Shown: positions 1-64,000 of the stretch, piece by piece
How the letters are laid out: each line of letters opens with the position of its first letter
Numbering within the stretch: the first letter of the stretch is position 1
Source: Thermoplasmata archaeon
GTDB lineage: Archaea; Thermoplasmatota; Thermoplasmata; Lutacidiplasmatales; UBA184
Assembly: GCA_021790425.1 (NCBI GenBank)
Contig: JAJYEA010000006.1
Location: forward strand, 1-64,000
Direction of reading: 5' to 3'
Length of the DNA stretch: 64,000 bases
Made by a program: the position numbers and the translations under genes
The notes under the pieces: generated by a model
What the model saw: the letters and a program-made list of their open reading frames with translations, nothing else
Told to the model about the DNA's origin: nothing
Databases searched by the model: none

Positions 1-224
1 ATGGAGGCCCTAACCTCGAGGGCAAGGTAAAGGGAACCACCGGAAAACGGGTTTAGAGAGGGCGATTGACGGACCCAGCGCTCCAAGTCGCTGCGACATC
101 ATTTTTCACACGGTCTCCACCCTTTTGCGACGCCTCCCCTAGGAGATTCCGACTGTCTGACTGGATCTTGTCGAGACTTGGGAAGACTTGAAATACATCG
201 CTATATTGCATTAATACACTGACC

Positions 225-467
225 ATGAACACGAAAACCGTCGCCCTCGACGCGGAAGCCTACTTGAGCCTACGCCAGCACCGCCGACCGGGTGAGACTT
301 TCAGTGAGACGATCAAGCGACTGACTGGCCGAAAGAAGTCTCTCTTGGATTTTGCGGGGATCTGGAAGGACATGCCGAAGGAGGACCTCGCTAAGGTCCA
401 GTCCTTCCTTGCTGAGGGACGTCGGCGGGACAAGGTGCGCATGACCCGAATCCTCGGAGAGGCCTGA
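225..467 (+). CDS. vapB: VapB-type antitoxin (small, charged, directly upstream of a PIN toxin)
   Basis: 80-aa ORF ending 5 nt before a PIN-domain ORF; N-terminal 'TVALDAEAYLSLRQHRRPGETFSETIKRLTG' looks like archaeal DUF217-type antitoxins; TATA-like 'gctatattgc' about 25 nt upstream of the ATG. Confidence 0.75.
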   Translation: MNTKTVALDAEAYLSLRQHRRPGETFSETIKRLTGRKKSLLDFAGIWKDMPKEDLAKVQSFLAEGRRRDKVRMTRILGEA

Positions 468-472
468 CCGCC

Positions 473-859
473 TTGCGTTGCTTCGACACCTCCTTCCTCA
501 TCGACTATGTCAGGGGTGAAGGGACCGCCGTACGGAAGGTGAGGGAATTCACCGAGGAGGGGGAAAGAATGGTGGCTCCCTCTGTTGCTGTCGCCGAACT
601 GCTGGTGGGAGCTCACTACCGGGGTGGGCGGGAGCTTTCGAAAACCTTGGAACTCTTGGAGGTCCTCGAGGTTCTTCCGTTCGACTCTTCTGTGGCGGAG
701 GAGGCTGGTCGGATGGGGGCAGAATCTTTGCGGCGTGGGTCACCCCTCTTGGGGGTTGACCTACTGATCGCTGCCACCGCCCGTTTCCACCGCGGAATCT
801 TGGTCAGCCGCGACAACATCTTCTCCGGTGTTCCAGGCTTGGCTCTTGAGAACTATTGA
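473..859 (+). CDS. vapC: VapC-type PIN-domain ribonuclease toxin
   Basis: Starts 'MRCFDTSFLIDYVRG', later 'GVDLLIAATARFHRGILVSRD': acidic PIN signature positions. Confidence 0.85.
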   Translation: MRCFDTSFLIDYVRGEGTAVRKVREFTEEGERMVAPSVAVAELLVGAHYRGGRELSKTLELLEVLEVLPFDSSVAEEAGRMGAESLRRGSPLLGVDLLIAATARFHRGILVSRDNIFSGVPGLALENY

Positions 860-1148
860 TACCCACCCCTCAGTTCTCCTGTGGTCGATGCGAACTCTAT
901 CATGAAGACGGTTATCGCCATGAGCCCGAGCAGACACAGGGCCCCTCGAGGGGTGACCCCGCTCGGGGGGATCTCCTCGGGACATCCCCAGTGGGCATAA
1001 TTCGAGGGGGGTGACCTTTGTGATCGGCCCCCGGGGGATATCGCGGGCAGTCCATGGGTTCTGATTGCCCGAAGAACCAGGGTCTTATCTCAGGCGCATT
1101 CCAAGTCAATCCTGTGAATCAGGATTGGGCCGTAGGGGGGTGATTGCC

Positions 1149-1700
1149 TCATGCAATCCACCACATTCCTTTCCGCGCTTCCTCGGCCATTCGTTCCGTC
1201 CTGGACTCTGGCAGACCAGTCCAAGCAATGACCATTGTCGACACGAACCCCCAGAAGCTGACGATTCCAACCGTCAATGACAGTATCGCCGCAGGACCCG
1301 CGACTGACCAACACGCATCGCGAAAGTCGGTTAGGCTGAATGTGCTCCACCCAAGAAAAGCAGGGAAGAACGCTAGGTAGTTCAATGCATATGCTGTCCC
1401 TGCGGAGCGACGCTCTGCGAGAAGGGCCAGAAGTGCGAGGAGCAAAGCCACTGACCACCATCCAAGGGCCCAGTCCATTCCAACCTGAATGGCACTCAGG
1501 AATGTGGCTTCGGTGTAGTACGCGCATCCTCTCCAAATGGGAAGGTAGCTCGAAACAAGCACGTCAGAGAAAATCCAGATGACTACTGCGAGGATCTGGA
1601 TTAGCGAGAGGATGAATCTAAATCCCGGCCTGGGAACTCTTGGTCGACTCCAGTATCTCCGTTCAACGGTCTTGACGGGGCTCAAACCACAGTTCGTCAA
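1149..1700 (-). CDS. Hypothetical multi-pass membrane protein
   Basis: 183-aa ORF with several hydrophobic helices (e.g. 'FILSLIQILAVVIWIFSDVLV', 'WWSVALLLALLALLA'). Confidence 0.45.
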   Translation of the reverse strand: MTNCGLSPVKTVERRYWSRPRVPRPGFRFILSLIQILAVVIWIFSDVLVSSYLPIWRGCAYYTEATFLSAIQVGMDWALGWWSVALLLALLALLAERRSAGTAYALNYLAFFPAFLGWSTFSLTDFRDACWSVAGPAAILSLTVGIVSFWGFVSTMVIAWTGLPESRTERMAEEARKGMWWIA

Positions 1701-1834
1701 GCGGTACTCGCCGAAGCCATCACGCCATCATCTCCTCGGCCTTCGACAGAGGTCGTCGTTGTGGATAGGGTTATCGCTCGATAAGCACCCCTTCTCGTAG
1801 AACGCACCGGTGCCCTGCGACACTCGCGGTACGA

Positions 1835-2722
1835 CTACGGATTCCGACGACCAGTTTCCGCGTTCTCGTGTTCCTGGCGGACCCGGGGAGAAACCCATAT
1901 CTGGTACTCTTCTACCGCACGATATCCCAGTTTCTCGTAGAGGGGACGGCCCATCTCGCTCGCCTGAAGGTAGCTGATCGACCCCCCCTCCTCGATCCCG
2001 TCCTGGGCTGCCCTCCAAGTCATGGCAGTGCCAACTCCACGGTGGCGGAATGCTTCCAACGTCATGACCATGTATACTCCAACTACTGCACCGGTCGTGA
2101 CGCGGAGAGAGGTCGAAGCGGGCGAGCCCGCTACCTCGCCCAGGTAAATACCTACACCTTGCAACGAGCTGGAGTAGTTCCGCTTCGTCTCGAGCAATGC
2201 CGCAAAGAAACTCCAGATGTTGGGCCAGAACTCTAGGGGCCAGTGCGTCGTGGCTGCACCCAGTTCTTGGGAGCTCGCCATACGTCGTATCTGTAGGTCG
2301 TGAGGAAGGGAACCACCGGACTCCATGGGGAGAGGTCGCACCATGCCTGGAAGGGCGAAGACCTGCTGGAGGTGCAATTCCTCGATGACAGGCTCCATTA
2401 CGGGGACGGTCGCTGAGGTGGTCACCAACATCCAGGGAATGCTGTCGATTTCGAAAGCGCGACGGATAGCGTCTGGGAAACCTTTCACGTCCCCTGGTGA
2501 TTCGAGAGCGAAAACGGGATTGAAGGATGCCTCCGGGACCCCTGTCCTCACGAGGGTGAGATTTCCGCAACGGTCGACACGACCACCCTGAATCGAACGC
2601 GCTACCCCCTGATAAGTCTCGAGGTAGTTGTGATGGAGCTCCCGAAGCAAGTCACCGTTCGCTTCAATGTCCGCAATACGGTATGAGTGAGCACGATCTT
2701 CTGGGCCGGAAGCGTTCGGCAT
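1835..2722 (-). CDS. GNAT-family N-acetyltransferase
   Basis: C-terminal 'GVYMVMTLEAFRHRGVGTAMTWRAAQDGIEEGGSISYLQASEMGRPLYEKLGYRAVEEYQIW' carries the acetyl-CoA loop and GNAT ending. Confidence 0.8.
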   Translation of the reverse strand: MPNASGPEDRAHSYRIADIEANGDLLRELHHNYLETYQGVARSIQGGRVDRCGNLTLVRTGVPEASFNPVFALESPGDVKGFPDAIRRAFEIDSIPWMLVTTSATVPVMEPVIEELHLQQVFALPGMVRPLPMESGGSLPHDLQIRRMASSQELGAATTHWPLEFWPNIWSFFAALLETKRNYSSSLQGVGIYLGEVAGSPASTSLRVTTGAVVGVYMVMTLEAFRHRGVGTAMTWRAAQDGIEEGGSISYLQASEMGRPLYEKLGYRAVEEYQIWVSPRVRQEHENAETGRRNP

Positions 2723-2856
2723 GTGCTGGCTAAACTCAGCTCTCGATTAAGCGTTCCCGCACACTCTCTGCCAAGATCGGGCCCCAGCGACTGACCCCCC
2801 CCAACGGACGATAACCACCCAAATTGACGGGTTGAAAGGGGACCTTTTCGCCGGTG

Positions 2857-2877
2857 GGTCCCTTCGTTCAAGGGACC
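2857..2877. terminator. Hairpin downstream of the minus-strand toxin-antitoxin pair
   Basis: Perfect 8-bp inverted repeat GGTCCCTT-CGTTC-AAGGGACC; a second hairpin AGCCACC-TGG-GGTGGCT (2894-2910) reaches the toxin stop codon. Confidence 0.5.
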
Positions 2878-2908
2878 GAAACCTGAGAGAAACAGCCACC
2901 TGGGGTGG

Positions 2909-3223
2909 CTACCTCTTCTGTCCCTGCTTGGCCAGCCATTCATAGACCTCGTGCCCCATATCAAAGCGCTCGAACGTAGGGCGCCCATGAAACAACAGGT
3001 AGATCCCTCGATACCCTCGTACGCTCAGACGCCATCGACCGGGGAAGTTACGGACATGGTCCACATCTAAGTCTGGACTCCAGCGAGTGGGGTGCGCAGC
3101 GAACGCTGGGAAAACGGCTATGAACGAGTCTCGGACGTCAAGTGGCAGGGCGAGGAACTCCCTCTTTGCGCTCTCGGTGAAGTCAACGAGCTCGGCCCAA
3201 GGAGCTTCAGGCTTGGGAGCCAC
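2909..3223 (-). CDS. RelE/ParE-like toxin
   Basis: 104-aa basic ORF; 'FTESAKREFLALPLDVRDSFIAVFPAFAAHP...VRNFPGRWRLSVRGYRGIYLLFHG' resembles RelE-like fold proteins; 1-nt gap after the antitoxin ORF. Confidence 0.7.
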   Translation of the reverse strand: MAPKPEAPWAELVDFTESAKREFLALPLDVRDSFIAVFPAFAAHPTRWSPDLDVDHVRNFPGRWRLSVRGYRGIYLLFHGRPTFERFDMGHEVYEWLAKQGQKR

Positions 3224-3224
3224 C

Positions 3225-3458
3225 TCAGCGGCCCCGTGCCTTCTGACGTTCGTGTTCCTTCAACACTTCCGTTCCTGGTACGATCTTCTCGGTGCGAAGT
3301 TGACGCTCCAACTGGGCTTGTACGGTGGGGGAAACGTAGTCCTGTGCCATGGCTCGAAGAAGGTCGTCCCACGTCTGGGCGCCTGTTTTCAGATCCTGGA
3401 GCAGTCGCACGGTGGACGAGTGCACCGAGATACTCGTGAGGGGGTCTTGGGTCGACAT
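3225..3458 (-). CDS. Antitoxin of RelE-like pair
   Basis: 77 aa; 'SISVHSSTVRLLQDLKTGAQTWDDLLRAMAQDY' is similar to the antitoxin at 4511-4741; immediately precedes the toxin. Confidence 0.65.
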   Translation of the reverse strand: MSTQDPLTSISVHSSTVRLLQDLKTGAQTWDDLLRAMAQDYVSPTVQAQLERQLRTEKIVPGTEVLKEHERQKARGR

Positions 3459-3494
3459 ACAATTATAACAATCTCGGTAATTGTATAAATTGTT
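3459..3494. promoter_or_regulatory. AT-rich imperfect inverted repeat (candidate promoter/autoregulatory operator of the minus-strand TA pair)
   Basis: ACAATTATAACAAT ... AATTGTATAAATTGT in otherwise GC-rich DNA, directly at the antitoxin start; contains a TATA-like element. Confidence 0.5.
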
Positions 3495-3542
3495 TGTCCC
3501 CTGTCGTCCGGGTGCCGTCTTGCTCTACTCTGTCGAGGTCAA

Positions 3543-3559
3543 CCCCCCCGTTGGGGGGG
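3543..3559. repeat. Short hairpin of homopolymeric arms
   Basis: CCCCCCC-GTT-GGGGGGG. Confidence 0.5.
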
Positions 3560-3775
3560 TCTCCCCGAGAACCCCCCCGCTTGTAACTCCACGGGGGTGA
3601 CCCTTTTTCCCGGTCACTGGCCGTTCAAATACCCCGTGATCAGGGTAGGGACCCGATTTTGCCGTCAGATTTCGGCATAGGCTCATGGCGGCAGCTCGCC
3701 GAGGGAGAACTCCCTGACCACGCCATCGGTCAATGCGCGACACTGAGGGAAGGCTCAAATAGACGTAATACATTT

Positions 3776-4003
3776 GTGTACAACGTGACCGAAGTCGAGG
3801 TGGCCGGGCAGGTTCATCGCGTGGGAAACAGCCTTGCGATCGTGATCCCTGCGAAGGATGCACGGCGAGCTCACCTCAAGGAAGGCGATCCTGTCCATGC
3901 AGTGCTCAGGGTGGATGTTCCTCCACCTCTTGGCTTGTTGAAGGGGAAGGTGAAGACGGACTTCAACAGGAGGAGGGAGGGCCTCTGGCGTGACCGGGTC
4001 TAG
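3776..4003 (+). CDS. AbrB/MazE-like (swapped-hairpin) antitoxin
   Basis: 'VYNVTEVEVAGQVHRVGNSLAIVIPAKDARRAHLKEGDPV' is typical AbrB fold; GTG start at 3776 preferred over the longer ORF; overlaps the downstream PIN gene by 14 nt. Confidence 0.8.
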   Translation: MYNVTEVEVAGQVHRVGNSLAIVIPAKDARRAHLKEGDPVHAVLRVDVPPPLGLLKGKVKTDFNRRREGLWRDRV

Positions 4004-4391
4004 GGTCCTCCTGGATACGTGGGCCTGGTGGGAGATCCTTCGTGGGTCTCCCAAGGGGGTTGACCTGCAGAGGAGCTACCTTGAGCCTCAGGGGACTCGC
4101 GTCTTCACGTCGTCCATCACCTTGGGAGAGATATCTGCCAAGATGACGTCGGAGGGTCAAAAGAGAGACATCCCCCTCGTGGTTGCGAGTATCCGGAGGG
4201 AAAGCGAGGTGGTTGACGTGACTCCTGAGATTGCCGTTTCGGCCGGCGTCTTGCGCCAAGACTTGAGGAAGGCTGATTCCCAAGCTAGTCTTGCCGATGC
4301 CATCGTTCTGAGCACAGCTCGCGACCTCGATGCAATCCTGGTAAGCGCAGACCCGGCCTTTGTCGGTCAACCGGATGCGACAGACCATTAG
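3990..4391 (+). CDS. vapC: PIN-domain VapC-like toxin
   Basis: 'VLLDTWAWWEILRGSPKG...TSSITLGEISAKM...SLADAIVLSTARDLDAILVSADPAF'. Confidence 0.85.
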   Translation: MTGSRVLLDTWAWWEILRGSPKGVDLQRSYLEPQGTRVFTSSITLGEISAKMTSEGQKRDIPLVVASIRRESEVVDVTPEIAVSAGVLRQDLRKADSQASLADAIVLSTARDLDAILVSADPAFVGQPDATDH

Positions 4392-4510
4392 CGCTCCTCT
4401 CCGCCCTTACCGATTTCAAAGCACCCCTTTCCGAGCCTTCTCTCGGTGTCAATCAGCAAGCAGACGAGGCAGGGCAAATGATAAATGCCATTGTTGCCAT
4501 TACCAAGCCA

Positions 4511-4741
4511 ATGAGCGCTGGACGCATGACCAGCATCCCGGTCCATTCCGAGGTGCTGCAGGAGTTGCAGGCCAAGAAGACCGGAGCCAAGACCTGGGAC
4601 CAGTTCCTCCTAGAATTGCTTGATGACTATGATCCTCCTGAATGGCTGGCTGAGCTCGAGGAACGCAGGAAGAAGGGTCGCTGGCTTCCTGCCGGCGAAC
4701 TCGATCACGTCCACGAGGGGCTCCTTCGAAAGGGGAAGTAG
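4511..4741 (+). CDS. Antitoxin of second RelE-like pair
   Basis: 'SIPVHSEVLQELQAKKTGAKTWDQFLLELLDDYDPPEWLAELE' parallels the antitoxin at 3225-3458; TATA-like 'aatgataaatg' about 26 nt upstream of ATG 4511. Confidence 0.65.
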   Translation: MSAGRMTSIPVHSEVLQELQAKKTGAKTWDQFLLELLDDYDPPEWLAELEERRKKGRWLPAGELDHVHEGLLRKGK

Positions 4742-4744
4742 CCG

Positions 4745-5047
4745 GTGCCCCTTCAGTACGTTCCTCACGCGAAGTCAAAGGAGGAGTTCGCGAAACTCCC
4801 ACCCGACATTCGGGAAGAGTTCCTCTACGCCATCCGGGGTCTCCTATACCAGCCGTTTCGGCCAGGACCGGGTTACTGGGTGAAGGAGCTGTCGGGGCAC
4901 CCCGGTCTCTGGCGGCTTCGGCTGACGACGTATCGGCGAGTCCGGATGTACTACTCGGTTGCAGGAGAGGAACTCAAGATCTACGGGTTCGGCCCTCGGG
5001 AGGGTTTCTCCGCTCGCCTACATCAGACCGATCGGTTGCGCCGGTGA
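4745..5047 (+). CDS. RelE/ParE-like toxin (second copy)
   Basis: 'KSKEEFAKLPPDIREEFLYAIRGLLYQPFRPGPGYWVKELSGHPGLWRLRLTTYRRVRMYYSV'; same order and spacing as the minus-strand pair. Confidence 0.75.
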   Translation: MPLQYVPHAKSKEEFAKLPPDIREEFLYAIRGLLYQPFRPGPGYWVKELSGHPGLWRLRLTTYRRVRMYYSVAGEELKIYGFGPREGFSARLHQTDRLRR

Positions 5048-5090
5048 ACCCCCTCACGGGCAGCCCTGAACTGGCTACCCCGAGCTCGAA

Positions 5091-6101
5091 ATGGAGAGGG
5101 GTGGCCGCTCACTTATGACAGACCCGACGTTCGTCCATCCCGTGGAGATCGTAGAGTGGAGCCGGGCGGTCGCCGAGCATAGGCTCGGTGTAGGGGCGCT
5201 CTTCTGGTCCGATCGCCACACGGTGGTTGATCCCACGGAGATTCGAAGGGCCCAGCGATTGGGCCAGCCTCTTGCCCCCTATGTCGCGCTCTTCGCGATC
5301 GAGGATGGCCAACCCCTTGCCCATGTTTGGGTGGAACGGAGAGAGTGGAGGGGCTCTAGCAGGAGAGAGACCGTGTGCGTGATCACAGACGTCGCGACCC
5401 GTTCGGATAGGCTTCGGAATGGGTATGCTAGTGCCCTCATCCGAGAGGTGCATCGACGGGAGAGGGAGAACGGTCGTCGTCTCTCTTTCCTATGGACGCA
5501 CAAGACCTGGGGGGCCCATGTTGCGTACGAGGCATTGGGCTACCGCGACGTGTTCTCAGATCCTTCGGCTATCCGAGAGCCAAGGGTAAGGAAGTCCACG
5601 TCAAGGGAAGGATACGCTGACAGGCCGGGAAGGAAGTCCGACGCGGGCCTCCTCGAAACCCTCTTCGATGCGAGCACCGGGGGCAGGTGGGGCTTCTTGC
5701 CCCGCTCCCGAGGGATCCTCCGACTTCGATTCGAGATGGGATGGCACAAGCCCAGGGACTACCATATTCTCCTCTTCCGGGGGACTCCCGTGGGGTACTT
5801 CCGAGCGCATGTGGAGGGGTGGCATCTCTTCGTCAACGAGGCCTTGGTGTCCGGCAAGGTGCATTTGCCGGCACTGCTCGATGCGATCGAGAGTCTGGGA
5901 GGTGGGAAGTGGATCTGCCTCGATTCGACCACCTTTACCCACGAGGCAAAGGATCTCCTGCGGGAAAGGGGGTTCGACGTGATTCCCAACTCCCACAGGG
6001 TCCTAATGGCAGCCTCGCTTGCTGGAGAGGCCAGACTCGATGCGGTAGTTCGGACTTGCGAGAGCGGGAGGTACTCCTCCCACAATGGTGACATGTTCTG
6101 A
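5091..6101 (+). CDS. GNAT-family acetyltransferase-like protein, possibly two-domain
   Basis: 'VITDVATRSDRLRNGYASALIREVHRRERENGRRLSFLWTHKTWGAHVAYEALGYRDV'; alternative start at ATG 5115. Confidence 0.7.
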   Translation: MERGGRSLMTDPTFVHPVEIVEWSRAVAEHRLGVGALFWSDRHTVVDPTEIRRAQRLGQPLAPYVALFAIEDGQPLAHVWVERREWRGSSRRETVCVITDVATRSDRLRNGYASALIREVHRRERENGRRLSFLWTHKTWGAHVAYEALGYRDVFSDPSAIREPRVRKSTSREGYADRPGRKSDAGLLETLFDASTGGRWGFLPRSRGILRLRFEMGWHKPRDYHILLFRGTPVGYFRAHVEGWHLFVNEALVSGKVHLPALLDAIESLGGGKWICLDSTTFTHEAKDLLRERGFDVIPNSHRVLMAASLAGEARLDAVVRTCESGRYSSHNGDMF

Positions 6102-6182
6102 GGGCACCGCAACCCCAGACGAGCGGAACCCACCCATGTCGGTGGCCGCTCAAGCGGGTTGGGTCAGGTTCTCGTTGGCTCA

Positions 6183-6725
6183 CTAGGGGTACGAAAGGCT
6201 CACCTGTAGCGACACGAGGCTTCCTCCGACATTATTCTGGCATGCAAAGCCATAGGTCCCACCATAGGTCGTGGTGACGGAGCCGTAACCCGGGGTTCGC
6301 GCATACCCTGACCAGTAGATCACACTGGACTGCGACCCAGTGTATCCCAGGACGAGCAGCTGGATAGGAGCACCGCTCTCGCCCGCAGGAGTGGTCCATT
6401 CAAGGTTGATGCGAGTGTTGCCGCTCAGGGTGACCTTGACGATGTACGGCGTGTAGCTGTCTGCCGACCCCGGACAACTGAGGCTGACCGAGGAGGGGTT
6501 GCTGGGCATCGACGTTGAGATCGAGGGAAGGAAGACCAGCAAGAGAACGAGGAGGAGCACGATCCCTATGGCGGCGGCTGCCGCGAGGATGAGAAGAAGC
6601 CTGCCCTTGCTCCGTTTCGGTGGTGGTGCGGGATAGGGGTACGCGGGAGGAGCCCCACCGAACTGGGACGGTCCAGCCGGGTAACCCTGCCCGTTGGGGG
6701 AGTAGGGCGGCGCGGATGTTGCCAT
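6183..6725 (-). CDS. Membrane-anchored protein with Pro/Tyr-rich N-terminal tail
   Basis: 'YSPNGQGYPAGPSQFGGAPPAYPYPAPPPKRSKGR' followed by one TM helix and a beta-rich domain. Confidence 0.55.
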   Translation of the reverse strand: MATSAPPYSPNGQGYPAGPSQFGGAPPAYPYPAPPPKRSKGRLLLILAAAAAIGIVLLLVLLLVFLPSISTSMPSNPSSVSLSCPGSADSYTPYIVKVTLSGNTRINLEWTTPAGESGAPIQLLVLGYTGSQSSVIYWSGYARTPGYGSVTTTYGGTYGFACQNNVGGSLVSLQVSLSYP

Positions 6726-6880
6726 GCTGGAGGCAGGAAGAGCGTTCGGCTAAGGAGAGTTGGGATAGGCAAGGTGAGCCCGGATGCTTCAGACCTCCGG
6801 GAAGCATCCCGCTTTCCTAGCGGCCGTTGGTCGTCATGCCCGCGAGAGGAAGTGCTATCCGGGGGGACGGGGTGGGGCTG

Positions 6881-7564
6881 ATGATGGAGCGGTCCCGACC
6901 CCCTGCGGAACTCCTCCTGCGTCCTCCGGTACGGCTCCAGGGGACGACGGTGGAGCTCCTGCCGCTCGAGCGGGCCCACTGGGCCGGGCTTCTGGAGGCG
7001 GCCGCGGATCCACGCATCTGGACGTACGTCCTGGGGGGACCCCGCAACACCCCGGAGAGCCTGGAGGCGGCCCTCCGCCGGCTGGAGGAGGAGCAGGAAC
7101 GGGGGGTGACCCTCCCCTTCACCGTCGTTTCTCCCGTGGGCTCCGGCCGCCCGGTGGGGCAAACGCAGTACATGGAGATCCGTCGGGAGCACCGCCGGGC
7201 CGAGATCGGTGGGACCTGGTACGCCCCCTCGCTGTGGGGGACCGGCGTGAACGTGGAAGCGAAGTACCTGCTCCTCCGGCACGCCTTCGATCACGAGGGG
7301 TTGGAGCGCGTGGAGTTCAAGACCGACGAGCGCAACGTACGCTCGCAGCGGGCGCTCGAGAAGATCGGTGCGACGCGGGAGGGCGTGTTCCGGCGGCACT
7401 CCATCACGTGGGACGGGTTCGTGCGCAACTCGGTGTACTACTCGGTGATCGCATCCGAGTGGCCCTCGGTCCGCGCGCGGCTCGAGACGATGCTCGACGC
7501 CCTTGGTCGGGGCCCCTCTCCTCCGGGCCCGGCTCCGCGGGACGCCTCCCGCGACCCTCCGTGA
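6881..7564 (+). CDS. RimJ/RimL-type GNAT acetyltransferase
   Basis: 'EIGGTWYAPSLWGTGVNVEAKYLLLRHAFDHEGLERVEFKTDERNVRSQRALEKIGATREGVFRRH'. Confidence 0.85.
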   Translation: MMERSRPPAELLLRPPVRLQGTTVELLPLERAHWAGLLEAAADPRIWTYVLGGPRNTPESLEAALRRLEEEQERGVTLPFTVVSPVGSGRPVGQTQYMEIRREHRRAEIGGTWYAPSLWGTGVNVEAKYLLLRHAFDHEGLERVEFKTDERNVRSQRALEKIGATREGVFRRHSITWDGFVRNSVYYSVIASEWPSVRARLETMLDALGRGPSPPGPAPRDASRDPP

Positions 7565-7674
7565 CGTCCGGCCGGGTCCGATCTCCCTCCCGGTACCGGC
7601 GTACCAGGTCCCCGCCGCGCGCAGCACGAACGGTCCCCCACGGCTTATATGGGCCCGCAGGTTCGAAGGGCCGG

Positions 7675-7884
7675 GTGACTGCCGTGGTGCAGAAGGTGAC
7701 GGAAGTGGTCGGATTTTCGCCGAAGAGCTTTGCCGAAGCAACGAAGAACGCGGTGGAGACCGCAGCGAAGACCGTCCGGAACATCAAGTGGTTCCGTGCG
7801 ACCGAGTTCGAGGGCGACGTGCACGATGGGAAGGTTACGAGCTACCGCACCCTGGTGCGCATCTACTTCGACTACGAAGACTGA
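7675..7884 (+). CDS. Dodecin family flavin-binding protein
   Basis: 'VTAVVQKVTEVVGFSPKSFAEATKNAVETAAKTVRNIKWFRATEFEGDVHDGKVTSYRTLVRIYFDYED' matches dodecin; in-frame GTG at 7675 with 'cttatatg' about 28 nt upstream. The listed 6784 ORF start is spurious. Confidence 0.9.
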   Translation: MTAVVQKVTEVVGFSPKSFAEATKNAVETAAKTVRNIKWFRATEFEGDVHDGKVTSYRTLVRIYFDYED

Positions 7885-7904
7885 ATCCCGCGAGGGGTGA
7901 AGCG

Positions 7905-8858
7905 ATGCCACCCCGTTTGAGCACGTTCTCCATCGTCGCCGCCGATCTCGGGCGGGCCGAGTGGGGAGTCGTGGTCCAGTCGAAGTTCCTCTCCGTGGGG
8001 AGCGTGGTCCCCTGGGCGGAGGCCCCCGCCGGGGCCATCGCCACCCAGGCCCTCGCGAACATGCGCTACGGGCCGGAGGGCCTGGCCCTCCTCCGACGGG
8101 GTCTCTCCGCCGAGGAGGTCGTCCACCGGTTGACCGCAGAGGACCCCCAAAAGGAGCATCGGCAGGTAGGGGTTGTCGACGCCCACGGCCATGCCGCCGC
8201 CTTCACCGGCGCGGAGTGCATGGAGTGGGCGGGCCACGTGGTCGGCGACGGGTTTGCCTGCCAGGGGAACATCCTCGCAGGCCCGGACGTCGTCGAGGAG
8301 ATGGCCCGGACCATGGAGGCCACGAAGGGGGACCTGGCGGACCGGCTGCTCGCGGCCCTGGCCGCCGGCCAGTCCCGCGGAGGGGACCGGCGGGGCATGC
8401 AATCCGCCGCGCTCTACGTGGCGAAGCCCGAGGGGAGCTACGGCGGCACCACGGACCGATACATCGACGTGCGGGTGGACGACCACCCGAGCCCGATCGA
8501 GGAGCTCCGCCGGGTCTTCCACCTGTACGACATGACCCTCCTGAACCGGGAGGACCCCGCGACGCTCGTGGACCTCGCGGGGGAGGTGGTGTGGGGGATC
8601 CAGCGGGACCTCCGCGCGCTCCGGTTCTACGCGGGCCCCGCCGACGGGACATGGAATCCGGAGACGGCGAAGGCGTGGGCGACGTTCCTCGGGGTCCACA
8701 ATTTCGAGAACCGGGAACGGAGCGACGGGAAGGCCTGGCCCTCCGTGCTGGGGTACTTGCACGTTCTCGCCTCCCCGTCGCGACCATCCCGGGGCAAGGC
8801 GCGGAAGTCCTCGAAGTCGCGCGCGAGGTCGGGCACGAAGGCCCGCCGGAGATCGTGA
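7905..8858 (+). CDS. DUF1028 Ntn-hydrolase-like protein
   Basis: 'STFSIVAADLGRAEWGVVVQSKFLSVGSVVPWAEAPAGAIATQALANMRYGPEGL' and 'FACQGNILAGPDVVEEM'; C-terminal peptidoglycan-binding-like segment. Confidence 0.85.
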   Translation: MPPRLSTFSIVAADLGRAEWGVVVQSKFLSVGSVVPWAEAPAGAIATQALANMRYGPEGLALLRRGLSAEEVVHRLTAEDPQKEHRQVGVVDAHGHAAAFTGAECMEWAGHVVGDGFACQGNILAGPDVVEEMARTMEATKGDLADRLLAALAAGQSRGGDRRGMQSAALYVAKPEGSYGGTTDRYIDVRVDDHPSPIEELRRVFHLYDMTLLNREDPATLVDLAGEVVWGIQRDLRALRFYAGPADGTWNPETAKAWATFLGVHNFENRERSDGKAWPSVLGYLHVLASPSRPSRGKARKSSKSRARSGTKARRRS

Positions 8859-9487
8859 GCCCCGTCCGCTCCCCGAAGCCACGGGCGACCGCCCGGTCCC
8901 CGCGCCGGCCCCGTCCGTCCGTTCCCGTGACCGCGGTGCTCTTCGACCTGGGGGACACCCTCGTCGACGAGGAGCTGTGGGGGACCGGCGAGGACCCGGT
9001 GCTCCCCGGGGTCCGGGAGACCCTTCCCCTCCTCGCGAAGGACCGTCGCCTCGGCATCCTCTCGAATTCCGTGGCCGCCACCCGGATCGACGTGGCGCGC
9101 GCGCTCGAGGCGGTCGGGATCGCGGAGCATTTCTCGGCGATCGTCACGTCGGCGGAGATCGGTTGGCGGAAGCCCCATCCGCTGGTCTTCGAGGCCGCGC
9201 TCTCCGCGCTGCAGGCCCAGCCCGGGGAGTGCGCGATGGTGGGGAACGACCTCGCGGCCGACATCGCCGGGGCGAAGGGGATGGGGATGCGCACCATCCA
9301 CTTCCGGTGGGGGACGCGCTACCCGCTCGACCCCCGCGCGGAGGGCAAGGCGGCGACCCTGGTCGTCACCCGGTTCTCCGAGATCCCGGCGGCCTTGCGC
9401 CGGGTGGAGGCCCTTCGCCCGCCGCGCCGGACGTCCGTCGTGCAGGAGGAGAACCTCGTCTGGGAGGGCCTCTTCCCCGGGAGCTGA
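8855..9487 (+). CDS. HAD-superfamily hydrolase
   Basis: 'AVLFDLGDTLVDEELW', 'ILSNSVAATRIDV', 'GWRKPHPLVFEAAL', 'MVGNDLAADIAGAKGMGM'; GTG start overlaps the upstream stop (GTGA). Confidence 0.85.
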   Translation: MSPVRSPKPRATARSPRRPRPSVPVTAVLFDLGDTLVDEELWGTGEDPVLPGVRETLPLLAKDRRLGILSNSVAATRIDVARALEAVGIAEHFSAIVTSAEIGWRKPHPLVFEAALSALQAQPGECAMVGNDLAADIAGAKGMGMRTIHFRWGTRYPLDPRAEGKAATLVVTRFSEIPAALRRVEALRPPRRTSVVQEENLVWEGLFPGS

Positions 9488-9530
9488 GCCTTCCCCGCGG
9501 GATTATATCCGGTCCGGGGGTTCCCGGGAC

Positions 9531-9947
9531 ATGGACGATCCGAGCCTCCGCTCCCTGTTGACGGAATCGCGGACGATCGCCGTGGTGGGCCTGAGCGACA
9601 AACCCGACCGGGACTCGAACGTGGTCGGGGCTTATCTCCTCGCGAAGGGGTACCGGGTCATCCCCGTGAACCCTGCCGTCCCCGAGGTGCTCGGTCAGCG
9701 GTCCTACCCGTCGCTCAAGGACATCCCGGCCTCGGTGCACGTGGACATCGTGGACGTCTTCCGGAAGAGCGAAGCGGTGCCGGAGATCGTGGCCGAGGCG
9801 CTCGCGCTGCCCCACCCTCCGAGGGCCGTGTGGCTCCAGCTCACCGTCCGCGACGACGTCTCGGGAGCCAAGGTGCGGGCCCGGGGGATCGCCTTCGTCC
9901 AGGACTCCTGCATCAAGGTGCAGCACCAGCGCCTGTTCCCGGGTTGA
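9531..9947 (+). CDS. CoA-binding domain protein (YccU-like)
   Basis: 'TIAVVGLSDKPDRDSNVVGAYLLAKGYRVIPVNP...VDIVDVFRKSEAVPEI'. Confidence 0.9.
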   Translation: MDDPSLRSLLTESRTIAVVGLSDKPDRDSNVVGAYLLAKGYRVIPVNPAVPEVLGQRSYPSLKDIPASVHVDIVDVFRKSEAVPEIVAEALALPHPPRAVWLQLTVRDDVSGAKVRARGIAFVQDSCIKVQHQRLFPG

Positions 9948-11517
9948 GATCCCGCGTCGCGAAGCAGCGCTTCGTGAGCCCCCAGCCCTCGAGGCGGAGG
10001 AGCCCCGCCTGCTCCAGCCGGCCCACGTTGTAGTGGACGTTCTGGCGGCGCGTGCCGAGCGCGCGCGCGATCTCCGATTGGTAGATTCCCGGGCGCTGGC
10101 GCACCAGCGCGAGGATCGCGTCCTGGACCCAGGAGAGGACGTTGCCCTCCTCCGTGGGGACCGCCTTGTGGGCGTAGTAACGGCGGTTCGTGCCCTCCCG
10201 GCGGGAGATCACGAACTGCTCGCGCTCGAGCGTGAAGAGGTGGTAGCTCGCGACCCCGTTCGCCAGGTGGAGCCCCCGCAGGATCTCGGTGTAGCAGGTA
10301 CCTGGGTGGGCTTCGACGTAACCGTAGATCCGGCCGCGCTGGAAGTGGTCGAGCACCTGGTCCCGCTTCAGGCGGGAGTACAGGAGCAGGGAAGGGAACA
10401 GGAGCGCGAGCTGGGCCACCTCGCCGCCGCCCACGATCGCGACGATGGTGATCGAGAAGAGGACGACGATGAGCACGGGAAGGAACCAGGCGGGGAGCCC
10501 CGCCGTTCCCTGGCCCGGCACGATGGGTGTGTTCTTGGCCAGGGTGAGGTTCACCGTCCGGTTCCCGGTGAGGTCGATGGTCGAGGAGTTCACCGCCTGG
10601 CCGGAGGGATAGAGGGCCCGGAGCTGGTAGGAGGCGTTGGCGGGCAGGAGGAAGAGGAAGCTCCCGGTCCCGTCGCATCCGCCCCCCGCCTCGATTGCTC
10701 CCGCCGGAGCGCCCATCACCTGCACGGTCGCCCCCGGGACGTCTCCTCCAGTGGCGTTGGTCACCATCCCGGAGATCGCGAAATACTTCGAGGAGCCGGG
10801 CGCGACGGTGAGGAAAGCGGAGGCGTGCGCCGAGTACGTTCCGTAGCGGGCCGTCACCCAGAGCGTCCCGTTGCCCGCGGTGGTGGGCCGGAAGTCCACC
10901 GAGGACCCGGTGGAGCGGTTCAGGCTGCCGAGCCCCGAGAGCCCGCTCCACGTGAGATTGGAAGAGGCGGTCACGTCCTGCATGGCCATCATCGAGCCGC
11001 AGAGGACGGACGCCGTGAACGACTGGGTGCCCCCCGCGCCCATCACGACGGACGAGGGGGTGAGGGAGACCATGAGCATCCGGCACGATGCGGTCGTCCC
11101 GTTCCCTGGTGGAGCGCTCCCCACCGTGATCGCGGCACTGCCCGTCGCAGACTGTCCCTGATAGGCCGCTGACACGGAGAGCGTGGCCGTCCCGTTGGAG
11201 TGCGCCGCGAAGGTCGTCGACGGACCGGAGGAGGGGGCGATCGTCCCGACCGTCCCGCCCAACGTCCAGCCGATGGTCGACGCCCCGGTGACGTTCTCCA
11301 TCTGTCCCTGGTTCCCGCAGAGGACCGTCGCCCGGAAGCCCTGGGTGCCCCCCGTGGCGACCGTCGCGGACCCCGGGTCCACGGTGACCATCAGTCCCAT
11401 GCATCCCGCCGACGAAAAGGTTGGGGGAGGCGGCGTGGCCGTCCCGCCTCCCGTTCCCACGGCCAGGAGGATCCCCACCGCCACGAGAAGGAGGATCCTT
11501 CCGTCCATGGTTCTCAC
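9913..11517 (-). CDS. Membrane-tethered one-component regulator: signal peptide, two Ig-like repeats, Cna-B-like domain, TM, tandem cytoplasmic winged-helix domains
   Basis: N-terminal signal; repeats 'CMGLMVTVDPG...LCGNQGQMENVTGAS' and 'CRMLMVSLTPSS...LCGSMMAMQDVTASS'; TM 'AWFLPVLIVVLFSITIVAIVGG'; C-terminal 'YGYVEAHPGTCYTEILRGLHLANGVASYHLFTLEREQFVISRREGTNRRYYA' and 'ILALVRQRPGIYQSEIARALGTRRQNVHYNVGRLEQAGLLRLE'. Confidence 0.85.
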   Translation of the reverse strand: MRTMDGRILLLVAVGILLAVGTGGGTATPPPPTFSSAGCMGLMVTVDPGSATVATGGTQGFRATVLCGNQGQMENVTGASTIGWTLGGTVGTIAPSSGPSTTFAAHSNGTATLSVSAAYQGQSATGSAAITVGSAPPGNGTTASCRMLMVSLTPSSVVMGAGGTQSFTASVLCGSMMAMQDVTASSNLTWSGLSGLGSLNRSTGSSVDFRPTTAGNGTLWVTARYGTYSAHASAFLTVAPGSSKYFAISGMVTNATGGDVPGATVQVMGAPAGAIEAGGGCDGTGSFLFLLPANASYQLRALYPSGQAVNSSTIDLTGNRTVNLTLAKNTPIVPGQGTAGLPAWFLPVLIVVLFSITIVAIVGGGEVAQLALLFPSLLLYSRLKRDQVLDHFQRGRIYGYVEAHPGTCYTEILRGLHLANGVASYHLFTLEREQFVISRREGTNRRYYAHKAVPTEEGNVLSWVQDAILALVRQRPGIYQSEIARALGTRRQNVHYNVGRLEQAGLLRLEGWGLTKRCFATRDLNPGTGAGAAP

Positions 11518-11530
11518 ATCCGGGGGGCGT

Positions 11531-12172
11531 CTACCGGCCGACGGCGCTGGGCAGCTGGAGGGTCCAGGTCATGCCGTCCATCCCGTCCGGTCCCGGCTGT
11601 CCGCTCATCATCCCGTTCCCCATCCCGCCCGGTCCACCGGGGCCACCGTTCGAGCACGATCCGGAGCCCATGGACATGGCGCAGGACATCGTCCCCGTCA
11701 CGCTCGTGCCGCCCGGCAGGAGGGTGCCCGCGAGCGTCATCTCGTGGTCGCCCGACATGCCTCCCATCCCACCGTTCATCATCCCGGACCCGTTAAAGGT
11801 ACACTGGACGGGGGTCCCGTTCGACCCCATCGTGCCGGCGGACTGGCAGGCGTAGGTCCCGTTCATGTAACCGGAACCGGAGACGTTGCCCATCATCCCG
11901 TTCCCCATCATGCCGCTCATGTCGACCATCTGCACATGGCAGTTCATCGATCCCGAGAAGCCCCTCGAGACCGATCCGGAGAGGCTCGTGGCCTGGCAGG
12001 CCATGGAGCCGTAGCCCGAGATGTTGGTCGGCACCGTGGACGAGTGCCCCATCATCCCCACCGCCGCGGCTCCGCCCACGCCCGCCACCGCGAGCAGCGC
12101 CATCATCATGCCGATTCCTTTCCCGCCGAAGAGTCCCGCCATGCCGGTTCCTATCGTCAGCATCGTTGTCAC
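11531..12172 (-). CDS. Exported/membrane-anchored Met/Gly-rich protein
   Basis: 213 aa with N-terminal hydrophobic helix, then 'MSGMMGNGMMGNVSGSGYMNG...GSGMMNGGMGGMSGDHEM'; about 31 Met and 6 post-TM Cys by hand count; 13 nt upstream of the membrane regulator on the same strand. Confidence 0.75.
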   Translation of the reverse strand: MTTMLTIGTGMAGLFGGKGIGMMMALLAVAGVGGAAAVGMMGHSSTVPTNISGYGSMACQATSLSGSVSRGFSGSMNCHVQMVDMSGMMGNGMMGNVSGSGYMNGTYACQSAGTMGSNGTPVQCTFNGSGMMNGGMGGMSGDHEMTLAGTLLPGGTSVTGTMSCAMSMGSGSCSNGGPGGPGGMGNGMMSGQPGPDGMDGMTWTLQLPSAVGR

Positions 12173-12233
12173 CAGGTGAAGGAAGAAGGTGGGGGTTCAC
12201 CCTCTTTGTGGTAACGGTTTGGACACTCGGGGC

Positions 12234-12578
12234 CTATCGGGGCGGCGGGGGGAACACCTCGACCCAGAGGAGCCGTCGGGTCTCCACCTTCCCGTCGGCG
12301 AAGGAGCCCCGCCGGTCGACGATCGCCTTCATCGTGGGGTCCCGTCCCAGGCGCACCTGGTCGGAGGCGTAGGCGGAGACCGTGTCGTAGAAGATGACCT
12401 CCTGGAAGAGGCCCGGCTCGTCCACGCTCTCGTAGAGCGAGACGTGGACGCCTCCCTGCCCCTCGAGGAACTCGAAGGTCTCCCGGAGGAACACGAGGAA
12501 CTCCTCGCGCCGCGCGACATCCACGCGGTAGGTGAGCGTGACGAGGGCGCGTCGGCCGCCATCGTCGGGCTCGAACAT
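12234..12578 (-). CDS. Antibiotic-biosynthesis-monooxygenase (ABM) domain-like protein
   Basis: 'VTLTYRVDVARREEFLVFLRETFEFLEGQGGVHVSLYESVDEPGLFQEVIFYDTVSAYASDQ'; TATA 'cttatattgg' about 25 nt upstream. Confidence 0.65.
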   Translation of the reverse strand: MFEPDDGGRRALVTLTYRVDVARREEFLVFLRETFEFLEGQGGVHVSLYESVDEPGLFQEVIFYDTVSAYASDQVRLGRDPTMKAIVDRRGSFADGKVETRRLLWVEVFPPPPR

Positions 12579-12716
12579 GTCCCCCCTACCGCCCTACCCA
12601 ATATAAGTGGCCGTCCAGACACCGTTTCCTCCGCACGCCGAGGGCTCGTTCCGCGGGACCCGCGGGCCCGTGCCCCTCCCTCAACAAGCGCCTTATAGCC
12701 CTGCCCCCTGCTCCGT

Positions 12717-14786
12717 GTGATGGTCCCGCACGCCTCCCGGGGGAGGAGGGGGTTCCCTGCACGGCGCGTGGCGTGGACGGTGCTCCTCGTCGTGATGGCG
12801 GTTCCGGTGCTCCCGGCCGCCGGGGCTAGCGTCCCCGCAACGCACCTCCCGGTCCCCGCCTTCGCGGCCCCGCATGGTGCGATCGCCCCCTTGTCCGCCC
12901 ACCCGGCGACGGGAGTGAACTTCAACCGGCACCAGGCGGTCTGGTACGCCGCCCACTACTGGAACGTCGTCACGAGTGATGGCTACTTCTGGAACAGCTC
13001 AGGCACCTACGTCGCGCTCCCGCAGGGGACGAACGTCGTCAGCATGACGGGGGACGACTGCGCGCACTTCGCGAGCTCAGTGATCGGGAACGAGTCGCAC
13101 CAGGCCGGAGGTGGGCTCAACATCCCCTCCCGCGTCCCCCCAACGTACGGGGAGCCGGGGGCGGGAGCCCTCGGGGACCTCCTCATCAACAACGGGTGGG
13201 CGGTCACCGTCTCGAACGTCTCCCAGCTCCTGCCGGGCGATCTCATCAACTACGAGTGGACCAGCGGAGCCGGCTGGGAGCACATCGCGGTCTACCTCGG
13301 GAACGGGACCGTCGCCGCCCACACCAACTCGCATTACGGGGCGAACTGGACGCTCGGCGGTGCCGTCCTCTACCGGTTCATCCACATCCTCGCCGCCTCG
13401 GACGGGCAGTTCCAGCTCACCCTCGGGACCAACCCGGCCACGGACCCCGACACCGGCACCCCCTTCGTCGCCCACTACACGATCTCGGGGCCGAGCCTGT
13501 CCGGGCCCGTGTCCCTCGCGAGCAACGGGACGGCGATGGCCGGCCCCGTGAGCCTCCCTCTCGGGAACTACTCGATCAGCGCCTCCCCGGTCGCGCCGGC
13601 CTGGGCCCTGCCGGACGGTTGGAGCCTGAACGCCGGCAGCGCGGCCACGAACGGCAATGCCACGAACTCCACGGTCTCGCTCACCATCGCGACCGCCGGG
13701 AGCGGTACGGAATCCCTGGGGATCCTGACGGCCCATTACGACGTGACCGGCCCGTCGGGCTTCGCTTCGCCGAGCTGGGCCTGTTCGAACCAGTCCCTCG
13801 TGGCCAACCAGACCTACCGGTTCGAAGGGCTCCCGGTGTCGCCGAGCTTCGACCGGGCCCCGCAGTTCGCGTGGGATCTCAACACGATCGCCGGGGGGGC
13901 GACCGCCGCTCCTCCCACGGCGTCGACCGCGGTGGCCAATGCATCGTACGTCACGGGGGGAGCCGCGCGTCCCACGTTCACGGTCACCGACCCCACCACG
14001 CACGAGAACGCGACCGCCGGAGACTCCTGCTCCTACTCGGTGATCTCGGTCCCGGTCGTGGGAACGCTCTCGGCGGTCAGCGTCACTCCGGCGACGCTCG
14101 TGATGCACCCCGGCCAGAGCGACGATTTCCAGGCGGCGCCGACGTGCACCGGGGGGCCGTGCCCGACGGGGCTCGCGTTCGCCTGGCAGACGAACAACTC
14201 CCTGGGGACGCTCAACACCACCTCGGGAACCTCGGTGGCCCTCGCAGCGGGGGCGGTGCCGGGGAACCTCTCCCTCACCGTGACGGCCTCGTGGAACGGG
14301 ACGACCGCGACGGCCCATGCGACCGTCACCGTCGTCGGCGCCACCGCCGCTCCGGTGCTCGTCTCGGTCTCCCTGACCCCGGGGCCGGCGATCACGATGC
14401 CCGCGGGAGCCGCGGAGAGCTTCTCGGCGGTCGCTCGGTGCTCTCCCGGGCCCTGCCCGGCGGGCGTGATGCTCACCTGGGACCTCGCTGGTGACCCGGG
14501 CACGCTGAATGCGACGGTCGGACCCTCGGTCACCTTCGCGGCGGGCGCCGCGTCGGGGACCGGGACCCTCGCCGTCCTCGCGACCCTGGGCAACGTCACC
14601 GAGCGGTCGACCACCTCCATCACGGTGACAGGTAGCGCGGCCTCCACCTCGCCCGGTCCCGTCGGGTCGGGGTTCCTGGGGCTCCCCGGGAATGAGGGAT
14701 ACCTTCTTCTCGGGACCGTCGCCGGGGTCGTGCTCCTCGCCCTGATCGGTGTAGCGGTCCGGCGCCGCCGGCGTCCCCCTACGTAG
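12717..14786 (+). CDS. Secreted amidase/NlpC-P60-like protein with Ig-like repeats and C-terminal TM anchor
   Basis: 'NRHQAVWYAAHYWN...GDDCAHFASSVIGNESHQAGGG...HIAVYLGNGTVAAHTN' resembles the Amidase_6 (NlpC/P60-like) fold with Cys/His catalytic residues; two Ig-like repeats; C-terminal TM plus 'RRRRRPPT'; 'ccttatagcc' about 25 nt upstream. Confidence 0.75.
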   Translation: MMVPHASRGRRGFPARRVAWTVLLVVMAVPVLPAAGASVPATHLPVPAFAAPHGAIAPLSAHPATGVNFNRHQAVWYAAHYWNVVTSDGYFWNSSGTYVALPQGTNVVSMTGDDCAHFASSVIGNESHQAGGGLNIPSRVPPTYGEPGAGALGDLLINNGWAVTVSNVSQLLPGDLINYEWTSGAGWEHIAVYLGNGTVAAHTNSHYGANWTLGGAVLYRFIHILAASDGQFQLTLGTNPATDPDTGTPFVAHYTISGPSLSGPVSLASNGTAMAGPVSLPLGNYSISASPVAPAWALPDGWSLNAGSAATNGNATNSTVSLTIATAGSGTESLGILTAHYDVTGPSGFASPSWACSNQSLVANQTYRFEGLPVSPSFDRAPQFAWDLNTIAGGATAAPPTASTAVANASYVTGGAARPTFTVTDPTTHENATAGDSCSYSVISVPVVGTLSAVSVTPATLVMHPGQSDDFQAAPTCTGGPCPTGLAFAWQTNNSLGTLNTTSGTSVALAAGAVPGNLSLTVTASWNGTTATAHATVTVVGATAAPVLVSVSLTPGPAITMPAGAAESFSAVARCSPGPCPAGVMLTWDLAGDPGTLNATVGPSVTFAAGAASGTGTLAVLATLGNVTERSTTSITVTGSAASTSPGPVGSGFLGLPGNEGYLLLGTVAGVVLLALIGVAVRRRRRPPT

Positions 14787-16005
14787 GGGGGTGGGCGTCC
14801 GCTCGGTCCGCCGGGTCACGGAAGCGGAAGCGCAGGGTCCGGGCGATGACGAGCCCATAGGTCAGCGCGCCGGACGCCGCGAGCACGGTCGCCTGCAGGA
14901 AGACCAACTGGTAGCTCTCCCCCGCCTCGAGGGCGAGCCCCGCGAGCACCCCGCCCACCAGCCCCCCTAGGGTGTAAACGGCGGTCCAGAGCCCGATCCC
15001 CCGCCCCCGCTCCCCCGGTGCCGTGAGATCGGAGAGCTCCCGGGTCGCTGCGATGCTCAGGAGGGGATAGAGCGGGATCGCCCAGACCACGAAGAAGACG
15101 AGGTACGAGGTCGAGAGGGTGTACGCGAGCCAGAAGCCGGCGTAGAGGAGCGGGGTGAGCACGAGGGCCAGCCTCCGCGCGAAGACCCCCTCGACGAGAT
15201 CCCCCGCCCAAAGGCAGTAGGGGATGGCGATGATCGTGGTGGCGATGGTGAAGAGCCCGAGCTGCTGGACGGGGCTCAAGGGCATCCCGAAGAACCCTCC
15301 CTTCCCCAGTCCGTCGTTGAGGTAGACGGGGAGGGTCGTGTAGGCGGCGTAGTTCCCGACCGCCAGCGGAAAGGTGGCCAGGGAGAGGAAGGCCACCGGC
15401 CTCTGCCGGCGGAACTGGAGCACGGTGCCGAGCGAGACCTCGGCGCGCGCCCGGGGAAGATCCCCGGCGGTGGCCAGGAAGAAGGCGGAGAGCGCCGTGG
15501 CGCCGGAGAGCACCCCCACGAGCTCCCATCCCAGGGTGGAGTCGAGCGTGGTGAGCGTGAGGAGAGGGAAGACGGCGAGCACCCCGATGAGCTGGCCCAC
15601 GTTCCCCCACATCATCATGTTCCCGAGCCTCGATCCCACCGTGCCGGTCGTGCCCTCGGAGGTAAGCGCGTAGACCAGGGTCGAGGTGGCGAGCAGGGCG
15701 GCCTGCAGCGTGCGCAGGAGAAGGAGCACCGTGGGGGACGCCAGGGGAAAGAAGAGGTAGAGGACCGCGGCTCCGATGGCGCCCGCCACCATGATCTCCC
15801 GGCGGCGGCCGAGGTGGTCCGAGAGCGCCCCCCAGCCGAAGGAGGCGAGCGTCTGCGCGAGGAGGGGGGCCACGATGATCAGGGTGGCAAGGAGCGGTCC
15901 GCTGTCCCGGCGCAGGACCATGAGGGGCAGGACGACGAAGAGGACTCCGCCGGCGATGTTGCTGAGCAGGACCCCGATGACGAGTCGACGGAAGGAGAAG
16001 GCCAC
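14779..16005 (-). CDS. Major facilitator superfamily transporter
   Basis: 12-TM-like; 'GWGALSDHLGRRREIMVAGAIGAAVLYLFFPL'; GTG start at 16005 preferred over the longer ORF. Confidence 0.85.
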   Translation of the reverse strand: MAFSFRRLVIGVLLSNIAGGVLFVVLPLMVLRRDSGPLLATLIIVAPLLAQTLASFGWGALSDHLGRRREIMVAGAIGAAVLYLFFPLASPTVLLLLRTLQAALLATSTLVYALTSEGTTGTVGSRLGNMMMWGNVGQLIGVLAVFPLLTLTTLDSTLGWELVGVLSGATALSAFFLATAGDLPRARAEVSLGTVLQFRRQRPVAFLSLATFPLAVGNYAAYTTLPVYLNDGLGKGGFFGMPLSPVQQLGLFTIATTIIAIPYCLWAGDLVEGVFARRLALVLTPLLYAGFWLAYTLSTSYLVFFVVWAIPLYPLLSIAATRELSDLTAPGERGRGIGLWTAVYTLGGLVGGVLAGLALEAGESYQLVFLQATVLAASGALTYGLVIARTLRFRFRDPADRADAHPPT

Positions 16006-16496
16006 GACGCGCCGAGAGCGGTCCGGGGGATGAGGATGCCGGGGACCGAACCGGTGGTCGAGAACGGGTCCTCTCGGAGGAAGCGGTGCGTGCTGCCGCG
16101 GCCTGATGCATCTCCCGTCACCCCTCGCGAACGAGATCACCCCCGGTGAGAAGCGCGCGGCTGCCGATCGTGGGTGCCCGTACGTCGCCGCCGGGAGCGG
16201 GAGAGCGCGTGCGATGAGATCGGTACGGGGCGCTCGCGATGGGGCCCGGGTCCTCCTTTCTCGGCGTAGACGACCACCGGGGCCCCTCGGTATTCACGGG
16301 GAGCGAAGGGTTCGTCCAAAACCTGGGACCAAGAGGGATAATTCCAGGCGCGGGCGAAGTTGCCAAAATGCGACTTTCAGTCAATTCCATTTGACTATCT
16401 CCCCGAGGCGGGTTATGCAATCGTCTGGAGCGACCCCTTGGAATATCCATGGGGTTCATATTCACGGCGGCCCAACATTGCGCTGAGATTGGGCGT

Positions 16497-17057
16497 ATGG
16501 CAGAAGTACTGAGCCACGAAGCGGGGATGGCAGCCGAGAGAGCGAACGTCTTTTCCTTTGAGGGGGTGGACACCCAGAAGGTGTTGACCGCGATGCGCGT
16601 GGTCTTCGGGTTTGCCTTCCTCTTCGACGGGATGTTGAAGTGGGTGCTCTTCATGCAGGGGAACATGCAGCCCACCATTGCGGGGATGACCCTCGCTCCC
16701 GACTTCGTCCTCTCCAACTGGGTGCTCTTCGGCACCCTCGTCGCGCTTGGCGAGACCATGGGCGGCATCTTCCTGATCCTCGGGATCTTCCAGAAGCCCG
16801 CCGCGGCGTGGGCCTCGATCATCATGCTCTCCATCTGGGTGCTGGGGGGCCTGGGCGGCTGGTACGACCCGACCGCCGGCTGGATCACCGCGGGACAGAC
16901 AGACCTCGGAGGCGACCTGATGTTCATGCTGGTCTTCCTCTTCCTGGTGTTCGTCCCGACGACCGTCTACAGCTTGTCCCACCGTCTGCGGCTCTCCGAA
17001 CGCCTGGCTCCGGGAAGCACCACGAGGGACCGGATCGTACGGTGGATCGTCAACTAG
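16497..17057 (+). CDS. DoxX/DoxD-like membrane protein
   Basis: 'VLTAMRVVFGFAFLFDGMLKWVLFM...LGETMGGIFLILGIFQKPAAAWASIIMLSIWV'. Confidence 0.75.
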   Translation: MAEVLSHEAGMAAERANVFSFEGVDTQKVLTAMRVVFGFAFLFDGMLKWVLFMQGNMQPTIAGMTLAPDFVLSNWVLFGTLVALGETMGGIFLILGIFQKPAAAWASIIMLSIWVLGGLGGWYDPTAGWITAGQTDLGGDLMFMLVFLFLVFVPTTVYSLSHRLRLSERLAPGSTTRDRIVRWIVN

Positions 17058-17213
17058 GAACGCGCCCGACCTGACCCGGGGTTGGCGAGGGGGGCGACTC
17101 CCCCTCCGGCACCGTTGGGGGGATCACGCCTCCCTCCGACGGTTCCGGACAACCCCGGGTCTCCATTCGTCCGACCGCCTTTTCTAGGGCGGCCACCTCA
17201 CTCAGGAGGAAGG

Positions 17214-18281
17214 TCACGCCGGCGGCGGGTCCTTCTCGGGTAGTACGGGAAGGCCCAGCTCCTCTAGGTCCTCCTTCGGTATTTGCTTGCGTAGACACTT
17301 CGGATGTGTCGCGATGGCGACGGCGGGCCCGTCGCCCAGAAAGTAGAAGGTTTCGAACAGCAGGGACTTGCTCGAGTCCGAGATGTTCCAATAGGGGATG
17401 TCGGTCCCCTTCCCCGATCCGACGAACCGGTAGATTGCCCGGTCCGGCCCCGCGACGGCGTCCCACGGGATGAGCGCCATTCGGCCCAACAGGCCGGGGA
17501 TGTGAACCCCTTCCGGGTCCAGGCCCACCCGTTTTGGAATGGTACCCCTCGCCTTGATGGTGCGGGGAAGCGGATTGTCATACCACGCCACGCCGTCGAT
17601 CGTCGTCGAGGGTGTGGGAGCGGATACCACGCGCGTGGCCCGTGGCCCCGGAGACGATACCTGAGGAAGCTTCGTGTCTTCCTCCAACTTCCAGACCCTC
17701 CACGCGGTCTGGGCCTGGTGCCATACCTCCGGCGCGACCAGGATCGAGTGGGCGAGCAGCTTCCCTTCCGCGTCGGTCTTGTCCTCGGTGTTCCCGTAGA
17801 TCATGAGGGTGTTGGTGATCGTCGGGAAAGTGGTCCCGGTACCCTTCGGGACGAACAGGGTGCCGCTCTGGAATGGGAGATACTTCTCGACCACGGTGGA
17901 TCCCCCGTCGGACCCGGCGTGATACCGGGCGATGACGCGGTCTCGGTCTACGCGGACCGAGTCGGGGGCGCGCGAGAGCTGCCGTCGCTCGGTCTGTGCC
18001 AGGGCCAGCAGGCTTGTGCCCCCTGCGATCCCCACCACGATCACCAGGAACCCCAGCGCGCGAAGGCCCCCGGACAACCCGACTAGGAGGGCGAAGAGCA
18101 GTAAGACTCCCCCGAGGAAACAGATCGTGATGAGCGAGGCCAGCTTCCGTGATCTCCGGGCAATCTGGGGGACCGGATTCACGGTCCACGTCCCCTCCGG
18201 CACAGAGGCGCCGCCGGAAGCCGTCATTCGAGCGGGTCCGGGCCGAGAGGGAGCGTACCCATGCGCCGGTCGAGCCGGCAT
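17214..18281 (-). CDS. Hypothetical membrane protein with two N-terminal TM helices
   Basis: Hydrophobic 'LASLITICFLGGVLLLFALLVGLSGGLRALGFLVIVVGIAGGTSLLAL' followed by a soluble domain. Confidence 0.55.
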   Translation of the reverse strand: MPARPAHGYAPSRPGPARMTASGGASVPEGTWTVNPVPQIARRSRKLASLITICFLGGVLLLFALLVGLSGGLRALGFLVIVVGIAGGTSLLALAQTERRQLSRAPDSVRVDRDRVIARYHAGSDGGSTVVEKYLPFQSGTLFVPKGTGTTFPTITNTLMIYGNTEDKTDAEGKLLAHSILVAPEVWHQAQTAWRVWKLEEDTKLPQVSSPGPRATRVVSAPTPSTTIDGVAWYDNPLPRTIKARGTIPKRVGLDPEGVHIPGLLGRMALIPWDAVAGPDRAIYRFVGSGKGTDIPYWNISDSSKSLLFETFYFLGDGPAVAIATHPKCLRKQIPKEDLEELGLPVLPEKDPPPA

Positions 18282-18599
18282 CCATCACCCCCATCGCGAC
18301 CAAAGGGGATCCCTGCGTGGACGGAGGGACCATCGAAAGGTGGGGTGGTGCTCAGCCTCTGGGGGACCTTGCGTTCTCCCCGGGAATCCGTGGGAACCGC
18401 CCGGGCAATGGTGATGCGCGCCAACATCGTCGTCTGTCCTGCAAGGCATGTCCCGCGTGGACTTGATACTGCCGGCCCTACCGCCCCGTCCTCTCGGCAA
18501 AGGTGGGCTACCCGCTCGGTTGCCGCAGGGCAGGCATCTCTCCCTTGCTGCCTCGACCTCCGCAGGTCTTACATGGGTGTCTGAACTCAGTGCCCCGAA

Positions 18600-19409
18600 A
18601 TGGCACGGCAGGAGTCCGCCCTACCCGATCTTCTGGAGCGGTATCTGTTATACCGTAAGGTAATCGGCGGCTGGAAGGGAATGGGTGACATCCGCGTCGA
18701 TCTTCCGTTCCTTCAACCTACCACACTGTTGCCCTTGTGGGCTGAGGCGGTCCGCCATCAGGTCCAACTGGACGTGCCCTACCCTGAGGTGAAGATGTAC
18801 GTCGACACCGTGACAAAGGATGAGGGGATGTCACCGGGTACCACCTATCTCCCCCTCGTCCGCCTCCCGAGAACCTATGCCGAGGCCGCCCGTGTGACGA
18901 ATCGGCTGAAGGAGCTTACCCGGCAGGCTCGGGTGTTTCAGGTCAACCCGAGTGTCTTCGATTACGTACTCTCCGAACTCGTCGACAACATCTACCAGCA
19001 CGCGCAAACGGACCTTGCCTTCGCCCTCGCTCAGTACTATCCTGCGAAGAACGAGATCGAGATAGGGTTCCTGGATTCTGGTATCACTATCCCGGGGAGC
19101 CTCGGTCATGACCCCCGACACTCGTATCCTCCCGAGCGGCACTTCCAGGCCATCTTGGATGCGCTCGACGGGACTTCGTCGAAGGGGGGTTCCGAGAGGG
19201 GCTACGGGTTGGGCACCTCTCTCCAACTCATGACGAGGCTCGAGGGCAAGGGTCTCATCGTATCCGGTCGAGGGGCGGTCCTTCTGAGCGGAACTTCCCG
19301 TCAGCCCTATGCCTTGTCGGAGGAAGAACAGATGCCCGGTACCCTCATCAGCATCCAGTTGCCCGACGGCGACAAGGAGATAAATCTCTATGAAGTGGTT
19401 GAAGGGTGA
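18600..19409 (+). CDS. GHKL/HATPase_c-type ATP-binding protein
   Basis: N-box-like 'DYVLSELVDNIYQHAQ', G1-like 'FLDSGITIPGS', G2-like 'SKGGSERGYGLGTSL'. Confidence 0.75.
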   Translation: MARQESALPDLLERYLLYRKVIGGWKGMGDIRVDLPFLQPTTLLPLWAEAVRHQVQLDVPYPEVKMYVDTVTKDEGMSPGTTYLPLVRLPRTYAEAARVTNRLKELTRQARVFQVNPSVFDYVLSELVDNIYQHAQTDLAFALAQYYPAKNEIEIGFLDSGITIPGSLGHDPRHSYPPERHFQAILDALDGTSSKGGSERGYGLGTSLQLMTRLEGKGLIVSGRGAVLLSGTSRQPYALSEEEQMPGTLISIQLPDGDKEINLYEVVEG

Positions 19410-19421
19410 GTTCGCTAGACC

Positions 19422-19760
19422 ATGACGACTTCCCCCCCCGCAAACGAAACCATCCGAATGTCGACCTTGGGCACCACCGTCATGCTACGAGACTCGATCA
19501 ACTCGCTGTTCGACCGCCTGGAAGCCGGGGGCGAACGGAGGTTGGTGTTCGACTTCAGTGGGGTCGAATTCATGTCCCGATCCTCGGCACACGAATACCT
19601 CGTGCGCAAGGCCAGATCGCGGCTCTCCATCTCCGAGTTCGGGGTGAGTACGGAAGTGGCGCGGATGTTGTCGCTCGTCCGGAGGCAGTTGGACCACTCT
19701 AGGAACGGGACACCCCGCCGCGCGCCGGCCTGGACAACGATGCCCCCGCAATCCGTTTGA
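19422..19760 (+). CDS. STAS-like domain protein (DUF4325-like)
   Basis: 'LFDRLEAGGERRLVFDFSGVEFMSRSSAHEYLVRKARS' matches the STAS-like core; 12 nt downstream of the HATPase gene. Confidence 0.75.
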   Translation: MTTSPPANETIRMSTLGTTVMLRDSINSLFDRLEAGGERRLVFDFSGVEFMSRSSAHEYLVRKARSRLSISEFGVSTEVARMLSLVRRQLDHSRNGTPRRAPAWTTMPPQSV

Positions 19761-19852
19761 TGGGAGCGGGGGGTCCGGCGCGCCCCCACGGTTACCGGCG
19801 GTAGAGACCCAGCCTCTCGGTAGCAAGCCCGGTTCAGCGGCGGCGCTCCCAT
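19760..19852. other. Structured intergenic element of unknown identity
   Basis: 9-bp closing inverted repeat ATGGGAGCG (19760-19768) / CGCTCCCAT (19844-19852) enclosing GC-rich sub-hairpins. Confidence 0.35.
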
Positions 19853-20072
19853 GGTAGTAGTTGGTCCCCCCAGGGGCATCCCCGGGAGGGACGTATTCCC
19901 ATGGCCCGGATCCCCACTCCGCTGCCCTTGATCCACCGGAGCTGGCAAGGGGAGAACCGTCCTTCCCGGAGGAGAAACTCCCAGTGCGTGTCTCCGGGCA
20001 CCACTTCCCGCCCGCCGGGGAGCCCATACCTTGCCCGCCTCACGGTCCCTTCCGGAGCGTCAGGGGAGTACA

Positions 20073-20094
20073 CCCCGGCGGTTGCCCGCCGGGG
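20073..20094 (-). terminator. Perfect GNRA-tetraloop hairpin at the 3' end of rnpB
   Basis: On the minus strand CCCCGGCGG-GCAA-CCGCCGGGG (9 bp, GCAA loop), immediately 3' of the P1 strand. Confidence 0.6.
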
Positions 20095-20095
20095 C

Positions 20096-20386
20096 GGCCA
20101 GGTCGAGGTAGTAAGCCCCATTCTGTTCTGGCAGCATTCGACTGTGCGCCCATCTCGACGGTCGGGGAGCGCCCCTCATCCCGCCTGCTTCGGCTTGCAC
20201 CTGGGAGACGGCCGTTTCATCATCTCCGCGGGAACCTCCCCGGCAACGATCCCGGATCACCGTGCCCCGCGGCTGTGTCGTTTCTGCTCCGTAGCTCCGG
20301 CTCTCACCGGGCGGGCGTAGGCCCGCCTCCATGCGCTCCCGGTGTGGGGACTTTCCTCAGCGGCCCGGACCTTTCGACCCATGGCT
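20096..20386 (-). ncRNA. rnpB: RNase P RNA
   Basis: Reverse complement contains 'CCGCTGAGGAAAGTCCCC' (5' P4 strand) and 'CCAGAACAGAATGGGGCTTACTACC' (3' P4 strand, universal ACAGAANNNGGCUUA), 'GGTGCAAGCCGAAGCAGG', and P1 pairing GGTCGA/TCGACC. ORFs called here are spurious. Confidence 0.95.
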
Positions 20387-20561
20387 ACCGTCAGCTGCCC
20401 ACCTCCTCCTGGCGTCCCTCCCATCCTTCCGTGGGCTATTATCCTTCCGAGCCCGCGGGCGGAGCCGGTTCGCCCTCCAACGCGCGAGACCTCCTCGCGG
20501 GGGCACCGGCCGGCTCCGGCCCACAAAGCGTATAAATCGGCCGCCGGGTCGAACCGTCGGT

Positions 20562-21773
20562 ATGGCACCGTCGCGCGGCGGGCTCCTGGCCCTCACGAGT
20601 CTCGGACACTTCGTGAACGACGGGACCACGTTCTTCGTCCCCGTGATCGCCGCCCTCCTCGCGTACGGCCACGGGATCGGCGCGCTCGAGATCACCGCGA
20701 TGCTGGTGGTCTACTACGCCACGTCCTCCTTCCTGAGCCTGTACGTGGGACGGTGGGCGGACCGCTCCGGCCGTCCGCTCGAGCTCATGGCGCTCGGGAT
20801 GGCGCTCCTGGGCATCGGCATGATCGGGTTCTTCGTCGCGCTCGGCATGCTCTCCGGGACGTCCGGGTTCGCGGCGGCGCTCGTCGCCTCGTTCGTGGTG
20901 GGATTCGGGAGCGCCTTCTACCATCCGCTGGGCGCCTCGATCCTCCAGGCCGCCTTCGACCGGAAGAGCCTGGGACGGGCCCTGGGGATCAACGGGGCCA
21001 TGGGGAGCGTGGGCCGTGCCCTCTACCCGACGCTCTTCTTCCTCGTCGGCCTCGTGATCACCGGGAGCTCCTCCATCCTCGTCTTCGCCGGTGTCGGCCT
21101 CGCGGTCTCCCTGTTCCTGGTACCCTCGGGGTCGTTCACCCGGAAGCCGCAGGAGCGGCCCCCGGGCGCCACGGCCGGGAAGGCCTTCACGATCGGGATC
21201 GTGACGTTGGCGATCGTCGCGTTCATCCGCTCGGCGGCCAACCTCGGGATCGTCGCCTTCCTCCCCACCTACATGCAGTACGAGCGCCCCCTGTGGGTCG
21301 GGGCCCCCCTGGGGGTCGAGGTGACGATCATGTACGTGGGCGGGATCCTCGGCCAACCCTTCTTCGGCCTTCTCGCCAACCGGACGGACGTGCGCATTCT
21401 CCTCGCGCTCAGCTCCGTGGGCTCGGCCCTCGGCACCTTGGCATTCCTCCTGGTCGGCGGCTGGCCGGACGTGCCCCTGCTCTTCTTCATCGGGTTCTTC
21501 ACGTTCAGCGCGTTCCCGCTCCTCATGACGCTCTCGGCGGAGCACGTGGATCGCCACTCCACCAGCCTCGCGAACTCCCTCGTCTTTGGACTGGGGACGG
21601 GCTTGGGGGGAACGGTGGGTCCGCTCCTCGTCGGGATCTTCTCCTCCGGGGAGTACTCGCACCTGTCCACCGGGTTCTATGCGATGGTCCTGCTCGGCCT
21701 GGTGGCGGCGGCCGCCGTGGCCGCGATCCCGGCCTCCGGCTCGAAGAGCGCCCGCATGCCGCTCTTCGGCTAG
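20562..21773 (+). CDS. MFS transporter (fosmidomycin-resistance-like)
   Basis: 'SLGHFVNDGTTFFVPVIAALLAYGHGIGALEITAMLVVYYATSSFLSLYVGRWADRSG'; 'tataaat' at 20531 about 30 nt upstream of ATG 20562. Confidence 0.85.
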   Translation: MAPSRGGLLALTSLGHFVNDGTTFFVPVIAALLAYGHGIGALEITAMLVVYYATSSFLSLYVGRWADRSGRPLELMALGMALLGIGMIGFFVALGMLSGTSGFAAALVASFVVGFGSAFYHPLGASILQAAFDRKSLGRALGINGAMGSVGRALYPTLFFLVGLVITGSSSILVFAGVGLAVSLFLVPSGSFTRKPQERPPGATAGKAFTIGIVTLAIVAFIRSAANLGIVAFLPTYMQYERPLWVGAPLGVEVTIMYVGGILGQPFFGLLANRTDVRILLALSSVGSALGTLAFLLVGGWPDVPLLFFIGFFTFSAFPLLMTLSAEHVDRHSTSLANSLVFGLGTGLGGTVGPLLVGIFSSGEYSHLSTGFYAMVLLGLVAAAAVAAIPASGSKSARMPLFG

Positions 21774-21830
21774 GGGCGCCGCGGAGCCCGGGGCGTAGGT
21801 TCTTATCTCCGCCGACGCCATGGGGGGGCG

Positions 21831-22991
21831 ATGGGCGCTCCCGAGGAGGGTCCGGCACGCCACTATCTCCTGGCCCGCGCCGACTTCCAGTCCCTTTTCG
21901 ACGCGCTGGCAAGAGAGGGCTACACCACCCTCGGTCCCACCGTGCGCGACGCGGCCATCGTCTACGCCGAGATCCGGAACGTGGAGGACCTCCCCATCGG
22001 ATGGACCGACCGGCAGGGCCCGGGCACCTACCGGATCGAGCGGCGCAAGGACGACGCCCTGTTCGGGTACAACGTCGGTCCGCACAGCTGGAAGGGGTAC
22101 CTCTACCCGTCTCGCGAGCGGCTCTGGGCTGCGCACCGGTCCCCCTCGGGGTTCACGGTGGAGCCTCCCGAGGCAGCGCCTCCCCGCTATGCCTTCCTCG
22201 GGGTCCGGGCGTGCGAGCTCCAGGCCATCGCGATCCAGGACCGTGTCTTCGACGGCCCGTACGCGGACCCCGCGTACCGCGCGCGCCGCGCGAGCTCCCT
22301 CCGCATCGCCGTGCAGTGCGGGCAGGCGGGACCCACCTGCTTCTGCGCCTCCATGGGCACGGGTCCCCGGGTGGGCCCGGACCATGATCTGGCCCTCACG
22401 GAGCTGCTGGGACCGGGTTCCCACCGTTTCCTGGTCCAGGTGGGGAGCCCGAGGGGCGCGGCGATCGCCGACCGGCTCCCGCTCCGCCCGGCCACCGAGG
22501 AGGACCTCCGGGCCCGGGACGCGCTCGTGGACCAGGCCACTTCGTCCATGGGCCGCAGCCTCCGGACGGACGACGTGCACGACCTCCTCCTGGGGAACCC
22601 CGGCCTCCACCGGTGGGAGGAGGTCGCCCGTCGGTGCCTGGCCTGCACCAACTGCACACTGGCCTGCCCGACCTGCTTCTGCTCCACAACGGAAGAGGTG
22701 CCCGACCTCTCCGGCGACCGGGTGGAGCGCTGGCGTCGCTGGGACTCGTGCTTCACCCTGGCCTTCACCCAGCTGGGGAAGGGGTCCGTGCGCCGGAGCC
22801 CGACCAGCCGCTACCGCCAGTGGCTGACCCACAAGCTCGCCTCCTGGCAGGACCAGTTCGGCTCCTCCGGGTGTGTGGGTTGCGGGCGATGCATCACCTG
22901 GTGCCCGGTCGGGATCGACCTCACCGAGGAGGTAGCGGCCCTGCGGGAGGAATCGAGCGCGAAGACGGCGGTGTCCGGAGGAGAAAGATGA
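21831..22991 (+). CDS. NiFe hydrogenase beta subunit, 4Fe-4S dicluster protein
   Basis: '[19 protein letters not shown]' and '[22 protein letters not shown]', as in sulfhydrogenase beta subunits. Confidence 0.9.
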
Positions 22992-23458
22992 CGAACGGGG
23001 AGAAACCGGTGATCCGACTGACGAGCGCGACCCATCCCTTCCTCGAGGGGTTCGACGCGGAGTTCCTCGCCGCGGCGAGCGAGGGAGCCGAGGCGCTCGA
23101 GCTCCCGCCCGAGGCGATGGTCTTCCACTCGGGAGAGCGTGCCCGGCACCTCTACCTCATGCTCGAGGGCAAGGTCGCTCTCGAGATCGAGGCCCCCGAT
23201 CACCCGCGGATCACGATCCAGACCATCGGTCCCCGGGAGGTCTTGGGATGGTCGTGGCTCGTCCCGCCGTACACGTGGCCCGTGGATGCCCGGGTGCTGA
23301 AGCCGACCCGGGTGATCGCCCTCGACGCCGGCGTCCTGGAGCGGCATCTCGAGGCCCACCCGGACGTGGGGTATCGCTTCCTCCGCCGGCTCATCCCCGT
23401 GATCGCGAAGCGCCTCGATGAGGCGCGCATCCAGTTGGTGGACATCCATGGGACCTGA
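22988..23458 (+). CDS. Cyclic-nucleotide-binding (CRP/FNR sensor) domain protein
   Basis: '[73 protein letters not shown]'; ATG overlaps the upstream stop (ATGA); no HTH seen. Confidence 0.85.
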
Positions 23459-24323
23459 GTCCGTCGCCGCCTCCCCGACGTCCGACGCCGTGCCGGGTCT
23501 TCCGGAGTACGCCCCCCGTCCCTTCCTCCTCCAGGACCGACGGCAGGAGACCTCGGACACGGTCACGCTCACGCTCGTCCCGGCGGACGGGGGCACCGTG
23601 CCCTCCTTCCGGCCCGGCCAGTTCAACATGGTCTACGCCTTCGGCGTCGGCGAGGTCGCCATCTCGATCAGCGGGGACCCCACGCGCGACGGCCCGCTCG
23701 TCCACACCATCCGCGCGGTGGGGAAGGTCAGCACGGCCCTGACGCGCCTGAGGCCCGGCGACGTGGTCGGGATCCGGGGGCCCTACGGACAGGGCTGGCC
23801 CATCGATGCCGCCGAGGGGAAGGATGTCGTCGTCGTCGCGGGCGGGCTGGGGCTCGCCCCCCTCCGTCCCGTCCTCTACGAGCTCATCGGTCACCGGTCC
23901 CGCTACGGGCGGGTCGAGATCGTCTTCGGGGCCCGCTCCCCCGCCGACCTCCTCTACTACTCCGAGGTCCAGGAGTGGCGCCGCCGGACCGACCTCCGCC
24001 TCCAGGTGACGGTCGATTCCGCCGACCGGAGCTGGTACGGCGACGTCGGGGTCGTCACCCAGCGCCTGCCCGACACCCGGTTCGACGCGTCCAGGGCCGT
24101 GGCGTTCGTCTGCGGGCCCGAGATCATGATGCGGTTCGTGGCCCAGGCCCTGGAGGCGCGCGGCCTCGCCGAGGACGCCGTCTGGCTCTCCATGGAGCGC
24201 AACATGAAGTGCGCCATCGCGCAGTGCGGCCACTGCCAGTACGGTCCCCTCTTCATTTGCCGAGAAGGGCCGGTCCTCTCCTACCGTCGCCTGAAGCCCC
24301 TCTTGGCCTGGAAGGAGCTCTGA
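23448..24323 (+). CDS. Hydrogenase gamma subunit, FAD/NAD(P)-binding oxidoreductase
   Basis: '[24 protein letters not shown]', '[20 protein letters not shown]', '[10 protein letters not shown]', '[27 protein letters not shown]' [2Fe-2S]. Confidence 0.92.
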
Positions 24324-24325
24324 CC

Positions 24326-25114
24326 ATGCCGCGGAAGGGACGACCCAAGGTGGCGGTCTGGAAGTTCACCTCGTGCGACGGATGCCAGCTCTCGATGCTC
24401 GACTGCGAGGACGAGCTGCTTGCCATCGCCGACGCCGTGGAGATCGCGAACTTCCGCGAGGCCACGAGCGCGGTGGTCGAGGGCCCGTACGACCTCTCCC
24501 TCGTCGAGGGATCCGTGACCACCCTGTCGGATGCCCGCCGGATCCAGGAGGTGCGGGCGCAGTCGCGTCTCCTCGTGACGATCGGGGCGTGCGCCACGGC
24601 CGGGGGCATCCAGGCGCTCCGGAACTTCGCGAACATCGAGGAGTTCCGCCAGGCGGTCTACGCCCGGCCGGAGCACATCTCCACGCTCTCCACGTCCACC
24701 CCCATCCAGGACCACGTCCCCGTGGACTTCGAGCTCCGGGGGTGTCCCATCAACAAGGACCAGCTCCTCGAGGTCCTCTCCGCGTTCCTGGACGGGCGCT
24801 CGTCCAACGTCCCCACCGAGAGCGTGTGCGCGGAGTGCAAGCGCCGCGGGAACGTCTGCGTGATGGTGGCCCGCGGGGCTCCCTGCCTCGGACCCGTGAC
24901 GCAGGCGGGGTGCGGGGCGCTCTGCCCGGCCTACCACCGCGGGTGCTACGGGTGCTTCGGTCCCCAGGAGTCCCCGAACACCGCCTCCCTGATCCGCCGC
25001 CTGGAGGCGCTCGGGATGGACGGTCCCGCCCGGCTGCGGGTCTTCCGGACCTTCAATGCCTCGAACCCGGTCTTCCGCGCGGCGAGCGAGGCCCCCGCCG
25101 GAGGGAACCCGTGA
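24326..25114 (+). CDS. NiFe hydrogenase small (delta) subunit
   Basis: '[20 protein letters not shown]', '[16 protein letters not shown]', '[11 protein letters not shown]', '[27 protein letters not shown]'. Confidence 0.93.
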
Positions 25115-26412
25115 CGGAGCGCACGATCGACGTGGACTACGTGGCCCGGGTGGAGGGGGAGGGCGCCTGCCACGTGACGATCCGGGACGGTGCGGTCGAC
25201 GACGTCCAGCTCCGGATCTTCGAACCTCCCCGTTTCTTCGAGGCGCTCCTGCGGGGCCGACGCTACGACGAGGCGCCCGACATCACGGCCCGCATCTGCG
25301 GGATCTGTCCGGTGGCCTATCAGATGAGCGCCTGCCACGCGGTGGAGCGGTCCCTCGGGCTGACCCTGGACGGTCCCCTCCGCGACCTCCGCCGTCTCCT
25401 CTACTGCGGCGAGTGGATCGAGAGCCACGCCCTCCACGTCTACCTCCTCCACCTCCCCGACTTCCTCGGCTATCCGGACGCGATGGCGCTCGCGAAGGAG
25501 CGGCCGGCGGCCGTGCGCCGGGGGCTCGAGCTCAAGAAGGCCGGGAACGCGATCCTCCGGACGCTGGGTGGACGGGAGATCCATCCCATCAACGTGCGCG
25601 TCGGCGGGTTCTACCGCGTCCCGACGCTGGAGGAGGCGGCCACCCTCCGTCCCGTCGTGGAGGGCGCCCTCGCGCTGGCGGAGGAGACCTTCCTCTTCGC
25701 GTCCACCCTCGATTTCCCGAAGATCGAGTTCGACTACGAGTTCGTGGCCCTCACCCACCCCGACGAGTACCCGATGAACGAGGGCACGGTCACGTCGAGC
25801 ACCGGACTCCAGCTGCCCGCCGAGCGGTTCGAGGAGGCCTTCGAGGAGGTCCAGGTACCGTACTCGAACGCCCTCCAGGTCGTCCGGAAGGGACGGGGCT
25901 CCTACCTCACCGGCCCCCTCGCCCGGTACGCGCTCAACCGGGAGCGCCTCACGCCCCGCGCGAGGGCGCTCGCCACGGAGGCCGGGCTCCCGGACGTCGT
26001 CCGCAACCCCTACCAGGCGATCGTCGTCCGCTCGCTCGAGATGGTCTTCGCCTGCGAGGAGGCCCTGCGCATCCTGGACGACTACCGTCCTCCGGAAGTG
26101 CCCTACCAGACGCCGCCGCACCCGCCGGCCGAGGGGTCGTGGGCCGCGATCACGGAGGCCCCGCGTGGGATGCTCTTCCATCGGTACCGGCTGGATGCCC
26201 ACGGCACCATCCAGGAGGCGCGCATCGTCGCCCCCACGACGCAGAACCAGAAGCGGATCGAGGACGACCTGCGCACGGTGGTCGCGCGGTCGCTCGACCA
26301 GGACGACCGCCACCTCGCGGACGCCTGCGAGAAGGCGATCCGCAACCACGACCCCTGCATCTCCTGCGCCACGCACTTCCTCGATCTCACGGTCGACCGC
26401 GGGGAACGATGA
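25111..26412 (+). CDS. NiFe hydrogenase large (alpha) subunit
   Basis: L1 '[19 protein letters not shown]' and L2 'DPCISCATH' with C-terminal extension; overlaps small subunit by 4 nt. Confidence 0.95.
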
Positions 26413-26897
26413 GCGGGAGCTCCCGGACCGTCGTCATCGGTGTCGGGAACGACGAGCGGGGAGACGACGCCGTCGGGCTCGCGGTCGCGCGCGTGCTCGC
26501 CCGTTCTCCTCCTCCCGAGGTGGAGGTCGCCGAGCTCTCGGGTGACCTGACCGGTCTCCTCGATCTCTGGGCCGAGCGGCCGCTCGCGGTCGTGGCGGAT
26601 GCCGTCCTGGGGGCAGGACCGCCAGGAACCCTCGTGCGGCGCGACGTCACGGGGGGCGAGTCCCTCCCAACCTGGGGAGGATACTCCACGCACGGGATCT
26701 CCCTGGCCGAGGCGGTCCGCCTGGGTGCGTCCCTGGACCGCCGCCCCGGCCGGTTGATCCTCTATGGCGTGACGATCGCGGCCCCGGGGTGGGGCCGGGG
26801 CCTCACCCCGGCCGTGGCCCACGCGGTCCCTGGGGTCGCCGGCCTCATCCGCGAGGAGCTCGCCCGTCCGGGGGCGGACCCGCGGGGGGGTCCCTGA
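26409..26897 (+). CDS. Hydrogenase maturation protease (HycI/HyaD-like)
   Basis: '[23 protein letters not shown]...[20 protein letters not shown]...[15 protein letters not shown]'. Confidence 0.88.
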
Positions 26898-26903
26898 CCG
26901 GCC

Positions 26904-27188
26904 ATGCACGAGGAAGCGTTGCTCCGGGACCTCCATCGCAAGGTGCTGGAGGTGGCCGCCGCGCAGGCGGCCACGCGGGTGCGTAGGATCTCCCTGTGGG
27001 TGGGCGCCCTCGCCCACCTCACCGAGGAACAGCTCCGGGCCCGCTGGGTCGAGACCTTCGCGGGCACGCTCGCGGAGGGGGCCCAGCTCGACATCGAGCA
27101 CTCCCTCGACCCCGAGGACCCGAGGGCGGACAAGATCGTCCTGACGAAAATGGATATAGACCTCCGGCACGTGGAGGGTTCCTCGTGA
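26904..27188 (+). CDS. hypA: HypA-like nickel chaperone lacking the CxxC zinc site
   Basis: Starts 'MHEEALLRDLHRKVLEVAAAQAATRVRRISLWVGALAHLTEEQLRARWVETFAGTLAEGAQLDIE'; no Cys in the whole ORF. Confidence 0.75.
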   Translation: MHEEALLRDLHRKVLEVAAAQAATRVRRISLWVGALAHLTEEQLRARWVETFAGTLAEGAQLDIEHSLDPEDPRADKIVLTKMDIDLRHVEGSS

Positions 27189-27210
27189 GCGGAGGAGGGC
27201 GGAGGGTACC

Positions 27211-27471
27211 ATGTGCTTGACCATTCCCGGCCGCATCGCCTCCGTCGAGGGCGAGACCCCCGAGACGCGCTCCGCGATCGTGGACTACTCCGGCATCCGG
27301 AAACGCGTGCATCTGGTGTATCTCCCCGAGGCCCGTCCGGGAGACTACGTGCTGGTCCACGCGGGGTTCGCGACCGAGGTGATCCCCGAGGCCGAGGCCC
27401 TGGAGGCGCTGCGCACCTGGGCCTCGCTCCATCCCCCGGCACCGGCCGCCCAGAGCGCGGAGGGGACGTGA
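27211..27471 (+). CDS. hypC: HypC hydrogenase maturation protein
   Basis: 'MCLTIPGRIASVEG...RSAIVDYSGIRKRVHLVYLPEARPGDYVLVHAGFATEVI'. Confidence 0.92.
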   Translation: MCLTIPGRIASVEGETPETRSAIVDYSGIRKRVHLVYLPEARPGDYVLVHAGFATEVIPEAEALEALRTWASLHPPAPAAQSAEGT

Positions 27472-28424
27472 GCGCCTCTCGCGCATCCCCCGGGGGAATG
27501 GGCCTCCTGCTGGTCCTCGCGACGGCGCTGATCAGCGGGGTCTCCACCTACGTCAATCTCTTCGCCGTCCCCGGGACGAGCTCGGACGCCTTCGTCACGG
27601 TCCGCAACCTCCTCGTCGCGGTCGCGATCGCCCCGATGGCGCTCTTCGTCTCGGGGGGGATTCGCTCGGGCCTGACCTCGAAGCAGTGGGGGCAGCTCGC
27701 GCTGATCGGGCTCGTGGGCGGGTCGATCCCCTTCCTCCTCTTCTTCCATGGGCTCGCGCTCGCCGCCGCCGCGAAGGGCGGCCCCACGGCCTCCTTCTTC
27801 TATCGCACGCTCTTCCTCATGGCCACCACCCTGGGGGTCGTCGTCCTCGGGGAGCGCGCCCGTCCCCGGGTCGCCCTCGCGGCCCTGCTCCTGCTCGTCG
27901 GGAACGCCTTCCTCCTCTCCCTCACGTCGGCGGTCTGGGTCGACGGAACGGGGTTCGTGCTCGTGGCGACGGTGCTCTGGGCGGTGGAGTACACCCTCTC
28001 GAAGCACGCCCTGCGGTCCCTCTCCTCCGGCACCGTCGCCTTCGGGCGGATGGGCTTCGGCGCCCTCTTCCTCGTCGCCTATCTCGGCATTTCGGGCCAG
28101 CTGGCCGAGGTGTCGGGCTTCAGCGGCGGCCAGTGGGTCTGGATCCTCATCAGCGCCGCTTTCCTGACGGCGTTCGTCGCCACGTGGTACACGGGGCTGA
28201 AGCACGTGGAGCTGGGCACTGCCGCCTCGGTCCTGGTGCTCGGGTTCCCGGTGACCTATCTCCTCTCCGTCGCCTTCGACGGGGCCCGCATGACCACCGA
28301 CCAGGCGCTGGGCGTCGTGGCGATCGCGGTGGGCCTCCCGCTCGCGGTCGGTTACACGCTCCTCCGGGACGCCTGGGGGACGCTGGCCCGCTTCTGGCGG
28401 GGCGCCGACGCACCCACCGGGTAG
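27468..28424 (+). CDS. EamA/DMT-family transporter
   Basis: 10-TM-like; '[23 protein letters not shown]'; GTG start overlaps hypC stop. Confidence 0.8.
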
Positions 28425-29159
28425 ATGAACGGCGCAGTGCTCGCCGCCCGGTTCAGCCTCGCGACGAACCGTCTTGAGTACTGCGGTCCCCCCGGGGCCG
28501 ACCGGGTGCTCTACGCGGCGATCACGCGGGGGGAACGGATCCGGGAGGCCGGGGAGGCGCTGCTCCAGTTCGAGGCCCTGCCGGCCTACTTCGAGGCGAT
28601 CGCGAAGAAGCACGGCCTCTCCCCGCTGGACGAGCGGGTCGTGGAGGCCTACTGGATCGGGAACGATCTCCTCGACGCGTTCGGCCCCTTGGACTTCGGC
28701 GAGGTCCTCGACGGGCTCGTGCGCCAGGGGCTCCCGCGGCGGATCGCCGAGAGGCTCCGGTCCGCGCTCCCCGACCACCCGATCCCGCACCACACCTTCC
28801 ACGTGAGCTTCGTGGGAGTGGGCAACGTGACCGGCCACGTGGAGACCACGCTGCCGAACATGGATGCCTGCCGTCCGTCCTGGGCCACCGTGCGCTCGGT
28901 CGACGGATCGATGCTCACCCTCGAGCGCTCTCCCCTGGTGCTCCGGGAGGGACGGTTGGGCCTCGGGGCTCCCTCCGAGGTCCGGACGGAGTACGATCCG
29001 GCGGTGCTCCCGGGCCTGCGACCCGGAGCCTCGGTCGCGCTCCACTGGGGATGGCCCGCCCTCGAACTGACGACCCGGCAGCGGGAGGCCCTGGAGCGCT
29101 ACTCGAACGAGTCCTGGGAGCAGGTCCGCCGGGCCCGCGGACCGGCGCCCGTCGGTTGA
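28425..29159 (+). CDS. Conserved hydrogenase-neighbourhood protein of unknown function (possibly DUF6390)
   Basis: '[24 protein letters not shown]...[36 protein letters not shown]...[18 protein letters not shown]'; adjacent to the operon on the same strand. Confidence 0.65.
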
Positions 29160-29168
29160 TAGGTTTCA

Positions 29169-29196
29169 GGGAAGGGCGGGGGGAATCGCCCTTCCC
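29169..29196. terminator. Hairpin between convergent genes
   Basis: Perfect 10-bp stem GGGAAGGGCG ... CGCCCTTCCC. Confidence 0.6.
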
Positions 29197-29217
29197 CTAC
29201 TGTAATCGTGAACGGCG

Positions 29218-29565
29218 CTAGTGGGCCACCGAGACGTTCTTCTTGGCGTGCGGCGCCCTCATCTCGGTGGGGAAGAGAGTGTTCCAGTGCCCCACCATCG
29301 TCTCCCGGCGCTCGGCTCCCCGGTCCTTGCGGCCCTTGCGACCCATGAGGGGGTCGTTCGTGTCGCGGACCTCCCGGAGGAACTCCTGGGGATCCTTGCT
29401 GGCCTGCTCGAAGCCGTAGAGGATGAACTCGCGAAGGATGCTGGAGCGCCCGCGCCACCCGATCCGTCGCCGGACCTGGGGGTTCAGATTCCGCTTCGCC
29501 ATCCTCCAGATGGCGGTTGTCGTCTTGTAGTCCTTGGTAGAGAGTGCAATCATCACTTGTGGCAT
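29218..29565 (-). CDS. Hypothetical basic protein, candidate small nucleic-acid-binding protein
   Basis: 'MPQVMIALSTKDYKTTTAIWRMAKRNLNPQVRRRIGWRGRSSILREFILYGFEQASKDPQEFLREVRD'; TATA-like 'ggatatatgc' about 35 nt upstream. Confidence 0.5.
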   Translation of the reverse strand: MPQVMIALSTKDYKTTTAIWRMAKRNLNPQVRRRIGWRGRSSILREFILYGFEQASKDPQEFLREVRDTNDPLMGRKGRKDRGAERRETMVGHWNTLFPTEMRAPHAKKNVSVAH

Positions 29566-29920
29566 CGTTTCACCGTACCTTCGTACGCAATATCCGCATA
29601 TATCCTTTTGCACCGTATTTGATATCTAAAAGTTGTGACCGCGTCATCAGTACCTGACTGGCCGAATCCCGCATGGTTGCGGCCTGCCCCGGAGAGTTTC
29701 CGGTCTCCTCCCATGTCTTGGAGCTGAAATATGTGAACTTGAGGCGAAAATACTCTTCTCAACCTGCTTTGGTGGGTGAAGACGGAGCAACCGGCCCCGG
29801 CATTTCGGGAGGCCGCGTCCCTTCGCCCCGATCCCCCCGGCCCCGCGCGCTTCGTCGGGACACTGCCCCCTCGGGCGGGCCCCCAAACAACCTTTTGTGC
29901 CCGGGACCTTCGCTCGGGTC

Positions 29921-30604
29921 ATGGGGACCGAGAGCGCCCGCCCGCCTCGATATGACTTCCACGCGCACACCTACCTGACGGACGGCACCACGTCCGCTAC
30001 CGACATGTGGTACGCCGCCGACGCCCTCGGCCATCGCCTGCTCGCCATCACGGACCACGTGGGCACGGAGGACCCCGTGCCCCTGCTCCGCCATCTTTCG
30101 CAGGAGCGGGCCGGGTGGGAGCAGGAGGGGATGGCGACCCTGATCGGGGTCGAGATCACCAAGGCCCCCCCGCATCGCATCGCCGAGATCGCGCGCGCGG
30201 CGCGCAAGGCCGGGGCGGAGATCGTCATTGTCCATGGGGAGACCATCGCCGAGATCGTGCCTCCGGGGACGAACCGGGCAGCGCTCGCCAGCGGCGAGGT
30301 CGACGTGCTCGCGCACCCCGGCCTCCTGACGGTGGAGGACGCGGAGCTGGCGCGCGCGAACGGGACCATCCTCGAGCTGAGCGCCCGCAAGGCGCACTGC
30401 ATCACCAACGGCCGGGTCGCCCGCGTCGCCATCGAGGTGGGCCTCGAGCTGGTGGTGGACTCCGATGCCCACGGGCCCGATCAGCTCGTCTCCCACGCGG
30501 TCGCACAGAAGATCGCCCTGGGCGCGGGGCTCGACGAGGCCCGGGTCCGGAAGGCCATCGAGACCACCCCCGAGCAGTTGCTCGCCCGGATCCGTTCCCG
30601 GTAG
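29921..30604 (+). CDS. PHP-domain phosphoesterase (histidinol-phosphatase-like)
   Basis: 'YDFHAHTYLTDGTTSATDMWYAADALGHRLLAITDHVG', 'VIVHGE', 'VDVLAHPGLL', 'LVVDSDAHGPDQL'. Confidence 0.85.
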   Translation: MGTESARPPRYDFHAHTYLTDGTTSATDMWYAADALGHRLLAITDHVGTEDPVPLLRHLSQERAGWEQEGMATLIGVEITKAPPHRIAEIARAARKAGAEIVIVHGETIAEIVPPGTNRAALASGEVDVLAHPGLLTVEDAELARANGTILELSARKAHCITNGRVARVAIEVGLELVVDSDAHGPDQLVSHAVAQKIALGAGLDEARVRKAIETTPEQLLARIRSR

Positions 30605-30635
30605 GCGCCCCCCGCCTCCGGGGACACGGACGTAG

Positions 30636-30687
30636 GGCAGGCCCGCCCGCGAGCCTGCCGTCGTGGGGCCCGGGCGCGGCGCCCGGG
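30636..30687. terminator. Tandem hairpins between convergent genes
   Basis: GGCAGGC...GCCTGCC (30636-30659) and CCCGGGCGC-G-GCGCCCGGG (30669-30687). Confidence 0.5.
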
Positions 30688-30701
30688 AAGGACGCTCGTG
30701 C

Positions 30702-31103
30702 TCAGGTAAAATGCCGGTGGACCGCGAGCAGGTAGACGAACAGCGCGGCGGCGATGACGAGTCCGAGCGTGATCTTGCCGGCGAGCACGTCGACCAGGAG
30801 GAAGAACCCGACGACGAGCAGGCTGAGCGCGAGGGCCCACATCTCGAGGTGCCAGAGGCCCGTCGCCACGAGGAGGAGGATCACGCCGAGAAAGAGGATG
30901 ATGCCTCCGGCCAGTGCGCCGGTGAGGCCGAGGACCGAGGTCGGGGCCAGGTAGAGGGAGAAGCTCGACGCGATCACCACCAGGAGCCCGGCGATGAGCA
31001 GGAGGAGCCCGAAGAGCCCGATCAGGATCGCGAGGAGCGCGACTCCGAGGGGCAGGGTCGGTCGCACGTAGGGGCGGCCCGGTTGCGCATAGTTTCCGCT
31101 CAC
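30702..31103 (-). CDS. Small four-TM membrane protein, translationally coupled to the upstream STAND ATPase
   Basis: Four hydrophobic helices; GTG start overlaps STAND ATPase stop (GTGA). Confidence 0.65.
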   Translation of the reverse strand: MSGNYAQPGRPYVRPTLPLGVALLAILIGLFGLLLLIAGLLVVIASSFSLYLAPTSVLGLTGALAGGIILFLGVILLLVATGLWHLEMWALALSLLVVGFFLLVDVLAGKITLGLVIAAALFVYLLAVHRHFT

Positions 31104-34100
31104 GTCGTCTCCCGGCCCATAGGTACCGCACCGGTGGTCTTATAGAGTGCGTCCGCCGCCTCGCGATGCCGCGAAGCCTCCTCGCGCGACCCGAAGCGGA
31201 GCTCCCAGGCGGCGAGGGTGTCGAGCGAGCGCGCCTCCTCGACCTTGGCGAAGTACTTCCGGGAGGACGCGAGCGCGAGGTCGGCCTCCGTCCTCGCCTC
31301 TTCGCGCTGTCCCCGCAGCAGGGCGAGCTCCGACCGGAGGCGGTGGTAGTGGGAGACGTCCTCCGGAGGGAGGTCCTGTTCAGGCTGGGTGAGCTGTCCG
31401 AGCACGGCACCGGCCTCCGCGAGCTCCCCCCGGGCGAGGTGGATGCGGGCCAGGGTGAGCTGGGCGTAGCCGGCGGGCCCGGCGCTGGAGGTGGCGCGCA
31501 GGTCGGGCAGCGCGTGCCGGGCCTTCTCGAGCGCACGGTCGGCGTGTCCGGTCCGGAGATCGAGGCGGGCCTCCAGGAGTTCGAAGAAGGCGTCCATGAA
31601 GCGGAGGCCGAACCGCTGCGCCAGCGTCCGCCCCTCCGTGGTGGCCTTCCGGCAACGGTCATCCTCGCCCATGAGCTCGTAGACGTAGGCGATGTTCCAG
31701 AGGGAGGACGTGTAGCTCGAAACGTCGCCGATCTTGCGGAGGAGATCGGACCCCTGGCGGATGTCCTGCTCGGCGGTCTTGAGGTCCCCCCGGTGCACCG
31801 CCACCTCGGAGGAGAGGTTGCACAGGAGCGCGGTCATGCGTTCGGTCCCCTCGCCCCCGAGGAGCGCGCGGCCGGCCTCGAGCCACCGGTGGTACTCCTC
31901 CTCCAGCGCGAGCTGGCCCGCAAGCCACCCGGCGTCGTAGCAGAAGCGGAGCCGGAGCCACGTCGGGGCGGAGTCGGCGGCCAGGGCCGAGGCCTCGCGG
32001 AAGCTCACGAGGGAGCCCTGGAAGTCTCCCTTCGCGTACCGGGCGTTCCCCTCGACCCCCTTGATGAGGGACTCGGTGAGGGCGGAGAGCCTCGTGCCCC
32101 GAGCCCGCCCCTCGTCCACCGCGGTCCGCAGCGTCGCCTCGGCCTCCACCGGCGTGGAGGGCGTGGTGAGGTAACTACGATAGGCGAGCGCCAGGGTCCG
32201 GAGCTCGGGGGAGGCCGGGATCTCCTCCATCCGGTGGAACAACCCCCGCACCGACGAGGCCGGACCTCCCGTCAGATAGAGCCGGAGGGCGATGTCCATC
32301 CCCTCCTGCAGCCGGGCATCCGGCGCCACGCCGCCCAGGGCCAGGAGGTCCTGGAGCCATCCATGGTAGGTCTCGACCGCCCGGCTTGCGTGCGCCCGGA
32401 TGGCGGCATCGATGGCGCGGCGGATCCACGCCGGGCCCTCTCGAACGTCCTGGGCCAGGTGGACGAGACGGGCGATCTGGTCGACCTGGTCGCTCGCGTG
32501 GTCGATCGCCAACCGTGCGAGCGTCGCCGCATCGGCCGCGATCCGCGTCTCCGGGATCTCCGAGAGCGTACCCTCCCACACCAGGGGGTGTCCGAAGGAC
32601 CACCGTCCGGGCCGTCCGGGGACGCGGTCGAGCAGCCCGTGCTGGGTCCCGAGGCTGACGAAGACGTCCTTCAGCGTCCCGTGCCCGGGACCGAGGGCGG
32701 CAGAGACGTCGCCCTCGTCGAACTCGCTCCCGGCCACCGCGGCCATCTCGAGCGCCCGGCGCTTCTCGGGGGTGAGCATCCGGAGCCGCCGCAGGACCAG
32801 CCGCTTCAGCGTGTCGGGCAGGTCGGACTTCGCACCTGTGCCGTCGTTGCGGTGCCGGACGAAGACGAACTCGGACCCGTCGGGAGCCAGGGTCCCCTCC
32901 TCCCGCATCTGGCGTACCAGCTCGAGGAGGAAGTAGGGGTTGCCTCCCGTGCGTTCCAGGAGCGGGGAGAGGCTCCCCTCCCCCGGCCCTAGGTGCGGAG
33001 GCGCGCCGAGCACGGCGGCGCAGAGCTCGCCGAGCGCTTTCTCGTCGAGCGGCTGCACCTCGAGGCGGCGCAGGGAACCCTCGCGCTCCATCGCGTCGAG
33101 GATCTCCACCAGGGCGCCCGCGTCCGTCCCGCTGGCCGGCCGGTCGTCGTCCGGCCGCAGGGAGGCCACGAGGAGGACCGGCAGGGTGCGGATGTTGCGC
33201 GCCAGGAACTGGACGGCCCGGAGGGACTCCGGGTCGGCCCACTGGAGGTCGTCGAAGAACAGGATCTGGGGCTTCCGACGGGACCAACCGTCGAGCTGGC
33301 GGAGGAAGCGGAGCATCGACTGGGCGGGGGACTCCGTCGGGGCGGCGGTGTCGGGGGCCCGCGCCCCGTGGGGCACCAGCACCTCCCCCTCGGCCACGAG
33401 GAGGGCCACCTCCTTCTTCTCCAGGGCCTCGGGATGGAGCGAGACCAGGAGCCGTCCGCCCGAGGACTCGGCCGCGTCCCGCAGGAACTGGATGAGCCGC
33501 AGGACGGGAACGAACCCGTTCTGGCTCACGAGGTACTCGAGGCCCGCGATGGCGACCACGGATCCCGGGGAGGTGGTCAGGTGCTTCTCGAGGGTCGCCC
33601 CGAGGCTGTCGAGGGAGGTGGGGCTCAGGGCCCCCTGGCCTTCCGCGCGGGAGAGCCAGTAGACCTGCGCCTCCGGGGAGAGCGTCGGGAGGCGCTGCCG
33701 CAGGACGCCCTCCCGCTCCCGCGTCAGGAGGAGGGTCGGATGCTGCTGGGCGATCGGGAGCAGGCGTTGGAAGAACAGGGTCGGCTTCTCCTCCTGCACG
33801 AAGAGCACGGTCGGTGCGTTCCGGTCCTCGGGGCCGGGTTCCGGCGTCGGCTCCTCGGCCCCGGCCGCTTCGGCCCGGAAGAGTTGCGCGAACGGGAAGA
33901 AGGGGAGGTTCGTGTCCTTGAGGCAGTAGGCCCACCGAACCTCGCAACCCCGGGACCGTCCCGTCTCCTCGACCCAGCGAAGGAGCCGGGTCTTCCCGAT
34001 CCCGGCCGGCCCGGAGACGACGGTGAGCGACCCTTCCGAACGCCCCACCCGGTCGAGCATCGTCTCGAGGAACGCCTGTTCCCGCTGCCGGCCCACGATG

Positions 34101-34231
34101 GGGAGGGTGGTCGTGGGGATCATGGGCATCCCTCGACCCGGAGCGGCCTCGCCTCGCGGCTCCTTCGGGGAGTGACGCTCGTTCCCGGGCACCGTACCCG
34201 TATCGAGGGGCCGATCATCTCGCGTATCCAC
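31100..34231 (-). CDS. Large STAND/AAA_16-type ATPase with DUF835-like insertion and C-terminal TPR-like repeats
   Basis: Walker A 'SGPAGIGKTRLLRW'; DUF835-like 'TVLFVQEEKPTLFFQRLL...LLLTREREGVLRQRL...VYWLSRAEGQGALSPTSLDSLGATLEKHLTTSPGSVVAIAGLEYLVSQNGFVPVLRLIQFLRD'; Walker B 'PQILFFDDLQWADPESLRAVQFLA'; helical repeats to C terminus. Alternative start near 34129. Confidence 0.85.
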   Translation of the reverse strand: MDTRDDRPLDTGTVPGNERHSPKEPRGEAAPGRGMPMIPTTTLPIVGRQREQAFLETMLDRVGRSEGSLTVVSGPAGIGKTRLLRWVEETGRSRGCEVRWAYCLKDTNLPFFPFAQLFRAEAAGAEEPTPEPGPEDRNAPTVLFVQEEKPTLFFQRLLPIAQQHPTLLLTREREGVLRQRLPTLSPEAQVYWLSRAEGQGALSPTSLDSLGATLEKHLTTSPGSVVAIAGLEYLVSQNGFVPVLRLIQFLRDAAESSGGRLLVSLHPEALEKKEVALLVAEGEVLVPHGARAPDTAAPTESPAQSMLRFLRQLDGWSRRKPQILFFDDLQWADPESLRAVQFLARNIRTLPVLLVASLRPDDDRPASGTDAGALVEILDAMEREGSLRRLEVQPLDEKALGELCAAVLGAPPHLGPGEGSLSPLLERTGGNPYFLLELVRQMREEGTLAPDGSEFVFVRHRNDGTGAKSDLPDTLKRLVLRRLRMLTPEKRRALEMAAVAGSEFDEGDVSAALGPGHGTLKDVFVSLGTQHGLLDRVPGRPGRWSFGHPLVWEGTLSEIPETRIAADAATLARLAIDHASDQVDQIARLVHLAQDVREGPAWIRRAIDAAIRAHASRAVETYHGWLQDLLALGGVAPDARLQEGMDIALRLYLTGGPASSVRGLFHRMEEIPASPELRTLALAYRSYLTTPSTPVEAEATLRTAVDEGRARGTRLSALTESLIKGVEGNARYAKGDFQGSLVSFREASALAADSAPTWLRLRFCYDAGWLAGQLALEEEYHRWLEAGRALLGGEGTERMTALLCNLSSEVAVHRGDLKTAEQDIRQGSDLLRKIGDVSSYTSSLWNIAYVYELMGEDDRCRKATTEGRTLAQRFGLRFMDAFFELLEARLDLRTGHADRALEKARHALPDLRATSSAGPAGYAQLTLARIHLARGELAEAGAVLGQLTQPEQDLPPEDVSHYHRLRSELALLRGQREEARTEADLALASSRKYFAKVEEARSLDTLAAWELRFGSREEASRHREAADALYKTTGAVPMGRETT

Positions 34232-34359
34232 CCCGCACGACGCTCGTAAGGGCGGGTCGGATAAAACGGCACGGACGTACGACCCTCACTTCCCCTCCGG
34301 ACCGGGATACGAAGCTAGATTACCCCCGCCGTAGGTAGGGTTCCCAGGTAAGGGACCCC

Positions 34360-37161
34360 ATGTACGGACGAAGAACCTTGGTAGGTATGGCCACGATCCT
34401 GGCCGTGACCGCGCTCATGGCGATGCCGACATCGCCCCTCCCCTCGCATTCCGGCACCGCCCTCGGTCGCTCGCCGACGCAGGTCGCGGGCCCGACCACG
34501 CCGCACACCCTCGCGTCGCGGGTCGCCCCGGGACCGAACGCGCTGGCGAAGCTCTCTCCCTCGGTCGCCTCTCGGCTCGGGCTCCTCCGCTCCCCGGCCT
34601 CCGCACCCTCGGGCTCCGGAGCGCCCGTCGGGAACGGTGCGGCGGTCCCTGTGGCTCCCTCCTCTCCCCAGCTCACCGTCCCGACCCGCTGGGCCGGGCT
34701 CGACTACAACTCGAACCTCTGCACGTGCGTTCCTCCCGACGGCGGTGTCGCGGCCGGCGACGGGGACGTCGTGCAGACCGTGAACTCCGCCCTGGAGGTC
34801 TGGACCACCTCCGGCACCCTGGTCACGACGGAATCCCTCCCCCAGTTCTTCCGCATACCGGCGAGCGACTTCTTCTCCGATCCCTACATCATCTACGACA
34901 GCCAAGCCGGGCGCTGGGTCGTCTCGGGCATCGACATCAACGGAGCGACCTACCAGGGCACGATCGACGTCAACGTCTCCCAGACGAGCAGCTTCCTCGG
35001 CGGTTGGACCGAATATCAGTTCACGTCGAACGCGTCCGCCGTCACCCTCACCGACCAACCCTTCATCGCCCTCACCTCCGAGAACCTCCTGGTCTCCGCC
35101 AACATCTTCGACATGAGCACCGGGTCGTTGCTCGGCGCCGAGATCTGGATGGCGAACCTGACCGCCGTCCTGGCCGGTGCCCCCTCCCCCTCCGAGTACT
35201 CGTGGGGGCCGAATGCCTCGTTCGGTTCCCTCCACCCCGCCAGCCCGATCGGGCCGTCCCCCAACGCCTACTTCGTCAGCGACAACTTCGGGGCCGCCTA
35301 CGGGGTCACCTCCCAGACTTTCCTCAACGTGATGGAGTTCCGGGGTTCCCCGCCGGCGGCGGTGACGATGACGGACACCAACCTCTCGATCACTCCCGAG
35401 GCGTCCGCCCCTCTCGTCAATGGGGCGTGGTGCGCCTGGGATGCGACGGGGGCCTGCCTGTCGCTCGATGACGGCCGCGTGCTGTCCGCCGTGTGGGCGA
35501 ACGGGTACCTCTGGGGGACGGCGAACGAGGGTTGCCTGCAGGGCGGTGTCAACGACGCCTGCATTCGCGTCTTCGAGGTGAACACCTCGGCCGCCACCCC
35601 CACGCTCCTCCAGCAGATCGATTTCAGCCAGGGCGGGAGTTCCATGGACTCCTACGGGGCCGTGGCGCTCGACTACGTCGGTGACCTCGGCATGGTCTTC
35701 AGCGGGGCGGGCAACGCCACGTTCCCGAGCCTCTACGTGACCGGCGCCACGGCCGCGCAGATCGCGGCGGCCACGAAGGCCGGCACTCCCCTCACCCTTT
35801 CGACCCCCGTGACCGTGGCGGCCGGGGTCGGCCTCCTCGATCCGACCGTCTTCGCGAACCGCTGGGGCGACTACTTCGAGATCTCCCCGGATGCCAACGT
35901 GTGGAACTCCCTGTGGCTCGAAGGGGAGTACATCGGGCCGAACAACGCGACCGACTACTACTCGACCGAGGTCGCGCAGACCTCCTTCCCGACGGCGCTC
36001 TACACGGTCAACGTGACCGCGAGCGGTCTCGCCCCCGGGACCAACTGGACGGCCTCGCTCAACGGGATCTCCGCCGCGTCGGGCACCTCCTGGCTCCGGT
36101 TCGAGGTGCCGAACGGCACCTACACCTTCGCCCCCGGGGCCATCCCCTCGGCCCCGGGCGTGCGCTACGGGGCGAACATCACGTCAAAGCCGATCACGGT
36201 CGCCGGGAATACCGTCTCCCTCCAAGTACACTACCAGAAGGAGGACCTCGTGACCACATCCGTGTGGCCTTCCCCCACCGCAGGTAGCGTGGTCCCCGGC
36301 TCGGGCTGGATCTACGATGGCAATGCGACGACCTTCACGGCCACTCCCTCCCCCGGGGGCGACTTCCTGCTCTGGATGGGCACGGGCACCGGCAACTACA
36401 CCGGGACCTCGCCGTCCTTCCATGTCACGCTGAGCGCCCCGATCACGGAGGTGGCGTACTTCGGGGTCCGGCCCTCGTACGCGGTGACCGTGACCCAGGG
36501 CGGCCTCCCCACCGGGACGTCGTGGAGCATCTCCGTGAACGGCGTGACGAAGACCACCACGAACGCGAGCGTGACCTTCCAGGAGCCGAACGGCACCTAC
36601 GGGTATTCCGCCCCGAGCCCCATCGCGGGCAAGGGCTACGGCACGGAGTTCGTGAGCACGGACGCCGTGGGGACGGTGAACGTGAGCGGGTCGGCGAAGG
36701 CCGTCACCCTCTCGTACTCGGCCCAGTACGAGGTGAAGTTGACCGTCTCCCCTTCGAACGCCGGGGGCGTGACCCCCGCGTCGGGATGGTATCCTGCCGG
36801 GTCGCTGACGGTCAATGCCTACGGCGCCGCGGGCTATCAGTTCGTGAAGTGGAACGCCACGGGCATCCCGGGCGGACTCGGGAACTCCTCCAGCGCGACC
36901 TTCTCCCTCTCGGGCCCCGTGAACCTCACCGCGGTCTTCGTGGCCGCGAGCCCGCACGGATCGACCTCGGGGTCGAACTCCTCGGGCGGGCTGAGCCTCC
37001 CGCTTGCCATCGGGCTGATCGCGGTCGCTGCGGTCGTCGCGCTCGTCCTCGGTCTTCTGGTCGGGCGGCGGATGGGCCGGAAGGGCACTTCCTCCGCGCC
37101 CGCGGGCCCCTACCCTTCGGCACCGGCCAGCTACCCGGGGTACCCTCCTCCCCCGCCGTAG
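34360..37161 (+). CDS. Large secreted surface protein with InlB_B-like repeats, C-terminal TM and Pro-rich tail
   Basis: Signal peptide; many N-glycosylation-type sequons; repeated 'YTVNVTASGLAPGTNWTASLNG'/'YAVTVTQGGLPTGTSWSISVNG' and 'FLLWMGTGTGNYTGTS'/'FVKWNATGIPGGLGNSS'; C-terminal TM then 'YPSAPASYPGYPPPPP'. Confidence 0.75.
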   Translation: MYGRRTLVGMATILAVTALMAMPTSPLPSHSGTALGRSPTQVAGPTTPHTLASRVAPGPNALAKLSPSVASRLGLLRSPASAPSGSGAPVGNGAAVPVAPSSPQLTVPTRWAGLDYNSNLCTCVPPDGGVAAGDGDVVQTVNSALEVWTTSGTLVTTESLPQFFRIPASDFFSDPYIIYDSQAGRWVVSGIDINGATYQGTIDVNVSQTSSFLGGWTEYQFTSNASAVTLTDQPFIALTSENLLVSANIFDMSTGSLLGAEIWMANLTAVLAGAPSPSEYSWGPNASFGSLHPASPIGPSPNAYFVSDNFGAAYGVTSQTFLNVMEFRGSPPAAVTMTDTNLSITPEASAPLVNGAWCAWDATGACLSLDDGRVLSAVWANGYLWGTANEGCLQGGVNDACIRVFEVNTSAATPTLLQQIDFSQGGSSMDSYGAVALDYVGDLGMVFSGAGNATFPSLYVTGATAAQIAAATKAGTPLTLSTPVTVAAGVGLLDPTVFANRWGDYFEISPDANVWNSLWLEGEYIGPNNATDYYSTEVAQTSFPTALYTVNVTASGLAPGTNWTASLNGISAASGTSWLRFEVPNGTYTFAPGAIPSAPGVRYGANITSKPITVAGNTVSLQVHYQKEDLVTTSVWPSPTAGSVVPGSGWIYDGNATTFTATPSPGGDFLLWMGTGTGNYTGTSPSFHVTLSAPITEVAYFGVRPSYAVTVTQGGLPTGTSWSISVNGVTKTTTNASVTFQEPNGTYGYSAPSPIAGKGYGTEFVSTDAVGTVNVSGSAKAVTLSYSAQYEVKLTVSPSNAGGVTPASGWYPAGSLTVNAYGAAGYQFVKWNATGIPGGLGNSSSATFSLSGPVNLTAVFVAASPHGSTSGSNSSGGLSLPLAIGLIAVAAVVALVLGLLVGRRMGRKGTSSAPAGPYPSAPASYPGYPPPPP

Positions 37162-37181
37162 GGGTCGCCGACGATCCCCGC

Positions 37182-37219
37182 CCGGCGCTCCGGGAGCGCC
37201 GGCGCCCGACACGGGCGCC
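37182..37219. terminator. Overlapping tandem hairpins between convergent genes
   Basis: CCGGCGCTCC-G-GGAGCGCCGG (37182-37202) and GGCGCCCG-ACA-CGGGCGCC (37201-37219). Confidence 0.5.
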
Positions 37220-37271
37220 CGCCGTGCCCAGGGTCCCCGTGACGGACCGGGCGTGAGGGTACCGGGCGGGC

Positions 37272-37913
37272 CTACGAGTACCGGACGCGGCCCTTGATCT
37301 CCAGGGCCCGCTCCCGGATGGCAGCCGCACCGAGGGGGTTCCCGGTGGCGTAGCCCTCGAGGAAGGCGGCGTAGAGCGTTCCGGCATCCGGGGAGAGGGT
37401 GTTCAGGTCCTCCTCCACGAGATGGAGGTCGATGCCGAACTCCTCCAGTTCGGGCGTGTGCGATCCCATCGAGAGATCGAGCAGCACGATCTCCTGCCCC
37501 GTCCAGAGCACGTTCGAGCCGGTGAGGTCTCCGTGGGAGATGTTCCCCCGGTGGAGCCGGCCCACCGCCTCGCCCCAGCGCCGCAGGAGGTCGCGGTTCT
37601 CCGGGCCGTCCGAGGCGTCCGCCTCCAGGATCTCCGTCACCGACCGTCCGGGGACCCGTTCCATCACGAACGACCCCTCCGCGAGGTCGATATCGAGCAC
37701 GAACGGGGTCCGGATCCCGAGCCCGCGCGCCTCCCGGAGGAGACGGACCTCCATCCGGAGCCGCTCGGTCCGGAGTCGCTGGTCGAGCGCGGGCGGCCGG
37801 TAGGCCTTCACGATCCGGTGCTTGCGCAACGCCGGGATCCCGAGGTACCGGGTCTCGATCACCTGGGCTTCGGCGCCCTCCCCGAGCAAGGGGGAGGACT
37901 CGGGGCCGGTCAT
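37272..37913 (-). CDS. bud32: Bud32 (KEOPS complex kinase), stand-alone
   Basis: 'LLGEGAEAQVIETRYLGIPALRKHRIVKAYRPPALDQRLRTERLRMEVRLLREARGLGIRTPFVLDIDLAEGSFVMERVPG...ISHGDLTGSNVLW..IVLLDLSMGSHTPELEEFGIDLHLVEEDL'. Confidence 0.92.
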   Translation of the reverse strand: MTGPESSPLLGEGAEAQVIETRYLGIPALRKHRIVKAYRPPALDQRLRTERLRMEVRLLREARGLGIRTPFVLDIDLAEGSFVMERVPGRSVTEILEADASDGPENRDLLRRWGEAVGRLHRGNISHGDLTGSNVLWTGQEIVLLDLSMGSHTPELEEFGIDLHLVEEDLNTLSPDAGTLYAAFLEGYATGNPLGAAAIRERALEIKGRVRYS

Positions 37914-38794
37914 GCCGGATTCGACTGCCACGCCTTCCAGGTGCGGGCCACGGTCTCGCGCACGAAGCGTGCGGCGAGGGCGGAGGTGTTCCCGAGCTCG
38001 TTCGGGGGGGAGACCTCCATGATGTCGAGCCCGACGAGGCGGGGTGCGGCGGTGTCGATGACGGTCTTGATGTCCACGGGCGTGAGCCCGAAGGGCTCGG
38101 GCGTTCCCGTGCCCCCCGCGTAGGCGGGGTCGATCACGTCGATGTCGAGCGAGATGTAGACCTTCCGGGTGCCGAGGAGCGCCAGGGCATCCCGGACCGA
38201 CTTCTCGATGCCCTCCTTCCGCACCTGGTGGGCCGTGATGTAGTGGAGGCCGAGGCCGGGGATCTCCTCGATCTCCTCCTTCGAGACGGACCGCACGCCC
38301 AGCACGACGAGGTTCTTCGGGCCGATGTGCTCGGTCATGCGCCGGGAGGAGCAGGCATGGCTCCGGGTGTCCCCGAGGTACTCCTCGCGGAAGTCCATGT
38401 GCGCGTCGAGATAGAGCACCCCCACGCTGTCCGGGTCGGGGATCGCCTCGACCACGGGGGCGGCGCAGGCGTGGTCTCCCCCGAGCACGATCGGGAACTT
38501 CGCGGACTTCCACAGGTGCTGCGCGACCTCCCGCACCCCCTCGGCCATGTCCGAGGCCGTCCCGAACTCCTCCGTGTTCCCGGCATCGTGGACCGGCACC
38601 GCGGCGAGGTCCACTCCGGTCTCGAGGTCGAGCGTCTCGTAATGCCAGGAGGCGGCCCGGATGGCGTCCGGCGCGAATCGGGCTCCCGGGCGGTAGGAGG
38701 TCGTGCGGTCGAAGGGTACCCCGACGATCACGTAGCGCGCCTCCTCGAACGGAGCGCCCGCATCGGCGAAGTGAGTGAGCGACAGGCCCTGCAT
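37910..38794 (-). CDS. speB: Agmatinase / ureohydrolase
   Basis: 'VIVGVPFDRTTSYRPGARFAPDAIRAAS', 'LGGDHACAAPVVEA', 'YLDAHMDFREEY', 'YISLDIDVIDPAYAGGTGTPEPFGLT'. Confidence 0.92.
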   Translation of the reverse strand: MQGLSLTHFADAGAPFEEARYVIVGVPFDRTTSYRPGARFAPDAIRAASWHYETLDLETGVDLAAVPVHDAGNTEEFGTASDMAEGVREVAQHLWKSAKFPIVLGGDHACAAPVVEAIPDPDSVGVLYLDAHMDFREEYLGDTRSHACSSRRMTEHIGPKNLVVLGVRSVSKEEIEEIPGLGLHYITAHQVRKEGIEKSVRDALALLGTRKVYISLDIDVIDPAYAGGTGTPEPFGLTPVDIKTVIDTAAPRLVGLDIMEVSPPNELGNTSALAARFVRETVARTWKAWQSNPA

Positions 38795-38816
38795 CTGTCG
38801 TATGGGACGCTACGGA

Positions 38817-38826
38817 CCTTATAAGG
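38817..38826. promoter_or_regulatory. Palindromic TATA box CCTTATAAGG between divergent operons
   Basis: Perfect palindrome centred about 28 nt from the agmatinase start (38794, minus) and about 33 nt from the sufC start (38855, plus). Confidence 0.65.
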
Positions 38827-38854
38827 GGAGACGGTCTTTGAACGCCGTTATACC

Positions 38855-39616
38855 ATGACCCCTTCCCCAAGCGAGCTGGCCGTCCGCGGGCTCCACGTGA
38901 GCGTGGCCGGAAAGGAGATCCTGAAGGGCATCGACCTGACCGTCAAGAGCGGCGAGGTCGTCGCCGTGATGGGACCGAACGGGTCCGGGAAGAGCACCCT
39001 CGCCTACTCCCTCGCGGGACATCCGCGCTACACCGTCACCGCCGGGACCGCCACGATGGCCGGGAAGGACCTCCTGAAGGAGACCGCCGATGCCCGCGCC
39101 CGGGACGGTCTCTTCCTCGGGTTCCAGTATCCCGTGGAGGTGTCCGGGGTCTCCTTCTCCAAGCTCCTCTGGAGCGCGTACACCCAGAAGCACGTCGCGG
39201 AGGAGATCGACATCGACGCCTACCAGGGCCGGCTCGAGGGCAACATGCGGATGCTGGGCATGGACGGGACGTTCCTCAAGCGCTCCCTGAACGAGGGGTT
39301 CTCGGGCGGGGAGAAGAAGCGGGGCGAGGTGCTCCAGATGGCGACGCTCGAGCCCAAGTTCGCGATCCTCGACGAGCCCGACAGCGGCCTCGACATCGAC
39401 GCGGTGAAGGTGGTGGGCGAGGGGATCAGCCATCTCCGGAACCCGTCGCTCGGGATCCTCGTCGTCACGCACTATCAGCGTATCCTTAAGTACATCAACC
39501 CCGATAGGATATACGTCATCGTGGATGGGGTCGTCGCTCGGGAAGGCGGAAGGGAACTTGCAGAAGAACTCGAACTCAGGGGCTACGACTGGGTCCGACC
39601 ACCGCACGATCATTGA
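38855..39616 (+). CDS. sufC: SufC Fe-S cluster assembly ATPase
   Basis: 'VMGPNGSGKSTLAYSLAGHPRYTVTAGTATMAGKDLL', 'FSGGEKKRGEVLQMATLEPKFAILDEPDSGLDIDAVKVVGEGI'. Confidence 0.95.
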   Translation: MTPSPSELAVRGLHVSVAGKEILKGIDLTVKSGEVVAVMGPNGSGKSTLAYSLAGHPRYTVTAGTATMAGKDLLKETADARARDGLFLGFQYPVEVSGVSFSKLLWSAYTQKHVAEEIDIDAYQGRLEGNMRMLGMDGTFLKRSLNEGFSGGEKKRGEVLQMATLEPKFAILDEPDSGLDIDAVKVVGEGISHLRNPSLGILVVTHYQRILKYINPDRIYVIVDGVVAREGGRELAEELELRGYDWVRPPHDH

Positions 39617-40835
39617 GGGGTGTCGGGGAGACTTCCCCGTACTCGAACGCACCTTTCACGACAAACCCCTCGTCTACCTCGATTCCGCGGCCACCAGCCA
39701 GAAGCCGCGCGAGGTCATCGATGTCGAGGCGGAATTCTACCGCCGTTCCAACGCCAACGTCCACCGCGGGGTCTACGCCCTCTCCGAGGAGGCCACCGAG
39801 CTCTACGAGCACGCGCGGGAACGCGCGGCCCGCTTCCTCCACGTGCGGGACCCGGAGGAGATCATCTTCGTGCGCGGGACCACGGAAGCCCTCAACCTGG
39901 TGGCGACGTCTCTCGGCCGCGCGGACCTCCATGCGGGGGACCGGGTCGTCTCCACCGAGATGGAGCACCACTCGAACATCGTCCCCTGGCACTTCCTCCG
40001 GAAGTACCCGGGCATCGAGCTCGAGTTCATCGGCCTGACCGAGGAGGGGGAGCTCGTCCCCGCCGACATCGAGCGGCTCGTGCGTCCCGGGACCAAGGTC
40101 ACCACGCTCACCCACGTCTCGAACGTCCTGGGGACCCTCAACCCCGTGGCCGAGATCGCGGAGCGCGCCCACGATGCCGGGAGCCTGGTGGTGCTCGACG
40201 CCGCGCAGTCGGCCCCGCACATCCCCGTCGATGTCGAGAAGCTCGGGGTCGATTTCGTCGCCTTCTCCGGGCACAAGGTCTACGGTCCCACGGGGATCGG
40301 CGTGCTCTGGGGACGGAAGGAGCTCCTCAAGCGCATGGCCCCCTACATGGGCGGCGGCGAGATGATCATGAACGTCGAGAAGGGGGACGTCTCGTACAAG
40401 GACCCCCCCTACCGCTTCGAAGCGGGGACGCCGAACGTGGCCGGTGCGGTCACGATGTCCGCGGCGCTCGACTACGTCGACCGGATCGGCTACGACGCCA
40501 TCGCGAGCCACGACGCCGCGCTCGTCGCGCATGCCTGGGCGGTCCTCGGGGAGACCTTCGGGAAGAAGATCCGGCTCTACGGCCCGCCGCCCGAACGGGG
40601 CCACATCGGCGTCGTCTCGTTCGCGATCGAGGGCGTCCACCCCCACGACCTCGCGAGCCTCCTCGACGAGGAAGGGATCGCGATCCGCGCGGGACACCAT
40701 TGCGCCCAGCTCGTGATGAAGCGCTACAAGGTGCCCGCCATGGCCCGGGCGAGCTACGGCATCTACAACCGGTCGGACGACACCGCCGCGCTGGTCACGG
40801 CCCTGCAGAAGGTCGCCGGTTTCCTCGCCCGCTGA
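39525..40835 (+). CDS. sufS: SufS/NifS-type cysteine desulfurase
   Basis: 'DFPVLERTFHDKPLVYLDSAATSQKPREVIDVEAEFYRRSNANVHRGVY', 'FSGHKVYGPTGIGVLWGRKELL', 'IRAGHHCAQLVMKRY'. Only in-frame ATG lies inside sufC; true start uncertain. Confidence 0.93.
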   Translation: MGSSLGKAEGNLQKNSNSGATTGSDHRTIIEGCRGDFPVLERTFHDKPLVYLDSAATSQKPREVIDVEAEFYRRSNANVHRGVYALSEEATELYEHARERAARFLHVRDPEEIIFVRGTTEALNLVATSLGRADLHAGDRVVSTEMEHHSNIVPWHFLRKYPGIELEFIGLTEEGELVPADIERLVRPGTKVTTLTHVSNVLGTLNPVAEIAERAHDAGSLVVLDAAQSAPHIPVDVEKLGVDFVAFSGHKVYGPTGIGVLWGRKELLKRMAPYMGGGEMIMNVEKGDVSYKDPPYRFEAGTPNVAGAVTMSAALDYVDRIGYDAIASHDAALVAHAWAVLGETFGKKIRLYGPPPERGHIGVVSFAIEGVHPHDLASLLDEEGIAIRAGHHCAQLVMKRYKVPAMARASYGIYNRSDDTAALVTALQKVAGFLAR

Positions 40836-40878
40836 CGCGGTCCCCCGTTCTCCCCGGCGGAGCCGGGTCCGGGCATCC

Positions 40879-42039
40879 TCAGAGGAGGCTCCAGGGTCCC
40901 GCTCGGAGATGGTTCGAGTAGCGGGACAGGAAGGGGTCGTTCTGTTTCTTGCCGAGGGCGAGGAGGGCACCCTCGCGGCCCATGCCGGGCGCGTAGCTCC
41001 ACCCGAGGCGGAACCCTCCCGCCACGGCCACCACGTTCCCGGACCGGGAGACGATCGGGAGCCCGTCCGGTGAGCAGGGGCGCTGGCCCGATCGGAAGTC
41101 AAGGACCTGGTCGAGCCCGGCCAGCTCCCGCGCCCGGGAGAGTATGGCCTCCGCGTGCGTGGTGCGTTCGGTCAGGTCGAAGTCCCACCCCCCGGTCACC
41201 TTGAGATGGCGCCCGGCCTCCGAGGGCGTTCCGGCCCGGGGGCCCAATGGCACCGCGGCGATCCCCCGGTCCGCGTAGATCACGGCGATGTCCTTCCGTT
41301 CGCGGGCGATGGCGTGCCAGCCGTAGCCCTTCACCGCGGTGAGCGGCAGGCCGATCCGGCGGGCCGCGACCCCGGTGCTGGCGACGACGGCATCGAACCG
41401 TCGTGGGCCGCCACCGGCATCCAGCGTCCCGTCCGCCGATAGCGACCGGACCGCCTTCCGCTCGATCCGGACCCGCGGCATCTCGGAAAGGATCCGCCGC
41501 ACGAAGAGCTCGGTGTGGAGCCATCCCATCTTGGGGAAGTAGATCACGCCGGCCAGTCCCTTCCGCTCCTTCACCTCGAACGGCACCGGCGGATACTTCG
41601 ACTCGTTGGCCCGGACCGCGGCGCGGAACGCTTTCGCGCTCTCGTAGACCTCCTCCAGTCCGCCCATCCGGAGCTCGAAGTCGTTGCGGGCCTCCGCGAG
41701 GGCGTTGTACGCCCGGGTGGACTCCTCGGCCATGGCCCTCAGGTGCGTCCACCCCGCCCGGTCCGGTTCCCGGCCCATGGTGCGGAAGTAGCGGAACAGC
41801 CATCGGCGGTCGACGTTGTGGAACGCGGACGAATCGTTCCTCCAGTAGCGCCAGGCCCGGCGCAGGTAGTCGAGATTGTTGATCCGGTAGAAGTTCTCGG
41901 GCTCGAGGATCCCCGCGGCGTGGATGGAATCTCCCCCCGGCTCGCCCTTCTCGAAGAGCGTGACCGAGGCCCCCTCCTTCTCGAGGTAGTAGGCGGCGAA
42001 GAGCCCCGCGATCCCGCCTCCCACGACCGCGACCTCCAT
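40879..42039 (-). CDS. FAD-dependent oxidoreductase, DAO/DadA-like
   Basis: 'MEVAVVGGGIAGLFAAYYLEKEGASVTLFEKGEPGGDSIHAAGILEP', 'VVAVAGGFRLGWSYAPGMGR'. Confidence 0.85.
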   Translation of the reverse strand: MEVAVVGGGIAGLFAAYYLEKEGASVTLFEKGEPGGDSIHAAGILEPENFYRINNLDYLRRAWRYWRNDSSAFHNVDRRWLFRYFRTMGREPDRAGWTHLRAMAEESTRAYNALAEARNDFELRMGGLEEVYESAKAFRAAVRANESKYPPVPFEVKERKGLAGVIYFPKMGWLHTELFVRRILSEMPRVRIERKAVRSLSADGTLDAGGGPRRFDAVVASTGVAARRIGLPLTAVKGYGWHAIARERKDIAVIYADRGIAAVPLGPRAGTPSEAGRHLKVTGGWDFDLTERTTHAEAILSRARELAGLDQVLDFRSGQRPCSPDGLPIVSRSGNVVAVAGGFRLGWSYAPGMGREGALLALGKKQNDPFLSRYSNHLRAGPWSLL

Positions 42040-42169
42040 GGAATTCCCCGGGCGCTCCGCCGTCCCCTGTCCGGGCGAGGGCGTCCGCCTCTTAACCTCC
42101 CGCGGCGGTCCCTACCTATCTAGTAAGTGCTATATATCAAGTAGTCTTTACATATGTCGGCAATGGAAC

Positions 42170-42487
42170 GTGAGAGAGATCCGCTCCCTCAAGGAGCTCG
42201 AGGTGATCATGAAGGCGCTATCGAACCCCGTCCGCATGACCATCGTGGGCTCCTTGGCGCGCGAGCCCAAGCACATCTACGCGCTCGCGAAGGAGCTCCG
42301 TCTCTCCTACCCGCTCGTCCATCTCTACGTGGAGTCCCTCGAGAAGGTGGGGCTGGTGGAGAGCACGACGGGAGGCGTTGCCCCCGACCAACGGGAGCGC
42401 AAGTACTACCGCGCGGCCTCGTTCCGCATCGAGCTGACCCCGGAAAGATTGAAAGAAATGTATCAGGAGGCGAAGCAAGATGGCTAG
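42170..42487 (+). CDS. ArsR-type winged-helix regulator
   Basis: 'LEVIMKALSNPVRMTIVGSLAREPKHIYALAKELRLSYPLVHLYVESLEKVGLVEST'; 'gctatatatcaag' TATA at about 42130; GTG start 42170. Confidence 0.85.
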   Translation: MREIRSLKELEVIMKALSNPVRMTIVGSLAREPKHIYALAKELRLSYPLVHLYVESLEKVGLVESTTGGVAPDQRERKYYRAASFRIELTPERLKEMYQEAKQDG

Positions 42488-42824
42488 AATCGGAGTGATC
42501 GGCTTGTCGGCGGGAATGGCCGTGGTGATGGGCGCGATCGTGCCGATTATCACGATCTACTACATGGCCCAGGGCCTCGAGGTCATCGCGGGAGTGATCG
42601 TGATCCTCTTCTCCCTCACCGGGGGTGTGGTCCTCGGGGTGGTCTCCATGGGCATCGGCTTCGCCGCCCCGTTCGCGGGGGACTCCGCGGCCGCCGAGGC
42701 GGAGGAGCGTCTGAAGGTGCTGCGGGCATCGCACCGGGCGCTCCTGGAGGAGCTGGACGACGAGGTCGCCATCCTGAAGGAGATCCGCGACAACCTGAAG
42801 AACGCGGGCGGAGGAAGGGCATGA
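42480..42824 (+). CDS. Small membrane protein, two TM helices plus C-terminal coiled coil
   Basis: 'GLSAGMAVVMGAIVPIITIYYM', 'VIAGVIVILFSLTGGVVLGVVSMGIGF', then 'AAAEAEERLKVLRASHRALLEELDDEVAILKEIRDNL'. Confidence 0.65.
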   Translation: MARIGVIGLSAGMAVVMGAIVPIITIYYMAQGLEVIAGVIVILFSLTGGVVLGVVSMGIGFAAPFAGDSAAAEAEERLKVLRASHRALLEELDDEVAILKEIRDNLKNAGGGRA

Positions 42825-42958
42825 CCGACGCCCCGCTGCGCTACGCGAAGCTGAGCGACGAGGAGCTGGCCACCGAGCTCCAGCGGCGTCTTCGGGAAGC
42901 GAAGTCGCTGCTCACGGAGATCCGCGACGTGCTCCGGGAGGCCGCCGATGTCGGCTGA
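42821..42958 (+). CDS. 45-aa helical small protein (not in the ORF track)
   Basis: MTDAPLRYAKLSDEELATELQRRLREAKSLLTEIRDVLREAADVG*; ATGA overlap upstream and overlap with the next start. Confidence 0.7.
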   Translation: MTDAPLRYAKLSDEELATELQRRLREAKSLLTEIRDVLREAADVG

Positions 42959-43757
42959 GACGTCCCCGGGGCCCTCGCGGTTCGACCGGTACTACGGGGC
43001 TCCCTCGGGGGGGACCCCGGGTACCGAGGAGGTCCAGCGGATGCTCGAGGAGCTCGCGCGCTTCGTCCCGGAGGGGGGGTCCCACCGCCATTCGGGGAGC
43101 ACCCATCTCGAGACCGTTCGGGCGACCGAGCTGCGGGTGTCGGGTTCCCTGCACGTGGACGGGGACGTGCGGTCGGGGGTGCTCCACGTCTCCGGCGCGG
43201 GGCACGTCGGCGGGAACCTGCTCGCGCGCGAGGTCGAGACCTCGGGGTCGTTGAAGGTGGGCGGCAGCATCACGTCCGCTGCGTTGGAGGTCTCGGGAAG
43301 CCTCCGCGCGGAAGGCGGGGTGTGCACGGAGCGCTACACCCACGTGAGCGGCTCGATGCGTTCCGCCTGGCTCCATTCGAGCGGGGACATCTCGGTGTCG
43401 GGTGGGATCGAGACCGGCCGCATCGTCGGAAGCGAGGTCGAGATCTCCGGCGGCGGCCAGGTCCATGCCGTCCACGGCGGGACGGTGCGCATCAACGAGC
43501 GCGCCGCCTCCGTCTTCGGTGGGATCGTGCGGATCCAGGTCGGGTCCGGCCGACGCCGCAACTTCCGGGCGGACGAGGTGGTCGCGACCGGGAACGCGCT
43601 CGTCGACCGGTGCGAGCTCGGCCTCCTGCGCGCCGATGTGGTCGAAGTTCGTAGGAACGCACATATCGGGAAGGTCGAATACTACACGCGGTGCGTCGTG
43701 GAGCCCGGCGCGGACGTGGGGTCCCCCCCCACGCGCCTGACCCACCCCTCATCGTAG
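42948..43757 (+). CDS. Bactofilin-like polymer-forming beta-helix protein
   Basis: 'VRATELRVSGSLHVDGDVRSGVLHVSGAGHVGGNLLAREVETSGSLKVGGSITSAALEVSGSLRAEGGV': short beta-helix repeats. Confidence 0.8.
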   Translation: MSAETSPGPSRFDRYYGAPSGGTPGTEEVQRMLEELARFVPEGGSHRHSGSTHLETVRATELRVSGSLHVDGDVRSGVLHVSGAGHVGGNLLAREVETSGSLKVGGSITSAALEVSGSLRAEGGVCTERYTHVSGSMRSAWLHSSGDISVSGGIETGRIVGSEVEISGGGQVHAVHGGTVRINERAASVFGGIVRIQVGSGRRRNFRADEVVATGNALVDRCELGLLRADVVEVRRNAHIGKVEYYTRCVVEPGADVGSPPTRLTHPSS

Positions 43758-43766
43758 GAAAGCAGC

Positions 43767-44723
43767 ATGGCCCCGGATCCGAACGTGGTGGCGGAGGTCC
43801 GCGATCTCCGGCACTCCTACGACGGGAAGAACTGGGCCCTCAAGGGCGTGAGCTTCGACGTTCGCAAGGGCGAGGTCTTCGGTCTCCTCGGGAAGAACGG
43901 GGCGGGGAAGTCCACGCTGATCAAGATCCTCACCACGCTGATGCGCCCCTCGTCAGGCTCCCTGACCGTGCTCGGGCGGGACCCGGAGGGAGAGGGTCCC
44001 CGGATCCGCCGGCGGATCGGGGTCGTGCAGCAGGGCGAGTCGTTCGACTTCACCACCGTCGAGGGGAACTTCGACCTCTACGGGATGCTCTGGGACGTCC
44101 CGAAGGAGGTGCGGATCGAGCGCCGCGAGCGGCTCCTCAAGCTCTTCGACCTCGCCGCGATCCGCAAGGAGCGGGCCTTCGACCTCTCCGGCGGGCAGAA
44201 GCGGCGCGTGCAGGTCGCGCGGGAGCTGATGCACGATGTCGACATCCTCTTCCTCGACGAGCCGACCACGGGGCTGGACGTCCTGATGCGCCGCTCGATC
44301 CTCGACTTCGTGCGCGACGAGGTGCGCCGCGGCCTCACGGTGGTCTTCACGACCCATAACCTCGAGGAGGCGGACTACCTCTGCGACCGCATCGCCGTCA
44401 TCGACGAGGGGCGGATTGTGGCGCTGGACACGGTGGCGAACCTGAAGCGCCGGTACGGGGGGAAGAAGACGGTGGAGATCACCGTGGGAGGCGGGCTCGC
44501 GAAGGCCTTCTTCGCCCAGCTCCGCGCCGCGCTCCCGTCCTCGGACGTGGTGAAGGACGGGGAGCCGGGATCGGGCCTCGTCATCTGCGAGGACCCGAAG
44601 GAAACGCTCCGTCTGGTCCTCGAGACCGCGCAGCGGACGGGGGCACCCATCGAATGGCTTAACGTGCGGAAGAACACCCTCGAGGAGGTCTTCCTCGAGT
44701 CGCTCGCGGCGGGGGGGGCCTGA
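43767..44723 (+). CDS. ABC transporter ATP-binding protein (DrrA-like)
   Basis: 'GLLGKNGAGKSTLIKILTTLMRPSSG', 'LSGGQKRRVQVARELMHDVDILFLDEPTTGLD'. Confidence 0.95.
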   Translation: MAPDPNVVAEVRDLRHSYDGKNWALKGVSFDVRKGEVFGLLGKNGAGKSTLIKILTTLMRPSSGSLTVLGRDPEGEGPRIRRRIGVVQQGESFDFTTVEGNFDLYGMLWDVPKEVRIERRERLLKLFDLAAIRKERAFDLSGGQKRRVQVARELMHDVDILFLDEPTTGLDVLMRRSILDFVRDEVRRGLTVVFTTHNLEEADYLCDRIAVIDEGRIVALDTVANLKRRYGGKKTVEITVGGGLAKAFFAQLRAALPSSDVVKDGEPGSGLVICEDPKETLRLVLETAQRTGAPIEWLNVRKNTLEEVFLESLAAGGA

Positions 44724-44725
44724 CC

Positions 44726-45493
44726 ATGGGGATGCCGAGCGTCGTCAAGCTCATCCTGCGCAACCTCAAGGTGAACACCGACGCCGGGAGCCTGATGATC
44801 CTGGTCGGCCTGCCCGCGCTCTACCTCGTCTTCTTCGGCTTCGGGTTCCAGTCGCTGATCCCGAAGGAGCCGGGCTCCCCCAACTACCTCGAGTTCCTCG
44901 CGCCCGGCATCGTGGCCTTCCAGACGGTCATCGCGGGGACCGTCGCCGGGAGCATGCTCTGGGCCGACCGGCGATGGGGCATGCTGGCCCAGCTCCTCGT
45001 CGGCCCCTTCACCCGGCTCGAGTACCTCCTCGGGATCATGCTCACCGCAGTGGCCTTCGGGCTCCTCGGGGCCGTCGTCATGATCGGGGCCGCCTACCTC
45101 CTCATCGGCTCGCTCACCCTCACGGCCGTGGGGGTCTTGCTGATCCTCACCACGCTCGTGGTGGGCTCGATACTCTTCGGCTCGCTGATGCTCCTCCTCG
45201 CCGCCCTGGTGAAGTCCAACAACGCCTACAACAGCATCCAGATCCTCCTCCTTTTCGTGGTGAACTTCGCGAGCACCGTCTTCTACCCCGAAGGGTCCGG
45301 GCTGCCGCTCTCGATCCAGATCCTCTTCAACGCGAACCCGTTGACCTACGTGGCGAACACCGTGCGGCACGGGTACCTCGGCACCTACGGGTCCGGGGAC
45401 ATCTTTTCGCTCGGGCTGCTGTTGGCCGAGACGGTGGTCTTCCTCTCGCTCGCGGTGTGGTCCTACATGCGCTCCCACGTCTCCTTCGTCTGA
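44726..45493 (+). CDS. ABC-2 type transporter permease
   Basis: 'PGIVAFQTVIAGTVAGSMLWADRRWGMLAQLLVGPFTRLEYLLGIMLTAV...FNANPLTYVANTVRHGYLG'. Confidence 0.9.
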   Translation: MGMPSVVKLILRNLKVNTDAGSLMILVGLPALYLVFFGFGFQSLIPKEPGSPNYLEFLAPGIVAFQTVIAGTVAGSMLWADRRWGMLAQLLVGPFTRLEYLLGIMLTAVAFGLLGAVVMIGAAYLLIGSLTLTAVGVLLILTTLVVGSILFGSLMLLLAALVKSNNAYNSIQILLLFVVNFASTVFYPEGSGLPLSIQILFNANPLTYVANTVRHGYLGTYGSGDIFSLGLLLAETVVFLSLAVWSYMRSHVSFV

Positions 45494-45603
45494 TCGGGCC
45501 CGGACCGCCGAGAAACGCCTCCCGGACTGCGTTTGGAGCAGTATCTGGTAGTGGTTTTGTCAGGTTGAGAAGGGTTATCCCGGGATCTCGCGTCCGAAAC
45601 TCG

Positions 45604-45870
45604 ATGGGTATGATGGGTGTTATGAGCCCCTTCTGCGCCCGATGCGGCTCTCCGTCACCTCCGGGGGCCACCGTCTGCCGGCAGTGCGGAGCCTCGATCA
45701 TCGACCCGACCCCCCTTTCCGCCGAGCACCAGGGCTCGGCGACCCCTGCCTACTACGCCGGCGAGGCCGCGGCCGCCCCCCGGCACACCGCTCCTCCGCC
45801 GCCCCCGCCCCCTCCGCCGCCGGCGGAATCGCGGTGGGGATTCCTGCACCGCAAGGGTTCCCACCACTAG
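45604..45870 (+). CDS. Small zinc-ribbon protein with polyproline stretch
   Basis: 'MSPFCARCGSPSPPGATVCRQCGASI' (two CxxC knuckles) then 'PPPPPPPPPPAESRWGF'. Confidence 0.7.
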   Translation: MGMMGVMSPFCARCGSPSPPGATVCRQCGASIIDPTPLSAEHQGSATPAYYAGEAAAAPRHTAPPPPPPPPPPAESRWGFLHRKGSHH

Positions 45871-45924
45871 CGGCGTCCGCTCCGCCCTGACGACTTAAGT
45901 ACAGGGTGGGCGTCCGCATCCCTC

Positions 45925-48375
45925 GTGGCACGGTACGAGCTCTTCCTGGTGGGCGGGGCCTACGACGAGGACCGCCAGTCGGGGGAGGTGGTGGTCGAGC
46001 TCTTCGGTCGCGCTCGCGACGGCCGTTCGGTGACGGCCCGCGTGCACGGTTTCCGGCCGTATTTCATCATCAAGGACCCCACCCCCGAGGTCCGGGAGCG
46101 GCTCAAGGCCGAGCCCGAGGTGAAGCGGACCGAGGACGTGGCCCTCTGGGTCGATGGGTCCGAGCGGCCCTGCCTGCGGGTGGAGGTCACCTATCCGTAC
46201 ACCGTACCCAGCTTCCGCCACCGGTACGGGACGGAGGGCGACGAATCCAGCGTCCTATCCTGCGATATCCCCTTCGCCCACCGGTACCTCTACGACACCG
46301 TCCCAGCAGGGGGGATCACGGTCACGTTCGACGCGGTACCGGTGGAGGAATCCCTCGGTCGGAGGTACACGACCGCGGAGGTCGTGCGCGTCACGGGGCC
46401 GGTGGAGCGGGGCGAGGACTTCCGTCCCCCCCTCACGTACCTCTCCTTCGACATCGAGAACTCGCTCAAGGACCGCCGGATCTTCTGCCTCTGCGGGGTC
46501 GTGGACCGCGGGGACGGGAAGGTGGAGAGCTTCCAGCTCGACGGCGATGAGCGGCAGATCATCGCCGGCTTCCTCGACCAGATCCGGAAGGCGGACCCGG
46601 ACGTCATCACCGGGTACAACATCGGCGGATACGACCTCCCTCTCCTCGAGGAACGCGCCGAGAAGCTCGGCATCGGCCCCTCCAACCTGCTCTTCGGGAG
46701 GGACCTGTCCCCCATCAGCGACGTCGGCGAGCGGATGTGGCGTGCGCACGGCCGGGTGATCGCCGACGCCTGGTGGTCCGCCCGGACGATCCTGCGCCCC
46801 AAGCAGGAGAGCCTGCAGTTCGTCTCGAACCTCCTCCTCGGCGAGGTGAAGCGCGACGGCGACCGCCGAAACATGGACCAGGAGTGGGAGAAGGACCCGG
46901 CGGGCGTGAAGCGCTACTGCGTCAAGGACGCCGAGCTCGCGCTGGGGGTGCTCCGCAAGCTCCGGGCGATCGACAAGGCGACCGACATGGCCTCCGTCTC
47001 GGGGCTCTACCTGGATGAGGGATTGAACGGCCGGACGAGCACGCTCGTCGACGCGCTCCTCATCCGGGCGGCCGACCAGCGGCGGATCGGGGTCCCCCCC
47101 AGCCACCGGGCGCTGGGGGAGGGGCCCATCGAGGGCGGCTTCGTCCTCGACATCAAGCCCCAGCTCGTCCACTGGGTCGTCGTCCTCGACTTCAAGGCGA
47201 TGTACCCGTCCATCATCATCTCCCGCAACATCTGCTTCACCACCCTCTCGGACCAGGGCACGATCGAGGCCCCCAACGGGGTCCGGTTCCTGCCGCGCAC
47301 GACGAGGCCCGGGCTCATCCCCGACATCCTCACCCACCTCCTCACGGAACGCGACCGCCTGAAGAAGAAGGGCCGCGAGGCGGGATCCCCCTCGGAGAAG
47401 GAGTACTACGACGGGCTCCAGGCCGCGGTCAAGGTGCTCATGAACTCGTTCTACGGGGTGATGGCGAGCTCCTTCTACCGCTTCACGAACAAGAGCATCG
47501 GGGCCGCGATCACCGCGTTCGCGCGGGCGGAGATCCACAACGTCATCGACGAGGTGGCGAAGATGGACGCCGAGGTGATCTACTCGGACACCGACAGCGT
47601 CTTCGTGAAGTCGCGGGAGCCCTCCCTCGACGGCGCGAAGGCCTTCGGGGAGTCCGTCTCCTCCCGCTTCACCCACTCGGGCGTCTCCTTCGAGTTCCAG
47701 TCCGTCTTCTCGTCCTTCTTCAGCCACGGCGCAAAGAAGCGCTACGTGGCCCGCCAGATCTGGCCCAAGGAGGACCTCGTCGTCCGGGGCTACGAGACCC
47801 GGCGCACGGACGCGTTCGACCTCCAGGTCGAGGCGCTGAACGAGATCTTCAACCTGGTCCTCGACAACCGGACCGACGAGGCGGTGCAGCGCGCCAAGGA
47901 GTACGTCCGCACCACGGCCGAGGGCCGGGTCCCGATGGAGAAGCTCGTGATCGCCCGCACCGTCCGCGAGGAGAGCGAGTACAACGAGAAGACCCGCGGC
48001 GCGCTCCCCTTCCTGCGCGTCTTCAAGCAGCTGAAGTCCGAGGGCTACGACGTCGTCCCGGGGATGAAGGTCGCCTGGATCGTCGTGAACTCGAAGAAGA
48101 CCCCGCAGGACATCGAGCCCGTCGCCGCGGGCCGGCCGTACCCCGCGGACCGCAAGCCGGACTTCGGCTACTATGCGGGCCGGCTCGCCCAGACCCTCGC
48201 CCGCGTGACCGAGGTCTTCGGGTGCGACGAGGACGGGCTCCTCGGCCGGGCCCAGCAACGCAAGCTGGGGGACCCCGCTCCGGAGGCACCGACCATCGCC
48301 GCGGGGCTCGATACCCCGCTGAGCGCCTTGACGACCGGTCCGAAGAAGGGACGACAGACCACCTTCTCCGAGTAG
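45925..48375 (+). CDS. polB: Archaeal family-B DNA polymerase
   Basis: Exo motifs 'LSFDIEN', 'YNIGGYDLPLL', 'YCVKDAEL'; Pol motifs 'VLDFKAMYPSIII', 'KVLMNSFYGVM', 'YSDTDSVF'; C-terminal PIP-like 'GRQTTFSE'. Confidence 0.95.
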   Translation: MARYELFLVGGAYDEDRQSGEVVVELFGRARDGRSVTARVHGFRPYFIIKDPTPEVRERLKAEPEVKRTEDVALWVDGSERPCLRVEVTYPYTVPSFRHRYGTEGDESSVLSCDIPFAHRYLYDTVPAGGITVTFDAVPVEESLGRRYTTAEVVRVTGPVERGEDFRPPLTYLSFDIENSLKDRRIFCLCGVVDRGDGKVESFQLDGDERQIIAGFLDQIRKADPDVITGYNIGGYDLPLLEERAEKLGIGPSNLLFGRDLSPISDVGERMWRAHGRVIADAWWSARTILRPKQESLQFVSNLLLGEVKRDGDRRNMDQEWEKDPAGVKRYCVKDAELALGVLRKLRAIDKATDMASVSGLYLDEGLNGRTSTLVDALLIRAADQRRIGVPPSHRALGEGPIEGGFVLDIKPQLVHWVVVLDFKAMYPSIIISRNICFTTLSDQGTIEAPNGVRFLPRTTRPGLIPDILTHLLTERDRLKKKGREAGSPSEKEYYDGLQAAVKVLMNSFYGVMASSFYRFTNKSIGAAITAFARAEIHNVIDEVAKMDAEVIYSDTDSVFVKSREPSLDGAKAFGESVSSRFTHSGVSFEFQSVFSSFFSHGAKKRYVARQIWPKEDLVVRGYETRRTDAFDLQVEALNEIFNLVLDNRTDEAVQRAKEYVRTTAEGRVPMEKLVIARTVREESEYNEKTRGALPFLRVFKQLKSEGYDVVPGMKVAWIVVNSKKTPQDIEPVAAGRPYPADRKPDFGYYAGRLAQTLARVTEVFGCDEDGLLGRAQQRKLGDPAPEAPTIAAGLDTPLSALTTGPKKGRQTTFSE

Positions 48376-48480
48376 CCCCTCGTCCCCGTCGGGGCCGGTC
48401 GACCGGGTGGACACCCGCCGGGCCGACGCGCGTCGGTCGCAACCTCTTCTACCGGCCCGACGTGGGAGAGGCGGGAACCG

Positions 48481-49689
48481 ATGCAGTTCGAGGTGAGCCG
48501 CTATGCCTTCGCGATCTCGAGCCCGCTGGGGGAGCTCTCGCAGCGCTACCCGACGGTGCGCTGGACGGCCCGTCCCCTCGGACGCCAGTGGCTGGTGAGG
48601 GCCGAGGGCCCGCCCGAGGACGTGGAGGACGCCCTCCGCGAGGCCGTGCGCGCGCGGGCCCGACGGGTCGAGGACCCGCGGGGGCCCGCCTGCCTCCTCC
48701 TCTCCCCGTCCCGGGCCGAATCCCGCCGGCTCCTCCAGATCGAGGCGGCGGGCGGCACCATCCTGCCCCCGCTCTCCTGGAGCGAGGGATCGATCATCGT
48801 CCGGGTGGCGGTCCCGCTCCCGAAGCCGGGGGCCGACCCGTTCCGCCCCGGTCCCGGGACCCGCCTCCTGTCGCGCCGGAAGTCCTCGCTCCGCGACCTC
48901 CTCACGGAGGTCGACGGGGGGCGGTCCGGTCCCTCCCGGCTGTCGGAGCGGCAGCTCTCCGTGCTCCGGGAGGCGATCCAGGGCGGCTACTACGACGTGC
49001 CCCGGAAGGCGCCGCTGGAGCACATCGCCGCGCGGCTCGGGATCCAGCGGAGCACGGCCGAGGAACATCTCCGGCGCGGGGAGTCCATCCTCCTCGGGTC
49101 CTTCCGCCCGCTCCTCGACGCGCGGGCGAGCGGGGAGGAGGCGCTCCCGGTCCCCACTCCCCAGACCCTCGAGACCTACGCTCGGTTCAGCCACGAGCTC
49201 GACCTCTACGTCCAGATGATCCTGCGGAACGGCCGGATCTCCCACGTCCGCCTGGCCCGGTCGGCGCCCCTGCCCCATCGGGGGCATCCCTACCTCGCGC
49301 GGATCCTCCATCACATCCAGACCGGGCAGGATGACCTCACCGACCTCCCGGTGGAGCTCGACGTGAGCGGGTTCGACCGGGAGGTGCTCGAGGCCCTGCG
49401 GCGCATTCCGCCCGGGGAGACCATCACCTACGGTGCGCTGGCCCGTCTCCTGGGCCATCCGCGCTCGGCCCGCGCCGTCGGGAACGCGGTGGCCCGGAAC
49501 CCGATCTCCGTCGTCATCCCGTGCCATCGCGTGGTGCCCGCCCAGGGCGGCATCGGCAACTACTCCGCCGAGGGAGGGTCCCGCACCAAGGAGACGCTCC
49601 TGCGCCAGGAGGGCGCCACCATCGACCCCGCGTCCGCGACCGTGCGAGGGCGCGGCCGTTCCCACCACCGGAGGCGGGTCCTTCCGTGA
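48481..49689 (+). CDS. HTH_10 (Bat-like) regulator fused to O6-alkylguanine-DNA alkyltransferase
   Basis: Central 'LSERQLSVLREAIQGGYYDVPRKAPLEHIAARLGIQRSTAEEHLRRGESILL' (HTH_10); C-terminal 'FDREVLEALRRIPPGETITYGALARLLGHPRSARAVGNAVARNPISVVIPCHRVVPAQGGIGNYSAEGG' (Ogt/Ada-C, PCHRV). Confidence 0.9.
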   Translation: MQFEVSRYAFAISSPLGELSQRYPTVRWTARPLGRQWLVRAEGPPEDVEDALREAVRARARRVEDPRGPACLLLSPSRAESRRLLQIEAAGGTILPPLSWSEGSIIVRVAVPLPKPGADPFRPGPGTRLLSRRKSSLRDLLTEVDGGRSGPSRLSERQLSVLREAIQGGYYDVPRKAPLEHIAARLGIQRSTAEEHLRRGESILLGSFRPLLDARASGEEALPVPTPQTLETYARFSHELDLYVQMILRNGRISHVRLARSAPLPHRGHPYLARILHHIQTGQDDLTDLPVELDVSGFDREVLEALRRIPPGETITYGALARLLGHPRSARAVGNAVARNPISVVIPCHRVVPAQGGIGNYSAEGGSRTKETLLRQEGATIDPASATVRGRGRSHHRRRVLP

Positions 49690-50672
49690 GTCCGCGATTC
49701 GCCGACGCAGGGCCCTCCCGTGACGCGGGCGAGCCCTCGGGCCGCTCGACCCACCACTGGGAGTACCTCGCCCTGCTCGCGCTCGGGGGGATGTGGGGAT
49801 CGGCGTTCCCCTTCATCCGCCTGGGCCTCCTCGCGGGGGCACCTGCCCTGCTCTTCGCGTCCTTCCGGTTCCTGGGCGCCGCCGCCGTGGTCTCCATCGT
49901 TGCGGCCGCGCGCCGGGAGGCGTGGCCGGCGAGACGGGACCTCGCGCTCTCCGCCCTGTGGGGAGGCGGGCTCCTCGTGGCGGGATACATGGGCTTCCTC
50001 TACACCGGCGAGGAGTCGGTCACGGCCGGGATCGCGGCGGTGCTCATCGCGAGCGGTGCGCTCTGGAGCGCCCTCCTGGGGTACACCTTCCTCCCGCAGG
50101 ACCGCCTGGGTCGGGCCGGGATGGCCGGCATCCTGATCGGCTTCCTGGGGGTCTCGGTCCTCTTCCTCCCCGATCTCGCGGGCGGCTCCTATCTCCGCGT
50201 CCTCCCCCTGCTCTTCGTCCTGGGGGCCGCGCTCGCGTTCGCGATCGGCTCGGTCGGCCTCCGGAAGACCGTGTCGGCTCCCCAGGGGACGTGGGCCCTG
50301 TCGGCCGAGTTCGCGCTGGGAGGGCTCCTGCTCCTGGTCCTCGCCCTGGCGGCCGGGGAGACCCGGATGCCGTTGGGCTCCTCCGTGACCCTCTCGCTCG
50401 CCTACCTGGTCGTGGTCCCGTCCGTGCTGGGGTACTCGGTCTACTTCCTGCTCCACCATCGCGTGGGCCCGCTCCGCGCGAACGTCGTGGCCTACGTCAA
50501 TCCCATCGCGGGCATCCTGCTCGGGATGGCCCTGCTGGGGGAAACCGTCACGGGGTACGAGCTGGGAGGTTTCCTGCTCATCGTGGCCGGGATCTACCTC
50601 GTGCAGCGGGACCGGGGTTCGCCGGCGGAACGCCCGCCGGGGACGCCTACGCCGGCGTCCCAGAAAGGCTGA
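49686..50672 (+). CDS. EamA/DMT-family transporter
   Basis: 10-TM-like; 'GMWGSAFPFIRLGLLAGAPALLFASFRFLGAA'; GTG start overlaps the HTH_10-Ogt stop. Confidence 0.85.
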   Translation: MSPRFADAGPSRDAGEPSGRSTHHWEYLALLALGGMWGSAFPFIRLGLLAGAPALLFASFRFLGAAAVVSIVAAARREAWPARRDLALSALWGGGLLVAGYMGFLYTGEESVTAGIAAVLIASGALWSALLGYTFLPQDRLGRAGMAGILIGFLGVSVLFLPDLAGGSYLRVLPLLFVLGAALAFAIGSVGLRKTVSAPQGTWALSAEFALGGLLLLVLALAAGETRMPLGSSVTLSLAYLVVVPSVLGYSVYFLLHHRVGPLRANVVAYVNPIAGILLGMALLGETVTGYELGGFLLIVAGIYLVQRDRGSPAERPPGTPTPASQKG

Positions 50673-52731
50673 CCCAGCGGAGCGAGAAGGAGTTCATCAT
50701 CACGCTCGTCGAGGAAAGCCCCATGGCGAGGGCGCCGACCATCGGGAGGAACCCGTAGATCCCGAACCCGAGGAAGGGGACGAGGATCCCCGCTGCGATG
50801 GGCAGGAGGACCGTGTTGTACCCGAGGGCCCAGAAGAGGTTCAGCCGGACCTTGCGCACCGTCCGGCGGGCGAGGCGCAGGGAGAGGGCCACCCCCCGGA
50901 AGTCCGAGCGCATCAGGATCACGCCGCCCGCCTCCTTCGCCACGTCCGCCCCGGCGCCGATGGCGATCCCGACGTCCGCGGCCATGAGGGACGGGGCATC
51001 GTTGATCCCGTCCCCGACGAAGGCGACCCGCTTTCCCTCCGCCTGACGGGCCCGGAGGTACTCGAGCTTCCGTGCCGGGGTGAGCGCGGCATGGAACTCG
51101 CGGATCCCTACCCGGGAGGCAACCCGACGGGCCGCCTTGTCGGTGTCCCCCGTGAGCATGACCACCGAGACCCCGTCACGCTCCAGCGCGGCCACGGCCT
51201 CGGGCACGCCGGGGGCGGGGTCGTCGAAGAATCCCAGGAGACCGATCGGGCGCGTGCCCTCGAGGACGGCCGACCAGGCCTTCCCCTCCCCGGAGAGGCG
51301 GTCCGCGGCGGAAGCGAGGGCCGCGCCCTCGAGCGCCGCGCGAGGGAGGGCCGTCCCGGAGACGACGGAGACGGCGCGTCCTCCGACCGTGCCCCGAAGT
51401 CCTTGGCCGGGCTCGGCGACCACGTCCGTGATCTTGGGGACGTCAACATGCTCGTTCCTAGCCCGGGCGACCACCGCCCGCGCCAGGGGGTGCTCGCTCG
51501 CGGACTCGAGCGCCGCGGCCGTCTCGAGGAGCCGACGGACGTCCGTTCCGCTCGCGGGGATGAGGTCGGTGAGCTCGGGGTGCCCCCGGGTGAGGGTCCC
51601 GGTCTTGTCCGTCAGGACGAGGTCCACGCGCGATGCCTTCTCGATCGCGTCACGGCCCTTGAAGAGGATGCCGTCCTTCGCGGCGCGGCCCGTGCCCATC
51701 ACGATGGCCGCCGGGGTGGCGAGGCCAAAGGCACAGGGGCAGGCCGTGATCGCGACCGTGACGAAGACCAGGAGCGCGACGTTGAAGGGGGCATGGCCGA
51801 AGGCATACCATCCCAATCCCGCGAGCAGCGCGATCGTGAGCACCACCGGGGTGAATACCGCGGCGATGCGGTCCGCCAGCTGTTGGATCGGGACCTGGCC
51901 CATCTCGGCCTCCGATAGGAGCCCCCCGATCTGGGAGAGCACCGTGTCCTCGCCCACCTGGGTGGCCCGGACGACGATCCGTCCCGGTCCGTTCACCGTT
52001 CCCGCGATGACCTTGTCTCCCGGGCCCTTGTCCACGGGCAGGCTCTCTCCCGTGACCAGGGCCTCGTTGACCGCCGTCCGTCCCTCGACGAGGGCGCCAT
52101 CGGCGGGGATGCGGCCCCCGGGTCGGACCACGAAGGTGTCGTCGACCGCCACGTCGGCGATCGGGATCTCGGTCTCCCGTCCCTCCCGCAGGACCGAGGC
52201 GGTGGAGGGGAGCAGCGCCCGCAGCTCCCGCAAGGCGTCGCGGGCCCGGTCCCGCGTCAGGTGCTCGAGGTAGCTCCCGGTGAGGATCAGGGTGACGATG
52301 AGCGCGGACGCGTCGAAGTAGAAGACCTGCGGAAGCGCCTGGGGGAGGAGCAGCGCCGCGACGCTGTAGGCGTAGGCGACCGTCGTCCCGACCGCGATGA
52401 GGACATCCATGTTCGCGATCCGGCTCTTGATCGCGTCCCACGTCCCGTGGTAGTACGACCACCCGGAGTAGAACTGGACGACGGTGGCCAGGGGGAGCGC
52501 GATGAACGGCCAGTCCGGGATGGAGAAGAGGTAGGTCAGCAGGAGGATGGCGACGGAGAGGGGCCAGGCAACGAGCAGCTTGTTCCGGACCTCGCGCAGC
52601 TGACGCTCGGGGTCCGCGAACGTGGCCATGCACGTCGCGTTGCAGAAGTAGTACGTGCGGTTGTCGCGGATGAGCTTGAGCTCGGCGGAGTGCTCGTCCA
52701 CGAACATCCCGCAGACGGGGTCCGTGGGCAT
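50647..52731 (-). CDS. Copper-type P1B ATPase with N-terminal YHS domain
   Basis: N-terminal 'DPVCGMFVDEHSAELKLIRDNRTYYFCNATCMATFADPE'; 'TACPCAFGLATPAAIVMGTG' (CPC); 'LTDKTGTLTRG'; 'VAFVGDGINDAPSLMAADVGIAIG'. Confidence 0.95.
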   Translation of the reverse strand: MPTDPVCGMFVDEHSAELKLIRDNRTYYFCNATCMATFADPERQLREVRNKLLVAWPLSVAILLLTYLFSIPDWPFIALPLATVVQFYSGWSYYHGTWDAIKSRIANMDVLIAVGTTVAYAYSVAALLLPQALPQVFYFDASALIVTLILTGSYLEHLTRDRARDALRELRALLPSTASVLREGRETEIPIADVAVDDTFVVRPGGRIPADGALVEGRTAVNEALVTGESLPVDKGPGDKVIAGTVNGPGRIVVRATQVGEDTVLSQIGGLLSEAEMGQVPIQQLADRIAAVFTPVVLTIALLAGLGWYAFGHAPFNVALLVFVTVAITACPCAFGLATPAAIVMGTGRAAKDGILFKGRDAIEKASRVDLVLTDKTGTLTRGHPELTDLIPASGTDVRRLLETAAALESASEHPLARAVVARARNEHVDVPKITDVVAEPGQGLRGTVGGRAVSVVSGTALPRAALEGAALASAADRLSGEGKAWSAVLEGTRPIGLLGFFDDPAPGVPEAVAALERDGVSVVMLTGDTDKAARRVASRVGIREFHAALTPARKLEYLRARQAEGKRVAFVGDGINDAPSLMAADVGIAIGAGADVAKEAGGVILMRSDFRGVALSLRLARRTVRKVRLNLFWALGYNTVLLPIAAGILVPFLGFGIYGFLPMVGALAMGLSSTSVMMNSFSLRWVSLSGTPA

Positions 52732-52753
52732 GGACGCCGCGGGGAGGGGCGGG

Positions 52754-52897
52754 TCAGTGCTTGGCCCGCTTCGCCTCGAAGGTCTTCTGGCAGCTCTCCG
52801 CGCAGAAGTAGACGGCCACCCCGTCGTAGACGCCCTTGAACTTCGCCTTCTCCGTGTCCATCGTCATGCCGCACACCGGGTCCTTTGCTTTCGCCAT
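52754..52897 (-). CDS. Stand-alone YHS-domain protein
   Basis: 'MAKAKDPVCGMTMDTEKAKFKGVYDGVAVYFCAESCQKTFEAKRAKH'; 'gctatataatg' TATA upstream on the minus strand. Confidence 0.9.
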   Translation of the reverse strand: MAKAKDPVCGMTMDTEKAKFKGVYDGVAVYFCAESCQKTFEAKRAKH

Positions 52898-52987
52898 GGG
52901 AACACCTGGTTCTAACGGGGTTGGAGAGATACGGACATTATATAGCTTCACTACGAACGGGCGCGCCCGAGCGCGGTCGAAGGGCCC

Positions 52988-53719
52988 TCACGAGCGGGGA
53001 CGGGCGGCCCGCCCCTCCGTCCGCCGCGGCGTCCCGGGGCGGGTCGCCCGGACGCCGGATCCCTTCCAGAGGAGGAACCCTCCCTTGAACGCATTGGCGT
53101 TCGCGCCGGCGCGGCAGCCGGGGGGAAGGGTCCTCAGGTGGCGCACGTTGCCACCGCCGAGCACGACATAGCCCGGCTCGAGGGCGCCCTGGAGCTCCTT
53201 CACGACCCGGAACACCTGCTCCCGCCAGCGCTTCTTGCCGAGCTTCTGCCGCCCCTTCTCCCCCAGGTAGTCCTCGTACGTCCTTCCCTTCCGGTAGGGC
53301 AAATGGCCGAGTTCCATCGGCTCGAGTTCCCCGTCGACGATCATCGCGGAACCGAGCCCGGTGCCCAGGCCGAGGAAGAGCATCCGTCCTCCATCATAGC
53401 TCCCGAGCGCCTGCATCGCGGCGTCGTTCAGGAGCTTCACCGGGTGTCCGAAGGCGCGTTCGAAATCGAACCCCACCCATCCCTTGCCGAGGTTCACCGG
53501 CTCCTGCACCGGGCGTCCGTGGAGCACGGGGCTGGGGTAGCCGATCGACACCACGTCGTAGCGCCAACCCTGCGTGGCCTTCTGGACGGCCGCCACCATG
53601 GCGGCGGCCGACATCGTGGGACCGGAGGGGATCTTCACGGGGTCGGTCTTCCCCGTCGCGAGGACCTTGACGTGCGTCCCTCCCACGTCGATCACGAGGA
53701 CCCGGAGCGGCGGGGTCAC
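52988..53719 (-). CDS. ROK-family kinase, polyphosphate-glucokinase-like
   Basis: 'RVLVIDVGGTHVKVLATGKTDPVKIPSGPTMSAAAMVAAVQKATQGWRYDVVSIGYPSPV', 'LGLGTGLGSAMIVDGELEPMELGHLPYRKGRTYEDYLG', 'GYVVLGGGNVRHL'; GTG start 53719. Confidence 0.85.
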   Translation of the reverse strand: MTPPLRVLVIDVGGTHVKVLATGKTDPVKIPSGPTMSAAAMVAAVQKATQGWRYDVVSIGYPSPVLHGRPVQEPVNLGKGWVGFDFERAFGHPVKLLNDAAMQALGSYDGGRMLFLGLGTGLGSAMIVDGELEPMELGHLPYRKGRTYEDYLGEKGRQKLGKKRWREQVFRVVKELQGALEPGYVVLGGGNVRHLRTLPPGCRAGANANAFKGGFLLWKGSGVRATRPGTPRRTEGRAARPRS

Positions 53720-54495
53720 GGATGGGGGACCCCGGTCCCGGAGACAAGGCGCTCGGGCGGGACCTTCGCGGCCGCGGCGACATCCACGTACCACGTCGTG
53801 GTCCCCACCGGACGGAGGAGGCTCGCGGGGAAGTCCGCATCCTGGTCGGCCGCGAGCGTGGAGGCGAGCGACTGCGCCTTCGAGGCTCCCGCGACGAGGA
53901 AGGCGATCGCCCGGGACGAGCCCAGGGCCGGGCGGGTCAGCGTGAGCCGCGGGACCCGGGGATGACCGGCCGGGTGCGGGATGGAGATCACCGGCCGCCG
54001 GGCCTCCGCGAGGGACCGGGACCGCGGGAAGAGCGAGGCCGTGTGGCCGTCCGCGCCGAGCCCCAGGAGGACGAGATCGAACCAGGGGACGACGTGGTCG
54101 ACCACGCGGACGATCTCCCGGGAATACTCCTCCGCGGCCCGGGCGGGCGGGGTGAGGTCCCCCCGCATCGGATGGACGTGCGCCTCCGGAACGCCGAGCG
54201 GATCGAGGAACATCCTCCGGGCGACCCCGTAGTTCGAGTCGTCGCTCGAGGCGGGGACGCAGCGCTCGTCCCCCCAGAAGAACTCGATGCGGTCCCAATC
54301 GAGGGAGGTCCGGTTGCGTTCCAGCAGGACCTGGTAGAGCGCCCGCGTCGTGGTTCCGCCGGTGAGCACGATGAGCGCGCGTCCGCGTTCCTTGATCGCC
54401 TCCCGGGCGGACAGGATGAAGCTCTGCGCGAGAGCGCCCGCGGCCTCCTCCAGCGTGGGGAAGACGCGCACCGGAGGGCTCAGTCCTCGTTCCAT
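53716..54495 (-). CDS. pgl: 6-phosphogluconolactonase
   Basis: 'LIVLTGGTTTRALYQVLL', 'DRIEFFWGDERCVPASSDDSNYGVARRMFLDPLGVPEAHVHPMRG', 'DLVLLGLGADGHTASLFP'. Confidence 0.93.
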   Translation of the reverse strand: MERGLSPPVRVFPTLEEAAGALAQSFILSAREAIKERGRALIVLTGGTTTRALYQVLLERNRTSLDWDRIEFFWGDERCVPASSDDSNYGVARRMFLDPLGVPEAHVHPMRGDLTPPARAAEEYSREIVRVVDHVVPWFDLVLLGLGADGHTASLFPRSRSLAEARRPVISIPHPAGHPRVPRLTLTRPALGSSRAIAFLVAGASKAQSLASTLAADQDADFPASLLRPVGTTTWYVDVAAAAKVPPERLVSGTGVPHP

Positions 54496-55930
54496 CGGTG
54501 CCCCCACTCCTCCGCGAGCCGCGCCGCCTCCGGGGGTCCGTTCGCCCCCGGAGCATAGGTATGGACGGGCAACCCCGCCCGGAGCACGTCGTCGTAGAGC
54601 GTCCATGACGCTTCCACCTCGTCCGCGCACACGAAGAGCGTCGGGTCCCCGGCGAGGATGTCCAGGATGAGCGTCTCGTAGGCGTCGCGCATGGAGCCGA
54701 AGACGTCGGCGTAGCGGAAGCGCATGCGATGGGTCTGGATGCGGTTCTCCTCCCCGGGCACCTTGATCTCGAAGGCGAGGTCGAACCCCTCGTCGGGCTG
54801 GAGGGTGATCGCGAGCCGGTCGGGGTTGAGCTCGTATTCCTCGGCGAGGGGGAAGAAGGAGATCGGGGGAGCGCGGAAGGTGAGCACGATCCGGGTCGAC
54901 TTGCGCGCCATGCGCTTCCCCGTGCGGAGGAAGAAGGGCACGCCCTGCCAGCGCCAGTTCGCGATCCTCAGACGGAGGGCCGCGAAGGTCTCGGTGCGCG
55001 AACCGGGGGCGACGCCGGGCTCCCCGACGTACCCCGGGGTCGGTCCCGAGGGCCCGCTCCCGGGACCGTACTGGCCCAGGACCACGTCCTCGGGGGCCAG
55101 GCGTGCGATGGAGCGCAGCACCTTGACCTTCTCGTTCCGGATCGCGTCCGCCGCGAACGCGGAGGGGACCTCCATCGCGACGAGCGCGAGCAGCTGGGTC
55201 ACGTGGTTCTGGACCATGTCGCGGATCGCCCCGGCGGAGTCGTAGTAGCCCACCCTGCCCTCGACCCCCAGCGACTCGGCCACCGTGATCTGGACGTGCT
55301 CGACCCACTGGCGGTTCCAGAGACCCTCGAGAAACATGTTGGCGAAGCGGAGCACGAGGAGGTTCTGCACCGTCTCCTTACCGAGATAGTGGTCGATGCG
55401 GTAGACGTCGCGCTCGTCGAAGTGGGAGTGGATGAGGTCGTTCAGCGCCCGGGCGGAGGCGAGGTCACGGCCGAACGGCTTCTCCACCACGACGCGCGTC
55501 CATCCCGGCCCCTTCGAGAGCCCCGCGCGCGCGATCCCCATCAGCGCCGGGGTGAAGGCGGAGAGTGGAAGGGCGAGGTAGAGCACCCGGTTCCCCGGAA
55601 GGTGGAACTCGGACTCGACCTCCCGCACCCGGTCGGCGAGACCTCCGTACCCTTCCGGGGTCCCGTCGATGGCCCGGTAGCGGAGCACGGACTGGGCCCA
55701 GGACCGGACCTCGCCCTCCGGACCGGCCCCGTGCGCGAGGAGCGCCCGCACCGCGGTCTCCTGGAACTCGGAGTCGCTCAGCGGTCGGCGGGAGGCCCCC
55801 AGGATCGCGCTTCCCTCGGCGACCTCGTGACGCCGGTGGATCTCCCAGAGCGCGGGGAGGACCTTCCGGTCCATGAGGTCCCCGGTGGCCCCCACGACCA
55901 CGAACAGATGCCGGTCCGGGGGGGTGGCGT

Positions 55931-55934
<4 letters not shown>
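54480..55934 (-). CDS. zwf: Glucose-6-phosphate 1-dehydrogenase
   Basis: 'VVVGATGDLMDRKVLPALWEI', 'VVVEKPFGRDLASARALN', 'RIDHYLGKETVQNLLVLRFAN', 'WQGVPFFLRTGKRM'; GTG start 55934. Confidence 0.95.
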
Positions 55935-56845
<911 letters not shown>

Positions 56846-56971
56846 GGTGCACCCGGCGTCGAGAGGAACGCGGTACGTACCCCTACGCCTCCGGATTACA
56901 CATACTTTTGGGTGGCAGCTACCGTGTCGCTCCTCCGCGGTTCCGCCCCCCCGAAGCGGGACCGTGCCGCG

Positions 56972-58990
56972 TCAGGCGGGGGAGGTCACGCGGCGCACGG
57001 CCTCGAGCACGCGATCGAGCGTGAGACCGAGGCTCTTCGCGACGGCCGGTCCCGGGGCCGAGATCCCGAATCGGTCGATGCCGATCGCGATGCCATCCTC
57101 GCCCACGTAGCGCGACCATCCGAGCGTGGCCCCGGCCTCGACGGAGACCCGGGGGACGTTCCGCGGGATCACCTGGGCCCGGTACGCAGCATCCTGCTCC
57201 TCGAAGAGCTCCCACGAGGGCATCGAGACCACGCGCGTCGGGAGACCCTCCCGCGCCAGCGTCGCCTGGGCCTGCAGCGCGAGCTCCACCTCGGAGCCGG
57301 TCGCGATCAGGATCGCGCGTGGAGCGGGCCCGGCGGGCTCGGAGAGAACGTAGGCCCCCCGCGCGAGACCCTCCGACGCGAGGTCGGCGGTCCCCGGGAG
57401 GTTGGGCAGCTTCTGCCGGGTGAGGATGAGCGAGACCGGGCCCGGACGGCCGAGGGCGGCCTTCCAGGACGCCGCGACCTCGTTCGCGTCCGCGGGCCGG
57501 ATCACCGTCATGCCGGGCATCGCCCGGAGGCCCGCGAGCTGCTCGATCGGCTGGTGGGTCGGTCCGTCCTCCCCGACGTGGATGCTGTCGTGGGTGAAGA
57601 CGACCACGATCCGCGTGCGCATCAGGGCGGCGAGACGGAGGGAGGGACGCGCGTAGTCGGAGAAGACGAAGAACGTCGCGCCGTACGGTCGCAGCCCGCC
57701 GTGGAGCGCGATCCCGTTGAGGGCGGCGACCATCGCGTTCTCCCGGACCCCGAAGTGGAAGTTCCGTCCCTCGGGGTGCTCGAGGTTGAAGCTGGGGAGG
57801 CCCTTGAGGAGGGTCATGGTGGAGGGGGCGAGATCGGCGGAGCCCCCCACGAGCTCGGGGAGGACGGACGCGAGCGCGTTCAGCACCTTCTCGGACGCCC
57901 CGCGAGTGGCGAGCGGCGGGTCCGTGGGCCCGAAGGAGGGCAACGCCCGGGACCAGCCCTCGGGCAGCTCGCCGCGCTGGGTCCGCTCGAAGAGCGCGGC
58001 GTCCGAGGGGAAGCGTTCGCGGTACTGCTGGAAGAGGACGTTCCATTCCTCCTCGAGGGCCGCCCCGCGGGCCCGGGCCTTCCCCAGGTGCTCGCGCGCG
58101 GGGTCGGGGACGAGGAACGCCGGTTCGAGGGGCCATCCGAGCGCTAGCTTGGTCGCCTTCGTGCCCTCGGGGCCGAGCGGCTCGCCGTGGGCCTCGCGCG
58201 TGTCCTGGCGCGGGCTCCCGTAGCCGATGTGCGTCCGCACCGCGATGAGCGAGGGGCGGTCGCGCTCGCCGCGGGCGGTCACGAGCGCCTGGGCCACGGC
58301 CTCGACGTCGTTCCCGTCCGCCACGCGCGCGGTGTGCCAACCGTACGCCTCGAAGCGCCGGAGGACGTCCTCGGTGAAGGTGAGTTCGGTCCCCCCCTCG
58401 AGGCTCACGTGGTTGTCATCGTAGAGGTAGATGAGCTTCCCGAGATGCATCGATCCCGCGAGCGAGGCCGCCTCCGAGGCGAGCCCCTCCATGAGGTCGC
58501 CGTCCGAGACGAGGGCGTAGGTGAAATGGTCGACCAGGGGGAATCCCTCGCGGTTGAAGCGGGCCGCGAGGTGGCGCTCCGCGATCGCCATCCCGACTCC
58601 CGTGGCGAATCCCTGTCCGAGCGGGCCGGTCGTCGACTCGACCCCGGGGGTGTGGCCGTACTCGGGATGGCCCGGGGTCCGGCTCCCGAGCTGCCGGAAC
58701 GCCCGGAGGTCGTCGAGCGACAGGTCGTAGCCCGTCATGTGGAGGAGCGCGTAGAGGAGCGCCGAGCCGTGCCCCGCGGAGAGGATGAAGCGGTCGCGGT
58801 CCCACCACCGGGGGTTCGCGGGGTTGTGGCGCAGGAACCGGTCCCAGAGCGCGTAGGCCATCGGTGCGGCGCCGAGCGGGAGGCCGGGATGCCCCGACTT
58901 CGCCTTCTCGACGGCGTCGACCGAGAGGAACCGGAGGGTGTTGATGCACGTCTCGTCGAGGTCGGTCACAGGAGCCGCCGGTGGCACCAC
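56972..58990 (-). CDS. tkt: Transketolase, full-length single polypeptide
   Basis: '[68 protein letters not shown]', '[17 protein letters not shown]', '[27 protein letters not shown]'. Confidence 0.96.
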
Positions 58991-59230
58991 GGGGAGATGG
59001 TCGGCGATGCGACGGGGGATCCGGCCGAGGAGAACATCTGAGGGGGCATCGGGGGGCCGACATGATAGCGGTATTTCTCGTTTCGGCCCGCTTCCCCCCG
59101 TGCTCGCCCCGCCCGGCGGTCTCCCGCCCTCGCCGGGCGGGGGCGCGGGGGGCCGGGACCCCCGGTTCGGGACATTTGGCTATTTAATCCTTCCCCCGAA
59201 ATTTGCCGCATAGTGTTATAGCCCCAGGGA

Positions 59231-59980
59231 GTGTCCGTGGGACCGAGGCGTGCTCTGCCGAAGCAACACCGGGTTCCCCCGGCCGCTCACGGAAGTCGGC
59301 GTGCGCAGGCCGGGGGCCAGGTGCATGTCTTTGCCCGGATGAGCATCCCGCTCCTCCCGGAATTCTCCTGCCTCGGGGTCATCAGCGCCGAGTATCCGGA
59401 GGTCGTCTTCGAGATCGAGAGCTACATGCCGATCGATGCCACGCGCTTCATCATGACCATGCATCTCGACGTGGGGCCGCGACTCGGGGAGCTCCTGGAG
59501 CACTGGCAAGCGTGTCCCCTCCTCGTCTCGTTCGAGGTCGTCGGGAAGTCGAAGGACTCCGCGATCGTGACCACCATCCAGCGTTCTCCGGAGCGGAGCG
59601 CGGTGCGCGAGCTCGTCGGTCACCAGATGCTCCCCCGCTTCCCGGTCTACGTGCGCGGCGGGACCGCCTCGGGGATCGTCGTCACGGAGCGCACGCGGCT
59701 CCAGGAGTTCTTCCGCCACATGAAGCGGATCTCCCCCGGGACGCACATCGACGCGATCCGGACCCATTCCCTGGAGAACCTGGAAGGGCTCCTCACCCCC
59801 TCGCAGGCCCGCATCTTCGAGCTGGCCAAGAGCGCGGGGTACTGGGAGGTCCCCCGGCGTGCCACGTTGAGCGACCTGGCGCAGTCGCTGGACCTCTCGC
59901 GGTCCACCATCTCGGAGGCCCTCGCCCTCGTGGAGAAGAAGCTCATCGACGAGGCCACGCGGAAGATGCCGGGCCACTGA
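59231..59980 (+). CDS. HTH_10 (bacterio-opsin-activator-like) regulator
   Basis: C-terminal 'LTPSQARIFELAKSAGYWEVPRRATLSDLAQSLDLSRSTISEALALVEKKLI'; start uncertain (59231, 59323 or 59341). Confidence 0.85.
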   Translation: MSVGPRRALPKQHRVPPAAHGSRRAQAGGQVHVFARMSIPLLPEFSCLGVISAEYPEVVFEIESYMPIDATRFIMTMHLDVGPRLGELLEHWQACPLLVSFEVVGKSKDSAIVTTIQRSPERSAVRELVGHQMLPRFPVYVRGGTASGIVVTERTRLQEFFRHMKRISPGTHIDAIRTHSLENLEGLLTPSQARIFELAKSAGYWEVPRRATLSDLAQSLDLSRSTISEALALVEKKLIDEATRKMPGH

Positions 59981-59995
59981 GCCGGGGCGCCGGCC

Positions 59996-61927
59996 CTATC
60001 GGTCGATCGGGAGCCCGCGGGCTTCGGGCGAAAGCATGCCGGGACGTGTCTCGGCGAGGGCGAGCGCCGCGCGGAGGACACCGATGCTCGTGAAGGCCTG
60101 GGGGTAGTTCCCGAGCGCCTGCTCCGCCACCGGGTCGTACTCCTCCGCGTAGAGCCCGAGGGGGCTCGCCACGGCGAGGAGGGACTCCCAGCGGGCGAGC
60201 GCCTCGGCGCGTCGACCGGAGCGGGCCAGGCACTCGACCAACCAGAAGGAGCACAGCAGGAAGGCCCCTTCGGGTCCCTCCAGCCCGTCCGGGGCGCGGT
60301 AGCGGTGGACGAAGGGCCCGTGGGAAAGCTCGCTGATCACGCGGTCGATCGTCCCCTGGACCCGCGGGTCCGTGAACGGGAGGAACCCCACGAGGGGGAT
60401 GCGAAGGTTCGCGGCGTCGACCCCCGGCCGGTCGAAGGCCTGGCGGAAGGATTGGGTCTCCGGGTCGAAGCCCCGCTCGAGGATCTCGGTGCGGACCAGG
60501 GCGGCCTCCGACTCCCATCGGGAGTGCTCGTCGCGGGTCCCGAAGCGAACGGCCAGCCGCGCGGACCGGTCCAGGGCCACCCAGGCCATCAGCTTCGAGT
60601 GAACGTAGTGCGCCGGGGGACCGCGCACCTCCCAGATCCCCTGGTCGGGCTTCCGCCACAGGGCCACCACCTCGTCCGCGAGCCCGGCGATGTGGGGCCA
60701 CTCCCGCAGGACGCGCGACGACTCGCGTTCGGCCATGAGGGAGACCAGATTGAGGACGGTGCCGTAGATGTCGAGCTGGAACTGGTCGACCGCGCCGTTC
60801 CCCACCCGGACGGGACGAGAACCGAGGAAGCCCGCGAGGTGGGGGAGCTCCGACTCCGCGAGGTCGGTCTCGCCGTGGGCCCCGTAGAGGACCTTCAGGA
60901 TCCCCCCGTGCTCGCGGTGGGTCCGCTCGAGCACCCAACGCAGGAACGAACGGGCCTCGGTGACGTGGCCCATGGTGAGCAGGGCCTTGACGGCGAACGC
61001 CGTGTCCCGGATCCAGGTGTACCGGTAGTCCCAGTTCCGGCTCCCGCCCGGCCACTCCGGAAGGGACGTGGTCGGCGCCGCCACGAACGCGCCGGTGTCG
61101 GCGTGGGAGAGGAGCTTGAGGAGGAGGACGGACCGCTCGACGACAGGATGGAGGTCCAGCACGGCCCGACGGTCGTGGCCCCATCCCCCGGCGGCCCACC
61201 CTCGCCAGAACCGCTCCGTCGCCTCGAGCAGCCCTTGGGGGGACTCGGGGACGGGGCGCTGGGCCCCCCAGTAGATCTCGAAGGGGTACGGGTGCCCGGG
61301 CGAGACTCTGATCGTGCTCGTCACCTCGTCCCCGAGAACCTGGTTCCGCGCGTGCCCGAGGGCATAGGTGACGCACTCCCCGTCGGAGCGGGCCACGAAC
61401 CCCGAGGGCATCTTCTCGATCAGCCCCCCTCTCCGCCCGTAGTCGAAGCGGGGATGGAACCGGGCCACGACCTCGACCTCCCCTCCCGCGGCGCTCACGA
61501 TGCGGAGGATCATCGGGGCCCCCTCGCCTCCCGGTCGCCGGGCGACCGGCATGAAGTCCACGATCCGGAGGGCCCGTCCGTCCGCGAGCTCGAAGTACGT
61601 CTCCAGGATGTTGGTGGAGGGGCGATACTGCTGTCGCGAGTTCGCGGGTTCGAGCGGGGCGATGGCCTGGGTGCCGCCCCGCTCCTCGTCCAGGATGCGC
61701 GCGAAGACGCTCGGGGAGGCGAACCGCGGGAAGCACGCCCAGTCGATCGAGCCGAACCGCGAGACCAGCGCAGCGGTATGGAGGTTCCCGATGAGCCCGT
61801 AATCGTAGAGATCGGTGGGGGTGGGCCACCGGAACGGCCGGATCTCCTCCTCGGCCCCTCCCGTCGTCAGGGAGGACGGAGGAGAGGTCGCCGGAGTCGC
61901 GCCGTTCACAAATGAAATGATAGGCAA
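59996..61927 (-). CDS. Glycoside hydrolase family 15 (glucoamylase/trehalase type)
   Basis: 'YDYGLIGNLHTAALVSRFGSIDWACFPRFASPSVFARILDEERGG', 'NWDYRYTWIRDTAFAVKALLTMGH', 'QPDQGIWEVRG'-like 'KPDQGIWEVRGPPAHYVHSKLMAWVALDR'. Confidence 0.9.
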   Translation of the reverse strand: MPIISFVNGATPATSPPSSLTTGGAEEEIRPFRWPTPTDLYDYGLIGNLHTAALVSRFGSIDWACFPRFASPSVFARILDEERGGTQAIAPLEPANSRQQYRPSTNILETYFELADGRALRIVDFMPVARRPGGEGAPMILRIVSAAGGEVEVVARFHPRFDYGRRGGLIEKMPSGFVARSDGECVTYALGHARNQVLGDEVTSTIRVSPGHPYPFEIYWGAQRPVPESPQGLLEATERFWRGWAAGGWGHDRRAVLDLHPVVERSVLLLKLLSHADTGAFVAAPTTSLPEWPGGSRNWDYRYTWIRDTAFAVKALLTMGHVTEARSFLRWVLERTHREHGGILKVLYGAHGETDLAESELPHLAGFLGSRPVRVGNGAVDQFQLDIYGTVLNLVSLMAERESSRVLREWPHIAGLADEVVALWRKPDQGIWEVRGPPAHYVHSKLMAWVALDRSARLAVRFGTRDEHSRWESEAALVRTEILERGFDPETQSFRQAFDRPGVDAANLRIPLVGFLPFTDPRVQGTIDRVISELSHGPFVHRYRAPDGLEGPEGAFLLCSFWLVECLARSGRRAEALARWESLLAVASPLGLYAEEYDPVAEQALGNYPQAFTSIGVLRAALALAETRPGMLSPEARGLPIDR

Positions 61928-62110
61928 ACCCGGGTGATGAACCTTTCACCTTACCCGGGATCGCCGCCACTATCCACCGGTGGTGCGGAGGGGTTTTTCG
62001 GGGCGCCGGTCCGCGGGGGGGACAGCAGCGATGGGGGAGACCGGGGGCAACCTAACGCACTCAGGTTGGGAGGACATTATATATCTCCGGAAGACGTTCT
62101 CTGGTCCAGC

Positions 62111-62662
62111 ATGAGCGTCGCGCTCGACTTCGCGAACACGGTCGCCTGCCCGGGTTGCCGGGTGGACGACGGCCTCGCCACCTCCCAGGACATCGAGCGA
62201 TGGTTGCGCGCGCACCGTCGGGAGCTCGGGCCCTGGGACGGGCCGATCCCTGTCGCTGCCCTCCGCAGGCTCCGGACGACCGTCCGCCAGCTCTTCGCCT
62301 GCGCTGTCGAGGAAGCGGCCCCGGACGCCACCTGCCTGGTCGCGATCAACCGGCTCGGCCGCCTGGCCGCCACGTACCCCCGCCTCGACTGGCGGGAGGG
62401 TCGTCGCCGGAAGGTCATCGTGGCCGGGAAGGAGAACTCCCGGGACTACTTGCTCGCGTCGCTCGCCGCCTCCGTGATCGCGACGGTCGCGGAGGAAGGA
62501 CGCGTCCGCCTCCGGAAATGCCAGAGCCCGCGGTGCACGCACTACCTGCTCGCGCGGACGTCCCGCCAGATCTGGTGCTCGCCGAGCGGATGCGGGAACC
62601 GGGCCCGGGTCGCCCGGCACTACCGCCGGGCCCGGCGCCGCGTCGTCCCCGTCAGCGGTTGA
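62111..62662 (+). CDS. CGNR zinc-finger (ABATE-CGNR) protein
   Basis: 'ALDFANTVACPGC...' N-terminal; 'RLRKCQSPRCTHYLLARTSRQIWCSPSGCGNRARVARHYRR'; 'cattatatatc' about 30 nt upstream of ATG 62111. Confidence 0.85.
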   Translation: MSVALDFANTVACPGCRVDDGLATSQDIERWLRAHRRELGPWDGPIPVAALRRLRTTVRQLFACAVEEAAPDATCLVAINRLGRLAATYPRLDWREGRRRKVIVAGKENSRDYLLASLAASVIATVAEEGRVRLRKCQSPRCTHYLLARTSRQIWCSPSGCGNRARVARHYRRARRRVVPVSG

Positions 62663-63815
62663 TCACGTCGCCGCCAGAGAGCACCCGGGCCACCTCGGGG
62701 CGGATGATCTCCGGGGGCAGCGGAGCTCCTTCGAGCAGCTTCGCCCGAATGGAGGTCTGGCTCGTGGAGATCCGCCGGTCGGGCGGGTGGGGACAGACCT
62801 TGTCGGAGACCATCCCTCCGCAGACCCCGCAGTGGAAGGTCTCGCGGTAGCGCAGGGGGACGACGCCCACGTCGAACTCGTCGAAGATGCGGTGGCAGGC
62901 GTACGGGTCGTAGAAGGTGCCGACACCGGCCTGGTCCCGCCCCACGATGTAGTGGGAACACCCGTAGTTCCGCCGCACGATGGCGTAGAAGAGGGCCGCC
63001 TTGGGGCCCGCGTAGCGCATGGTGATCGAGAGGGAGCCGAGGAGCACCCGGTCGGGACGGTAGTAGTGGTCCACGAAGGCGGCGTACGCCCGGAGGATCA
63101 CGTCGGGCCGGTAGTCGCCCTTCTTGAGCTTCCCGACCACCGGCTGGACGAACAGCGCGTCCACGTCCTCCCGTTCGAGGGTGAGACGCTGGATGTACTC
63201 GTGCGCCGTGTGCGGAGGGTTCCGCGCCTGGTAGGCCGCCACGCTCTTCCATCCGTGCCGGGCGAAGATCTCGCGTGCCTCCCGCGGGGTGTGCTCGAAC
63301 TTCGCCGCGGGGAGCTCGAGCCGGCGGAGCAGCGTGACCGGGCCGGAGATCGCCCGGTCGCCGAGCTCGGCCAGGTCCGCGACGTTGGGATGGGACGGGT
63401 CGGTGGTCCCGTACACCGACTGGGCGATGGCCTTGCGGTCGATGGGGAAGATCTCCTCGACCTTGACCACGGCGAAAGGACGGCCCTGGAGATCGGCGAT
63501 CGCGACCTCGTCGGAGGGGCGGAGGCCATCCACGATGGCCGCGTTCTCACGCCCTCCCGGCGCCAGCAGGATGGGGATCGTCCAGGGGAGGCCATTCGTC
63601 AGCCGCGACCGGCCCAGGATGCCCTCGAGCTCCGCGGACCCCGCGAACCCCTCGAGGGGGCTGTAGGCCCCGGTCCCGATCTTCTCGGCGTCGTAGATGG
63701 CGTCCTCTCCGGGGCGCAGCAGGGGCAGTTGGGAGGCCTCGGACCCGCGCCGTTCCTGCTCGGGTCCCGAGAGCACCCGCTCCACCAGCCGGCCGCCATA
63801 CGGTGTGGGGATCAT
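62652..63815 (-). CDS. sat: Sulfate adenylyltransferase
   Basis: 'KIGTGAYSPLEGFAGSAELEGIL', 'AYQARNPPHTAHEYIQRLTLE', 'PVVGKLKKGDYRPDVILRAY', 'GRDQAGVGTFYDPYACHRIF'. Confidence 0.95.
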   Translation of the reverse strand: MIPTPYGGRLVERVLSGPEQERRGSEASQLPLLRPGEDAIYDAEKIGTGAYSPLEGFAGSAELEGILGRSRLTNGLPWTIPILLAPGGRENAAIVDGLRPSDEVAIADLQGRPFAVVKVEEIFPIDRKAIAQSVYGTTDPSHPNVADLAELGDRAISGPVTLLRRLELPAAKFEHTPREAREIFARHGWKSVAAYQARNPPHTAHEYIQRLTLEREDVDALFVQPVVGKLKKGDYRPDVILRAYAAFVDHYYRPDRVLLGSLSITMRYAGPKAALFYAIVRRNYGCSHYIVGRDQAGVGTFYDPYACHRIFDEFDVGVVPLRYRETFHCGVCGGMVSDKVCPHPPDRRISTSQTSIRAKLLEGAPLPPEIIRPEVARVLSGGDVINR

Positions 63816-63917
63816 CGGACGCCGGGGAGATGGAGACGGGATAACCCCTTTGCTAAAGGCCGTCGTGGGGGCCGAAGGCGCAGGGTCCGCGCCTATGCGT
63901 GAACAATAGGTGCCGTT

Positions 63918-64000
63918 TCAGAGGGCATCCGTGAGGAGCCGCTCCCCGCGGCGTTCCAGGTCGTCCCGGAGCCTCGGGATCCCATAGAGGGCGACGCACC
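63918..64000 (-). CDS. 3' end of a gene truncated by the window edge
   Basis: Open minus-strand frame '...CVALYGIPRLRDDLERRGERLLTDAL*'. Confidence 0.4.
   Translation of the reverse strand, partial: CVALYGIPRLRDDLERRGERLLTDAL

Follow-up and report, generated by a model that had tools for sequence, protein, structure and literature searches.

An open reading frame on the minus strand of a Thermoplasmata archaeon contig had been predicted to encode a STAND/AAA_16 ATPase with a DUF835-like domain placed between its Walker A and Walker B motifs. Does a separate domain really interrupt the NTPase core of this protein, how widespread is such an arrangement, and what could a domain do in this position? 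We followed up these questions starting from the stretch of DNA that carries the gene (hereafter the window; 64,000 nucleotides).

Position of DUF835 in the STAND ATPase

Pfam analysis of the window protein returned AAA_16 (PF13191) at residues 45-355 (E=1.2e-18, 68.6 bits with a cut-off of 32.6) and DUF835 (PF05763) at residues 161-279 (E=7.1e-24, 84.6 bits with a cut-off of 33.1); the latter match covers model positions 17-133 of 136 and is above the gathering threshold. Since the second range lies inside the first, DUF835 is wholly contained in AAA_16. The start codon is GTG as listed, but translation may also begin at M35/M37, which leaves the first ~35 residues uncertain. The gene has the following features:

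31100..34231, minus strand: whole ORF of 1043 aa, AAA_16(STAND)-DUF835(nested)-winged helix-TPR (ORF, Pfam, homologues)
33167..34099, minus strand: AAA_16 NTPase, residues 45-355, split by DUF835 (PF13191; AlphaFold2 (AF2) core pLDDT >90)
33989..34012, minus strand: Walker A GPAGIGKT, residues 74-81 (sequence; G74, G77, G79 and K80 invariant in alignment A1)
33860..33898, minus strand: helix alpha2, residues 112-124, last element before the insert (AF2 secondary structure)
33815..33871, minus strand: variable linker, residues 121-139, mean identity 14% (homologue identity)
33374..33814, minus strand: DUF835 / inactivated KaiC-like domain, residues about 140-286 (PF05763)
33395-33751, minus strand: Pfam DUF835 match, residues 161-279 (PF05763)
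33275..33328, minus strand: helix alpha3, residues 302-319, first element of the resumed NTPase fold (AF2 secondary structure)
33248..33268, minus strand: Walker B strand QILFFDD, residues 322-328, with LQWAD-type STAND motif (D327, W331 and D333 invariant in A1; AF2 strand 322-327)
32552..33043, minus strand: helical/winged-helix part of the STAND NTPase with GGNPYFL (GxP), residues about 397-560 (G430, P432; AF2)
31133..32524, minus strand: TPR superhelix, residues about 570-1033, presumably a variable sensor/assembly arm (TPR_19; TPR_12 in homologues; AF2; Foldseek)

The coordinates, the motifs and the Pfam matches all agree with DUF835 lying between Walker A and Walker B, and the nested architecture and its insertion site are solid. 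Walker B (ILFFDD, residues 323-328) is followed by LQWAD, the two together spanning residues 323-333. A GRxxE-type motif, VGRQREQ, precedes Walker A, with R48 invariant and E51 at least 90% conserved in A1; in the GxP motif of the winged-helix part, G430 is invariant and P432 at least 90% conserved. Walker A and Walker B patterns were found in 49 and 48 of the 50 nested homologues, respectively. The TPR-like C terminus of the original prediction was confirmed with the help of homologues: the TPR_19 match is weak in the window protein by itself, but TPR_12 matches 22 of the 24 aligned homologues, and the region forms helical hairpins in the AF2 model, with Foldseek matches to 6mfv, LGN and Rap TPRs. 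The protein thus has the hallmarks of a STAND ATPase, namely Walker A and B, GRxxE and GxP motifs and a TPR arm.

To locate the insertion site in the fold, AF2 was run with the window protein aligned with AAA_16-TPR relatives that have no insert, so the insert itself had no alignment support. The NTPase core was predicted confidently without it (pLDDT exceeds 90 in large parts of residues 45-110 and 321-360) in the order beta1 (68-73), helix (80-93), beta2 (97-102), helix (112-124), insert, helix (302-319) and beta3/Walker B (322-327); residues 123-298 were left without a defined fold. The flanking helices place the insert in the alpha2-alpha3 crossover, and modelling of the core does not depend on it. 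Among solved structures, PH0952 (6mfv), a STAND protein with TPRs as its sensor, was the top fold match of the model. The structure prediction proposed earlier as a check was informative for the core; for the insert it yielded a low-confidence fold, a single-sequence model (pLDDT 55) with weak resemblance to ClpA, KaiC, FlaH, RAD51 and other P-loop/AAA folds.

The original prediction had named in advance the finding that would count against it, namely that the segment simply belongs to the normal AAA_16 fold. AAA_16 members do have a linker of variable length at this point. However, the segment has its own Pfam match (E=7e-24), homologues in the same family do without it, DUF835 occurs elsewhere outside AAA_16 proteins, and the AF2 core folds with the insert undefined; we rejected this explanation as extremely improbable. 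A chimeric assembly or a gene-fusion artefact is just as improbable: the genomes are fragmented (the window genome consists of 153 contigs), but the identical architecture was found in uninterrupted frames of 50 genes from ten separate genomes.

Distribution and origin of the nested architecture

The window genome encodes ten DUF835 domains, seven of them nested in this manner and three C-terminal. Searching for the same insertion elsewhere, as had been proposed, was productive: ten genomes of a single family of the class Thermoplasmata yielded 50 homologues in which DUF835 stands between the Walker A and Walker B segments (the window's genus contributing five of these genomes, genus g3 four and genus g5 one), and two further nested proteins are encoded in a distant genome, G472, with a listed contamination of 7%. 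AAA_16 and DUF835 were both present in 24/24 aligned homologues, so the arrangement goes far beyond what chance would give. The distance between Walker A and Walker B was 241-277 aa in most nested homologues compared with 86-167 aa in proteins without the domain; such insert-free AAA_16 relatives occur in the window protein's own family. Among 400 class and 390 phylum genomes (many of them incomplete, with the two top candidates of each being scored), matches that extend across the insert were confined to these genera, except for G472. A scan of genome contigs returned named records, none with a nested DUF835, and a scan of viral contigs with the full alignment gave four ATPase relatives that matched only from about residue 293 onward. 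Nested DUF835 is therefore a multigene family of about 50 collected genes rather than a single oddity.

DUF835 was C-terminal in 42 of the 43 other copies in the lineage, which had been fetched without regard to their position, in line with the expected usual location of the domain. Measured against this, the architecture is indeed unusual, but the claim needs qualification, as the arrangement recurs in about 50 genes and its slot is common to another domain (see below). Our literature search, in which coverage of subscription papers was incomplete, found no account of DUF835 nesting, and an earlier description is possible.

In the domain tree, the nested DUF835 domains of the window family were monophyletic (support 98/82, present in 98% of bootstrap trees; 67/68 in an earlier, larger tree), and lay beside C-terminal copies from the same lineage. 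This tree gives good support to a single origin, and DUF835 was therefore likely inserted once in the window family, followed by gene multiplication. The DUF835 domain of the G472 protein L306 clustered with non-nested DUF835 of other families, across branches supported at 100/99. This position favours a second insertion at the same slot, and the G472 insertion is probably independent of that in the window family; a common origin of the two was not rejected (AU p=0.19). The ATPase segments gave a tree in which one clade (98/90) held 68 of the 70 nested and insert-free family proteins, with both types intermixed, and a single nested clade was not rejected (AU p=0.07). With this mixed tree and p value, the order of DUF835 gain and later loss cannot be fixed.

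A different domain at the same position

In other families of the class, the corresponding place in AAA_16-TPR proteins is taken by a different domain, about 120-150 residues long. Its profile had matches in 80 of 120 class genomes and in 0 of the 13 listed genomes of the window's family, the window genome included; there are more examples elsewhere in the phylum. The order Walker A, alternative domain, Walker B was seen in all 47 ORFs fetched, a few of whose loci overlap, and the host ATPases formed a separate clade in the ATPase tree (99/92). The hosts are thus of the same type and use the same slot as the window protein, but the inserted domains are unrelated in sequence: homology of the alternative insert to DUF835 was not supported (hhalign probability 0.7%). 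Pfam and NCBIfam gave no convincing match to it. The search of its profile against the PDB was not significant, with AP-sigma (longin fold) at E=0.055, ranking below designed proteins (0.009-0.04); from the sequence pattern, our guess would be a longin/roadblock-like fold.

As two unrelated domains occupy one place, the crossover is a repeated insertion site. It appears that the Walker A-Walker B crossover serves STAND ATPases as a general port of entry for regulatory modules, and the filling of a shared slot by different domains suggests a modular wiring of signalling switches. The STAND-TPR protein PH0952 (PDB 6mfv) and the MalT/AfsR-type regulators likewise consist of an AAA_16/STAND core, a winged helix and a TPR arm, and the TPR profile matches MalT, AfsR and PH0952. 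To our knowledge, none of these has a domain in the Walker A-Walker B interval. AAA+ ATPases of the helix-2-insert clade also have an insertion between the two motifs, in the helix-2 region, but there it is a small hairpin/helix, whereas the insert of the window protein, a STAND ATPase, is a domain about 145 aa long.

Possible roles of the nested domain

DUF835 has been classed as an inactivated KaiC-like (iKaiC) domain and occurs in archaeal signalling proteins such as the REC-DUF835 response regulators, in which it is one of the domains located after REC, on the output side (PMC5847659). As in those iKaiC/REC-DUF835 proteins, the insert of the window protein is a nearly full-length DUF835 match well over the Pfam cut-off, but here it is nested in another NTPase fold. 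The P-loop GxxxxGK[ST] was found in none of 94 DUF835 domains. With our own profiles, homology of DUF835 to KaiC/RecA ATPases was recovered weakly, with hhalign probabilities of 2-33% and a weak match to FlaH (E=0.04). The nested DUF835 is a second, probably inactive ATPase-like domain.

The segments of the protein differ in conservation. In mean identity of homologues to the window protein, DUF835 (48%) is on a par with the Walker A (46%) and Walker B (49%) segments; the remaining NTPase reaches 35%, the TPR arm 24% and the linker preceding DUF835 14%. Since DUF835 is as constrained as the catalytic segments and the TPR arm far more variable, DUF835 looks like an essential coupling module and the TPR arm like a variable sensor. 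The original prediction had suggested a part in sensing for DUF835, which is not supported as stated: the contrast in conservation is easier to reconcile with a constant module for coupling or docking than with a ligand sensor.

A second difference concerns the output. Of 21 insert-free proteins, 15 have a winged helix-turn-helix (HTH), located at the C terminus in 11 and at the N terminus in 4, whereas none of 50 nested proteins of the same family has one (Fisher p=6e-11, a value that ignores relatedness and is confounded with phylogeny). The insert-free relatives are thus likely MalT-type transcription regulators, and the nested proteins lost, or never had, this output. In L052/L084, a short partial HTH profile match was seen in the middle of the protein, inside the NTPase part. 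Domain profiles recognised no effector (e.g. HTH, cyclase or protease) in the window protein or in the nested homologues, which could still carry outputs of another kind that escape the profiles. Some STAND proteins are known in which no effector is recognised, and DUF835 itself might be the effector of the window-type protein. We also considered an antiviral STAND or BREX-type defence ATPase and rejected it, as the PADLOC matches were only short and partial, to P-loop/TPR regions (BrxD P-loop region, 3e-6).

The reading that we favour, to which we give slightly less than an even chance, is a STAND switch into which an inactivated KaiC-like domain was inserted once, with the TPR arm sensing, the NTPase switching and the insert docking or giving the output. 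The fast-evolving TPR arm would take in the signal, and the NTPase would alternate between an ADP and an ATP state; the crossover helices, by moving, would shift the nested domain with the nucleotide state. The nested domain, having no P-loop of its own for ATP, would act as a conserved docking or output surface and substitute for the DNA-binding winged HTH of the insert-free relatives. Its likely partner would be a KaiC-family protein or another DUF835 protein. The architecture, the insertion site, the conservation pattern, the missing winged HTH and the KaiC gene neighbours are observations; we infer in this scheme the ATP switching, the direction of signalling, which domain senses, the partner and the motion of the insert.

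Two other roles have to be weighed against this one. The nested DUF835 could be the sensor, with a ligand or signal setting ATP binding or hydrolysis through the alpha2-alpha3 crossover. Its position between the two nucleotide-binding motifs and the presence of DUF835 in archaeal signalling proteins such as REC-DUF835 (PMC5847659) are in keeping with this, but among paralogues the insert is conserved like the catalytic segments, the most variable part is the TPR arm, and response regulators place DUF835 after REC, on the output side (PMC5847659); we regard a sensor as rather unlikely. Slightly less likely still is an assembly module, in which a RecA/KaiC-like fold adds a ring or interface to an oligomer and no separate partner is needed. 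KaiC and RecA folds build rings and STAND proteins oligomerise upon activation, which, together with the strong conservation of the insert, would suit this role; however, sister lineages have an unrelated domain in the same slot, and many relatives have no insert at all.

A probably dead P-loop-like domain between the catalytic motifs of a live STAND NTPase is an unexpected wiring of a switch, because whatever moves the insert could have a direct effect on the nucleotide site, and conversely. The large family, with its insert-free relatives as natural controls, opens the read-out of STAND switching to domain deletion and swapping, and the nested context makes the role of DUF835, a domain of unknown function, measurable.

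The gene neighbourhoods bear on the partner. In four congeneric species, a gene for a KaiC-like ATPase with intact-looking Walker motifs lies directly downstream of a nested gene of one subfamily, on the same strand, and in a second genus an orthologue of that gene is convergent with a nested gene; in total, 5 of about 50 nested genes, from two genera, have this neighbour. The contig of the window gene had no KaiC-family match. As a speculative extension, which we consider doubtful, the crossover would be a recurrent docking slot for at least two unrelated domains (the inactivated KaiC, probably inserted twice, and the unnamed, possibly longin-like domain), and the nested dead KaiC would join or control a live KaiC-family ATPase in a two-ATPase relay, the core of one switch carrying a pseudo-subunit of the other. 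For a small membrane ORF that overlaps the 3' end of the window gene, no relative was found next to the paralogues. The other recurrent flanking ORFs of nested genes mostly represent local gene order common to close paralogues.

Unnamed domain and winged helix-turn-helix in AAA_16-TPR relatives

The slot between Walker A and Walker B held an unnamed domain of about 120-150 aa in 47 of 47 ORFs (fetched loci, a few of which overlap one another). Its pattern is YLVNxxGxLVxK..SMLxAVxDFVKDS..LxYGxxxILIE..DMRxxL..WDGD, it had no convincing match in Pfam or NCBIfam, and 80 of the 120 searched genomes of the class Thermoplasmata possess it.

L236, L237, L240-L244, L266-L295: unnamed nested domain, loci from the class but outside the window's family (alignments A3 and A6)

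A number of insert-free AAA_16-TPR proteins carried a winged helix-turn-helix of one family at the N or C terminus. Since the same family occurs at either end, the DNA-binding domain appears to have changed terminus in these proteins.

L058, L059, L060, L079, L093, L099, L235, L238, L239, L248, L250: C-terminal
L050, L232, L233, L249: N-terminal

Gene neighbours

The window ATPase gene is flanked by two ORFs:

30702-31103 (-): small hydrophobic ORF, about four TM segments
34360-37161 (+): surface-protein-like ORF, 933 aa, InlB-type B-repeats

The GTG start of the former shares 4 bases with the ATPase gene stop; nothing in Pfam matched it, and the ATPase paralogues had no homologue of it alongside. 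The latter is divergent from the ATPase gene. In two genera, nested-DUF835 ATPase genes were adjoined by a KaiC-like ATPase gene (L046:643-1404 (-), L057, L077, L082, L100), on the same strand in one genus and convergent in the other.

DUF835 in other proteins

In Thermoplasmata-class genomes, DUF835 also formed a C-terminal fusion with isoleucyl-tRNA synthetase (L222:768-5303, L195:4494-8618, L206, L203). The L222 protein comprises a full IleRS (TIGR00392, 954 bits), zinc ribbons and DUF835. In the window's family, DUF835 sits on a diverged IleRS-like protein (score at most 131 bits; no tRNA-synt_1 Pfam match in L195), apparently a degenerate synthetase paralogue. A 982-aa protein of genome G016 (L200:3300-6245) combines an N-terminal class III nucleotide cyclase domain with DUF835 at its end.
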